A stretch of DNA of 41,515 bases from Anaerolineae bacterium. Lineage in GTDB: Bacteria > Chloroflexota > Anaerolineae > Aggregatilineales > UBA3940. The position numbers and the translations under genes were made by a program. The stretch's first letter is position 1, and every line of letters begins with the position of its first letter. The notes beneath the pieces were generated by a model, which made no database searches, was not told the DNA's origin, and saw only the letters and a list, made by a program, of their open reading frames with translations. This document shows, piece by piece, positions 1-41,515 of the stretch. The DNA lies in contig JAFGOY010000082.1 in the NCBI GenBank assembly GCA_016926255.1, forward strand, positions 1 to 41,515. The letters are read 5' to 3'.

Positions 1-234
1 CAGGTTAAGCATTTGTTTGACTCCTTCAACCAGAGTCAGCTTAACTTGCCCCTTCACGTTTGTCTACCAAATGGATAAAGTCGAGTGCAACTATCTACCT
101 TCTAATTTAATTATAGAAGAATAATCTGTTTTTGCTTAGTCAAAAGCCAGCTTTCACCTACATTGTTTAGTTTTCGTTATATTACAGTTGAATTGTGATA
201 GGGCGTGATTTGCCGCCGCTCCGAGTTGGTGCCG
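1..234. other. Left-edge region without a recognised gene
   Basis: This is AT-rich sequence downstream of the minus-strand gene ending at 235. A plus-strand frame is open from base 1 to a TAA at 76-78 (25 codons) and could be the tail of a gene cut by the window edge, but it is too short to identify. I see no convincing terminator, tRNA or repeat here. Confidence 0.4.
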
Positions 235-1740
235 CTACCGGTTTTGAGTGGCAGCAGCCAGGTCTTCGAGAATGCGGCTGACGATCCGCTCCCCGGAGTG
301 GCCATCGAAGGGGGTGAGCTGCTCCTGCCGGATTTGTTCCCGCCCTGCTTCGTCCAGCGAAGGCGTTTCGAGGTAAGCCCTGACCGCTTTGTCCAGCTCG
401 TCATAGGATTTGACCAGCCGGGTGCCATGTGGGGCCATGATCATCGCGTAGTGGTTGTAGTCGTAGCGAAACAGGATCGACTTTTCGTAGGGTAGATCGC
501 GGTCGCCATCGAAGCCGACGTGGATCACCGGCGTATCGAAGGCGATGGCGTCCAGCGACAGCGTGCTGGGGCCGTTGATCACCAGGTCGGCGTGCTTCAT
601 CAGGTTGATAAGCTGCCGGAGATCGCCAGTGGCCTGATCGGTAGAGCCTTCGTCCAGATCGGTGCTGAAGTCGCTCGAACGCCCGACGATTACATTGTCG
701 TAGGCTTTCAGCTTCCCGAAGCGTTCTCCCCAGAGTTCGTCTTTGGGGTGGGGACGGATCAGCATCGTGGTCGGGAATCCGTAACCCTGCGCGGCGAACT
801 TCTCCGCAAGGTGCCGGGCGATTTCCGGTTCATCAGGGCCGAGGCGGGTATTGTACGTTCCATAGACGACCAGTCTGTGGGTCGGGTCGATCCCCAGGCC
901 GCGCAGAAACGTTTCACGGTCGACCAGTAAGCCGGGCCGGTGATACAGGTCGAGGTGCGCCGCGCCAACCACGTGTACCTGTTCCGGCAGGAAATGGTGA
1001 TACGAGATCATCTCCCGGCGCATGTTCTGGTTCCAGACCATCACGCTTTGGACATCCGGGGAAAGCGGGCCTTTCGTCGTCGGTTGATCCCAACTGTTGA
1101 TGTAGGTAGTCATCGGGACGGCGTGCTGGCGGGCCGCCAGGCTGATCCAGTGCGCCTGGATCGTCTGCGGGTAGGTGATCACTGCCAGGTTGGGCCGGTG
1201 CTGATCGAATATCTCGTCGAGCCGGTCGAGCACCGGCCAGCCTTTCGCTGTGAACAGTCGGTACAACTGATCGTAAATCCACCGGCTGTCCGGGAAAGGC
1301 CAGCCCAGGTAGCGGAACTCGCCGAACTTGCGGAAGCGTTCCTTCGCCGGGAGGTGCCGTTTGAGCTTCTGCGTCCTGAAGTCATTCAAATGGTTGAAGC
1401 GGTAGATCAGCCGGATGTGGATCGCAAAGCGAATCGCCTGCACGATCCGCAGGTAAATCCGCCGGATCACCCTGTGCAGGTTATCGAGAGAGGGCTTCTT
1501 GAGCAGTTTCCGCAGGCTGTCCCACACGTAAGTCCCGAAGCGCAGATACTCCCATTGGATGTGTTCGAAGCCCTGCTCTGCCACGTACTCGCCGTGTGCC
1601 TTCGCCTGGGTGACCATCACGAAGTCGACGTCGGTCGTCCGGGCCAACTCTTCCCACAGCGGTGTGAACAGAAAGTTCCGCACCGAGAAAATATCGAGCA
1701 GGAAGATCAGTATGGTGGGACGGTCGGCAGAGTCGGTCAT
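235..1740 (-). CDS. GT-B-fold glycosyl/glycerophosphotransferase-like protein
   Basis: A 501-residue, apparently cytoplasmic protein with no signal peptide and no clear membrane span. Around residue 216 it has a SWDQPTTKG segment, followed by VMVWN and a VVGAAHLDLY block (about 257-266). Near residue 400 it has INGPSTLSLDAIAFDTPVI, the pattern of the C-terminal donor-binding half of GT-B enzymes and of CDP-glycerol glycerophosphotransferase-like proteins. It is the last gene of the minus-strand nonulosonate locus, 151 bp after neuC. That position makes it a candidate for transferring or modifying the activated sugar on a surface polymer, but the substrate is an inference. The ATG at 1740 lacks a good Shine-Dalgarno sequence, so the start is not certain. 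A palindromic repeat lies between it and neuC. Confidence 0.7.
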   Translation of the reverse strand: MTDSADRPTILIFLLDIFSVRNFLFTPLWEELARTTDVDFVMVTQAKAHGEYVAEQGFEHIQWEYLRFGTYVWDSLRKLLKKPSLDNLHRVIRRIYLRIVQAIRFAIHIRLIYRFNHLNDFRTQKLKRHLPAKERFRKFGEFRYLGWPFPDSRWIYDQLYRLFTAKGWPVLDRLDEIFDQHRPNLAVITYPQTIQAHWISLAARQHAVPMTTYINSWDQPTTKGPLSPDVQSVMVWNQNMRREMISYHHFLPEQVHVVGAAHLDLYHRPGLLVDRETFLRGLGIDPTHRLVVYGTYNTRLGPDEPEIARHLAEKFAAQGYGFPTTMLIRPHPKDELWGERFGKLKAYDNVIVGRSSDFSTDLDEGSTDQATGDLRQLINLMKHADLVINGPSTLSLDAIAFDTPVIHVGFDGDRDLPYEKSILFRYDYNHYAMIMAPHGTRLVKSYDELDKAVRAYLETPSLDEAGREQIRQEQLTPFDGHSGERIVSRILEDLAAATQNR

Positions 1741-1800
1741 AGTATGGAGGAATCAATTACTACCGCAAACCCCTTCCAGTCCTCACTTTGCTCGGACTTT

Positions 1801-1876
1801 CCTCCCCCTTTGCATAGGGGGAGGTGGACGACTTGGAAGTCGGTGACGACTGAAAGTCGGACGGAGGGGGTTGGGT
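1801..1876. repeat. Bracketed palindromic repeat, copy 1
   Basis: A C-tract/G-tract hairpin (CCTCCCCCTTTGCATAGGGG and on) opens the element. Two small stems built on CGACTT/AAGTCG and CGACT/AGTCG follow, and the element closes with GGAGGGGGTTGGG. The same bracket-variable hairpin-bracket layout recurs near 18084, 28493, 34707, 34872 and 39311. It lies between neuC and the GT-B gene. Confidence 0.75.
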
Positions 1877-1891
1877 GATGCAGACTCAACA

Positions 1892-3052
1892 TCAGTAGGT
1901 GATCTTCTTTTGCAGCGTCACGTCGGCGGATGCCAGCACATCGGCGATCCGCTCCCCCGCGTGGCCGTCGCCGTAAATATGCTCCGACTTGTAGTGCCCG
2001 TTGTCGAGCTGCTTCTCGATTGCCGCCGCAATCTGATTGCGGTCGTAGCCAACGTCGATGATGTTCTTCCCGCGCTGCCGTCCGTTCTGTCGGCTGCCGA
2101 CGTTGACCGCCGGGATGCCCAGGAACTCGCCTTCGCGTACCGCCGAGCTTGAGTTGCCGACCATGCACGCGCAGCGGTTCATCAGCCGGATGAAGGTCTC
2201 GACCGGGAAATTCTTGTAGAAGCGGATGTGCTCGTGCTTGTGCCGCTCGCGGAACTTCCGCATCCCGCGGGAGATGTCCTCCGAACCCGCGTCGACGTTC
2301 GGCCAGAGCATGATCGCCGGGATTTGCAGCACTTCGAGTGCCATCAGCGTCTCGCTGATCTGGTCTTCACCCTGGCCGTATTCGGTCGTTACCGGATGCT
2401 GTGACACCAGCAGGAAGGGCTGATCCAGGTCGATCTCGCCGCCGACGCCTTCGAACTCCAGCCAGGCGCGTTCGGGCAGCGCGTTGTCGTTCTCGACCAC
2501 CTCGGCAACCAGGTCCATGCGCGGACAGCCGACGACGTGGACGGTCGCCGGGTCTTCGCCCATTTTGACGATCCGGTCGGCGGCGTGCTGGTTCGCCGGG
2601 AAATGGATATGCGCCAGCTTGGTGACCGCGTGGCGGATGCTCTCGTCGATGGTGCCGCTGATCTCGCCGCCCATCGTGTGGGCCAGCGGGATGTTCATGT
2701 AGGCGGCGGCGATGGCAGTCGCCATCGTCTCGAAGCGGTCGCCGACGGTGATCACGATGTCGGGTTGCAGGTTGTCGAAGACGGTGGGCAGTTCGAGCAG
2801 CCCCAGCCCGGTCGATTTCGCCATCGTGAGCGGCGTTTCCCCCTCGATGATCATGTGGACGCGGGCGTCGGGTTTGAAGCCATCGGCCTCGATCACCTCG
2901 ACCACCGATCCGAAGCGGTCGAGCAGGGCCGACGCCCCGGCCACGACGATCAGTTCGAGATCGGGGTGATCTTGTATGGCGCGCATGGCGCTCTTGATGC
3001 TGCTATAATTGGCGCGGGAGCCGACCACGACGCCGATTTTTCGCTTGGGCAT
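1892..3052 (-). CDS. neuC: UDP-N-acetylglucosamine 2-epimerase, hydrolysing (NeuC/NnaA type)
   Basis: Converts UDP-GlcNAc (or a related UDP-sugar) to ManNAc plus UDP, the first step of nonulosonic acid synthesis, in the cytoplasm. The 386-residue protein begins KIGVVVGSRANYSSIK (Rossmann start of the GT-B fold). It carries GDRFETMATAIAAAYMNIPL and then MGGEISGTIDESIRHAVTK, the signature of the hydrolysing epimerases of the NeuC/LegG group. The length is usual for the family. I place the start at the ATG at 3052, which follows an AGAGAG ribosome site; an upstream in-frame codon at 3088 adds 12 implausible residues. It is separated from neuB by the plus-strand cassette at 3161-3809, so it probably has its own promoter (TGGTACAAT about 50 bp upstream). 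LegG-type activity on a diamino sugar cannot be excluded. Confidence 0.92.
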   Translation of the reverse strand: MPKRKIGVVVGSRANYSSIKSAMRAIQDHPDLELIVVAGASALLDRFGSVVEVIEADGFKPDARVHMIIEGETPLTMAKSTGLGLLELPTVFDNLQPDIVITVGDRFETMATAIAAAYMNIPLAHTMGGEISGTIDESIRHAVTKLAHIHFPANQHAADRIVKMGEDPATVHVVGCPRMDLVAEVVENDNALPERAWLEFEGVGGEIDLDQPFLLVSQHPVTTEYGQGEDQISETLMALEVLQIPAIMLWPNVDAGSEDISRGMRKFRERHKHEHIRFYKNFPVETFIRLMNRCACMVGNSSSAVREGEFLGIPAVNVGSRQNGRQRGKNIIDVGYDRNQIAAAIEKQLDNGHYKSEHIYGDGHAGERIADVLASADVTLQKKITY

Positions 3053-3160
3053 AATTCTCTCTTGTTTTACTTGGTATCGCGGAGGCAATCTTACTCTATC
3101 CGGGGCGATTGTACCAGTGGGCTTCAGGTAAAGTTAGCTTAACTATATAACCGAGGATGT

Positions 3161-3526
3161 ATGTCAATTCTAATCTTATACACTGATTTGAGAATCTTAC
3201 CATCCATTCTTCAGAAAGCGGAAGTGGAATGGTGCAAAGGCTTATCCGCATTCGACGCAGTTAGGCAATCCTTTGGATCGAAAGTCGCAAATGACATACA
3301 ACAAGACCTGATAAGGAACAATACAGAGCTAATTGTTGCTTGGTATAACAAAGCAAGCGGAGATATTTGTGAAATTGGTGGGGTTGGTACTCTTGATTGG
3401 GTGATAGACGACTATACATTGCTAACAATCACCTATGAAAATGCGAATACCACAGAAGAGCAGATAGCAGAAGCCGACCAATGGACTTTGGAAAATGACA
3501 TCTTAAAATATGAGGGATATCCCTAG
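3161..3526 (+). CDS. Hypothetical protein, first gene of an AT-rich cassette
   Basis: A 121-residue acidic protein that I do not recognise. It has no signal peptide, membrane span or cysteine motif. The ATG follows a GAGG ribosome site, and TATATAA just upstream could be a -10 element. Base composition and codon use are visibly AT-rich (AAT, ATA, AAA) compared with the flanking GC-rich neuC and neuB, and the strand is opposite to theirs, so the cassette looks acquired. Thirteen bases separate its stop from the next gene's start, implying co-transcription. Toxin-immunity or effector-immunity pairing is possible from the layout only. Confidence 0.65.
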   Translation: MSILILYTDLRILPSILQKAEVEWCKGLSAFDAVRQSFGSKVANDIQQDLIRNNTELIVAWYNKASGDICEIGGVGTLDWVIDDYTLLTITYENANTTEEQIAEADQWTLENDILKYEGYP

Positions 3527-3539
3527 ACGACGACTTAAT

Positions 3540-3809
3540 ATGTTTCCAAAAGATGAACAAAACCGGTTAATTGAGCAGAGCAAACAGTTATATCAGTCAT
3601 CAAACGATGTTGAAGTTGTGTTACGATATCTGAGGGATGAAACAAACAATCGGGCTGTGACGTATGTTGTATTGATCGAGGCTATAGGTATGTCACCCCA
3701 AGAAGCAAAAAAGACAATACATTACAGCAAAACATGGGCTGATACGAAACCCCAACGAGAAGAGTTTTCAAAGTCGGTCAACAAGGCGCTAGATGAGATG
3801 AAGAAATAG
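3540..3809 (+). CDS. Small hypothetical protein, second gene of the AT-rich cassette
   Basis: An 89-residue, highly charged, helix-rich protein. Its middle (VTYVVLIEAIGMSPQEAKK, then HYSKTWAD) resembles the small alpha/beta module of ribosomal L7/L12 C-terminal-like domains found in stand-alone small proteins; this is a weak resemblance. I use the ATG at 3540. An in-frame ATG at 3510 would overlap the preceding gene and add ten arginine-rich residues. It ends 12 bp from the convergent neuB stop. Its composition is as AT-rich as that of its partner, and its function is unknown. Confidence 0.6.
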   Translation: MFPKDEQNRLIEQSKQLYQSSNDVEVVLRYLRDETNNRAVTYVVLIEAIGMSPQEAKKTIHYSKTWADTKPQREEFSKSVNKALDEMKK

Positions 3810-3821
3810 GCTTCTGCCCGC

Positions 3822-4838
3822 TCACCCCTCCAGATACGACTCCTTGATCAGCGTATCCTTCGGGATTTGATGCGCCGCCCGCCTGCCGATCACCTTTGCG
3901 TGGTCGCGGGCCGGGATGCCCGTCCCCGGCTTCTTGAACCCGATCATCGACCGCGTGATGATCACCCCGGCGGGGATGTCGATCACCGAGACGATGCTCT
4001 TTTCGAAGATTGCCTTCATCCCGGCATATGGCTCAATATCGTCCTTCTCGACCGGGCTGGCGAGTGTCGTCTCAATCGCCCGGATGCCCGCTACCAGATC
4101 GGCCAGTTCGGGCGGTTCGAGCGAGTGCCTGGCGTCGCTGCCGTACATGTGGCGGCTGAAGGTGAAATGCTTCTCGATCACCGACGCGCCGAGCGTCACC
4201 GCCGCAAAAGCCGCGTAATTCGTCAGCGTGTGGTCGGATAATCCGACCGGCAGCCCGTAGCGCTCGCGCATGTCGAGCATCACGTTCAGCCCGACCTGCT
4301 CATAAGGGCAGGGGTAGGCCGATGTACACTGCATCACCGTGACTCTGTCGTGGTAGCGCAGTAGCGTCTCTACCGCTGCATCGATCTCCGCCCAGGAACT
4401 CATCCCCGACGAGAGGTAAACGTGCTTCCCCGTCTCCCCGACTGCCTCCAGCAGCGGCAGGTTGGTCACCTCGCCGGAGGGAATCTTGTAGTGAATCACG
4501 TCCAATTCCTCAAGCAGTTCGACCGCCTCAATCGAAAACGGCGACGACAGGAAATCGACTCCCTGTGATTCGCAGCGTGCCTTGAGTTCCTGCAACTGCT
4601 TGAAGCTGAACGCCGTCCGCTCGAAGTATTCATAGCGCGGTTCGCCCTTGAAGTAGGGCGGCATCGGCGCATCGGGGAGCGTTTCGGCGTCGGAGATATG
4701 CGTCTGGAATTTGACCACATCCACGCCGCATTCGGCGGCGGTATCGATCAGGTGCAGGGCGTTGCCAAAGCTCCCGTCGTGAACCGATCCCACTTCGGCG
4801 ATGATGGCAACAGGTGTTGGGGCAGGTGTATTATTCAC
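3822..4838 (-). CDS. neuB: N-acetylneuraminate (nonulosonate) synthase
   Basis: Condenses ManNAc (or a related hexosamine) with phosphoenolpyruvate to the nine-carbon acid. The 338-residue protein has an N-terminal TIM barrel (about 1-265) with VVKFQTH, DFLSSPFSIEAVELLEEL, YKIPSGEVTNLPLL, GLSDHT and GASVIEKHFT. A C-terminal antifreeze-like SAF domain (about 275-338) contains KSIV, PAGVIITRSMIGFKKPGTGI and VIGRRA. The length is normal for NeuB. Its ATG overlaps the stop of the upstream sulfotransferase by 8 bp, so the two are translationally coupled. Order on the minus strand is neuA, sulfotransferase, neuB. Whether the product is Neu5Ac or a legionaminic or pseudaminic relative cannot be read from sequence alone. 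Confidence 0.94.
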   Translation of the reverse strand: MNNTPAPTPVAIIAEVGSVHDGSFGNALHLIDTAAECGVDVVKFQTHISDAETLPDAPMPPYFKGEPRYEYFERTAFSFKQLQELKARCESQGVDFLSSPFSIEAVELLEELDVIHYKIPSGEVTNLPLLEAVGETGKHVYLSSGMSSWAEIDAAVETLLRYHDRVTVMQCTSAYPCPYEQVGLNVMLDMRERYGLPVGLSDHTLTNYAAFAAVTLGASVIEKHFTFSRHMYGSDARHSLEPPELADLVAGIRAIETTLASPVEKDDIEPYAGMKAIFEKSIVSVIDIPAGVIITRSMIGFKKPGTGIPARDHAKVIGRRAAHQIPKDTLIKESYLEG

Positions 4839-5838
4839 GACTGGTCTCTTTCGATTCTCTCAGCGCGTTTCTCATCTTCCTTACGCTGCGAACCATCCTC
4901 ACGCCGGTGCGTGGTTTCTCTTTCAAAAAGGCTCCCGAAGTGCGTGTCAGCCTGCCGGGGGTGTCGGTATCCCGGTAGTCGAAGGCGTTAAGTGCATCCT
5001 TCAACCATACCTCCAGAAACTCGATTTCAGCCCCGGATAGTTTCTGCCTGAATTTCCCCACCGGTTTATCGGAAATTCCTTCGAACTCAACCATGTCCCG
5101 CGAATTTCCCGACCAGAACACGCCGTTCCGTGTGGGGATCAGCAGGTTGTCGTCCCACTGAATATCGAGAAAGCGGCAGATGTGTTTCAGGGTTGCCTCC
5201 GGCTCCCTGACCAGGTCTTCGTAGCGAATCCGCAGGCTGTGATCGGGGCGGCTGGCGGCGAAGCGTTCCCATTTGGCTATGCTGGCCGACCAGTCTTTCA
5301 CGAACCGGATCGGGTTGTAATCCCCGTGTTTCTGGCTGTAGTACGACGCATAATTATCCCTGGGATCGCGGACGATGTACAGCGCGCGGGCATCGGGCCA
5401 CCACCTGACGATCTCGTTCAAGCTGTGTTCATTGCTGGGAGTCTTTTCGACCCAATGTTTGCGATCTGTCTGCCCGGTGACATCCCCATAGCTGAAGATC
5501 ACCGCTTCGAGCATCGTCCTGGCAGAAGGTTCGGCGGCTTGCTGGCGGGCTTCGGTCAGCGACTTAAAGCGGGGGTAATCCAGGGCTTCGTAATTGCGAT
5601 ATCCCGATGTCCAGTTGACTTCGCCATGCTGGAAAGCCTGTATGGGTGTCTCGCTGAGCAGGTAGTCGAGTGACCACAACCGGGGTTCTGTTGCCCATTT
5701 CCGAAACATCGTTTCTTCCGGAAAGACAAGCAGCTCCGGGTGATGATCGAGCAGCGCCAGCAGCAAAGTTGTTCCTGATTTTGGAAATCCACAGATGAAT
5801 AACGGACTCCCGTAGTCTGTACCGTTAGCCGATGCCAT
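4831..5838 (-). CDS. PAPS-dependent sulfotransferase family protein
   Basis: Transfers sulfate from 3'-phosphoadenylyl sulfate to a hydroxyl group, commonly of a sugar. The 335-residue protein has the 5'-phosphosulfate loop GFPKSGTTLLLALLD near the N-terminus and the 3'-phosphate site LYIVRDPRDNYASYY in the middle. Its length fits Sulfotransfer_1/3 families, and no membrane anchor is seen. I choose the ATG at 5838, five bases after the neuA stop and preceded by AGGA; earlier starts overlap neuA. It overlaps neuB by 8 bp. Its place between neuA and neuB strongly suggests it works on the nonulosonate or the glycan carrying it; this is an inference from operon structure. Confidence 0.85.
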   Translation of the reverse strand: MASANGTDYGSPLFICGFPKSGTTLLLALLDHHPELLVFPEETMFRKWATEPRLWSLDYLLSETPIQAFQHGEVNWTSGYRNYEALDYPRFKSLTEARQQAAEPSARTMLEAVIFSYGDVTGQTDRKHWVEKTPSNEHSLNEIVRWWPDARALYIVRDPRDNYASYYSQKHGDYNPIRFVKDWSASIAKWERFAASRPDHSLRIRYEDLVREPEATLKHICRFLDIQWDDNLLIPTRNGVFWSGNSRDMVEFEGISDKPVGKFRQKLSGAEIEFLEVWLKDALNAFDYRDTDTPGRLTRTSGAFLKEKPRTGVRMVRSVRKMRNALRESKETSRE

Positions 5839-5843
5839 ACCTG

Positions 5844-6551
5844 TTAAGTCCTGTCTTTCAGCAGCCATTCGCACACTTTCAGGTCGAACGGCTCGTCGAT
5901 GTCGATTGACTCTTCGCGTGGCATTCCGTAGGCCGCCAGCCGGTGGCCGTACATCGTTTGTTCTTCGAGCAGCAGCCTTGTGCTGAACAGGTAGATCGCC
6001 GCGCCGTTTCGCGCATAGTAGATTGGTTTCTTATGCCGGATATTGTTCCGCTCATCGAAGGGGACGACCGGTTCCAGCCACCCGCCATGGTTGATCCGCA
6101 TCAGCGATTCGGGGATCATGTTGTGCGGGGCTTTGACAACGCTGACCAGCGAGTCGGCTCCCTGTTCGATATACAGGTCAATCGCCTCGTTGATATGTTT
6201 GCTGGTTCGCAGGGGGGAAGTCGGTTGGAGGAGCATTACTGCATCGGGGTGGTAGTCTTCATGATCGCGCAGCCACTCGACCGCGTGGATCACCACGTCG
6301 ATCCCCGGTGTTGAGTCGGTGGCCAGTTCCGCAGGTCGTAAGAATGGAACCTCGACTCCTCCCACTGCTTCGGCAGCCTCGATAATCGCCGGGTCATCGC
6401 TTGAGAGAACGACCCGATCCAACTGGCTGCTTCGGGCCGCTTCGATGGTCCACGCGATCAGCGGTTTGCCGCCCAATGACGTGATGTTCTTATGTGGAAT
6501 GCCTTTTGAGCCACCCCGCGCCGGGATCAGCCCCAGTACCCGTATCGACAT
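5844..6551 (-). CDS. neuA: CMP-N-acetylneuraminate (nonulosonate) cytidylyltransferase
   Basis: Activates the nine-carbon acid with CTP to the CMP-sugar donor. The 235-residue protein starts MSIRVLGLIPARGGSKGIP, the mononucleotide-binding loop of CMP-sugar synthetases. It continues with NITSLGGKPLIAWTIE, VVLSSDD, LLQPTSPLR and a C-terminal DIDEPFDLKVCEWLL, all typical of the family. The ATG at 6551 has a GGAGAGG site. An upstream in-frame start at 6593 adds a non-conserved leader and has no ribosome site. It is the first gene of the neuA-sulfotransferase-neuB unit, with a TATAAT hexamer 28 bp upstream. Confidence 0.93.
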   Translation of the reverse strand: MSIRVLGLIPARGGSKGIPHKNITSLGGKPLIAWTIEAARSSQLDRVVLSSDDPAIIEAAEAVGGVEVPFLRPAELATDSTPGIDVVIHAVEWLRDHEDYHPDAVMLLQPTSPLRTSKHINEAIDLYIEQGADSLVSVVKAPHNMIPESLMRINHGGWLEPVVPFDERNNIRHKKPIYYARNGAAIYLFSTRLLLEEQTMYGHRLAAYGMPREESIDIDEPFDLKVCEWLLKDRT

Positions 6552-6578
6552 TAGTATCCTCTCCGAAATCCGCAGTCG

Positions 6579-6584
6579 ATTATA
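6579..6584 (-). promoter_or_regulatory. Candidate -10 box for the neuA operon
   Basis: The minus strand reads TATAAT here, 28 bp upstream of the neuA ATG. No good -35 hexamer lies 16-18 bp further upstream, so the promoter is only a candidate. It sits in the 58-bp gap between the histidine kinase stop (6610) and neuA. Confidence 0.4.
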
Positions 6585-6609
6585 GCGCAACAATCCGGCT
6601 GATGGGCGG

Positions 6610-9240
6610 CTAGGGTGCCGATTCTCGATCCATTGGCAGTGTGAAGATGAAACGGCTTCCTCTTTTGTGCTGGCTGTCTACGGTTAGATGGCCGCCGTGC
6701 ATCTCGACGATCATCTTGCTGATGGTCAATCCCAGCCCGGTGCCGCCGATTGATGTGTTTGAAGCGTCGGCTCGGAAGAATCGGTCGTAGATGTGCTTTT
6801 GCTGTTCGGCGGTCATTCCGATCCCCTCGTCTTTAACGCTGACTTCGAGCATCTGCCCGTTGGTGCAGCTGCTCGTCGTGATTTCTCCGCCGTTGGGGGA
6901 ATACTTCACCGCGTTCGAGATGAGGTTCTGGATAACCTGGTTCAGGCGGAAAGGATCGCCGTAAACGAGTGGGCAGTCTCCTTCCAGGTTGAGAACAAAC
7001 CGGTGGTTGGGCGAGGTATCGAGGAAAGGCTGCACAACTTCAAGTATCAGTTTGTTGATGTCCACCGGCTCGCGGTTGAGGTCGAGGGCGTTGCCGGCTT
7101 CTAGCCGTGAGATATCCAGCAGATCGTCGATAATCCGGGCCAGGTGTGTCGATTGGTTGTTGATCATCTGTAAATAGCTGTTGGCTCGCTCGTTGGTTAA
7201 ATCACGCGTCAGCAGGATTTCGCTGAAGCCGCGTATCGACGTCAGCGGGGTGCGCAGTTCGTGGGCGGCGGTAGCCAGAAACTCGTCTTTCATCCGCTCG
7301 ACTTCCTTTGACCGGCTGATGTCCCGCACGGTAAAGACCGCGCCCAGGATAGTGCCAGCATCTTTGATCGCCGCCAGTGCGATATCGGCGTCGAACAGGC
7401 TGGTGTCTTTGCGCTGGGCGCTCATTTCCAGGCGTTCGGTCTGGCGTCTGGTCAGAAAGCGTTCCAGCACGTGATTGAGTGATTCCTGGTGCTGTGAGGC
7501 GATCAGCAGGGTTGGTGATTTATGAAGGATTTCCTCCGGCGTATAGCCAAACAGACTGCTTATCGCCGGGTTGCAGGTTTCGATCAGGCCCTCCGGCCCC
7601 AGCAGCAGGACGCCATCCGGGGTGTTGTTTAAAATCGTCTCTACCCGGTCTTTGGCCTCGACCAGTTCAGCCGTCCGCTGTTCGACCATCTCTTCAAGCT
7701 GTCCGGAGTAGGCGCGCAGCTGATTCTCTTTACGTTTGCGCTCGACGGCTTCGGCCAGAACGTTGGCGACGGATTGCATAAAATTTGCGTCATGCTCGGT
7801 GAAGGTGCGCCGCTGTCTGGTGTGTGCGCCAAGTACGCCGTAGGGTTTTTCCTGCCCTGGAATGATGACGCTGATCCCGCTGGTGACCCCGTGATTGGTG
7901 AGCAGGGGCGGCCCGCTGAAGCGTGTTTCGGTCGCCAGGTCTTCGACAATGACTGGCTTGTCGGTTTTCAGGGTATAGCCCGCTTGCGATTCCGTGTCGG
8001 TGCCGGTCCAGATTTTGCCGACATACCCGTCGTCCCATCCCATGCCGGAACGAACGAACAGGGTTTGCGGGGTATCCAGCACTTCCAGCACTTTGGAATA
8101 CTCGACCTCAAGCGTCTCGGCGACCAGCCGGGTGGCTTCGTCCGTCAAATCCTGGATAGAGATATCGGACAAGGCCATCTGCCCCAGCCTGGCAAGTGCT
8201 GCCTGCTGGCGTTCGCGGGCCTGCCGATCTTTTTCTGCTGCTTTGCGGCCTGTGATATCGCTCACCACGCCGATGGTATATTGAGGTTGCCTTTCCTCGT
8301 CGCGAACAAGCGAGACATTGAGCTGCACCCAGATCGGGGAGCCGCCCTTGCGTATATAGCGTTTCTCTAATACGTAAGTCTCGCTCTCTCCGTTGACAAT
8401 GGCCTTTAGCAGAGGCCTTTCGATTTTCAGGTCTTCGGGATGTGTCACGTCCTCAAAGCTCATTGTAAGGAGTTCTTCCGGGGTATAACCGACGATCTCG
8501 CAGAACGCCGGGTTGATCTTTATGAGCTTTCCTGTGAGATCTGCGTGGGCGATCCCGGTTGCGGCCCGCTCGAACGTTCCACGATACAGTGCCTCACTTT
8601 TTTCGAGGCTGGCGACCAAGGGTGTGCCGATATTTCTGAAAAGGAGGGTGCCGATCACCACAAAGACAAGTGTGCTGATTCCCACCATGATCCCGGCCCG
8701 GACGAACGGGGCCTGCACTTCCACCATGTCGATCTTGGCGACGATCCCCAGTCCCAGCCCCCTGACCGGTTCGTAGGCGGCCAGCACTCTTTCTCCCCGG
8801 TAATCCAACCCGATTACCGTCCCCGATTCGCCTGACAGCGCCCGCTGCATCGGTTCCGCCAGTTCCGAGTCAAATGGAATGTTTTCCGGGGTGTCCAGGA
8901 TATCGTGCCGGTGTGAGAGCAGAAAGACGATATGGTCATTTTCCAGCTTCGCCAGTGTAAATTCACCTGTATCGCCAAATCCCATAAATTGTGTATGTGC
9001 TTCCTGGAGTTGGTGCAGCGTGGTTTCGCCGAGCTGATCGGCGGGGGTGCCTTGATAGTCGGATTCGTGACGCGCCATCACTTCGATCAGCCGCGCCCGG
9101 CTTTGCGCGATCTCGACCAGCCGTTCGCGCTGTTGTTCGAGTGATGTATTGTACAGCACCACGATGGTGATGCTGCTCACAATGACAGCGATCAGCGCCA
9201 TGATAACGATCAATAACGTGATCCTGCGCCGTTCTCCCAT
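6610..9240 (-). CDS. Membrane sensor histidine kinase (Cache-like, PAS, GAF, PAS, HisKA, HATPase)
   Basis: An 876-residue transmembrane kinase. Membrane spans lie at about 7-30 and 181-203 and enclose an extracytoplasmic Cache-like domain (GDTGEFTLAKLE, GLDYRGERVLAAYEPV). Then come a PAS domain (213-333), a GAF-like domain (345-500), a coiled coil, a second PAS (530-645), HisKA with the phospho-accepting His660 in TAAHELRTPLTSIRGF, and an HATPase domain with NLISNAVKYSPNGG, DEGIG (804-808) and GGTGLGL (832-838). All catalytic boxes look intact. It lies 26 bp after the second kinase and is probably co-transcribed with it. No response regulator with an output domain is encoded nearby, so the partner is unknown. 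Confidence 0.9.
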   Translation of the reverse strand: MGERRRITLLIVIMALIAVIVSSITIVVLYNTSLEQQRERLVEIAQSRARLIEVMARHESDYQGTPADQLGETTLHQLQEAHTQFMGFGDTGEFTLAKLENDHIVFLLSHRHDILDTPENIPFDSELAEPMQRALSGESGTVIGLDYRGERVLAAYEPVRGLGLGIVAKIDMVEVQAPFVRAGIMVGISTLVFVVIGTLLFRNIGTPLVASLEKSEALYRGTFERAATGIAHADLTGKLIKINPAFCEIVGYTPEELLTMSFEDVTHPEDLKIERPLLKAIVNGESETYVLEKRYIRKGGSPIWVQLNVSLVRDEERQPQYTIGVVSDITGRKAAEKDRQARERQQAALARLGQMALSDISIQDLTDEATRLVAETLEVEYSKVLEVLDTPQTLFVRSGMGWDDGYVGKIWTGTDTESQAGYTLKTDKPVIVEDLATETRFSGPPLLTNHGVTSGISVIIPGQEKPYGVLGAHTRQRRTFTEHDANFMQSVANVLAEAVERKRKENQLRAYSGQLEEMVEQRTAELVEAKDRVETILNNTPDGVLLLGPEGLIETCNPAISSLFGYTPEEILHKSPTLLIASQHQESLNHVLERFLTRRQTERLEMSAQRKDTSLFDADIALAAIKDAGTILGAVFTVRDISRSKEVERMKDEFLATAAHELRTPLTSIRGFSEILLTRDLTNERANSYLQMINNQSTHLARIIDDLLDISRLEAGNALDLNREPVDINKLILEVVQPFLDTSPNHRFVLNLEGDCPLVYGDPFRLNQVIQNLISNAVKYSPNGGEITTSSCTNGQMLEVSVKDEGIGMTAEQQKHIYDRFFRADASNTSIGGTGLGLTISKMIVEMHGGHLTVDSQHKRGSRFIFTLPMDRESAP

Positions 9241-9266
9241 GCTTGCTTATACTCCCGAAAAACCAA

Positions 9267-11174
9267 TTATTCCCGTGAGCCTGCCTGTTCCTGTTCTTCT
9301 GTGTAAAAGGGGATGGTGAACACGAATTTACTTCCCTGTCCGGGCGCGGTTTCTACCCTGATTGTACCGCCATGTTTCTCGATGATTGCCTTGCAGATGG
9401 TCAGCCCCAACCCGGTTCCGGCGGGTGCGCTGTTCGATCGGTCGACCCGGTAGAACTGCTTGAACAGGGACTCCTGCTCTGCTTCGGTTAGCCCTTTTCC
9501 CTCGTCCTGAATGCTGATTTCCAGGTGCGTGTCTAACTCGGCGTTGCTGACCGTGATCGTGCTCCCTTTTGGCGAAAATTTGAGAGCATTGTCGACAAGA
9601 TTCCTGATCACCCGTCCCAGGCTTTCGGGATCACCCCAGACAGGCCGTGATGCCGAGAGTCCCTCCAGTTGGAACCGGCGATCAGGCGCAGCTTCGATGA
9701 ATGGCCGCAGTATCCCGCCGATCAGCTCGAGCATGTCGGTTTGTTCCGGGTTCATCTCCAGCCCTCGCCCCGCCTGGATTCGGGCGACATCCAGCAGGTC
9801 GTCGATGATTTGTCCCAGGTGCAGGGACTGTTCGTTGATGAAGTGCAGATAGCGATTTTGGCGTTCAGGGGGGAGGTCGCGGGTGCCGAGGATTTCGCTG
9901 AACCCCTGGATCGATGTCAGCGGGGTGCGCAGCTCATGGGCAGCGGTTGAGAGCAGGGCGTCTTTAATCTGTTCGATCTCTTTGAAGGCGCTGACATCGT
10001 GAATGGCGATGACGAAGCCGCGCGGCAGGCCGTTTTCGCTTGGCAGCGGGGAGATGCTCACGTCGGCGGCGAACCGTGTGCCGTTTTTCCGCATGATCAC
10101 CATCTCCGAGCGCCAGAACTTGCCAATTCGAATCGTGGCGGTCAGTTCCTGGCTGGTGTATAGTTCGGTTGCTTCCGGGTCGCCTAGAATCCAGGCCGGT
10201 TTGCCAATGATCTCATCAACCGAGTAACCGGTATGGGTGGTCAGTGCATTGTTCGCCATCAGGATGTTCGCATCCAGATCGGTGATCAGCATGATGTCCG
10301 CTGCGCTCTGGAAGATCGCTTCTGCTTCTACCTTCTGTCGTTCAAGATTGGCGGTTCGTTCTTCGACCAGTCGTTCGAGATTATCCTTGTGGTGTCGTAG
10401 TTCTTCTTCGTTCAGTTTGCGGTCGGTGATGTCGGTGAAGATCGTGGCGAACTGGCCCTTACGCGGTGAGTAGGCGGTGATATTATAATAGCGTCCGAGA
10501 GGCTCGGTATATTGTTCGAACCGTCTTGGTTCGCCGGTCATTGCCACTTCCCCATACATTGCGATGAAGGGGGTGTTCTCAATCCCCGGGATAACTTCTG
10601 TCACCCGCTTCCCGACGATCTTGTCTGCTGGGAGGCCGGTCAGGTCCTCGAACGCCTTGTTGACCGTCACATAAATGTAATCGACCGGCTCCCCGTTTTC
10701 CCCGATCACGATCTCGTGCAGGGCGAAGCCGTTGAGCGAATAGTCGAACAGGTGGCGGTAGCGTTCCTCGCTGGCCCGCAGCGCGTCCTCCGCACGTTTG
10801 ATGCGCAGCAGCGCCTCAACCCGTGCCAGCAGTTCCCGGCTTGAGGTCGGGCGAACCAGGTAACCGTCGCCGCCCACTTCAAGCCCCTCCGCCTGGTGAT
10901 CGGGTTCGACCAGCGTCCCGGAGTAAAACAGGACGTACAGGTTCTTCGTTTCCGGGGTGGTCTTGATCTCCCGGCAGACCTCAATTCCGTTGATATCCGG
11001 CAGAACGACGTCCAGCAGGATCAGGTCGGGGAGATGTTCTCTCGCCAGTTCCAGTCCCTCCTGCCCTGTTTCGGCCTCCAGTACGGTGTAGCCGTCATCT
11101 TTGAGTACCTTGACGGATGCAAAACGGCTGGCAGGGTCGTCGTCAATAATTAAAAGTTTGGCCTTCGGTTCCAT
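9267..11174 (-). CDS. Hybrid sensor kinase (receiver, PAS, PAS, HisKA, HATPase)
   Basis: A 635-residue soluble kinase with an N-terminal receiver domain (about 6-122). That domain has the acidic pair Asp11-Asp12 and the phospho-acceptor Asp55 in LILLDVVLPD. Two PAS domains follow (about 137-252 and 283-400), with a coiled coil between them. HisKA has His413 in TAAHELRTPLTSIQGF, and the HATPase domain has NLVDNALKFSPKG, DEGKG (557-561) and GTGLGL (586-591). The usual receiver lysine of the KP motif reads Arg-Pro (VRPTSS, about 107-112). Its HisKA block is nearly identical to that of the neighbouring kinase, pointing to duplication. It is the first gene of the pair. Confidence 0.9.
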   Translation of the reverse strand: MEPKAKLLIIDDDPASRFASVKVLKDDGYTVLEAETGQEGLELAREHLPDLILLDVVLPDINGIEVCREIKTTPETKNLYVLFYSGTLVEPDHQAEGLEVGGDGYLVRPTSSRELLARVEALLRIKRAEDALRASEERYRHLFDYSLNGFALHEIVIGENGEPVDYIYVTVNKAFEDLTGLPADKIVGKRVTEVIPGIENTPFIAMYGEVAMTGEPRRFEQYTEPLGRYYNITAYSPRKGQFATIFTDITDRKLNEEELRHHKDNLERLVEERTANLERQKVEAEAIFQSAADIMLITDLDANILMANNALTTHTGYSVDEIIGKPAWILGDPEATELYTSQELTATIRIGKFWRSEMVIMRKNGTRFAADVSISPLPSENGLPRGFVIAIHDVSAFKEIEQIKDALLSTAAHELRTPLTSIQGFSEILGTRDLPPERQNRYLHFINEQSLHLGQIIDDLLDVARIQAGRGLEMNPEQTDMLELIGGILRPFIEAAPDRRFQLEGLSASRPVWGDPESLGRVIRNLVDNALKFSPKGSTITVSNAELDTHLEISIQDEGKGLTEAEQESLFKQFYRVDRSNSAPAGTGLGLTICKAIIEKHGGTIRVETAPGQGSKFVFTIPFYTEEQEQAGSRE

Positions 11175-11285
11175 AGCCAGAAATCACTCTAGGTAGTCAG
11201 GCTTGGCTGCAATTTGAGTCTGTTGCCTGTTGTTTTTTTTAGCGTATTCAATAACATCTTGTTAATTGTAAAGTGTCATCCTTGT

Positions 11286-11303
11286 AAAACAGATGCCTGT
11301 TTT
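11286..11303. promoter_or_regulatory. Short inverted repeat, possible operator
   Basis: AAAACAG and CTGTTTT arms flank a 4-nt centre, between the kinase promoter candidate and the kinase gene. The position near the predicted start of minus-strand transcription would suit an operator, but a chance dyad in AT-rich DNA is also possible. Confidence 0.3.
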
Positions 11304-11305
11304 TG

Positions 11306-11314
11306 ATTATAGCA
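11306..11314 (-). promoter_or_regulatory. Candidate extended -10 promoter for the kinase pair
   Basis: The minus strand reads TGCTATAAT, an extended -10 (TGn plus perfect TATAAT), about 132 bp upstream of the kinase start at 11174. The -35 position is poor, as is common for extended -10 promoters. Confidence 0.45.
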
Positions 11315-11379
11315 TTACTTGGGATTTGTTTACCGTGTACACATTACGATAAAGTAACTCTATATTGACCGAATAATGC

Positions 11380-11408
11380 TTGACACGCCTTCTCACTGTT
11401 GCTATAAT
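11380..11408 (+). promoter_or_regulatory. Perfect sigma-70-type promoter of the ABC operon
   Basis: TTGACA (11380-11385), a 17-bp spacer, and TATAAT (11403-11408): exact consensus in both hexamers with ideal spacing, in an AT-rich 272-bp gap between divergent genes. Predicted transcription starts near 11415, about 30 bp before the ABC ATPase ATG. Confidence 0.85.
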
Positions 11409-11446
11409 TATATTGTACATAGATTATACAAAAATTCTACAGGTAG

Positions 11447-12259
11447 ATGGAGACACAGATGTTTTGGAATAATTCGAAGAATGGCGGGGGTTTTACAGGT
11501 AAGGGTATACGAACAGGCAGTGAATATCTTATCGAACTGAATGGGATCACCAAGCAGTATGAAACCGCCGCCGGACCGTTTACCGCCCTGCATGATATCG
11601 ACCTCCGGATCGGGGCAGGCGAGTTTGTCGCCATCATCGGTAAGTCGGGCAGCGGTAAATCGACACTGCTCAACATGATCGCCGGTATCGACCGCCCGAC
11701 CGGGGGTGAGGTCATCGTTCAGGGGACGCCGGTTCACAAACTGTCCGAGGGCCAGATGGCCGAATGGCGGGGCCGGAACCTGGGCATCATCTTCCAGTTC
11801 TTCCAGCTTCTCCCGACCCTGACCGTCGCCGAGAACATCATGCTCCCGATGGAGTTCGCCGGGCTTTACGCGCCGAAGCAGCGCCGCGCCCGCGCCCTCG
11901 AGCTGCTCGAACTGGTCGATCTGGTCGATCAGGCCGACAAGCTCCCCTCGGCGCTGTCGGGTGGGCAGCAGCAGCGCGTCGCGATAGCCCGCGCACTCGC
12001 CAACGACCCGCCGATCCTGGTCGCCGATGAGCCGACCGGCAACCTCGACTCGAAGACTGCCGACGCGATCTTCGATCTGTTCGAGCGGCTGGCTGCGGAA
12101 GGGAAGACCATCGTCATGGTTACCCACGATATCGAACTGGCCGGGCGGGTAGGTCGGGCAGTGACCGTTGTCGACGGTGAACTGGTCGACGAGCCGGTTC
12201 CGGTTGGTCTCGACATGCCTGCCTATATTGCGCCCGATTACGCGCTGGCCGCACGCTAA
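11447..12259 (+). CDS. ABC transporter ATP-binding protein, LolD/MacB type
   Basis: A 270-residue ATPase that would power the FtsX-type permease encoded downstream. It shows Walker [10 protein letters not shown] (65-73), the Q-loop at Gln117 ([21 protein letters not shown], typical of the LolD/MacB/FtsE branch), the signature [15 protein letters not shown] (170-184), Walker [16 protein letters not shown] (190-204) and the switch His227. About 25 residues at the N-terminus precede the conserved domain and are not conserved in the family, so translation might start further in. The consensus promoter at 11380-11408 drives it. Substrate could be lipid, lipoprotein, peptide or antibiotic. Confidence 0.93.
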
Positions 12260-12284
12260 AGCGGCATTTACTGGAATAAACGAT

Positions 12285-14669
12285 ATGCTAAAAATACGAT
12301 GGTTAAAAATAATCCGGGAGTTGCAGAGCAATAAGGCCCGCACGCTCCTGGTCGTACTTTCGATAGCAGTGGGGGTGTTCGCCGTCGGCACGATTGTCAA
12401 CTCATGGATCGTGATGCTCAACGACCTGTCCGCTGCGTACCTGGCAACCGATCCCGCCGACGCGATATTCAATCTCGAACCCTTTGGTGATGATGTTGTC
12501 AGCGCCGTCGAGGGAATGCGCGAAGTCGACAGTTCCGAAGGTCGCGCCTCGGTCGTCGTCAAGCTGGATACCAGTGATGGCGAGCAGGTGAATCTCAACC
12601 TGTACGCCGTCGAAGACTTCCGCCAGTTGAAGCTCAGCCGCATGACGCAGGAAACCGGCGATTGGCCGCCCCTGCGCCGCCAGATATTTGTCGAGCGTTC
12701 CTGGGCAGACAGCCTCGAGGGGGTTGCTATCGGCGACAACGTGATCGTCGAAGCGCCCGATGGCCGCGAGTATGAGCTTGTTTTCGGCGGCCTCGCCCAT
12801 GACCTTCACCAGCCGTCAGCTTTTGTCTCCGATACCGCCTACGGCTATGTTGATCTCGATACGCTGGAATGGCTCGGTCAGGATCGCACCTTCAACCGGC
12901 TCTATATCACCGTCTCCGAGAACCGGCTCGACAAAGACCACATCACCGCAGTGGCGCAGGATGTCAAAGAACGCCTCGAACGTGACGGGATCGCTGTACG
13001 CAGCGTCACCATTCCCACGCCTGGCGAGCATTTCGCCACGCCGTTTGTCAAGGCGTTCCTGCTGGTGCTCGGATTCCTGGGCATCTTCTCGATGTTCCTG
13101 AGCGGTGCGCTTGTTCTCAATACCGTCTCGGCGGTCGTCGCCCGCCAGGTGAAGCAGATCGGCGTGATGAAAGCCATCGGGGGGAGCAACATCCAGATCA
13201 CCGAAATCTATATTGGCACGGTGGTAGTTTTCGGCCTGCTCTCGCTCTCCATTGCCGTCCCGCTTGCCCTGCTGGGGACGCGTGCCCTTTCCGATTTCTA
13301 TGCCGGTGCGATCAACTTCGACGTGGTCACCACGTCGATCCCGCCGGTTGTCATTTTGCTCGAAGTCTTCGTTGGGCTGGCGGTCCCCATCACCGCCGCC
13401 CTGATCCCGATCCTCGCGGGGACGCGGATGACCGTCCGCGAGGCAATCAGCGATTATGGCATCGGGAGTGACAACCCCAACAGTCTGGCGATGCGGCTCA
13501 CATCGGGCAGGCCCGGCATCGGCGCGCTGGCGCTTGCTTTCCGCAATACCTTCCGCCGCAAGACCCGGCTTGCCTTGACCCTGATTACGCTCACCCTCGC
13601 CGGTGCGACCTTCGTGTCGGTGCTCAGCGTGCGCCGTGCGCTCTATACCAGCTTCGACGAGGTGCTTGGGTATTATCAGTACGACATCCTCACCGATTTC
13701 TCCGATACCTACCGATTCACGCAGATCGAGCGCGAGGCGCAGCGTTTGCCCGAAGTCGCCGCCGTCGAAGGTTGGCTGGCGGTGGGCGCGGTTCGCCAGC
13801 GTCCCGATGATACCGAGAGCGGCAGCTACCAGTTAATCGGTATTCCGCCGGAAAGCGATTTTCTCGATCCGATCCTGACCGCTGGCCGTTGGCTTAGTGC
13901 CGACGACCGGGACGCGGTGGTTGTCAACAGCGATTTCCTGAACGGCGAACCTGACGTGCAGGTCGGCGACTGGATCACCCTCGCCGTCGATGGTGACGAT
14001 ACCCTGTGGCAGGTGGTCGGCACGATCACCACCCAGTACAACCCGACCGGTGCTGTTTATACGACTGGTGAGGCGCTTGGCCGCCAGTTGAATCTCGTCG
14101 GTTATGCCAACCAGGTTGCCATCCGGCTGGTCGACGGCAGCCCCGAAGCCCAGAAACGGATCGCCCCGCTGGTCGAGGAGCGTTTCAAGAACGCCGGGAT
14201 GCTCGTCGGGCGGACGACCGCCATCAGCGATTTCGTCGAGAGCTTCGAGGCACGCTTCAACCTGCTGACCGTCTTCATGCTTATGATGGCTTTCCTGCTT
14301 GCCATCGTTGGCGGGTTTGGGCTGGCCGGTATGATGGGCCTCAACGTTCTGGAACGTGTCCGCGAGATCGGCGTGATCCGCGCCATCGGTGCCAGCGACC
14401 GCCAGGTGCGGCGCATCATCCTCTCCGAGGGGATCGTCGTTGGCCTGATCAGCTGGGTGCTGGCTTTCGTGCTCTCGTTCCCGTTGAGTAAACTTCTCAG
14501 CGATGGAGTCGGGCTGGCCTTCGCCAACGAACCGCTGACCTTCAGCTTTTCTTATGGGGGTGGGGCGCTCTGGCTTGGCTTTGCCCTGCTGATTGCGATC
14601 ATCGCCAGCTATATCCCGGCGCGCGGCGCGTCCCGTCTCAGCGTCCGTGAGACGCTGGTTTACGAGTAG
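12285..14669 (+). CDS. FtsX-family ABC permease (MacB/LolCE-like), two FtsX domains
   Basis: A 794-residue membrane protein. An N-terminal span (TLLVVLSIAVGVFAVGTI) is followed by a large extracytoplasmic domain and a first FtsX block with three spans (about 255-390). A second N-terminal-like span (KTRLALTLITLTLAGATFV), a second extracytoplasmic domain and a second FtsX block (about 670-785, ending SYIPARGASRLSVRETLVYE) complete it. This is the duplicated architecture of macrolide/lipoprotein exporters. The ATG at 12285 lies 25 bp after the ATPase stop; upstream in-frame codons overlap the ATPase and are not conserved. No periplasmic adaptor is encoded nearby, as expected in a monoderm-like cell. 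Confidence 0.9.
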   Translation: MLKIRWLKIIRELQSNKARTLLVVLSIAVGVFAVGTIVNSWIVMLNDLSAAYLATDPADAIFNLEPFGDDVVSAVEGMREVDSSEGRASVVVKLDTSDGEQVNLNLYAVEDFRQLKLSRMTQETGDWPPLRRQIFVERSWADSLEGVAIGDNVIVEAPDGREYELVFGGLAHDLHQPSAFVSDTAYGYVDLDTLEWLGQDRTFNRLYITVSENRLDKDHITAVAQDVKERLERDGIAVRSVTIPTPGEHFATPFVKAFLLVLGFLGIFSMFLSGALVLNTVSAVVARQVKQIGVMKAIGGSNIQITEIYIGTVVVFGLLSLSIAVPLALLGTRALSDFYAGAINFDVVTTSIPPVVILLEVFVGLAVPITAALIPILAGTRMTVREAISDYGIGSDNPNSLAMRLTSGRPGIGALALAFRNTFRRKTRLALTLITLTLAGATFVSVLSVRRALYTSFDEVLGYYQYDILTDFSDTYRFTQIEREAQRLPEVAAVEGWLAVGAVRQRPDDTESGSYQLIGIPPESDFLDPILTAGRWLSADDRDAVVVNSDFLNGEPDVQVGDWITLAVDGDDTLWQVVGTITTQYNPTGAVYTTGEALGRQLNLVGYANQVAIRLVDGSPEAQKRIAPLVEERFKNAGMLVGRTTAISDFVESFEARFNLLTVFMLMMAFLLAIVGGFGLAGMMGLNVLERVREIGVIRAIGASDRQVRRIILSEGIVVGLISWVLAFVLSFPLSKLLSDGVGLAFANEPLTFSFSYGGGALWLGFALLIAIIASYIPARGASRLSVRETLVYE

Positions 14670-14691
14670 CGATTGCTGCTGATTGGTCTGC

Positions 14692-14728
14692 AAACGCGAA
14701 TTCTCTACAACCTGGGGGATTCGCGTTT
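14692..14728 (+). terminator. Hairpin after the ABC operon
   Basis: AAACGCGAAT and ATTCGCGTTT pair perfectly over 10 bp around a 17-nt loop, 22 bp after the permease stop, followed by a short T-containing run. The loop is long for an intrinsic terminator but the placement fits. Confidence 0.55.
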
Positions 14729-14818
14729 TGATTCTGGCCCGATCTTGATGTATCTTTGGCCTGTTGATCGGTTAATCTGTAGGGAAAATACTTTTTTAGA
14801 GCGGCACAACCAACACCA

Positions 14819-15280
14819 ATGTCCACTGCACATTTGACCATACGAACCGCTGCCCTCGCCGATGCCGAACTGCTGCATCGCACCTGCTGGCTGGAATTGA
14901 CCCTCGAGTTTGTCGAACTGCGTCTCAAAGACGTACTCCGTCGGAATGCGCGTGGCCTGGCCTGGGGCGTGGTCGTTGAGATCGGCGGTGAGCCGGTGGC
15001 CTACGGCCAGCTGGATCGATGGGGCGAGCGCGGCGAAATCTGCAACCTGGTTGTCGCCGAGGCGTACCGGGGACACGGGATCGGCACGGCCCTGATCGAT
15101 CATTTCACTGAGATCGCCGCTGGGAATGGCATCCGCCTGCTTGAGATCGGCGCAGCAGCATCGAACCCGCGCGCGCTGGAGTTGTACAAACGGTTGGGCT
15201 TCGTCGAAGACCGGCGTGTGCGCCTCAACCTCGATCACGGCGAAGAAACCGTGATCTACCTCGCCCGCCGCATCGCGTGA
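14819..15280 (+). CDS. GNAT-family N-acetyltransferase
   Basis: A 153-residue protein that would transfer an acyl group from acyl-CoA to an amine. The acetyl-CoA loop is VAEAYRGHGIGTALIDHFTE (about 79-98, R-x-x-G-x-G). It is followed by ASNPRALELYKRLGFVEDRR, the usual beta-6/alpha-4 end of the fold. The length is normal for the family. It stands alone between the ABC operon terminator and a nested palindrome. The ribosome site before the ATG is weak. Substrate unknown. Confidence 0.85.
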   Translation: MSTAHLTIRTAALADAELLHRTCWLELTLEFVELRLKDVLRRNARGLAWGVVVEIGGEPVAYGQLDRWGERGEICNLVVAEAYRGHGIGTALIDHFTEIAAGNGIRLLEIGAAASNPRALELYKRLGFVEDRRVRLNLDHGEETVIYLARRIA

Positions 15281-15284
15281 TTGC

Positions 15285-15593
15285 GGAGGAGGATTCGATC
15301 CACAGATAGCACAGCTGTCACAGATATTCAGGTCTTGTTGAGACTGTTCTCGTACAGACCTGAAACTATTGAGGTAATCATCGGGGGATTCGATCCGCGA
15401 ATTGCGCGAATTTCACGAATTACTCTACCTTGAGAAGCACGGATTAAAAAGGCTTGGAACAATGATTGAAGGGTTCCAAGCCTTTCACGAAACGAACTTT
15501 GTAACAGTAAAAATTAGCGTAATCCGCGTAATTAGCGGACTGAATTTGTTTTTATCGTGCCATCTGTGTCATCTGTGGGTTGAATCCTCCCCC
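15285..15593. repeat. Nested inverted repeat between convergent genes
   Basis: The outer arms are 15285-15325 (GGATTCGATCCACAGAT type) and 15561-15593 (ATCTGTGGGTTGAATCC type). Inner arms lie at about 15385-15420 and 15519-15545 (GATTCGATCCGCGAATT against AATTAGCGGACTGAAT). At the centre is a perfect 13-bp hairpin, AAAGGCTTGGAAC (15448-15460) with GTTCCAAGCCTTT (15473-15485). It fills the whole 314-bp gap between the GNAT and transketolase stops. The right-hand half recurs at 25690-25856. No gene is evident inside. Confidence 0.75.
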
Positions 15594-15594
15594 A

Positions 15595-17922
15595 TCACCC
15601 AACAGGCGCATTACGCGCCAGCCGCATGTCCCGATCCTTGACGAACTTCTCGATCCCCTTGATCAACCATTGTGGTGACAGGTGTGCCTCATCGATCACT
15701 TCTTCCAGCGTGCCGCCTGTCCGCCAGCGGTTGTCCCAGTCGGACGACATCGCGTATTCTTCCGACACTTTATTGAACAACCAGGGATGCATCAGCCAGC
15801 GGGCTTGAGTTGTGATCACCGTCGAGTCGGCCCAGTCTGCATCCGGCAGAATTGCCTTGCGGATGGCTTCTGGCTGGCGCTGGAACAGTTCTGCACTGGT
15901 CGTGCAGACGATCTTGACGTTCAGCCCCTTCTCGTCCAGATCGGGCAGCAGTTTGAGAATGCTCGCCATCGCGCTTGTTCCCTGCACGATCAGCATCCCG
16001 CCTTTGGGCTGATCGTCCCGGTAGTCGCGGACGAGATACGCGCCTTTCGCCGCCTCGAAGTGCGATGCCATCCCCAGCGCGTCACGATCCGGCACTTCGA
16101 TGCCGGGGCGGGTCAGGTGCAGCGCCACGACTGGCACGTCGAGCTTCAGCGCCGCGCCGAGCAGCACCGGCACCTCGTTGTATTCCCAGGGATGCAGGTT
16201 GATCACCTGTCCTTCGGGGAACAGCTGTGTGACCCCCGGCGCGAAAATCCCGAAGTGCGTGCGGCTGTCGTCGGCGGTTTCCGGCCCGGAGTGCCCGGCG
16301 ATCCACAGTACCTTTCCGACCTTCCAGTCGCAGTCCTGCCCGATCTGGCTGAACAGCCGCAGCATCCCGTACTTGAGATACGAGAACGATCCATAGGTTG
16401 AGCAGGTGCCCCAGAACCCGTCGAAGTGGTTTTCGGGGTCGTCGGCAAAGTTGACCGCCGCCATACCCGCCAGTATGCCGACGTTGGCAAACTCGGTGAT
16501 CGTCTGTGGCAGCAGCGTGCCGTCTTCCGTGCCAAAGTTCGAATACCAGCCCCAGCCTTCGAAGTCGCCGTAGCCCTCGGCGAACCCGGCGATCTTGGTC
16601 GACCCGGCGAGGTCGGCGGAAGCCGCTATGAACAGGGGCCGCTGATAGTGATCATGCCCGAACGTGTTCACCCACGCGCCCCATTTTTGCAGGGCCGTCC
16701 GGTTGGGGATCACCGTCCCCGGTTCGGCATACAGATCGGCGGGATAGTTTTTGTAGTCGTAAATCCGCGTGTCTTCGAACGGGTTGCCGCACTTACCGAG
16801 TTTGAAGGTCGGGATCGATTCCGGCACGCTCTCGCCGATCTCGACCAGCGTGTCAGCAATCGTATCGACCAGTTCCTGATCTCCGCGCAGCACCTCGATC
16901 ACCACCCGCAGGTTGGCCTCGAACTCCGCCCGCCGCGCTGCCGGATCGGTCGGTGCCGCCCCGCCGAAGTTCTCGAACGTTGCCCCGTATTTCTCGGCGA
17001 AAACCTCCTTGACCTTCCAGAACTTTTCGCTGTTGATCTTGTGCGGCACGCCGTGCGCCTTGTTGTCGTAGGTCAGGTAGTCGCGGCCTTTGCGCGTTTT
17101 GAACCACATCGCGCTCGGCACGCCGCCCGTGTCCTCCCGGTAAACCATATCGAGCAGCGTTTTGGTGATCGGTCCCCACTCGCTGCCCGATTCGGTGCTG
17201 AATACGTTCCAGCCGTGCGGGGCGAACCAGTCGGTCGGGGTGCCGTACACCCCCTTGCTGATCGGGTGATCATCGATCCCGAAGTCGTTCCAGTCGACCA
17301 GGAAATAGAGGTTGTCCAGCCCCATCCCCCACGCCGAGTTGACCGTTTCGTGGAACCCGCCGGGGGTCAGCCCGCCTTCGCCTTCGAGGATGAACACTTT
17401 CACCTCGCCGACCCCGGCCCGTTTCAGCGCCAGCGCTTCCCCGGCGGAGGCCGGTGAACCGTGACCCGATGGCCCGGTATTGAACTTGAGGAACAGCGTC
17501 TTGCCTTCCATCTCGGCATGGCCTGAAAGCCCACCCAGGCGGCGGAAGCCGAGCAGGTCTTCCCAGTACAGCGCCCGATCTTCCGCCTTGTTGATCGCGT
17601 AGCGCGGGTCGCCCGTCTGCTCGTATTTCACGCGCATAGCCTCGTTGAGCGTTGCCAGCACACAGTACACCAGCGGGATCGTATGCCCCGCCCCCAGGAT
17701 AAACCGGTCGCCGAAGCGTTTCTCCGGGTGCCGGATATCCCATCGCATTGCGCCGCTCAACATCAGCGTAAGCAGCATATGAACCTTCGACCGTGACCCG
17801 CCGGGATGACCGCTCTGGCGGTAGTTGAGGATGATGTCGATCAACTGGTCGATGATGTCCTTTGTCTTTTCCCACTTATCGAAATGACGACTCAATTCTT
17901 CATAACGTTGAACGATGTCCAT
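15595..17922 (-). CDS. Transketolase-like thiamine diphosphate enzyme
   Basis: A 775-residue protein, longer than the usual transketolase of about 660 residues. The first ThDP domain has SGHPGGSRS, ILGAGHTIP, GPSGHGSPASAGEALALKRA (the GPxGxG loop) and a metal/ThDP motif LEGEGGLTPGGFHE...VDWND, in which the usual GDG is GEG. The second domain has TEFANVGILAGMAA, where the catalytic glutamate sits, and HSGPETADDSRTHFGIFAPG, matching the H-D-S...D-G-P-T-H block. A C-terminal transketolase domain follows. It should move two-carbon units between sugar phosphates in the cytoplasm, but the altered motifs leave specificity open. The ATG at 17922 follows AAGGAAA. Monocistronic in appearance. Confidence 0.85.
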   Translation of the reverse strand: MDIVQRYEELSRHFDKWEKTKDIIDQLIDIILNYRQSGHPGGSRSKVHMLLTLMLSGAMRWDIRHPEKRFGDRFILGAGHTIPLVYCVLATLNEAMRVKYEQTGDPRYAINKAEDRALYWEDLLGFRRLGGLSGHAEMEGKTLFLKFNTGPSGHGSPASAGEALALKRAGVGEVKVFILEGEGGLTPGGFHETVNSAWGMGLDNLYFLVDWNDFGIDDHPISKGVYGTPTDWFAPHGWNVFSTESGSEWGPITKTLLDMVYREDTGGVPSAMWFKTRKGRDYLTYDNKAHGVPHKINSEKFWKVKEVFAEKYGATFENFGGAAPTDPAARRAEFEANLRVVIEVLRGDQELVDTIADTLVEIGESVPESIPTFKLGKCGNPFEDTRIYDYKNYPADLYAEPGTVIPNRTALQKWGAWVNTFGHDHYQRPLFIAASADLAGSTKIAGFAEGYGDFEGWGWYSNFGTEDGTLLPQTITEFANVGILAGMAAVNFADDPENHFDGFWGTCSTYGSFSYLKYGMLRLFSQIGQDCDWKVGKVLWIAGHSGPETADDSRTHFGIFAPGVTQLFPEGQVINLHPWEYNEVPVLLGAALKLDVPVVALHLTRPGIEVPDRDALGMASHFEAAKGAYLVRDYRDDQPKGGMLIVQGTSAMASILKLLPDLDEKGLNVKIVCTTSAELFQRQPEAIRKAILPDADWADSTVITTQARWLMHPWLFNKVSEEYAMSSDWDNRWRTGGTLEEVIDEAHLSPQWLIKGIEKFVKDRDMRLARNAPVG

Positions 17923-18083
17923 AGCAGGTTTCCTTTGATATTTAATGAAAAACAGTCATCTGCTGGAAAACACTTTTACCGGACGGAATAGTGTCGTATG
18001 TCCGAGGGTACATAAATACAGTATGGTTAAACGATAGGATGCTGTCAAGCTGGAGACAAAGCCAACTTATAAGTTCCCTATCT

Positions 18084-18154
18084 GCCCCCTGAAAGGGGGA
18101 AGTGGGCGATGTTTTGTCGCCTATGCGACAGAACATCGGTCGAAGGGGGTGGGG
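18084..18154. repeat. Bracketed palindromic repeat, copy 2
   Basis: GCCCCCTGAAAGGGGGA opens the element. The centre is a long stem, GATGTTTTGTCGC against GCGACAGAACATC with one mismatch and a 4-nt loop. It closes with GAAGGGGGTGGGG. Same layout as the copy at 1801. Confidence 0.75.
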
Positions 18155-18194
18155 CCTTAACCACAAATGAGCCTTTCCCCCCGAAAAGCAAAGA

Positions 18195-18220
18195 CAGTCC
18201 TCAACCGGAATTGAAGACTG
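18195..18220 (-). terminator. Intrinsic terminator after fumarase
   Basis: On the minus strand CAGTCTTCAA and TTGAGGACTG form a 10-bp stem with one G-T pair and a 6-nt loop, followed by TCTTTGCTTTT. It begins 29 bp after the fumarase beta stop. Confidence 0.65.
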
Positions 18221-18249
18221 CCTGATTTGATTGCACATCACCCAGATTT

Positions 18250-18864
18250 CTATCCCAGCAGCGCCGCCAGCTTTTCCTTCGACTGCGCCTCGACCGTATC
18301 GTGGATGCTGTTCCCGTGACTGTCCATCGTCACGATCAGCGGCAAATCCTCGACATGGATCACCCACATTGCTTCCGGCACGCCGAACTCCAGTTTGTAG
18401 ACGTTGGCTACTTCCACCACCGACTGTGCGATCAGTGTCGCCGCGCCGCCGACCGCGTGCAGGTAGACGGCTGGCTGATCCTGGCAGGCTTTGAGCGTCC
18501 TCCCCGCCATACCCCCCTTGCCGATCACGCCCTTGAGGTTGAAGTGTTCGATCACATCCGCCTGGTAGACTTCCTCGCGGATGCTCGTCGTCGGCCCCGC
18601 CGCCACGAATTTCCACTGGTCCTCGCCGATCTTACTGACCACCGGCCCGCAGTGATAGATCACCCCGCCGTCGAGCAGCCCCTTGAGCGTCTCGTAGAGA
18701 TCGGCTTCTGCGGCTGGGATAGAATCGCTCTTGATGTAATTCTCGACCAGAAACTTGTGCGCTGCGTCCCGCCCGGTGACGACCGTTCCGCTCAGCAGAA
18801 CGGGATCGCCTGCTTTCAGGGCGCGGATCGCCTCATCTGATATGGGTGTGTTCAGCTTATGCAT
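18250..18864 (-). CDS. Class I fumarate hydratase, beta subunit
   Basis: The 204-residue C-terminal (beta) half of a two-subunit iron-sulfur fumarase, converting fumarate to malate. Conserved segments are LLSGTVVTGRDAAH, IYHCGPV, AAGPTTSIRE, VIGKGGM and LEFGVPEAMWVIHVEDLP. Its ATG overlaps the alpha stop by 8 bp and has an AGGAGG site inside the alpha gene, giving equal coupled translation. The same fold serves L-tartrate dehydratase. The nearby sdh genes favour fumarase, which is an inference. Confidence 0.9.
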   Translation of the reverse strand: MHKLNTPISDEAIRALKAGDPVLLSGTVVTGRDAAHKFLVENYIKSDSIPAAEADLYETLKGLLDGGVIYHCGPVVSKIGEDQWKFVAAGPTTSIREEVYQADVIEHFNLKGVIGKGGMAGRTLKACQDQPAVYLHAVGGAATLIAQSVVEVANVYKLEFGVPEAMWVIHVEDLPLIVTMDSHGNSIHDTVEAQSKEKLAALLG

Positions 18865-19732
18865 AGCTTACCTCCTGCGTGTTCAGGTTGATCTCCATCT
18901 GCGCCCGGCGGTTGGCCCAGCACATATAAGCAATCGAAACGAAGTAACAGGCGGGCAGCCGGTGCTGCGTGCCGACCTTGACTCCCAGCACCGTCGTCTC
19001 GCCGCCGAACCCCATCGGACCGATCCCTAATTGATTTGCCTCGTCCATGATGCGATCTTCCAGTTCGGCCAGTTCTGCGTTTTCGTTTTTGTCGGCCAGG
19101 GGACGGAGAAGCTGCTGTTTCGCCTTCACATAAGATGATCCCCGGTCGCCGCCAATCGCCACGCCCAGAACACCCGGCGCGCAGCCTTTGCCCTGCGCCT
19201 GATATACTGAGTCGAGCACCACCCGGCGCACCCCGTCGAGGTCGCGTCCCGCGCCCAGCTTCGAATCGGGCAGCTTGTACTGCGCCGAGACGTTCTCACA
19301 TCCGCCGCCCTTCAGCAGCAGCTCGACCTTAATTGCCTCGTCGTCGCCCTCGTAGAAATGGATCGTCGGGTAGTCCTCGCCGGTGTTGTCGCCGCTGTTC
19401 TTCCCTGTCAGCGGATCGACTGCGTTAGGCCGCAGATAGGCCCTCTCGGTGGCGATGGCGCATGCCTGCCGGATGTAGTCGGTCAGTTCCCGCATCGACA
19501 CCCCCACCGGGATCGTCACCTCGAAGATCGGCGTTCCGGTGTCCTGGCAGATCGGCGTCGATTTCTCGCGGGCCATCTCGACGTTTTTAATCAGTGTATC
19601 GAAGGCGCTCTCCGCCGCCGACCCTTCCTCTTCCTTGTCTCTGGCCTTGCGCAGCGAACCCTCCATATCAACAGGCAGATCGGTCGCCGCCCGCCGGATC
19701 AACTCGACAAAATTTTGCGTATAGTCTTTCAT
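18857..19732 (-). CDS. Class I fumarate hydratase, alpha subunit
   Basis: The 291-residue N-terminal (alpha) half of the oxygen-sensitive [4Fe-4S] fumarase. Candidate cluster cysteines are Cys62 in PICQDTGTP, Cys184 in GKGCAPGVLGVAIGGDRG and Cys262 or Cys271 near RLPACYFVSIAYMCWANRR. GGGCENVSAQ and GIGPMGFGG are further family blocks. The ATG at 19732 has a strong AAGGAAGGTG site. It forms a two-gene operon with the beta subunit, ended by the hairpin at 18195. Together with sdhABCD it covers succinate to malate in the TCA cycle. Confidence 0.92.
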   Translation of the reverse strand: MKDYTQNFVELIRRAATDLPVDMEGSLRKARDKEEEGSAAESAFDTLIKNVEMAREKSTPICQDTGTPIFEVTIPVGVSMRELTDYIRQACAIATERAYLRPNAVDPLTGKNSGDNTGEDYPTIHFYEGDDEAIKVELLLKGGGCENVSAQYKLPDSKLGAGRDLDGVRRVVLDSVYQAQGKGCAPGVLGVAIGGDRGSSYVKAKQQLLRPLADKNENAELAELEDRIMDEANQLGIGPMGFGGETTVLGVKVGTQHRLPACYFVSIAYMCWANRRAQMEINLNTQEVSYA

Positions 19733-19891
19733 TGAACTTCACCTTCCTTTGTGTCCATTCAATTCCATCTTTCGTGTCTAGGTTGCAACGGACTTCCAGG
19801 CCAACCGTATTATTAAACATATCAGTAAAGCAAAACTTCTATATGTTCCCCCTGATTAAACGTTAGTGGTCGGAAAAAAGGAGCAACTCGA

Positions 19892-20419
19892 ATGAGAGAA
19901 ATACCAAAATCAAAGAATACAGTTTTTATTTCATCGACTATCTCAACAAATGTGAGTATTGAAGATTGTTTCCAGTTTGTTAAAGAAAAGTTTCCTGAAT
20001 GCTATCAAGACCTCTCAGATGGGCATAAGTATTTTCGAGTAGTGTCTGGCAACCCATTAGCCGTTGGCGAAGAAATTGAGTGCGCCGAAAGAGCGGGAAA
20101 CCAATCGATAACACATAAATATGTTGTCCATGAAGTTGTTCAAAATGAGCGAATTTATTACTTATCGAAGCCATCTTTAGTGAAAATTAAGTTACCTTGG
20201 GCCGCCATCGACAGCGAAAGCAATACATATGTCTATTATGATTTTACCAGGGAGGACCAGGATCACAGCTTGATAAGATTAACGATTGGCATTCAATTCC
20301 AAAGCATGTTTGAAAGACTATTTTCTCAGCTTTTTATGGGTATATTGCCCTGGAAAAAGCATTGTCTTGAGGAAATGGATGGATTGAAACAGGTTTTAGA
20401 AAGCAGCATCGGTCAGTAA
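19892..20419 (+). CDS. Hypothetical protein, possible SRPBCC/START-like fold
   Basis: A 175-residue protein on the opposite strand to its metabolic neighbours. The pattern of an N-terminal strand (FISSTISTNVS), a short helix pair, several beta strands and a long C-terminal helix (WKKHCLEEMDGLKQVLES) resembles the SRPBCC (polyketide-cyclase-like) superfamily that binds hydrophobic ligands. I see no diagnostic motif, so the call is tentative. A clear AAGGAG site precedes the ATG. Codon use is AT-rich compared with fumarase and sdh, suggesting acquisition. Confidence 0.6.
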   Translation: MREIPKSKNTVFISSTISTNVSIEDCFQFVKEKFPECYQDLSDGHKYFRVVSGNPLAVGEEIECAERAGNQSITHKYVVHEVVQNERIYYLSKPSLVKIKLPWAAIDSESNTYVYYDFTREDQDHSLIRLTIGIQFQSMFERLFSQLFMGILPWKKHCLEEMDGLKQVLESSIGQ

Positions 20420-20609
20420 ATTAACTCCTATAAGCGCATGCAGTTGGATGGCCCTGTGTGCTTTTGGATTCAACCTTTTTCCAACGATTGGGCACATCAG
20501 ACGGCTTCGGGCAGGCCGACGCTGATGCCTGTGTTTAACCACCTTTCCAGGTTTGGTGTCTGTCGCAGTTTAAGTACCCTATAAAAATCGTGGCGTGTAT
20601 TCTCCGCTG

Positions 20610-20939
20610 CTATGTCGGCAGTTGAAACGCGATGATCGTCATTGTCCCATAAATAAACGCCGCAACCCCAACAATCGCAATCAGCACCGCCAGCACTTTT
20701 CGAAACGGGTTGACCTTTCCAATATCGACCAGTACCACCCATGCGCCGCTCAATCCGTGAACCAGCACCGTCAGCAAAAAGGCGATATCGATGGCTTTCC
20801 ACACCGGGTTTTCGAGCCGTTCGATCACCCGCCCGAAGTCGATGTGCCCCGGCGGGTAGTGGACGACGATCATGTGCAGTGCCATGAAAACCACCAGCAG
20901 GATCGCGGTGTATCGTTGAACCTGGAAAAAGCGCGTCAT
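20610..20939 (-). CDS. sdhD: Succinate dehydrogenase membrane anchor subunit
   Basis: A 109-residue membrane protein with three predicted spans (about 10-28, 48-70 and 80-104). A LHMIVVHYPPG segment places histidines near the first span, suitable for haem or quinone-site roles. It follows sdhC by 9 bp and has an AGGGGG ribosome site. Its identity rests mainly on size, spans and position at the end of sdhABCD, because SdhD sequences are poorly conserved. Confidence 0.85.
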   Translation of the reverse strand: MTRFFQVQRYTAILLVVFMALHMIVVHYPPGHIDFGRVIERLENPVWKAIDIAFLLTVLVHGLSGAWVVLVDIGKVNPFRKVLAVLIAIVGVAAFIYGTMTIIAFQLPT

Positions 20940-20948
20940 GTCAACCCC

Positions 20949-21299
20949 CTATCCGATCCCAAACGCGAAGAGCAGCATCGGCACCCCACCGACAATCGTC
21001 AGCAGCGCCGCCGTCGCAAACGCTGCGTAGAACAGGCTCTTTCGCTGATCGGTCACGTTGAAATAGTGGACGATCAGCAGCCGGATGCCGTCGAAGCCAT
21101 GATAGACCACCGCCGCCAGCAGCAGCACTTCCAGCGTGATCGTCACCGGGGATTGGAACAACTCCATCCGCCGGTTGAACGCCTCGACGCCCTGGTTGGC
21201 TGCCCCCAGCACCCAGATATGAGTCAGCAGGTAGAGCACGAGCACCACGCCGGTAAATCGCCGCAGCACGAAACTGATAAACCCGGTTGTCTTGAACAT
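20949..21299 (-). CDS. sdhC: Succinate dehydrogenase cytochrome b556 subunit
   Basis: A 116-residue three-span membrane subunit that, with SdhD, anchors SdhAB and reduces quinone. The N-terminal RRFTGVVLVLYLLTHIWVLG matches the SdhC pattern, in which the span-1 histidine region contacts haem and quinone, and VVYHGFDGIRLLIVHY matches the second conserved histidine block. The start is ATG with GGAG upstream. The 159-bp gap to sdhB is unusual for an sdh operon and holds short hairpins. Confidence 0.9.
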   Translation of the reverse strand: MFKTTGFISFVLRRFTGVVLVLYLLTHIWVLGAANQGVEAFNRRMELFQSPVTITLEVLLLAAVVYHGFDGIRLLIVHYFNVTDQRKSLFYAAFATAALLTIVGGVPMLLFAFGIG

Positions 21300-21458
21300 C
21301 GCCGTCTCCGTTACTCCGTTATCGACTGTCCGTACACAAAGCCTTCGTCACTGTGTTCTTGTTAACCTGGGTATTCAACAACCTGCCTAGAGTCGACCGC
21401 AGGTCGATTATCGTTTTAGCCCGGCGCTTCAGCGCTGGGAAAAGCCTTCCCTTTTTCC
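21300..21458. other. sdhB-sdhC gap with small hairpins
   Basis: It contains a TCGACC/GGTCGA hairpin (about 21394-21408) and a GC-rich dyad around CGGCGCTTCAGCGCTGG (about 21422-21440). On the minus strand that dyad is followed by GGGCTAAAACG. It may act as a weak terminator or processing site between sdhB and sdhC. No gene seen. Confidence 0.4.
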
Positions 21459-22223
21459 TTACAGCGTCTTTTGACGCTCTTCCCGTTCCTTCTCGAACGC
21501 CAGCCGACGCTGTGTCAGCTTCCGCAGCGTTTCGATTGCCTCGGTCGGGTTCAGATTCTTCGGGCAGGCGTCGATACAGTTGAAGATCGTATGGCACCGG
21601 AAAACTCCATCGGTACCCGATACCAGTTCGAGCCGTTCGGCGGGGGCACTGTCTCGCGGATCGAGCACCCGCAGGAAGGCTTTCAGCAGCGCGTGCGGCC
21701 CGATGTACTGCCTGTTCATCGCCACCACCTGACACGAGGCATAGCACGCACCGCACATGATGCACGTCTCCGCTCGGTTCAGCGCCTTGACCTCCTCCGG
21801 CGTGACCCGGTACTCCTTCGGGCCGCTGTTCTCCGGCGGGATCAGCCACGGCTTGACCTTGAGATACTGCTCCCAGAATGCGCTCCGGTCGACCACCAAA
21901 TCCTTGATGATCGGTTGAAACGACAGCGGTCGGATCGTCACCTCGTTCTTTTTCGTCAGCACCGTTCGCAGCGGCGTGTTGCAGGCCAGCATGTTTTTTC
22001 CGTTGACGTTCACCGCACAGCTTCCACAGATCGCGTGTCGGCACGACCGGCGGAAAGTAACGCTCCCGTCTATCTCTGCCTTGATGTAAGCCAGCGCGTC
22101 AAGGATCGTCATCCCCTGCGGCACGGGAACGTCGAACGTCTGGAGATATGGTTTCCTGTCCACGTCGGGGTTGTATCGCTGAATGTGTACCCTGGCCTGA
22201 ATCGTCTGTTCTTGTGCTGTCAT
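21459..22223 (-). CDS. sdhB: Succinate dehydrogenase iron-sulfur subunit
   Basis: The 254-residue electron-transfer subunit between the FAD of SdhA and the membrane. The [2Fe-2S] cysteines lie in CRHAICGSCAVNVNGKNMLAC, the [4Fe-4S] set in CIMCGACYASC, and the [3Fe-4S] set in CHTIFNCIDACPKNLNP; all are present. I place the start at the ATG at 22223 with an AGAGG site. A longer frame from 22274 translates part of the hairpin repeat (the leader MIKLLKKFAG) and is not protein-like for this family. It is separated from sdhA by the composite repeat at 22244-22369. Confidence 0.94.
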   Translation of the reverse strand: MTAQEQTIQARVHIQRYNPDVDRKPYLQTFDVPVPQGMTILDALAYIKAEIDGSVTFRRSCRHAICGSCAVNVNGKNMLACNTPLRTVLTKKNEVTIRPLSFQPIIKDLVVDRSAFWEQYLKVKPWLIPPENSGPKEYRVTPEEVKALNRAETCIMCGACYASCQVVAMNRQYIGPHALLKAFLRVLDPRDSAPAERLELVSGTDGVFRCHTIFNCIDACPKNLNPTEAIETLRKLTQRRLAFEKEREERQKTL

Positions 22224-22243
22224 GATCTCGCCTCTTGTGGTTG

Positions 22244-22369
22244 ACCCCGCAAACTTTTTCAAAAGTTTGATCAAAACTTGATAGTCGTTTTTCGGGCTGC
22301 GCCCGAAAAATGAGTTCTAGGGTCCAGGGAGACGCTCTCCCTGGTGGGGTTCGGGGCAAAGCCCCGAAA
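22244..22369. repeat. Composite hairpin repeat, copy 1
   Basis: A train of perfect stems, read on the plus strand. First is CCCCGCAAACTTT...AAAGTTTGATCAAAAC. Then come TTTTTCGGGC/GCCCGAAAAA with loop TGC (22288-22310), CCAGGGAGA/TCTCCCTGG with loop CGC (22324-22344) and TTCGGGGC/GCCCCGAA with loop AAA (22350-22368). It lies between sdhA and sdhB. The same order is found, inverted, at 26757-26908, and the first part at 24368-24424. Confidence 0.8.
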
Positions 22370-22388
22370 CAATATCAGTTTGCGCTGT

Positions 22389-24197
22389 TTAATACTTCCG
22401 TTCCTGTGGTGGGTACCGATCCCAGTCGATATCGACATCCTTGTAGCTGAGCTCCGGCTCCCCGTTGCTGTCTTTATGGGCCATCGTGTGCTTCAGCCAG
22501 TCTTCGTCATCGCGTTTGGGGTAGTCTGTCCGATAATGTGCGCCGCGACTTTCCGTCCGCGCCAGCCCGCTGTTGACGATCACCTTGCTGAACGTGAGCA
22601 GGTGTTCCGTCTCGATTGCCCCCAACAGATCGGTATTGAACCGCCTGCTCTTGTCCATAATCCGGGCGTTCTTGAACCGGTCGGTCAGTTCCTGAACCTT
22701 TTCACAGGCGAGGGTCAGCCGCTCCTCGTCCCGGAACACGCCCGCGTACCGAGTCATTGCCGTTTTGAGTTCCTCTGCAATTGCCGCTGGCGATTCCTTT
22801 TTCCCGTTGATGCTGCTGTCATCCATCAACGTGCTGATGCACTGCCGGTTCTTCTTGACTGCCCCCTCGTCGACCGGTTGCAGCGCGGCTCCGCTGAGCA
22901 CGAACGCGGCCATCGCCTTCCCCGACCGCCGTCCGAACACCGACGCGCCTAATAAGCTGTTTGTCCCCAGCCGGTTGGCCCCATGCACGCTGATGCAGGC
23001 GCATTCCCCGGCGGCATAGAACCCCACCACGGGAGTTCCTTCCGCATCGGAGATCACCTGTCCGTTGGCGTTGACGGGAATGCCCCCCATGCTGTAGTGG
23101 GCGGTCGGCTGGATCGGCGCTGGTGCGTCGATAATGTCGACCCCCGCGAAGTTCAGCGCCAGTTCGCGCACCTGCGGCAGCCGCTCCATGATCTTCTCTG
23201 CGCCCAGGTGAGTCATGTCGAGGTAGATTCCCTCCCCGTCTGCCCCGACCCCGCGCCCTTGTTCGATCTCGGTCTGCTCCGACCGGCTGACCAGGTCTCT
23301 GGGGGCCAGTTCCATTTTGTCGGGGGCATAGTTTTCCATGAACCGGTCGCCGTTCACGTTGCGCAGATAGCCGCCTTCGCCTCGACACGCCTCGCTCATC
23401 AGGATGCCCTTACCGTATACCCCGGTCGGGTGGAACTGCACGAATTCCATGTCCATCAGCGGGACGCCTGCGTTATAGGCGATGGCGACCCCGTCCCCGG
23501 TGTTGGCGGTCGCATTCGAGGTGATCTTCCAGGCGCGGCCATACCCGCCTGTCCCGAAGAACACCGCCTTCGCCCGGATCAGGTAAAGCTCCCCCGTCGT
23601 GATGTCGAGCGCCACGACGCCCCGGCACACGTTATCCTCGACCAGCAGATCGAGGCAGTACCATTCGGCGTAGAATTTGACCCCGTTCCTGACCGCCTGC
23701 TCGTGGATTGTATGCAGCAGCACGTGCCCGGTGTAGTCTGCCGCGTAGTTGGCGCGGGGGACGCTGTGACCGCCGAACCGCCGCTGCGCGATCCGCCCGT
23801 CGGGGGTGCGGCTGAACACGCAGCCCATCCGCTCGTACTGGTAGACGATCTCCGGCGCTTCGTTGACCATGATCTCGATGGCACCCTGGTCGCCCAGCCA
23901 GTCCGAGCCTTTGATTGTGTCGAACATGTGCAGGTCGGGGCTGTCGATGGGATCGTCTCCAGGGGGGATTTGCTCAAGAGGCCCGCGCGGGCCGGTGCCT
24001 TCGACCGGGCGCACGTTGTTCAGCGCGGCGGCGATGCCGCCCTGCGCCGCGCTGCTGTGCGAGCGCAGCGGGTGAACTTTTGACAGTACGCCGATGTCTT
24101 TCACGCCGTTCTCGCCCGCCGACATCGCGGCCCAGGTTCCGGCCAACCCTGCCCCGACGATCAGAATATCATGCGTGATGACGTTGAGGTCTGCCAT
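22389..24197 (-). CDS. sdhA: Succinate dehydrogenase flavoprotein subunit
   Basis: The 602-residue catalytic subunit that oxidises succinate to fumarate with covalent FAD. It has the Rossmann [10 protein letters not shown] near residue 13, the FAD-linking histidine in [25 protein letters not shown], the active-site region [41 protein letters not shown] and [11 protein letters not shown]. The C-terminal helical domain ends with a [15 protein letters not shown] tail. The ATG at 24197 follows AGGAG by 8 nt; the frame continues 20 codons upstream without conservation. First gene of sdhABCD on the minus strand. Confidence 0.96.
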
Positions 24198-24367
24198 GCT
24201 GGTTCTCCTGCGAGTCTTGTGCTGCGTGATCAATTGTCGTAAGGATATGATATACACAGGTGCCCGGCTTGAATAGTCTGTTTGTCATGTCTTTAAGCGG
24301 GGTTCCTCGTGATTGGTACGATCAATATCAACTATGCCGATTCGCCCTGGCTGGTGGAGGTAAATAA

Positions 24368-24424
24368 AATTTTGATCAAACTTTTTAAAAAGTTTGTGGG
24401 GTTACAGGGGAAAAGCCCCTGTAA
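24368..24424. repeat. Composite hairpin repeat, copy 2 (short)
   Basis: It contains the 18-bp perfect palindrome AAACTTTTTAAAAAGTTT (24378-24395) and the stem TTACAGGGG/CCCCTGTAA with loop AAAAG (24402-24424). It corresponds, inverted, to the first part of the longer copies. It begins 12 bp after the pfkA stop and, read on the minus strand, could terminate pfkA transcription. Confidence 0.75.
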
Positions 24425-24435
24425 AATGTCGCTTT

Positions 24436-25569
24436 TCAGCAGTCCCCCAGACACAGCCCCAGGTCACGCGCCGTCAGCACCCAGGGATGATCCGGCGGTA
24501 CGACCTTGCACTTCCCGGCCACCTTTTCGAGCGGCACCGGGACTGCCTTTTCACCCCGCGCGGCGATCATCACTCCGCCGATTCCCTCGTTGATGCACTG
24601 CGTGCAGGCCGTGCCCAATCGGGTTGCCAGCAGCCGGTCGTAGGGGGTCGGCGTGCCGCCCCGCTGAAGGTGCCCCAGGATTGTCAGCCGCGATTCGAGC
24701 GTCGTCAACCGTTCCAGTTCGTGGGTCAGCCGCAGCGTGTTGCCGGTATGCCTGGCTTCCAATTCTTTCAACTCTTTCTGTGCTTCTTTATACGCCTTGT
24801 TATCCTTCGATCTCTTGGCCTGCTTCACTGCTTTTCGCGTCGCCTTCAATGCCCTCGCAGTATCGACCGACATCGAACCCTCGGCGACGGCGACAATCGA
24901 GAAGCCCTTCCCGCCCCGGCTGCGCTGCCTGATCGCCTCCGCGACGTGTTCGATCTGGTAGGGGATTTCGGGGATCAGGATCACGTCCGCGCCGCCCGCC
25001 AGCCCTGCGCCAAGCGACAGCCAGCCGCTGTTGTGCCCCATGATCTCGACCACGATGATCCGGTGGTGGCTGTGGGCAGTCGAGTGCAGCCGGTCGATGG
25101 CTTCGGTGGCGATGGACATCGCCGTATCGAAGCCAAACGAGATATCCGTTTTTGCGACGTCGTTGTCGATGGTCTTTGGCAGCGTGACAATATTCAGCCC
25201 GGCTTTCAGCAGGCGGTAGGCGTTCTTGTGTGTGCCGCCCCCGCCCAGGCAGACCAGCGCGTCGAGTTGGTGCTTGTGGTAATTCTCGACGATCACACCG
25301 GTCATGTCGAGTTCCTGCCCGCCGATAGGCATCCGGTGCGGCTTGTCCCGGCTGGTGCCGAGTATCGTCCCGCCGACTGTCAGGATGCCCGACAGGGCGT
25401 CGCTGTCCAGCCAGATCGTGCGGTTTTCCATCAGACCCCGGAAGCCATCCTTGAACCCAACCACCCGCATTCCATACGACCAGATCGCCGATTTACCCAC
25501 TGCGCGGATCGCCGCGTTCAGGCCGGGGCTGTCGCCGCCCGCCGTCAAAATCCCGATTGTTTTGCCCAC
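24436..25569 (-). CDS. pfkA: 6-phosphofructokinase
   Basis: Phosphorylates fructose 6-phosphate in glycolysis. The 377-residue protein has [15 protein letters not shown] (9-22), GTSRDKPHR (71-79), GGGGTHKNA (109-117), PKTIDNDV (131-138, with the catalytic aspartates), SFGFDTA and [22 protein letters not shown]. The nucleotide loop reads GGGGT where E. coli PfkA has GGDGS, and position 132 is Lys (PKTIDND) as in PPi-type and group III enzymes. The phosphoryl donor, ATP or pyrophosphate, is therefore not certain. The GTG at 25569 is preceded by GGAGAGG. A charged insert at about 240-285 ([20 protein letters not shown]) is unusual for short bacterial forms. Confidence 0.9.
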
Positions 25570-25689
25570 TGGTTTGACCTCTCCGGAAAACTAAGGCCGG
25601 TGTTTCGATAGATCGATCATAACATATTTGGCCGGAGAAAATATCGATCCACCTACGCCTATCCACCACCGATCTTCTCAAGACCTGAA

Positions 25690-25856
25690 ATTCGTGTAAT
25701 CCGCGCAATTCGCGGACTGAATCTCTGTTTCGAGCCTATCCGCCCACACATGCTGTGGATGTTTTTACGCAGTCAAAACTCCTGTTTTTCAGCCGTAGGC
25801 TGATAATCCCTATCTGTGGAATCTGTGAAATCTGTGGATCGAATCCTTCCCCCGGG
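25690..25856. repeat. Second locus of the GATTCGATCC / ATCTGTGG repeat family
   Basis: GTAATCCGCG and AATTCGCGGACTGAAT (25696-25722) match the inner right arm of the nested repeat at 15519-15545. ATCTGTGGAATCTGTG...GGATCGAATCC (25812-25846) matches its outer right arm. It fills most of the gap between the pyruvate-kinase-like stop and pfkA. Confidence 0.65.
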
Positions 25857-25857
25857 A

Positions 25858-26748
25858 TCACAGCTGCCCCGCCGCCGCGTCGAGCAGGTTGAGCGCCTCG
25901 ATCACCGTCTCCCGGCTCAGGCAGACCGCGTCGCCGAGCATGAACATTCGATAGCCCAGCCCGATCAGGAACGCGATGTCGGAGATGTCGGCATTGTTCG
26001 GCACTGGATGCTCGACCAGCGACTCGCACAACCGGCTGGCGACCACCGCGTCCGGGTCGGCGTTGATGATCGTCCGCAGCGCCCCGATGATCCGGTGCGG
26101 CTCCCGCACCTCCACGTACAGATCGCCCCGTGCAGCGCATAATCTCCCGTATGCCGCGCTGTGCTTTTCGGCGAAGACCAGCCCGCGCCGCGTCTCGATC
26201 TTGAGTATGATTTCCGCACCGGGCAGCAGCGTCCGCACTTCCTCCACGTCCGATGGACTCTCGACATAAGAGAGCATCACCCGCTTCAAGCCGAGTTCCC
26301 CCATCGCCGCGAGGTAGGCCCAGTCGGTTTCTGTCAGCGTTCCTTCGATTTCCAGCGAGGCATCGACAATGTTAATCGACTCCCCCGGCCCGATCAACCG
26401 GCGCGGCCCGTCGGTCAAAATCAGCCGGTCGCCGTCCACCGCCGCGATCCGGATTCGTTCTCTGCCGTCTGATAGATAACCGTCGACCGGAGTCCTGACC
26501 CGTACCGGGTGGCTGATCCGTATTTCCGTGTAGGGCGGGATCGCCGCTCCGACTACTCTTAGCTGCCGTCCTTTGAGATCGACCCACAGCGACTGTCCAA
26601 ACGAGGCAAGCTGCTTCAGCGCATCGATGGGATCGCCTTTCAGGGGCATGACGGTGTTCAATCGCAGCCCTTTAACCAGTGGATGCGCCGCCACTTCCCC
26701 GATGTAATCGGCGTATGGCGGCGCGGTAACAATCGCAGATACTTTCAC
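25858..26748 (-). CDS. Pyruvate-kinase-like barrel protein lacking the C-terminal domain
   Basis: A 296-residue protein that follows the pyruvate kinase catalytic core in order: RLN (29-31), VDLKGRQLR (like LDTKGPEIR), a small B-like insert, YVESPSDVEEV, EIILKIETRRGL (the active-site Lys and Glu), ARGDLYVEV, VVASRLCESL and ADISDIAFLIGLGYRMFML (like the AEVSDVANAVLDG block). It stops before the regulatory C-terminal domain, so it is far shorter than usual (about 470 residues or more). Several ligands differ: RLNFSHG reads RLNTVMP and PTRAE reads PNNAD. I choose GTG at 26748, because a longer frame to 26907 merely translates the hairpin repeat. It may be a minimal pyruvate kinase or a relative with a new role. 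Confidence 0.75.
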   Translation of the reverse strand: MKVSAIVTAPPYADYIGEVAAHPLVKGLRLNTVMPLKGDPIDALKQLASFGQSLWVDLKGRQLRVVGAAIPPYTEIRISHPVRVRTPVDGYLSDGRERIRIAAVDGDRLILTDGPRRLIGPGESINIVDASLEIEGTLTETDWAYLAAMGELGLKRVMLSYVESPSDVEEVRTLLPGAEIILKIETRRGLVFAEKHSAAYGRLCAARGDLYVEVREPHRIIGALRTIINADPDAVVASRLCESLVEHPVPNNADISDIAFLIGLGYRMFMLGDAVCLSRETVIEALNLLDAAAGQL

Positions 26749-26756
26749 AGGGATTT

Positions 26757-26908
26757 TTTTTCCGGGGTTCCACCCCGCACCCCGGCAGGGAGCTTGGCTC
26801 CCTGCACCCCGGTATCCATTTATCGGGCGCAGCCCGATAAATGGATATAAAGTTTTGATCAAACTTTTTCGAAAGTTTGCGGGGTCACAGGGGCGGAACC
26901 CCTGCAAT
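26757..26908. repeat. Composite hairpin repeat, copy 3
   Basis: Read on the plus strand: CGGGGT/ACCCCG; GCAGGGAGC/GCTCCCTGC with loop TTG (26785-26805); a 16-bp perfect stem TATCCATTTATCGGGC with loop GCA and its complement (26813-26847); AAACTTT/AAAGTTT with loop TTCG; and CAGGGG/CCCCTG. Same modules and order as 22244-22369 but inverted. It lies directly downstream of the VWA gene. Confidence 0.8.
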
Positions 26909-27873
26909 TAGCTCAAATTCAACGTCGCGCCGCAGAATTTGCAGCTGAACATGCCAATGGCTTCGAGCGGGATCGGTGCGCCGCAGCGCGGGCACTTCAT
27001 CTCGATCAACTTGCTGACGCTGGCGACCTTTTCGGCGGTCTGTCGGGCAAGCATATTCTTCTGGAAATCGTCAAAATGACCCCATGCGCGGGCGATCAGC
27101 CCCATCGCGTAGTCGACGGCACGCTGCTCGTCTTCGATATGAAATATTTTCTGCTCGCCGATTGCTTTCCCCCACTGCACGTCGACCGTGTCCCCCGGTT
27201 TCCCGGTTGGGCGGCGCAGGAACCAGGTGTTCCACGTCTCGGCGACCTGCTGCCACGCTTTGTAGGTATTGACATCTGCGCCGACCCGGTCGCCGAGCAC
27301 CTTGCTGATCTCTTGCCTGGGAACTTCCGGGTGCATCGGCGCATCGCCAAACACGATCAGGAAGGGGGTGTCGCTGGCGTTGGGAATCTCGACGTGGGTA
27401 TTGACCCAGTGGGCGAACAGGCCATAGCTTTCTGCGGCGTCGCCGCCCGCGCCTTCGCCGTACAGCGATCCGAGAAGCTGTTCCAGGTCGAACCCTCCGG
27501 CAAAGTCGGTTGTTTGCAGCGGCCAGCGATCCACCGCTGCATCTCCGATGGCGGCGAAGCATATCTCCAGGTCTTCCCGGTATTGTGAAAGCGTGTTGAA
27601 AAGCAGCGGCAGCCGGTCGAAAATCTCGAACGGCCAGCTCGCCATCGATCCGGTCACGTCGATGGCAATAATCAGGGGAGTGGTCGATTCGGTTTTGATA
27701 TACTTCTTCGGATCGACGACTTTTTCAATCGGCTCGCTTTTCTTTTCGTAGGTTCGCGGCCCGTAGGCGCTCGCCCGTTTGGCCGCCGCCTCCCGTCGCG
27801 ACGCCCCGCCGGGGCCGTAGCTGTAGGCAGCATCGCCAAACCAACCGCGGGTGTCTCCATCCCATGAATACAT
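26908..27873 (-). CDS. VWA-domain protein with C-terminal zinc ribbon
   Basis: A 321-residue soluble protein. A short N-terminal tail (WDGDTRGWFGDAAYSYGPGG) precedes a von Willebrand factor A domain whose metal site reads LIIAIDVTGSM (Asp72, Thr74, Ser76), with LIVFGDAPMHPEV later in the domain. The C-terminus has a four-cysteine zinc ribbon: CPRCG (Cys294, Cys297) and CKFCG (Cys311, Cys314). The ATG at 27873 has a GAGGAGG site. It begins 9 bp after the NMN adenylyltransferase stop, so the two are an operon. Such proteins usually act as metal-dependent binding scaffolds; its partner is unknown. Confidence 0.82.
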   Translation of the reverse strand: MYSWDGDTRGWFGDAAYSYGPGGASRREAAAKRASAYGPRTYEKKSEPIEKVVDPKKYIKTESTTPLIIAIDVTGSMASWPFEIFDRLPLLFNTLSQYREDLEICFAAIGDAAVDRWPLQTTDFAGGFDLEQLLGSLYGEGAGGDAAESYGLFAHWVNTHVEIPNASDTPFLIVFGDAPMHPEVPRQEISKVLGDRVGADVNTYKAWQQVAETWNTWFLRRPTGKPGDTVDVQWGKAIGEQKIFHIEDEQRAVDYAMGLIARAWGHFDDFQKNMLARQTAEKVASVSKLIEMKCPRCGAPIPLEAIGMFSCKFCGATLNLS

Positions 27874-27882
27874 CGTTCCTCC

Positions 27883-28449
27883 TCATACAAGCGTTTCTAA
27901 GGCCAGTGTTTGCAATCCGAACTCACGGCGGAACCGTTCGTCGATCCGCCCTGCCTTAATATAGTCTTCGATTGATTTTGGCACCAGTTCGACCCAGCCG
28001 TCGCCCCGCGCCATCGCCTTACGTACCATCGTTCCGTTGATGGCGATCCGTTGGTCTTCCGGTACGAGTATCACCGGGCGGATGACCGGGTACTCGTTGG
28101 CCAGCAGATGGGTGACATAGGGATTGTCCGTCACGAACAGGTCGAGCGGGCCAAATCTCTCGATAACTATCGCCTTCCAGCGCGGAATGTCGTCCCGGTC
28201 GTCGAGAGGGATCAGCGTATAGTTGTCATGATCCGCCAGCGCCAGCCGCAGCATGTCGACCGTCTCGTCGAGTGTGAATGGGTTCCGCAGGTTGTAGCGA
28301 TTCGCGCTCCCGATCCCGATCAGCGCGTGGTCGGCGCGTGTGCATAACGCCCGCAGCACCGGCGTGTGCCCCCGATGCACGGGCCGCCACCGCGCAATCA
28401 TTCCGATCCGTCCGACGTGTTCCGGCAGTTGATCGATTAGTGGACTCAT
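27883..28449 (-). CDS. Nicotinamide-nucleotide adenylyltransferase, archaeal NadM type
   Basis: Joins NMN (or NaMN) and ATP to form NAD, a cytoplasmic step of NAD synthesis or salvage. The 188-residue protein has the nucleotidyltransferase motif RWRPVHRGH (HxGH), IGIGSANRYNLRNPFTLDET, DLFVTDNPYVTHLL and a C-terminal INGTMVRKAM, which matches the ISGTxIR motif. This arrangement is that of NadM rather than bacterial NadD. I choose the ATG at 28449 with AGGA upstream; a TTG at 28488 lacks a ribosome site. Followed closely by the VWA gene. Confidence 0.88.
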   Translation of the reverse strand: MSPLIDQLPEHVGRIGMIARWRPVHRGHTPVLRALCTRADHALIGIGSANRYNLRNPFTLDETVDMLRLALADHDNYTLIPLDDRDDIPRWKAIVIERFGPLDLFVTDNPYVTHLLANEYPVIRPVILVPEDQRIAINGTMVRKAMARGDGWVELVPKSIEDYIKAGRIDERFRREFGLQTLALETLV

Positions 28450-28492
28450 ACCGCTGCCATCCTGAAAACGATTTGCCTTATCAGACAAAGTT

Positions 28493-28548
28493 AACCTTGA
28501 TCGCCCCCAAGTCTGGGGGAGATGGGCCGTAGGCCCAGAGGGGGGGGA
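28493..28548. repeat. Bracketed palindromic repeat, copy 3
   Basis: The TGATCGCCCCCAAG start pairs with TGGGGGA, followed by a short stem GGGCC-GTA-GGCCC and a closing AGAGGGGGGG. It is almost identical to the copy at 34872 but with one swapped base pair in the inner stem. It lies between divergent genes. Confidence 0.8.
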
Positions 28549-28660
28549 TCTTCTAATCTGCGTTTAGTATACACCGGCCCCCGCCCGCCCGCGTTTGCTA
28601 TCATCATCCACCCGATTTATCCTGTGTGTCAGCATTGACAACAGACTGAGAGGTTGGGAG

Positions 28661-29119
28661 ATGGATTTCGTATTTGATGCGTACTGCGGATTGTACTGCG
28701 GTGGGTGCGGCCTGTTTCAGGCCACTCAGCAGGGTCGAGCCGAAGCGCTTGCCAGAAAGATGGGTAGACCGCTGGAGGAAGTCACCTGTCACGGCTGCAA
28801 GTCAGATCAGATAACCGCCGGGTGGTGCTCGCAGTGCTCGATCCGGGCCTGTGCCCGTGAAAAAGGTCTCGACTACTGCCTCGACTGCGACGAGTTCCCC
28901 TGCCAGGACTGGATCGCTTTCCGCGATGCCCCCGACTGGCCCTATCACAAGCAGGCCGAAGCCAACATGAGAACAATCAAAGCCGAAGGGCTCGGCCTCT
29001 GGATCAAGCAGCAGGATGCCTACTGGCGCTGTCCATCCTGCAATGAGAAGGTCGCCTGGCTTGATAAGACCTGCGAGAAATGCGGCAGTGAGGTCAACGC
29101 CTACCTCAAAGCCGACTGA
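28661..29119 (+). CDS. Cysteine-rich DUF3795-like protein
   Basis: A 152-residue protein with an N-terminal CGLYCGGCGLFQ block, then CHGCKSD, CSQCSIRACAREKGLDYCLDCDEFPC, matching the DUF3795 pattern. A C-terminal zinc-ribbon-like CPSCNEK...CEKCGSE follows. The many paired cysteines imply metal (zinc or iron-sulfur) binding; function is not known. The ATG at 28661 is preceded by GAGAGG and GGGAG; an upstream in-frame start adds 22 unconserved residues. It may be co-transcribed with the membrane protein at 29194. Confidence 0.82.
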   Translation: MDFVFDAYCGLYCGGCGLFQATQQGRAEALARKMGRPLEEVTCHGCKSDQITAGWCSQCSIRACAREKGLDYCLDCDEFPCQDWIAFRDAPDWPYHKQAEANMRTIKAEGLGLWIKQQDAYWRCPSCNEKVAWLDKTCEKCGSEVNAYLKAD

Positions 29120-29193
29120 CCGGTAAAACCACTGCAACCAGAACCGGCATCGTGCGTAAAGATTGGTAGACCCTGTACGAAGGAGTGACTGCA

Positions 29194-29673
29194 ATGGAAC
29201 AAAAACCACGAAAGAAGTTCAACTGGCTGCTGGTTCTGATCTATTTGCTGCTGGCGGGCGGTCTGATCGGGCTGACGGTCTTTCTCACCGAAGAGATTTA
29301 TGTCGATGTTGCGCTGGCGATATCGCTTCTCTTCGGCTTGCTGGGTGGGATTGCCTATTCCTTCCATCTCAACAAAGAGGGGATCGTCTGGCTGATCCTG
29401 ACCATCCTCGAATGGATCGGCTCCCTGATCGGCCTGACGGTCTACGTCGTCGAGGAAAACATCCTGGACGTGTCGCTGGCGATTGCGATGCTGTTCTTTA
29501 TCGCTGCCGGTCTGCTGATCTACACCGTTTACCGTCGGGGCGATGCCGATGGCCGTTCGCTCGCCGAGGGCATCCGCTGGCGGAAGCTTGGCGTCAGCGA
29601 CGAGCCTGAATGGGAACGTGAGCGCGAGGAAAACCCGGCAGAACGCGACGTGGCGAACTACCACGCCCGGTAG
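29194..29673 (+). CDS. Four-span membrane protein of unknown function
   Basis: A 159-residue protein with four predicted spans (about 12-32, 38-58, 64-85 and 92-113) arranged as two similar hairpins. The segments GGLIGLTVFLTEEIYVDVALAISLLFGL and GSLIGLTVYVVEENILDVSLAIAMLFF look like an internal duplication. A charged C-terminal tail is rich in Arg and Glu. The ATG at 29194 lies 8 nt after AAGGAG; a GTG at 29185 overlaps that site. It ends 9 bp from the convergent gene. Family not recognised. Confidence 0.75.
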   Translation: MEQKPRKKFNWLLVLIYLLLAGGLIGLTVFLTEEIYVDVALAISLLFGLLGGIAYSFHLNKEGIVWLILTILEWIGSLIGLTVYVVEENILDVSLAIAMLFFIAAGLLIYTVYRRGDADGRSLAEGIRWRKLGVSDEPEWEREREENPAERDVANYHAR

Positions 29674-29682
29674 GTAGCGACG

Positions 29683-31248
29683 CTACTCAAACTCAATACC
29701 GACCTTTTCCCGCAGATAGTCGGCGGTCAGCCGCGCGGCTGTCTGCGTGCCGGTTGCGTTCCAGTGCCCATCGGTCGTGAAGCACAGCGGCGGCGACTCT
29801 TTGGCCGCTTCGCGCATATCGTCTGTCAGGTTGTAGCAGTACCGCCCCTGTTCGGTCATCCAGTTGCAGAGCGTATCGTATGCTTCGTTCTCCTGATCGG
29901 GCAGCCCGGCATCCTCTGGGAAGGCGGCGGCATATTCTTCGTTGTAGATCGACCGTTTTGATGGAATTGTGACTACCACCAGCGTCATCCCCATTTCGCC
30001 GGCCAGTTCTTGCGCCGTGTTCAGCCGCTCCCCGACGATCCCCTCTGGAGTCAGGTATTCGCTGTAGATACCCCCGCCCCGATCGAGCGTGATCCCGTTG
30101 TCCAGTTCGACCCGGTTCTTGTTTTCCGGGGACGCAGTGCTTTCTGATGCCCGGTGCCCCCAGCCGTTCACCGTATCGATAATGTGAGTCAGCGGCGATT
30201 TTTCGAAGAACAGGTAGCTCGTGTAGTTGACCGGCGACATATAATAGAGGATGCCGTTGACCGCCATTCGTTCGTAGAGCAGTTCTTCCCGGTGTGAGTC
30301 GTCGATCAGGTCGTTGATGAATACCCCATAGATCAGCACCTCGGCGTCGGTGTCGCGCACCATGATGTCGGTCATCTGGTTGTAGTACCACAGCGAAGTC
30401 CCGATCACCCCGTAGCTTGCCGCCTCGACCCCCATCTCCTTGCCGATCTGAGTCGACCACATGTCGTCATAGTCCAGGCACACCCCGAACACGTAGCTGT
30501 CCCCGACGACCGCAATCGGCGCGCTTTCCGATCCCGGTGGATTCCGGTAGCCGCGCGAGTCGGTAAAGTAGGTGACCCCCTTGGCTTCTTCCGGACAGCC
30601 CAGCGGTTCGTAGTTTTCCAGGTTGGCCTTGCCCCGATATCCCATCCGCAGGTCGTAGCGCAGATAATCCCCCCAGTTGTGGATCAGGTCGCGGCTGCCC
30701 CGGTAATCGATTACCCGTGTCAGCACCACCGAGAACAACCAGAAACTTACCAGCAGGCTGATAACCGCCAGCCCCAGCGAAGCGATCGTCATCCCCCGTT
30801 CTTTTCGCTCCCGCCCGCCCAGCATAATCGCCAATCCCAGCCAGACCAGCGCCAGCAGCAGTGCAGCGAAAAAGACCCGCCGCGCCGTGACTGGCGCAAA
30901 CGCCACACGCTGAGTCAATGTATTGACCTGAAACCACGCTTCATAGCCACCTACCAGCAGGATCGTCGTCAGCCACCATTTCTTTCGAAGCCATTGCGAT
31001 GTGCTGTCGATCCAGGTAACCAGCCATCGGGGTGGGCGGATACCGAGGTAGACCGTCAACAGCCACCCCGCGACGAGCGGCAGCAGCAGCAGGAAATACT
31101 CGGTGCTGTACCGCTTGAATATCACCGCCGGGAGGCTTTCGCGGGTCAGCAGCCCGTACAGCCCCAACCCTTCGATGGCGGCCAGGGCCAGCAATACAAA
31201 TCGTGTAAATCGGGTATCTGTGTCGACGTTGGTTGTTTGTTCGCTCAT
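29683..31248 (-). CDS. Membrane-anchored SGNH/AlgX-like O-acetyltransferase-type protein
   Basis: A 521-residue protein with about five N-terminal membrane spans (within 14-180) and a C-terminal extracytoplasmic SGNH-type domain. The nucleophile motif is AVVGDSYVFG (Ser251), and the Asp-His pair is in TTDGHWNATG (Asp493, His495), the arrangement seen in AlgJ/AlgX-like polysaccharide O-acetyltransferases and related hydrolases. GVFINDLIDDS is block-III-like. A role in modifying an exported polysaccharide is an inference from the family. The ATG at 31248 has an AGGAAAAG site. No MBOAT partner is nearby. Confidence 0.75.
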   Translation of the reverse strand: MSEQTTNVDTDTRFTRFVLLALAAIEGLGLYGLLTRESLPAVIFKRYSTEYFLLLLPLVAGWLLTVYLGIRPPRWLVTWIDSTSQWLRKKWWLTTILLVGGYEAWFQVNTLTQRVAFAPVTARRVFFAALLLALVWLGLAIMLGGRERKERGMTIASLGLAVISLLVSFWLFSVVLTRVIDYRGSRDLIHNWGDYLRYDLRMGYRGKANLENYEPLGCPEEAKGVTYFTDSRGYRNPPGSESAPIAVVGDSYVFGVCLDYDDMWSTQIGKEMGVEAASYGVIGTSLWYYNQMTDIMVRDTDAEVLIYGVFINDLIDDSHREELLYERMAVNGILYYMSPVNYTSYLFFEKSPLTHIIDTVNGWGHRASESTASPENKNRVELDNGITLDRGGGIYSEYLTPEGIVGERLNTAQELAGEMGMTLVVVTIPSKRSIYNEEYAAAFPEDAGLPDQENEAYDTLCNWMTEQGRYCYNLTDDMREAAKESPPLCFTTDGHWNATGTQTAARLTADYLREKVGIEFE

Positions 31249-31407
31249 CTTTTCCTGCCGATTAGGGTGATTGGCAGGCTACAGTTTATCCGAGGCCTTT
31301 ATGTTGAACAAACGCGACCGTCGGACGGGTGATCTTTCGCCGGTTATCGTTTATACTTGGCGACGGTTTTGTAATTGATTGATTCTATCAGAAAGAATTC
31401 GTTGCTT

Positions 31408-32280
31408 ATGCCTGTATTGAAACTGGGCATCCCGAAAGGGAGCCTCTACGAATCGACCGTTCGCCTGTTCGGGCTGGCCGGGTACAAAATCAGCGTCCGG
31501 GGCCGATCCTACGTTCCCACCATCGACGATCCTGAGATCGAATGCCTGATGTTTCGCGCGCAGGAGATGGCCCGCTTTGTCGAGCAGGGCATTCTTGATG
31601 TTGGGCTGACCGGCCAGGATTGGATTCTCGAAAACAACGCCGACGTCGTTGATCTGGTCGACCTGGTCTATAGCAAGCGTACCAACCAGGCTTATCGCTG
31701 GGTGGTCGCCGTCCCCGAAGAGTCGGATATCCACACCGTCAAAGACCTTGAAGGAAAAACCATCGCCACCGAACTGGTGCAGGCGACCCGTCGCTATCTC
31801 GAGGAGCACGGAGTCAATGCCGAAGTTGAGTACTCCTGGGGCGCGACCGAGATCAAGGCTCCGCTGCTGGTCGATGCCATTGTCGAGGGGACAGAGACCG
31901 GCTCAACATTACGCGCCAATAATCTGCGGATTATCGACACGGTGACCGAATCGGTGACCAAACTGTTTGCCAATCGCACGGCCTGGGCCGATCCGTGGAA
32001 GAGGGAAAAGATCGAGGTGCTGTCGATTCTGCTCAAGGGTGCGCTCGAAGCGGAGAGCAAGGTCGGTCTGAAGATGAACGTCCCTCGCGACAAACTGGAG
32101 GCGATCACCGCCAGCCTCTCGTCACTCCATACGCCAACCATCAGCGATCAGATGGACCCGGCCTGGGTCGCCGTCGAGGTGATCATCGATAAGCTGGAAG
32201 TCCGCGATCTGATCCCCGATCTCGTCAAAGCCGGTGCCACCGGGATTGTCGAGTACCCGCTGAACAAGGTCATCCCATAG
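31408..32280 (+). CDS. hisG: ATP phosphoribosyltransferase (long form)
   Basis: Catalyses the first step of histidine synthesis, from ATP and PRPP. The 290-residue protein shows [29 protein letters not shown], the PRPP-binding block [26 protein letters not shown] and a C-terminal HisG_C domain (about 215-290, ending [10 protein letters not shown]) that mediates histidine feedback. The long form does not need HisZ. I use the ATG at 31408; a TTG at 31375 adds 11 residues not seen in the family. It stands alone, without other his genes in the window. Confidence 0.93.
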
Positions 32281-32315
32281 CTGGACCCGGTGCCGATCGC
32301 TTAATCTCCGGTTGG

Positions 32316-33083
32316 CTACGGTGTGTTTTCTGGTTGCATTCCGTCCTGTGACTGGTCGGAGATCGCTTTGCGATCTTTCGGGGATGAGGCCAGTTGTTCG
32401 AAGACGATATAAGCGGCAATAATTACAAACACTACTGACAGATTGCTCTCGTCCACTTCTCCCAGTAGATAGTGGAACTGGCTGTGTGATTTGGTCACAA
32501 TGAACAGGCCGCGCATGACGGCGTATGATAGCAGCAGCGGCAGGCCCATAGTCAGTGGGATCACCGGCACAAACTTTTCGAAAAAGCGCCGGGCCGGGCG
32601 ATAAACCGCGGCAGTGGCAGGAATCAGCACGGCGAAAGTCAGCCAGAACAAGTTGAACAGACGCAGTATCAGCGCCGCCGGTGTCTCCCCATTGAAAAGT
32701 TCCCAATTGTGGATGTTGAGTTCATCCTGTGCGTTAACATCGCGGATTGCCTCCGAGGGTTCGAAACCGAACAGCCACTGTCCCCAGCTGACTTCTTCAC
32801 CGGCCCCAAATAAGAATACGATAACCAGTGCAAGGTAGAAAAGGCGTTTAAGCGTGCTGTTGTCGGGCCGGTGCTCCGGTCGACCGGAGCGTATGAAGGC
32901 TACTCCAAACAAAACAGCCGTAATCAGGAATCCGAATGCGCCTATGTTCTCGACAATGCCGCCTTCATGGGTCAGGGTGACAAAGGGAGCAATGTTATCC
33001 AGCACTACACTGAATATAAACGGCAGGTAGCTCAACAGAACGTATAGAAAAGCTACCACTGTGTACCATTTTGAGTTTTTCAT
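32316..33083 (-). CDS. Multi-span membrane protein with GAGEEVSWGQW motif
   Basis: A 255-residue protein with about six predicted membrane spans. A conserved-looking loop, FLFGAGEEVSWGQWLFGFEP, is followed by NAQDELNIHNWELFNG, a combination that recurs in uncharacterised bacterial membrane proteins. The two adjacent glutamates next to a span could be catalytic or metal-binding; that is speculation. The ribosome site is weak. It is convergent with hisG, with a 35-bp gap, and somewhat AT-richer than its neighbours. Confidence 0.72.
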   Translation of the reverse strand: MKNSKWYTVVAFLYVLLSYLPFIFSVVLDNIAPFVTLTHEGGIVENIGAFGFLITAVLFGVAFIRSGRPEHRPDNSTLKRLFYLALVIVFLFGAGEEVSWGQWLFGFEPSEAIRDVNAQDELNIHNWELFNGETPAALILRLFNLFWLTFAVLIPATAAVYRPARRFFEKFVPVIPLTMGLPLLLSYAVMRGLFIVTKSHSQFHYLLGEVDESNLSVVFVIIAAYIVFEQLASSPKDRKAISDQSQDGMQPENTP

Positions 33084-33308
33084 AAAAAGTAACTCACTTC
33101 TACCAGACGCTTGTCGGCGCCCGAAAGTGCAGAGATTTTATAAACAGAATAACGGCGTCAGCCAACATCTTTATCCACAATGGATACTGACTGCCTATCA
33201 CTATTGTTTATAGTATTCAGGCGATTATAAGTTCAAGAAGAGAAAAGGCCAATCTCTCACTGCTCTGGGGCTAATGGCACAAAATCGCAACAAAAAAGGG
33301 CCCAAAAG

Positions 33309-33381
33309 TGGGCCCGGCAGGATTCGAACCTGCGACCAACCGGTTATGAGCCGGCCGCTCTAACCGCTGAGCTACGGGCCC
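33309..33381 (-). tRNA. tRNA with CAT anticodon (Ile2 or elongator Met)
   Basis: A full cloverleaf on the minus strand: acceptor GGGCCCG/CGGGCCC, D-arm with GTAGCTCAGCGGTTAGAGC, anticodon loop CTCATAA (CAT, plus-strand 33346-33348), T-arm GCAGGTTCGAATCCTGC, discriminator A. CCA is not encoded. The 3' half (GGTTGGTCGC) resembles E. coli tRNA-Ile2, which reads AUA after lysidine modification, more than elongator tRNA-Met; identity is undecided. Downstream of tRNA-Gly in the same transcript. Confidence 0.92.
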
Positions 33382-33395
33382 GAACAAACGAGAAA

Positions 33396-33466
33396 AGCGG
33401 GCAACGGGACTCGAACCCGTAACAACAGCTTGGAAGGCTGATGTGTTACCGTTACACCATGCCCGC
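33396..33466 (-). tRNA. tRNA-Gly (TCC)
   Basis: Minus-strand cloverleaf: acceptor GCGGGCA/TGCCCGC, D-arm TGGTGTAACGGTAACA, anticodon loop CTTCCAA (TCC, plus-strand 33432-33434), T-arm ACGGGTTCGAGTCCCGT, discriminator T as usual for bacterial glycine tRNAs. It lies 14 bp upstream of the CAT tRNA. Confidence 0.95.
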
Positions 33467-33478
33467 AGTGATGAGCGC

Positions 33479-33507
33479 ATTTTACCGTTAAAGTGGTGCC
33501 CCGGCAA
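33479..33507 (-). promoter_or_regulatory. Promoter of the tRNA pair
   Basis: On the minus strand TTGCCG (-35), a 17-bp spacer and TAAAAT (-10) end 12 bp before the tRNA-Gly 5' end, a distance suited to a short tRNA leader. Confidence 0.6.
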
Positions 33508-33532
33508 CCCCTTCTAACTGAGAATCCCCTGC

Positions 33533-34651
33533 TCACTCCGTCACTCGCGTCAGCGTCCGCGTCGTGATCAGCGTCATCGCTACACCCAGTATCAGGATCG
33601 CCAGTGCCTCCGGCCACAGCGCAGCAAATCCGCTCCCCTTGAGGATGATGCTCCGCTCAATCGTCAGGTAATGGCGCAGCGGCACCGCCCACGATATCCA
33701 CTGCATCGTCTTTGGCAGCGTCGTGATCGGCACCAGGTACCCCGACAGCGTCAGCGCGACCATCGCCCACACAAATACCACCGTCGTCGCCTGCTGCTGT
33801 GACTTTGTGATCGTTGAGACCATCAGCGCATAGGCCGTCTCGGTGAATAGATAAAGCACCGTCAGCCCGAACAGCACCCAGAACGACCCGCGCAGTTCAA
33901 CCTCGAAGATGAATTGAGTCACGGAGAGCATCAGCAAAAAGTTGATCGTCCCCAGCAGCAGCGGTGTGATCATCTTCCCTGCGATCAATTCAAGTTTCCG
34001 CAGCGGGGTGATTGTCAGCATCTCGATCGTGCCGATCTCTCGCTCCCGGACGATCCCCATCACCGCCACCAGCGTTGTCACCTGGAATGTGATCAGCCCC
34101 AGCTGTGAAGTCTGCGAATCGGGCCGGAAGTCGAGTGTCTGGTTGAACAATGCTTCGGTAAAGACGCGGATTCCGCCCGGTGGATGATCGTTCGCGTTGA
34201 CAATCACCGAGTCTTCGATCAGAGCTTGCACTGCCCCCTGCGCCGCCGTGACCGTTCGCCCGGCGATCAGCGAACTGACCCCGTCAACTATCACCTGGAT
34301 TTGGGGCACGACCGTCGTCGACTGGCTGTCCTGCATGAAGTTTCGCGGGATGACGACCAGCCCGATAATCTCGCCCCGGTCGATCAGGTCGCGGGCCTCA
34401 TCCAGGTTTTCCGGGTAATACAGCACGTTGAGTTCCCGCGTGTTATCCAGCGCGGTGATCACCTCCCGGCTCAACGGTGAGTGGTCATAGTCGATCACTG
34501 CCACGCCCATGCCGACAATGTCCTGGCTGATTGCCCGCCCCAGCAAGATAATCTGGATAGCAGGGGCAAGCAGCGAAAACCCCAGCAGGATTCGATCCCG
34601 CGTGAACTGGATGATTTCTTTCTGGATCAGCGTACCCAATCGATGGAACAT
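33533..34651 (-). CDS. ABC-2 type permease (YbhS/YbhR-like), second of a pair
   Basis: A 372-residue membrane subunit. An N-terminal span (about 20-40) is followed by a large extracytoplasmic domain (about 45-170) and then five spans with the conserved MGIVREREIGTIEMLTITPL motif of ABC-2 exporters. C-terminal spans include LSGYLVPITTLP. The start is the ATG at 34651; upstream in-frame codons run into a palindromic repeat. Related in architecture to the permease at 34930. No ATP-binding partner is encoded beside it, so the ATPase must be elsewhere. Likely exports small molecules or glycolipids; substrate unknown. Confidence 0.87.
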   Translation of the reverse strand: MFHRLGTLIQKEIIQFTRDRILLGFSLLAPAIQIILLGRAISQDIVGMGVAVIDYDHSPLSREVITALDNTRELNVLYYPENLDEARDLIDRGEIIGLVVIPRNFMQDSQSTTVVPQIQVIVDGVSSLIAGRTVTAAQGAVQALIEDSVIVNANDHPPGGIRVFTEALFNQTLDFRPDSQTSQLGLITFQVTTLVAVMGIVREREIGTIEMLTITPLRKLELIAGKMITPLLLGTINFLLMLSVTQFIFEVELRGSFWVLFGLTVLYLFTETAYALMVSTITKSQQQATTVVFVWAMVALTLSGYLVPITTLPKTMQWISWAVPLRHYLTIERSIILKGSGFAALWPEALAILILGVAMTLITTRTLTRVTE

Positions 34652-34706
34652 AGCCACTTCTACAATACTCTGGTTGACAATCCCCGGTTTTCCCAACATT
34701 TTGCTT

Positions 34707-34760
34707 GTCCCCCTTTGCTAAGGGGGGACAGCGTCGAATGTAATGAGACGCAGGGAGGTG
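34707..34760. repeat. Bracketed palindromic repeat, copy 4
   Basis: GTCCCCCTT/AAGGGGGGAC hairpin (34707-34729), then GCGTC...GACGC around an 11-nt loop, then AGGGAGGTGATC. It sits between the two ABC-2 permease genes, near the downstream gene's start. Confidence 0.65.
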
Positions 34761-34871
34761 ATCATGCTCATTGTCAATACTACTCTATACTCACCCCTAT
34801 ACTCATGGACGTTTTGACGAATGCAGTTTTACAGAATAATCCGGTAATTGAAGCCTCGCTACGGCAGCGCC

Positions 34872-34923
34872 AACCCTGATCGCCCCCAAGTTTGGGGGAG
34901 ATGGCCCGTAGGGCCAGAGGGGG
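34872..34923. repeat. Bracketed palindromic repeat, copy 5
   Basis: AACCCTGATCGCCCCCAAG pairs with TTTGGGGGA, followed by the stem GGCCC-GTA-GGGCC and AGAGGGGG. Nearly the same sequence as the copy at 28493. It ends 6 bp from the upstream permease's stop codon. Confidence 0.8.
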
Positions 34924-34929
34924 ATGGAA

Positions 34930-36039
34930 CTATACCTTCTTGCTGAACGTCACCAGCGCCCCGATCACCCCCATTACACCCATTCCCAGCAGCGTCGCCG
35001 CCTCGAATCCGTAGCTGACCATCTCGACACCCTTCAACGCAACGCTCCGCGAGATGATCATGAAATGCGTGCTGGGCATGCAAAACGCCATCACCACCGA
35101 CGAGATCGACGACCTGTCGATGGGCAATATCAGCCCTGTCAGGAAGAATCCGGGGATGAACAGCAGCAGCAGCACGATATTCGATACCGCCCGCTGGCTG
35201 TGGACGAAATTGGTCAGCATCAGGCAGAACGCCATCGTTGCGAACAGGTAATCGGCGATCATCAGCGTGTACGTCCCCACGTTACCCCGGAAGGGCACCC
35301 GGAACCAGAACACGGCCACCGCCAGCGCCAGCAGCCCGCCGACCACCCCCAGCGCCAGATAGACCACCAGCTTGCCCAGCAAATATTCCCGACCCGCTAC
35401 CGGGGTCGTCACCAGCATCTCGAAGGTGCCCGTCTCCCGTTCGCGGGCCACCGTCAGCGCGAGCGCCATCGCGGGCAAAATCAGCACCAGCGCCATCAGT
35501 CCGGGGATCATGCTGACCTGCGAGCGCAGATTCTCATTGAACCATATCCGCACTCGCAGATCGAAGGGCGGAGGGGCGCTTCCCGCGAGACTCGCCGCGT
35601 GCGATTGGGTGCGCCCGTCGACCGAACTGATCACCTGGTAGGCGGTACCCGCGTCGCTCCCATCCACCACCAGGTTGACTTCCGCCTGTTCCCCCGCGCT
35701 CACCCGCGTGCCAAAGTCCGGTGGGATCACCACACCCCCGTCGGCGTCCCCGGCGCGGAATAATTCCGCGAACTCGTCCGCATTGTCGACGTTCGCCACG
35801 ATGGTCAGGTCGCCGTCGGCGGTCAATGCGCGGATATACTCGCGGGCCTGTGGCGATCCATCCCGGTTGTAGATGGCGATATTCGCTTTGTCGACGTCGA
35901 AGGAGAATACGTAAGCTAGCAGCGTCAATAAGACGGCGGGCGAGAGGATCGTCAGGAACAGGAAGCCGGGATCGAACAGGATGTGCTTGAACTCTTTGAC
36001 GATAATCGCGCGGGTGCGGCGAACGGTATTCCGGATCAC
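34930..36039 (-). CDS. ABC-2 type permease (YbhS/YbhR-like), first of a pair
   Basis: A 369-residue membrane subunit. An N-terminal cytoplasmic segment (VKEFKHILFDPGFLFLTILSP) with one span precedes an extracytoplasmic domain (about 50-180) and the C-terminal five-span ABC-2 core. That core carries ALTVARERETGTFEMLVTTPV and FFLTGLILPIDRSS. It has the same layout as the downstream permease, so the two probably form a heterodimer. A 278-bp interval with two palindromic repeats separates the two ATGs. The ATPase is not in the window. Confidence 0.87.
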   Translation of the reverse strand: MIRNTVRRTRAIIVKEFKHILFDPGFLFLTILSPAVLLTLLAYVFSFDVDKANIAIYNRDGSPQAREYIRALTADGDLTIVANVDNADEFAELFRAGDADGGVVIPPDFGTRVSAGEQAEVNLVVDGSDAGTAYQVISSVDGRTQSHAASLAGSAPPPFDLRVRIWFNENLRSQVSMIPGLMALVLILPAMALALTVARERETGTFEMLVTTPVAGREYLLGKLVVYLALGVVGGLLALAVAVFWFRVPFRGNVGTYTLMIADYLFATMAFCLMLTNFVHSQRAVSNIVLLLLFIPGFFLTGLILPIDRSSISSVVMAFCMPSTHFMIISRSVALKGVEMVSYGFEAATLLGMGVMGVIGALVTFSKKV

Positions 36040-36130
36040 AGTCGACGGCCTCTGCTGATAGGTAAAGCCTGCCGCCTATTTTACCCGGATTCGCGATTCC
36101 GGCACTATCAGTTTGTGGGGAGATGTGCTG

Positions 36131-36247
36131 TCAGCAGTTGATATAGCGAATTGGATTCTGTGCGCCCTGTGTGATGTAATGCTCCACAGAACCGCCGATA
36201 AAGTGTTGATACTCCTCAGCGATTTCACCCTCGAACCGCCAGCGGAA
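36131..36247 (-). pseudogene. Possible remnant of a coding sequence
   Basis: A 38-codon minus-strand frame with protein-like content (FEGEIAEEYQHFIGGSVEH, then QNPIRYINC, stop TGA). It begins right after an in-frame TAG and has no start codon at its head. It is in a different frame from the gene ending at 36256. It may be the broken C-terminus of a lost gene; chance is not excluded. Confidence 0.3.
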
Positions 36248-36255
36248 CTAAACAC

Positions 36256-36792
36256 CTAATAAGCAGATAATGCACTGAGAAGTGTTGGGCTAAATGTGGC
36301 TATGATAACATCATAGGACTGATCCTCGATACGATGCACTGTGGCAACACACAAATGCGCTGCCGCCCCTCGGCCCACGGCGGTACCGTCCGCAAATGCA
36401 TTGTCTGCATAGGCTTTTGAAAGAAGCGGACCGTAACCGAAATCTGATGGATTGAAACGGCGGCAGTACGTAACGACTGGTGAAATGAGTGTCTCATTAT
36501 CAGTCCAGCCTGCCTGCGTTATCTGTGCATCCAAATACAAATCTAACTCAGCCTCGGTAGCGAAACTAGAATCTGGGATAGTGTATCGTACTGCTAGAAC
36601 ATCAAAGGTTGGATCGCTACCTATCCGATATTTCCCGGTTGTTTCCTCAGTAACATTGGTAAACCCCAATTCGGGCACGGGTTTGTAATGCGGAGCTGAG
36701 AAAAGATACCAGCGGCAGACAAGACAGGAGACACATAAAACACCAAATATCGACAAGAGAATCCATAGTATCTGTTTTCTGTTCAAGACCAT
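36256..36792 (-). CDS. Membrane-anchored hypothetical protein
   Basis: A 178-residue protein with one N-terminal span (ILWILLSIFGVLCVSCLVC, about 7-25) and an extracytoplasmic remainder. The VSCLVC cysteines could mimic a lipobox, but the segment fits a plain signal anchor better. The rest (TFDVLAVRYTIPDSSFATEAELDLYLDAQ and so on) shows no family I know. The ATG at 36792 follows AGGTGA; an ATG four codons earlier lacks a site. AT-richer than the flanks, in an accessory-looking stretch. Confidence 0.65.
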   Translation of the reverse strand: MVLNRKQILWILLSIFGVLCVSCLVCRWYLFSAPHYKPVPELGFTNVTEETTGKYRIGSDPTFDVLAVRYTIPDSSFATEAELDLYLDAQITQAGWTDNETLISPVVTYCRRFNPSDFGYGPLLSKAYADNAFADGTAVGRGAAAHLCVATVHRIEDQSYDVIIATFSPTLLSALSAY

Positions 36793-36822
36793 TTCACCTA
36801 ACATGCAAATAAGAATGTAGAT

Positions 36823-37536
36823 TCAATCTAGTAAGTACGAGTACGGATCGCATCCGAGGTCGTATTTTAACAAATCAACCTGAAAACTCTTTGCTGAAGT
36901 ACGACTACCTGGATCCTGTATGACCTGTTCGGGGTTACGGGCATCGACCGGGAACCATCCGTGAATCCGGTACACTTCACGGACAATCCCCCGGTAGACA
37001 GTGCAGGCGTATTTTGCTTCATTCCTGCGTGGTCCAACGACCCAGTTCCCGCGTGTGATCTCGTACAGTTCCTCCGCTGACATGCCATAGCGAAACAATC
37101 TGTTGACAATGATCAGGATCGTCGGTTCGTCAATTGTGATTGGCTGCGCGTTGTACTGTGCAATGATGTCGCGGGCGTTCATCCTGCCTCGTTCACCTGA
37201 CTCGTGCCCGGCAACCAGGTTTGTCAGTTCGTCAATCCCCAGTAGATCGATCACCGCCGCCTCGACTTCAAAGGCTTCCTTTTCGGTCAGCCCATGCCGC
37301 AGGATGATGTGCTGGACGTTATAACCCTGCTCCCGAATAGCTCTGATCCGATCCAGCTTGTCGCTGCTCGTTGGGTTGTTCAAGGCGTCGTTGACATGCG
37401 CAAATATTCGGTTGCCAATTCCCTTGCCCACGTAGAATGTTTCCCCGGCGAATGGATCGATGAGTAAGTAGACGTAGGTGCCGATCTGCCCGATGACCGC
37501 TTGCGATGATGGACAAGTGATCCCCTTTTCTTCCAG
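36823..37536 (-). CDS. GIY-YIG (LEM-3-like) nuclease-domain protein, abnormal start
   Basis: The N-terminal domain carries GQIGTYVYLLIDP (GIY half), FYVGKGIGNRIFAHV (YIG half and active-site Arg), AFEVEAAVIDLL (candidate catalytic Glu) and LTNLVAGHE (candidate Asn): a LEM-3-type GIY-YIG fold. About 130 uncharacterised residues follow (NWVVGPRRNEAKYACTVYRG). The only standard in-frame start, a GTG at 37431, is the valine of FYVGKG and would delete half the domain. Upstream the frame is open to 37551 but offers only CTG (37536) or ATC. A well-spaced AAGGGG-TTG start (37516) exists in another frame. So either the start is non-standard or a 1-bp frameshift has broken the gene. Confidence 0.6.
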   Translation of the reverse strand: MEEKGITCPSSQAVIGQIGTYVYLLIDPFAGETFYVGKGIGNRIFAHVNDALNNPTSSDKLDRIRAIREQGYNVQHIILRHGLTEKEAFEVEAAVIDLLGIDELTNLVAGHESGERGRMNARDIIAQYNAQPITIDEPTILIIVNRLFRYGMSAEELYEITRGNWVVGPRRNEAKYACTVYRGIVREVYRIHGWFPVDARNPEQVIQDPGSRTSAKSFQVDLLKYDLGCDPYSYLLD

Positions 37537-37565
37537 TCGTCTATGGAAAGGCTAATTGCACTAAT

Positions 37566-37952
37566 TCAAATCTGTACTTGCCAATATGCTCTCAATTTCT
37601 TGAGTTCATTTAGCCAGAAAATGTCTTCCTCATATTGATCGTGCGAATCAAGCCGACCCAATTCCCGTGCAAGTTCGAAGAAACCATCGCTGGGACGTGT
37701 ACCGTTTTTAGGGAGTCCAATAGCTGAGATCATAGGGCGGCTTTTATCTTCGCTGAGGTCTTTTTGAACTACTGCCCACAAAACCCAACCCAGAGCACCG
37801 CTTAGACCATCTCCAGAGTAATATTGGTCAAGCCCTGCAAGTCGGATGAGATCGCCATACCAGGCAAAGTCTTCCAGGGTTTTGGCCTTCTCTATAAGTG
37901 CCTCATTTACACGCCTGTCATACCACTTTTCGATTTGCTCGTGCTTATCCAC
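37566..37952 (-). CDS. Small conserved-type hypothetical protein
   Basis: A 128-residue protein starting with GTG at 37952 behind a near-perfect GGAAGGAGGT ribosome site. The frame runs open much further upstream (to 38708), but that part overlaps the hydrolase gene on the other strand and is not coding. The sequence RPMISAIGLPKNGTRPSDGF followed by FELARELGRL resembles a widespread family of small accessory proteins of unknown function. AT-richer than its neighbours. Paired inverted repeats lie upstream at 37985-38028. Confidence 0.7.
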   Translation of the reverse strand: MDKHEQIEKWYDRRVNEALIEKAKTLEDFAWYGDLIRLAGLDQYYSGDGLSGALGWVLWAVVQKDLSEDKSRPMISAIGLPKNGTRPSDGFFELARELGRLDSHDQYEEDIFWLNELKKLRAYWQVQI

Positions 37953-37984
37953 GATTGCACCTCCTTCCCAGAGTGCGTATTGTA

Positions 37985-38028
37985 CGGGCACAGCGTGCTG
38001 TGCCCGCCGGGGTCGATCGCTGATCGAC
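37985..38028. promoter_or_regulatory. Two adjacent perfect hairpins upstream of the 128-residue gene
   Basis: CGGGCACAGC/GCTGTGCCCG with a 2-nt centre (37985-38006) and GTCGATC/GATCGAC with loop GCT (38012-38028). They lie 33-76 bp upstream of the GTG at 37952, in a gap between divergent genes. They could be an operator, a REP-like element or a terminator. Confidence 0.5.
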
Positions 38029-38165
38029 GTATCGTCATGAAATGTCGTTCCAATAATAGCACAGCCTTCGCTGTCCCCCATCTGTAACCCGACCGTAACC
38101 CATCTCCCATTGACCCCACCCGGAGAATGGATACAATCGAGACATTGCATACCAGCGAGGGTGAT

Positions 38166-39281
38166 ATGACCAGCCCCCAACCAGCCAACTACACACTTGA
38201 CCACGCCCCGGAGTGGGCCGACGGCTTCACTGCCTGGCTCCCGGAGCGCGTCGATCCCGTCCGGCGGGTGGGCTACACCCTGCGAGATCTCGTCCGCCGG
38301 GGCCTGATCGACGAGGCGGATGCCGCCGAGTTCCACACCGACACCCTCCTCTCCGATTTCGCCTGGCGCTTGCTCTGGGCCGATGAAAACACCCTCCCCG
38401 ATACCGAGTCGATTGGTGAGGCCCTGCGCACTGCCGAGGGAATCGTCGTCTTTTTGCATGGCTGGGATGGCAGTGGCGATATCTGGGAAGACCTTCCCGC
38501 GCTGGTCGTCCAACAGAACCCCCGGCTGGTGGCCCTCGTCCCCGATGTCAACGGGTTTGGCGGCACCCCTTTCAGCACCGATTTTCCCCCTATTGACAAA
38601 TGCGATCCCCCCGCATTGTTCGCCTCTATCGAGCGCTGGCTCGATCTGCTCGGACTTCGTTCGCCCGAAGGCGCGGAGATTGTCCGGCCATTTGTTTTTG
38701 TCGGCCACTCGATGGGGGGCGCAGCGCTCTTTTTCCTTGATGAATCACACTGGCGGCCTGCCGAAGTCGGACGGATAGCTGCTGCCCCGGCTATTCTGCT
38801 CAAAGACCGCCAGCGCCAGAATTTCTACAAGGCGCTCGGCACTGGCATCCAGATCAGCGGGATGAACAACCTGTTCGACCGCATTACCGAGAATGTCCTT
38901 GCCCCGCGTATGATCGAGGCGCTGGCAGGGTGGGGGAGTGAGCGCGTCCTCGCCGAGCATCACCGCATCTACAGGAACACCCACGAGGGTGTGATCGCCC
39001 GTACCTTCGCCGCGATGGGCATGCTCGAAGCCGACCTCTTCCGCGACTCCTGGCCCTTTTTCGATGTCTACCTTGCGCACAAAGACCGTCTCGTCGGGCT
39101 TACCGCGATCATGGAACTGCTTGAGGAGATCAATTTCGACCCGCCGCAGATTCATCTCGCGCTTGGCGACCACTACTTTTTCAGCGTCGGCGAGCGGGAA
39201 GCGCTCCACACCAAAAACCGGGCCATGCTCCTCAACGGCATCCTCTCGATGGTCTGCCGCCTCCTCGACTGCCAGCGCTAA
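38166..39281 (+). CDS. Alpha/beta hydrolase fold protein
   Basis: A 371-residue protein. IVVFLHGWDGSGD (oxyanion-side HG, about 93-105), LVALVPDVNGFGGTPF and the nucleophile elbow VFVGHSMGGAALFF (Ser182) identify the fold. The catalytic His is probably His350 (LALGDHYFF block) or nearby. An N-terminal extension of about 90 residues is rich in Asp and Glu and not typical of simple esterases. The start is the ATG at 38166 after GAGGGTGAT; an ATG at 38127 lacks a site. Cytoplasmic, substrate unknown. Confidence 0.85.
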   Translation: MTSPQPANYTLDHAPEWADGFTAWLPERVDPVRRVGYTLRDLVRRGLIDEADAAEFHTDTLLSDFAWRLLWADENTLPDTESIGEALRTAEGIVVFLHGWDGSGDIWEDLPALVVQQNPRLVALVPDVNGFGGTPFSTDFPPIDKCDPPALFASIERWLDLLGLRSPEGAEIVRPFVFVGHSMGGAALFFLDESHWRPAEVGRIAAAPAILLKDRQRQNFYKALGTGIQISGMNNLFDRITENVLAPRMIEALAGWGSERVLAEHHRIYRNTHEGVIARTFAAMGMLEADLFRDSWPFFDVYLAHKDRLVGLTAIMELLEEINFDPPQIHLALGDHYFFSVGEREALHTKNRAMLLNGILSMVCRLLDCQR

Positions 39282-39310
39282 CCCGTCTTTGCCCTACACG
39301 AGATTACCTG

Positions 39311-39404
39311 CCCCCTGGAAGGGGGAGGCAATTGCTATGCAATTGCTTAAGCGAATTGGCCAATTCGCCAGTGGCACGACCGCAGGTCGGGCGTAGGGGG
39401 TTGG
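39311..39404. repeat. Bracketed palindromic repeat, copy 6 (with several palindromes)
   Basis: CCCCCTGGAAGGGGG opens it. Then come GCAATTGC twice (39328-39346), the perfect 18-bp palindrome GCGAATTGGCCAATTCGC (39351-39368) and CGACCGCAGGTCG (39378-39390). GTAGGGGGTTGG closes it. It is the longest copy and fills much of the gap between the hydrolase and the GT-C gene. Confidence 0.75.
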
Positions 39405-39532
39405 CGGTTTTCTATTAGCCAACATGCTGATATCATGCACTTACCTTTTCCCTTCCCTTGACATCCCCCCACGAGATGATACGATTTGTGTCAGCAAGGT
39501 TTTTAGCTGCCAACACTTGACAGGGAGTCCCC

Positions 39533-41332
39533 ATGCCAAAGCTGATGAACCTGATCCGCAATCATAAATGGCTGGTCATTATTCTGATCGTATTCCTGAT
39601 TGCCGGGCTGGTGTATGACACCGCCACGCCGATCTTCGAAGGGCTGGACGAAGCGTGGCACTACGCCCTGATCCAGCACCTCGCCAGCGGCGGCCCGCTG
39701 CCCGTCCAGGTGCCCGGCGAAGTCGCCGCGTGGCAGCAGGAAGGCAATCAGCCGCCGCTCTATTACCTGCTGATGGCCGGTGCTACCTTCTGGATCGATA
39801 CCGGTGATTTCTGGGCACACCGCACCCTCGACAGTCCCGATTTCTTCCCCGGTGATCCTAACTGGGAGGGCGATAAGTGGTACTGGGTTCACACCCGCAT
39901 CGAGGATTTCCCCTATCGACGGACCACGCTCGCCGTCCACCTGATCCGCTGGCTCTCCCTGTTGATGGGAGCTGGAACGATCACACTGGCCTACGCCGCT
40001 GCCCGTGAGCTGTTCCCGGAGCGCGAGTTTGTCCCGGTGCTCACGGCGGCGATAGTCGCCTTCAACCCGGAGTTTTTGTTCGTCAGCGCCCAGGTGAACA
40101 ACGATAATCTTGCCAGCCTGCTTGGTGCTGCCATCGGCCTGATGCTCGCCCGGTTGTGGATGCGCGGCTACTCGACCCGCCTGGGCATCATCACTGCCGT
40201 GCTGTGCGGCCTGACCGCCCTCAACAAGCTCAACGGGCTGGTCACCCTGGGCGTGGTCGCCGTCGTCGCCCTGCTCTGGGCGATCCGCGAAAAAGCGTGG
40301 AAACAGTTCATCATTCTCGGCGTGATGTGTGTCGCCACCACCTTCCTGATCGCCGGTTGGTGGTTCGTGCGGAACATCATCCTGTACAACGACATCTTTG
40401 CCGTCAATGTCCTCGAAGAATATGTTGGCCGCCGATCGATTACTTACTGGCAGGCGCTCGGCGAGATCGTCCCCATGCATTATTCGTTCTGGGGCTTGTT
40501 TGGTATCGCCAACATCATGATGCCCTACTTCTTCTACGCGCTTTATGGCCTGTTTACCCTGATCGCCATCGCCGGGCTGATCCTCTCCGCCGTGAAGAAC
40601 CGGTCGATGAAGTGGCCGCCGCTGATCGTCCCCCTTGTTCACAGTGTTCTCGTTCTGGCGGGTAACTTCTATTACTCGACCCGCTCTAACGGCCCCGCCG
40701 GTCGATTGGCCTTCACCGCGATTGGTGCCCTGAGCCTGCTCGCCGCCGTCGGCCTGCTGACTTTTTTATCGGAGAAGCGTCACCGGCAGATTGCCGTCTA
40801 TGGAATCGCGGGTGGTATGGCGGCGATGGCAGTTGCCGCCCCTTTTACCGACATTTTCCCCACCTACCGGGACGCGAAGCTCCGCCCGCCCCTCGCCAGC
40901 GAAGGGATCGAAGCCGAAACTTATTATGATGCCAATGTCGGAGTCGTTGCCGCGCTGCGGGGCTGCGATCTTGCGGTCGAAGGGAATGTTCTTGACCTTA
41001 CCCTGCATTGGGAAGTCCTCTCCCCCACCGATGCCGACCTCGTGGTGCTGGTGCATGTCATCGACGCGAGCGGTGATCGCAAGGGTGGTGCTGATGGCCC
41101 CCTGATAGGTGGCGCATACTCCTCGCTAACCTGGTCGAAAGGCGAGTGGATCGCCGACGAGCACATCATCATGCTGCCCGACGACATGCCCCCCGGCGAA
41201 TACCATATTGGTACCGGCATGTATCGTCGTGACAACTCCGAGCTGCTCCCGGTCACCGATGCGGCGGGCAATCCCCTCGAAACCTCGCCGCTGATCATCC
41301 TGCCGGTCACCTTTGACTATTCCCCGGACTGA
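39533..41332 (+). CDS. GT-C-type membrane glycosyltransferase (ArnT/PMT-like)
   Basis: A 599-residue protein with about 10-11 predicted spans and a C-terminal soluble domain (about 455-599). The first extracytoplasmic loop has IFEGLDEAWHYALIQHLASG (acidic D/E typical of GT-C catalysis) and QPPLYYLLMAG, both hallmarks of the dolichyl/undecaprenyl-phosphate-sugar-dependent family. The C-terminal part looks like a beta-sandwich (DLTLHWEVLSPTDADLVVLV, DMPPGEYHIGTGMYR). Likely transfers a lipid-linked sugar outside the membrane. The ATG at 39533 has an AGGGAG site. Donor and acceptor unknown. Confidence 0.85.
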   Translation: MPKLMNLIRNHKWLVIILIVFLIAGLVYDTATPIFEGLDEAWHYALIQHLASGGPLPVQVPGEVAAWQQEGNQPPLYYLLMAGATFWIDTGDFWAHRTLDSPDFFPGDPNWEGDKWYWVHTRIEDFPYRRTTLAVHLIRWLSLLMGAGTITLAYAAARELFPEREFVPVLTAAIVAFNPEFLFVSAQVNNDNLASLLGAAIGLMLARLWMRGYSTRLGIITAVLCGLTALNKLNGLVTLGVVAVVALLWAIREKAWKQFIILGVMCVATTFLIAGWWFVRNIILYNDIFAVNVLEEYVGRRSITYWQALGEIVPMHYSFWGLFGIANIMMPYFFYALYGLFTLIAIAGLILSAVKNRSMKWPPLIVPLVHSVLVLAGNFYYSTRSNGPAGRLAFTAIGALSLLAAVGLLTFLSEKRHRQIAVYGIAGGMAAMAVAAPFTDIFPTYRDAKLRPPLASEGIEAETYYDANVGVVAALRGCDLAVEGNVLDLTLHWEVLSPTDADLVVLVHVIDASGDRKGGADGPLIGGAYSSLTWSKGEWIADEHIIMLPDDMPPGEYHIGTGMYRRDNSELLPVTDAAGNPLETSPLIILPVTFDYSPD

Positions 41333-41515
41333 GAATCTCTTGGGGGAGTGCAGGGAAATAGCTCTGCATGATCAAGGGTGTAAGTTCCTCGCAGGGAATT
41401 TAGGGTGAGGGCCATAATGTGCTTAGGCGTTGTAAAGAAATAACGCCGCATTTTCTGGATGCAGACAAACCAGGATGTTTAAGTCCCCTCGCCATGAGGG
41501 AGAGGGGATTTAGGG
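41333..41515. other. Right-edge non-coding region with a partial repeat
   Basis: No gene is recognised. CCCCTC and GAGGGAGAGGGG (41484-41508), followed by ATTTAGGG, look like a truncated member of the C-tract/G-tract repeat group; GAATTTAGGGTGAGGG (about 41396) repeats part of that end. The window edge cuts the element. Confidence 0.5.

Follow-up and report, generated by a model that had tools for sequence, protein, structure and literature searches.

A sulfotransferase clade linked to nonulosonate synthesis genes in Anaerolineae and Omnitrophota

Sialic acids that carry sulfate are known in animals, where the vertebrate enzymes WSCD1 and WSCD2 sulfate glycan-bound Neu5Ac at O-8 (PMC9304399). 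Among microbial glycoconjugates, the EPS of granular sludge contains nonulosonic acids together with sulfate groups, and few sulfotransferase genes were found there (PMC10483923); this is a chemical observation on mixed communities and comes without genes that join both modifications. The Halorubrum S-layer N-glycan carries a sulfated/phosphorylated hexuronic acid next to legionaminic acid (PMC6137143). The bacterial neuABC/nab clusters combine NeuC, NeuB and NeuA with a linked glycosyltransferase. The locus described here shares this composition but differs by having a sulfotransferase gene between neuA and neuB, and clusters related to it add a PAPS synthase and several sulfotransferases. 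An earlier note on this DNA knew of no described bacterial operon of this form. In the open-access literature we likewise found no description of a bacterial nonulosonate-sulfotransferase gene cluster, which is weak evidence of absence. The single parts are all of known kinds; their conserved combination appears to be undescribed.

The window, i. e. the whole stretch of DNA analysed, is the entire contig C33 (41,515 bp) of a 4.6-Mb assembly with 82 contigs and a completeness of 96%. On its minus strand, neuA (5844..6551) is followed by the sulfotransferase gene (4831..5838) and neuB (3822..4838). The tight coupling of these genes that had been noted earlier is exact: a gap of 5 bp separates neuA (stop codon 5844-5846) from the sulfotransferase gene (ATG at 5838), which in turn overlaps neuB by 8 bp (sulfotransferase stop codon 4831-4833, neuB GTG at 4838). 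The gene neuC (1892..3052) had been described as nearby. It does lie downstream on the same strand, but about 770 bp of AT-rich DNA separate it from neuB. This segment (3053..3821) has a GC content of about 0.40, compared with 0.57 for the window, and holds two overlapping plus-strand ORFs (3161-3526, 121 aa; 3510-3809, 99 aa), neither of which had a match in Pfam, NCBIfam or PHROGs. No convincing terminal repeats were found at the segment. In the orthologous loci of relatives it is absent and neuB directly adjoins neuC, so that it probably represents inserted DNA in the window.

Downstream of neuC, at the contig edge, lies the gene for a 501-aa glycosyltransferase (235..1740, minus strand). 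About 235 bp of the contig remain beyond it, and some part of a larger cluster could thus have been lost. The protein had no Pfam match, and its similarity to the BFO_1060/TIGR04396 group is partial and below the NCBIfam cut-off. As distant homologues (25%) adjoin neuB and neuC in locus L116 and neuA and a sulfotransferase gene in L072, it may be a nonulosonate transferase. Elsewhere on the contig, 29683-31248 encodes a 521-aa protein with a C-terminal match to AlgX-like SGNH acetyltransferases, possibly a further glycan-modifying gene.

The motifs of NeuA, NeuB, NeuC and the sulfotransferase had been called intact, and the key motifs are indeed so. The products were compared with Pfam, NCBIfam and PDB, and the sulfotransferase also with TPST1. 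The neuA product matched CTP_transf_3 in Pfam (8e-22) and, below the cut-off, PseF in NCBIfam (135 bits). In the PDB it matches CMP-Neu5Ac synthetases best (5e-39), for which reason an assignment as kdsB was rejected; by its sequence relationships it is a PseF/NeuA-type cytidylyltransferase. NeuB has the NeuB (5e-78) and SAF domains of Pfam and Neisseria NeuB/SiaC as best PDB match (5e-52). Its best NCBIfam model was N-acetylneuraminate synthase TIGR03569 with 355.3 bits, under the cut-off of 399.65, with PseI at 244. The neuC product, a predicted hydrolysing UDP-GlcNAc 2-epimerase, matched Epimerase_2 (Pfam, 8e-73), had the human GNE epimerase as best PDB match (9e-76) and scored above the cut-off of the NCBIfam equivalog TIGR03568 (400.7 versus 235.9 bits). 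From these matches, a Neu5Ac-like nonulosonate is the likeliest product of the locus. The same genome has two further nonulosonate loci, both without a sulfotransferase gene. One (L028, C20:72000-91000) is a large neuA-neuB-neuC cluster, legionaminate-type by our reading, that adjoins putative amidotransferase and nucleotidyltransferase genes; the other (L029, C23:170000-189000) consists of a neuA-neuC operon and a divergent neuB.

The sulfotransferase itself matched Sulfotransfer_3 in Pfam (1e-33; 117.6 bits against a curated cut-off of 27). Among solved structures, those closest to it in sequence are tyrosylprotein sulfotransferases and the CurM/olefin-synthase sulfotransferase domains. With these it shares the fold and the PAPS-binding and catalytic residues, but identity is only about 20-24%, the gene context is different and the acceptor is probably different too. 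An AlphaFold model from a 16-row alignment (pLDDT 83, pTM 0.85) matched TPST and CurM-like sulfotransferases with Z of about 20-21; carbohydrate sulfotransferases have the same fold and appeared lower in the list of structure matches. The 5'-phosphosulfate-binding motif FICGFPKSGTTL (residues 14-25; 5764..5799, minus strand), with the PKSGTT(LL) loop, is near-invariant in the 16-member clade described below and aligns with TPST1. R157 and S165 of the 3'-phosphate-binding motif RDPRDNYASY (residues 157-166; 5341..5370, minus strand) also align with TPST1; in this motif R157, P159, N162 and Y166 are invariant in the clade. E42 aligns with the glutamate of GEET and K132 with the lysine of CNKDP in tyrosylprotein sulfotransferase 1. 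That E42, K132, R157, S165 and the loop serve as catalytic base and cofactor contacts is assumed by transfer from TPST2. A signature of the clade is PTRNGVFWSGNS (residues 235-246; 5101..5136, minus strand), in which P235, G239, W242, G244, N245 and S246 are invariant in all 16 members.

The likeness to WSCD1 and WSCD2 would lie in the PAPS-dependent sulfation of a sialic-acid-type sugar, which for the window protein is only proposed. Compared by description, the WSCD proteins, whose substrate is glycan-bound Neu5Ac, carry a WSC domain as well as a membrane span, whereas the window protein has neither of these two features. Pfam returned sulfotransferase families only and no WSC domain, and no WSCD entry was among the PDB structure matches listed. 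Since the WSC domain is missing and the protein starts directly with the phosphosulfate loop, it is predicted to be a cytosolic PAPS-dependent O-sulfotransferase. A relationship to NodH/NoeE was rejected, the NoeE equivalog of NCBIfam reaching 26.9 bits over 29 residues with a cut-off of 500.

The earlier note had proposed a survey of the neuA-sulfotransferase-neuB synteny, and this was done from the side of the sulfotransferase. Relatives were gathered by sulfotransferase sequence alone, from a genome-collection scan and from searches of the class and the order; a single-sequence query gave no matches and a three-row alignment was used. Neighbouring genes were scored afterwards with profile models. 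The loci that carried titles in the scan came mostly from metagenome-assembled genomes of Chloroflexota/Anaerolineae. In a tree of 64 sulfotransferases, a collection that is under-sampled because the scan demanded exact short peptide matches, the window protein groups with 15 others in a supported clade (98/93), referred to below as ST1. Twelve of the 16 members have neuA or neuB within 10 kb (11/15 without the window). Such linkage was found for only one of 41 other sulfotransferases (Fisher p 1e-7) and, when those of Chloroflexota origin were read alike, for 1/25 (p 6e-6), with p values that overstate the independence of the evidence, since the rows share common ancestry and part of the flanking sequences are short. 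A second family, ST2, was linked to neuA or neuB in six of seven cases. Of the four unlinked ST1 members, three (L058, L061, L064) come from contigs that are short or cut; L058 nonetheless retains the remainder of the conserved cluster described below. The fourth, L025, is the nearest homologue of the window protein (44%); on its 12.5-kb contig it is truly unlinked to neu genes and lies outside glycan genes. The family is also rare, being found in 3/396 genomes of the class and in 3/237 of Omnitrophota. A sulfotransferase not conserved with neu genes, which had been named as an outcome that would refute the idea of a sulfated nonulosonate or glycan, is thus not what the survey returned, and in a broad form the result favours that idea. 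What did not extend beyond the window is the exact gene order.

Starting from NeuB instead, strong matches were found in 26/160 Anaerolineae genomes, and 36 loci were read, which are the NeuB places of 25 genomes with that of the window left out. A PAPS synthase was encoded near NeuB in six loci, which belong to a single family (f34); the homologue of this synthase in L049 is an ATP sulfurylase fused to an APS kinase (Pfam). A third sulfotransferase type, ST3 (Sulfotransfer_1 in Pfam), directly follows neuB in five of the six PAPS-synthase loci and also in L066. These ST3 genes downstream of neuB are at L066 17590-18453, L122 6166-7020, L128 2801-3655, L129 9915-10769, L130 9832-10710 and L132 7752-8606; extra ST3 copies occur in L130, L132 and L068. 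The conserved cluster, which many Anaerolineae carry, runs SpsF, GT2, GT2, ST2, Gfo/Idh, (ST1) and PAPS synthase, then GT39, SDR, NeuA fused to a KdsC/Kdn-9-phosphatase-like domain, NeuB and ST3, with the names GT2 and GT39 assigned by reading. Two or three sulfotransferases and several glycosyltransferases are thus present in such clusters. ST1 is found at different places in different genomes although the set of genes is the same, which argues for a shared function and against frozen neighbours. The window has neither a PAPS synthase nor the NeuA-phosphatase fusion. PAPS synthase and sulfotransferase are both missing from the majority of the other neuB loci of the class. In G437:C173, G438:C288, G439:C89 and G217:C4 (L125) the NeuB matches lie in frames of unusual length (638-736 aa), which may be fusions to a second enzyme.

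The linkage is not confined to Chloroflexota. In the Omnitrophota locus L069, ST1 is followed by a methyltransferase gene, neuB and neuC within a Wzt-type export cluster. In two further genomes of this phylum, related sulfotransferases are encoded near neuB and a DUF4910 gene; one of the two has a PseI above the cut-off. Judged by these matches, ST1-type genes accompany several kinds of nonulosonate. Genes for DUF4910/DUF2172 recur near sulfotransferase and neuB genes in two phyla (L097 7588-8967, L098 10363-11754, L049 14628-15953). Within the order of the window's genome, the nearest neuB orthologues (66-72%) stand directly before neuC in loci without a sulfotransferase gene, and conservation of the exact operon in the order was therefore rejected. 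A close neuB is present in four of 61 genomes, including that of the window, and a close ST1 in only two, which are also among the four; G028 has its neuB and ST1 on different contigs. From these counts, it seems that the pathway either gained ST1 or lost it.

In the proposed pathway, NeuC would form ManNAc, NeuB would condense it with PEP and NeuA would attach CMP, giving a CMP-activated, probably Neu5Ac-like nonulosonate. The cytosolic sulfotransferase would use PAPS to sulfate either this nonulosonate or the glycan receiving it before export. An APS kinase (C23:251197) and an ATP sulfurylase (C74:90003) are encoded in the same genome on two contigs other than the window, so that PAPS can plausibly be made. 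We infer the activity and acceptor of the enzyme, and likewise the glycan and its surface location, from the sequences. It is rather probable that, broadly speaking, the sulfotransferase is dedicated to the nonulosonate-bearing glycan. This is supported by the coupling in the window, the linkage of the clade, the clusters with ST2, ST3 and PAPS synthase, the Omnitrophota locus L069, the PAPS genes, and the fold and motifs. Against it count the unlinked L025, the neuB-neuC loci of the order without a sulfotransferase, the rarity of the family, the lack of a PAPS synthase in the window, and closest solved relatives that act on protein tyrosine or polyketides. The earlier suggestion of a sulfated nonulosonate, or of a sulfated glycan carrying it, is thus strengthened by the linkage of the clade to neu genes in Anaerolineae and Omnitrophota and by the PAPS synthase in many clusters, and weakened by a gene order seen only in the window and by the unlinked nearest homologue.

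With regard to the acceptor, we lean with some hesitation towards a hydroxyl of the nonulosonate itself, slightly favoured over a neighbouring sugar: the window locus holds little else than nonulosonate genes, one glycosyltransferase and the sulfotransferase, and across varied clusters the constant partner is the nonulosonate synthase. The neighbouring sugar of the same glycan is nearly as likely a target. The enzyme could act on e. g. a uronic acid or a hexose, with the nonulosonate left unsulfated and the co-location of the genes reflecting one common glycan. This would suit the conserved clusters with their two to three sulfotransferases and several glycosyltransferases, and in the one prokaryotic glycan found with both features, that of Halorubrum, the sulfate or phosphate is on the hexuronic acid (PMC6137143).

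Two explanations leave the glycan partnership aside. Sulfotransferase and neu genes are both common in polysaccharide clusters, as in the Wzt-type cluster L069, and linkage could arise from this without a specific partnership. We consider this unlikely, as other sulfotransferases of Chloroflexota origin are hardly ever linked, and as the many neuB loci of the class that lack PAPS synthase and sulfotransferase indicate an association specific to certain clusters. Even less probable is a protein tyrosine or small molecule as the substrate, with an accidental position in the operon. The nearest solved structures, i. e. tyrosylprotein sulfotransferases and polyketide-linked domains, would fit such a substrate, as would the location of L025 outside glycan genes; yet the identity to these relatives is low, carbohydrate sulfotransferases are common to the same fold, and the ST1 clade as such is linked to nonulosonate genes.

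On the preferred reading, in which the sulfotransferase serves the nonulosonate-bearing glycan, the bacteria that carry such clusters probably build sulfated sialic-acid-type surface sugars. Among the candidate genes that the clusters supply are those for a PAPS synthase beside neuB and for sulfotransferases of three types, and they make the question of sulfated nonulosonates in bacteria testable. Should they act on free or CMP-nonulosonates, the sulfotransferases would also be tools for making sulfated sialosides. More tentatively, the ST1 enzymes could be bacterial nonulosonate (sialate) O-sulfotransferases that sulfate nonulosonic acids directly, and the Anaerolineae cluster, with a PAPS synthase of its own and several sulfotransferases, could produce multiply sulfated, nonulosonate-rich surface polymers that may be a source of the sulfated and sialylated matrix of sludge granules.

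What the first reader, a model, noticed from the sequence alone, without database searches (positions are those of the whole stretch)
36823..37551. GIY-YIG gene with its 5' end out of frame or a non-standard start
The conserved GTYVY and FYVGKG motifs are split by the only standard start codon, so the annotated-style protein would lack half the nuclease domain. An AAGGGG-spaced TTG lies one frame off at 37516. This is either a 1-bp frameshift (real, or a sequencing error), programmed frameshifting, or a CTG/ATC start.
Basis: seen in the sequence. Interest (0 to 1): 0.5.

Follow-up and report, generated by a model that had tools for sequence, protein, structure and literature searches.

The report
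Broken phage-defence nuclease gene, twice damaged
This looks like a recently broken copy of a known bacterial anti-phage DNA-cutting enzyme gene, which has lost its start signal and been split near its end by an inserted gene, so no unusual way of making protein is needed to explain it.

Summary
The GIY-YIG frame (37551-36823, minus strand) has no ATG, GTG or TTG before the GTG at 37431, the V of FYVGKG. A protein begun there would lack all three tyrosines of the nuclease motif. All 38 distinct homologous rows compared have an in-frame standard start, 36 of them ATG, so the missing start is peculiar to this copy. The conserved last 37 residues are not at the end of this frame but at 36244-36134, beyond a ~668-bp insertion carrying a 182-aa ORF (36804-36256). 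All 11 homologues that I ran against the window (of 43 rows) align as two pieces that break there. The gene belongs to the PD-T4-3/CMoRE family, one-gene type IV restriction enzymes against phages with modified cytosines (PADLOC E=4e-49; crystal structures 9u75 and 9u7u). Best reading: a recently inactivated defence gene. Programmed frameshifting is unsupported. An ATC start or a local sequence error cannot be excluded, but neither explains the 3' split. A PD-T4-3-like gene in genome G321 of the same class is also split, by a different insert.

The parts
36913..37521 (-). Main piece of the PD-T4-3/CMoRE-like gene: GIY-YIG nuclease domain and most of the C-terminal domain; no standard start codon at its head
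   Evidence: PADLOC PD-T4-3 E=4e-49 over residues 17-208; Pfam LEM-3_GIY-YIG E=1.8e-19; tblastn of 11 homologues gives first pieces ending at 36913-36925
37429..37431 (-). First standard in-frame start codon (GTG, codon 41); lies downstream of all three motif tyrosines (residues 26, 28, 40 of P0001)
   Evidence: ORF list and translation; alignment to 9u75
37514..37527 (-). AAGGGG, in-frame ATC (37521-37519) and out-of-frame TTG (37516-37514): the region where the lost start is expected
   Evidence: Sequence; an ATG lies 12-21 codons before the YVY motif in most homologous rows
36245..36912 (-). Inserted segment of about 668 bp (edges uncertain by about 12 bp); not a multiple of three
   Evidence: In 3 of 11 homologues (L037, L005, L009) homology stops at 36913 and resumes at 36244 with no homologue residue skipped; in the other 8 one to five residues are skipped
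36256..36804 (-). 182-aa ORF inside the insertion, hydrophobic N-terminus (by eye); family unknown; paralogue (45% identity) at G000:C2:66594-67109
   Evidence: no Pfam, PADLOC or PHROGs match; found only in the own genome among 396 class genomes
36131..36244 (-). Displaced conserved C-terminal end of the nuclease gene (37 codons and TGA stop), in another frame, with an in-frame stop just upstream and no start at its head
   Evidence: tblastn of 11 homologous tails against the whole window, E 7e-14 to 9e-18, 57-73% identity; sequence
36795..36812 (-). First copy of an imperfect 18-nt direct repeat (15 of 18) flanking the inserted ORF; second copy at 36253-36270; may be chance
   Evidence: 6 of 100 resampled sequences hold a pair as good
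37566..37952 (-). Upstream 128-aa ORF (GTG start after GGAGG); its stop is in another frame, so no read-through fusion
   Evidence: no match in 20 other relatives

Best explanation
[quoted passage not shown] Two lesions break it. The start codon is lost or out of frame within the first codons. A ~668-bp segment with a lineage-specific, membrane-protein-like ORF sits between codon 213 and the last 37 codons. Shown here: family, missing start, split, and conserved residues of the core. Inferred: that no active protein is made, that the losses are recent, and that phage defence was the ancestral role in this lineage.
For: All 38 distinct homologous rows have a standard in-frame start; this copy has none. 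All 11 homologues tested (of 43 rows) align to the window as two pieces in different frames, within 37545-36913 and at 36244-36134. The detached tail is about as similar to homologues (57-73%) as the core (55-70%) and has no start at its head. In a leave-one-out count over 13 close rows this copy breaks 9 of 65 conserved columns, the other twelve 0 to 4 of 56-60; seven of the nine are simply the displaced tail, two lie near the N-terminus. Family: PADLOC PD-T4-3, PDB 9u75 and 9u7u. The gene is patchy (3 of 61 relatives; 14 of 396 class genomes), as expected of a dispensable defence gene, and G321 holds another split copy.
Against: The core has no premature stop. Substitutions on the window's branch fall on third codon positions about as often as on that of the intact relative L033 (0.59 against 0.52), so the core evolved under selection until recently, or still does. 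Motif tyrosines, GNR and EVEA are kept. On a wider set of 20 rows the leave-one-out count is not distinctive (3 of 39 columns; others 0-3 of 36-39). The PADLOC match of the intact relatives L033 and L034 also stops near profile position 200, so that feature alone does not show truncation. I have no reads or expression data. The genome is a draft in 82 contigs, so a local error is possible.
Confidence: 0.8

Rival explanations
1. The gene is translated from a non-standard start (ATC at 37521, or CTG at 37536), giving a weakly expressed nuclease whose last 29 residues come from the inserted DNA.
For: ATC lies 15 codons before YVY, within the range of homologous ATGs; the core shows purifying selection; non-standard starts are real in a few bacterial genes (PMC13009471, passages read).
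Against: AAGGGG abuts the ATC with no spacing. All 38 distinct homologous rows have a standard start available. The product would still lack the conserved end of the C-terminal domain.
Confidence: 0.07
2. The 5' lesion is a sequencing or assembly error and the real gene starts normally; only the 3' insertion is genuine.
For: The genome is a draft. A TTG with a fair ribosome-binding site lies one frame off.
Against: The two ABC-2 transporter ORFs nearby match their Pfam model nearly end to end, so there is no sign of frequent indel errors, though this is a small sample. It leaves the split 3' end unexplained.
Confidence: 0.15
3. Programmed +1 frameshifting from the TTG at 37516 joins the two frames.
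For: TTG has AAGGGG at 5-nt spacing.
Against: None of 38 distinct homologous rows needs a shift; I saw no known slippery signal (by eye, recalled motifs).
Confidence: 0.01
4. The 668-bp segment is a spliced or excised element (intron, intein, developmental excision), so the gene is whole at the RNA or protein level.
For: The pieces on either side fit without a missing residue in 3 of 11 homologues. An imperfect 18-nt direct repeat flanks the inserted ORF, of a quality reached in 6 of 100 resampled sequences.
Against: No Rfam match at E<=1 in 35900-38200. The 549-bp ORF leaves about 120 bp, too little for a known group I or II core (recalled). A stop in frame (36823) excludes an intein. The one ORF of 182 aa matches no recombinase or other family. 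No shared word of 6 bp or more, direct or inverted, between the two edge stretches compared. The 18-nt repeat's first copy lies about 100 bp inside the 5' edge.
Confidence: 0.02

Closest known systems
[quoted passage not shown] PADLOC PDLC04031; PDB 9u75, 9u8d, 9u7u, 9u7z)
   Same: GIYxY-YIG tyrosines, GNR, EVEA and about 190 collinear residues; 9 of 9 intact relatives scanned match the profile, 7 of them nearly end to end
   Different: No usable start; last 37 residues displaced by an insertion; lacks the run of acidic residues between the two helices (NPTSSDK against ADDDDLLSNK)
LEM-3/ANKLE1 GIY-YIG domain (Pfam PF22945)
   Same: Nuclease domain matches, E=1.8e-19, residues 33-127
   Different: No ankyrin or LEM domain matched; different C-terminal part
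Phage-borne GIY-YIG genes, some annotated as homing nucleases (e.g. Pseudomonas phage OBP)
   Same: 45.9% identity over residues 16-209
   Different: Phage genes; here a contig of a bacterial draft genome

Membership tests
PD-T4-3/CMoRE | Match to the PD-T4-3 profile over the nuclease and sensing domains | tested here: met
   E=4e-49, residues 17-208 to profile 8-199 of 256
PD-T4-3/CMoRE | GIYxY-YIG motif (third tyrosine) | tested here: met
   TYVY...FYVGKG; residues 26, 28, 40 (motif from PMC12923530)
PD-T4-3/CMoRE | Complete C-terminal sensing domain in one reading frame | tested here: not met
   Last 37 residues lie at 36244-36134 in another frame. Alone they did not reach the PADLOC profile
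PD-T4-3/CMoRE | Translatable gene with a start codon | tested here: not met
   No standard in-frame start before codon 41
PD-T4-3/CMoRE | Negatively charged autoinhibitory loop (in most members, per PMC12923530; so not strictly defining) | tested here: not met
   Acidic run absent in the alignment with 9u75; stretch also short in the close relatives aligned
PD-T4-3/CMoRE | Cuts 5hmC/5ghmC DNA and protects against T-even phages | not testable with these tools
   Needs a bench assay
Gene with programmed frameshift | Conserved need for a shift in homologues | tested here: not met
   38 of 38 distinct rows start in frame
Self-splicing intron | Covariance-model match | tested here: not met
   No Rfam match at E<=1 in 35900-38200

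The most novel reading that the evidence does not exclude
The gene still makes a nuclease at low level from a non-standard ATC start, with its conserved sensing-domain end replaced by a 29-residue tail from the inserted gene's leader: a defence enzyme with changed target sensing under tight translational restraint.
Probability: 0.05. Interest if true: 0.45.

Novelty: new member of a known kind. Interest (0 to 1): 0.2.

Why it matters
It shows that an apparent start-codon oddity can be one of two scars in a decaying defence gene, and that annotation from the GTG at 37431 would report a nuclease without its motif tyrosines. With the split copy in G321 it hints that PD-T4-3-like genes may be lost repeatedly by insertion in this class, which could be counted.

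Tried and rejected
A search for introns and other RNA families gave nothing. Repeats at the insertion edges: two 4-base matches, no shared word of 6 bp or more in the edge stretches compared, and an imperfect 18-nt direct repeat around the inserted ORF that 6 of 100 resampled sequences equal, so inconclusive. The 37-residue tail alone gave no PADLOC match and only a chance-level PHROGs match (E 0.18); its identity rests on tblastn with 11 homologues. A register comparison of DNA around the expected start did not decide which lesion removed it. The pattern scan of IMG/VR found two relatives at 37% identity, alike over their first 60 compared residues. No PADLOC match at E<=1e-5 among eight other window ORFs. 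The TGA counted in the G190 copy lies upstream of its ATG, so that copy is intact. Structure prediction was not run because solved structures exist. Only one genome per species is held, so no second strain could be compared. A paper on start-codon efficiency was not held. A listing on decay of defence systems was seen, no paper of it read.

Full report
Observation. The minus-strand frame 37551-36823 codes for 242 residues after a TAG, and its first ATG, GTG or TTG is the GTG at 37431, codon 41. That codon is the V of FYVGKG. The AAGGGG abuts the in-frame ATC at 37521 without spacing.

What the gene is. The frame matches Pfam's LEM-3-like GIY-YIG domain (E=1.8e-19). It matches much better PADLOC's PD-T4-3 (E=4e-49, residues 17-208) and two solved proteins named GIY-YIG domain-containing protein (9u75 E=4.2e-34; 9u7u E=4.8e-33). 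Of PMC12923530 I read the abstract, the first two of three parts of the Results, the Discussion and found passages. It characterises PD-T4-3, renamed CMoRE, and lists 9U75, 9U8D, 9U7U and 9U7Z as its structures. It describes a one-gene type IV restriction enzyme: an N-terminal GIY-YIG domain cuts DNA and a C-terminal domain senses 5-hydroxymethylcytosine or its glucosylated form. Passages of PMC12409345 report that PD-T4-3 restricts phages of the Tevenvirinae in E. coli. In PMC12923530, mutation of key active-site residues, the three motif tyrosines among them, impaired defence and abolished cutting in vitro. In the window these tyrosines are residues 26, 28 and 40 (by the alignment), all upstream of the GTG at codon 41. 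A protein begun at the GTG is therefore expected to be inactive.

Start codon. From 48 loci besides the window's own, a motif filter kept 43 homologous rows; five loci (L032, L042, L043, L044, L049) gave no row, being partial or not fitting the filter. Five of the 43 rows repeat another row over the first 60 residues. All 38 distinct rows have a standard start in frame upstream of the YVY motif, 36 of them an ATG; the other two have TTG (L014) and GTG (L028). The window has none. The nearest relative is L033, from a genome of the same family (69% identity); it has an ATG at the expected place. A lost or displaced start in this one copy is thus the simple reading. The data do not tell whether the codon itself changed or the frame shifted just after an original start.

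Second lesion. The alignment showed that the window protein follows its relatives to about residue 213 and then leaves them, missing a conserved end. In a leave-one-out count over 13 close rows it departs from 9 of 65 otherwise invariant columns; the other twelve depart from 0 to 4 of 56-60. Seven of the nine are the missing end itself, two lie near the N-terminus. Over a wider set of 20 rows it departs from 3 of 39, the others from 0 to 3 of 36-39, so the wider count does not set it apart. tblastn of homologous tails found the missing end at 36244-36134, first in a 1.2-kb region and then against the whole window, where it was the best hit for 11 of 11 tails (E 7e-14 to 9e-18; next best E 0.018 or worse). 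These 11 were chosen from the 43 rows as close full-length ones, duplicates left out. Full-length, 11 of 11 align in two pieces. In L037, L005 and L009 the first piece ends at 36913 and the second begins at 36244 with no residue skipped; in the other eight, one to five homologue residues are skipped. About 668 bp, not a multiple of three, lies between. The tail is preceded by an in-frame stop and its only standard start codon is the GTG at 36187, in its middle, so it is not a gene of its own. The PADLOC match of the window stops at profile position 199 of 256, but that of the intact L033 and L034 stops at 200 and 203 too, so the evidence for the split is the tblastn, not the profile.

The insertion. 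It holds a 182-aa ORF (36804-36256) with a hydrophobic N-terminus (seen by eye). It has no Pfam, PADLOC or PHROGs match. Among 396 class genomes only the own genome holds it, in two places: here and at G000:C2:66594-67109, 45% identical. The second copy lies in an ORF of its own (205 aa). This argues that the inserted ORF belongs to this genome and is no contaminant. I found no intron match and no shared word of 6 bp or more between the edge stretches. An imperfect 18-nt direct repeat flanks the ORF (36795-36812 and 36253-36270, 15 of 18 alike); 6 of 100 resampled sequences hold a pair as good, so it is only a hint of how the ORF moved.

Age and selection. The tail is 57-73% identical to homologues and the core 55-70%; the core has no stop. 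On the window's branch 59% of inferred changes in residues 16-213 fall on third positions, against 52% on L033's branch; in residues 16-40 the values are 49% and 61%, from about ten and seven changes. The gene was therefore kept by selection for most of its history. Either the damage is recent, or some function remains. This is the main evidence against a simple dead gene, and I leave room for it.

Distribution. Matches occur in 3 of 61 relatives and 14 of 396 class genomes, the own genome and G026 counted in both. Eight of the 14 cover about 180 or more residues of the query in one piece; the rest are partial, weak or split. 33 phage records and 189 plasmid records hold relatives. This patchiness fits a mobile, dispensable defence gene. 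One of the 14, G321, holds a copy split by about 1.8 kb with a 548-aa ORF in the opposite direction that has no Pfam match at E<=1.

Mechanism and verdict. The ancestral protein most likely cut phage DNA with modified cytosines (inferred from the family). This copy most likely makes no active enzyme (inferred). Programmed frameshifting is rejected for want of any conserved need. A non-standard start remains possible; passages of PMC13009471 show such starts in a few genes of S. aureus, there with extended Shine-Dalgarno motifs. A local sequence error at the 5' end remains possible, since this is a draft genome in 82 contigs and I have no reads. A library search for PD-T4-3 with pseudogene listed one paper, which I did not read. 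The finding is a damaged member of a known kind and of modest interest.

Noticed in passing
L060 (G321:C4:721500-726000), 3256-2993 and 1199-726: Another PD-T4-3-like gene of the same class is split by about 1.8 kb carrying a 548-aa ORF of unknown family in the opposite direction.
   Followed up: partly
window 36256-36804 and G000:C2:66594-67109 (L051, L058): A pair of lineage-specific paralogues found in no other of 396 class genomes; one of them sits inside the nuclease gene.
   Followed up: partly
window 36253-36270 and 36795-36812: An imperfect 18-nt direct repeat (15 of 18) flanks the inserted ORF; 6 of 100 resamples do as well.
   Followed up: partly
L015 (Clostridiaceae MAG), 3001-3921: The homologue is longer and seems to carry a second copy of the C-terminal sensing domain (alignment, by eye).
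   Followed up: no
phage records listed (e.g. H1, H3, H16): Several large phages (Pseudomonas OBP, Serratia and Klebsiella phages) carry relatives of this defence family, annotated as homing nuclease, endonuclease or hypothetical protein.
   Followed up: no
window 37566-37952: A 128-aa ORF directly upstream with a good ribosome-binding site, low G+C (0.46), and no match in 20 other relatives, Pfam, PADLOC or PHROGs.
   Followed up: partly
close relatives L033, L037-L040, L004-L006 (alignment): The stretch that holds the acidic autoinhibitory loop in the crystallised enzymes is short and lacks the run of aspartates, so self-protection may work otherwise here.
   Followed up: no
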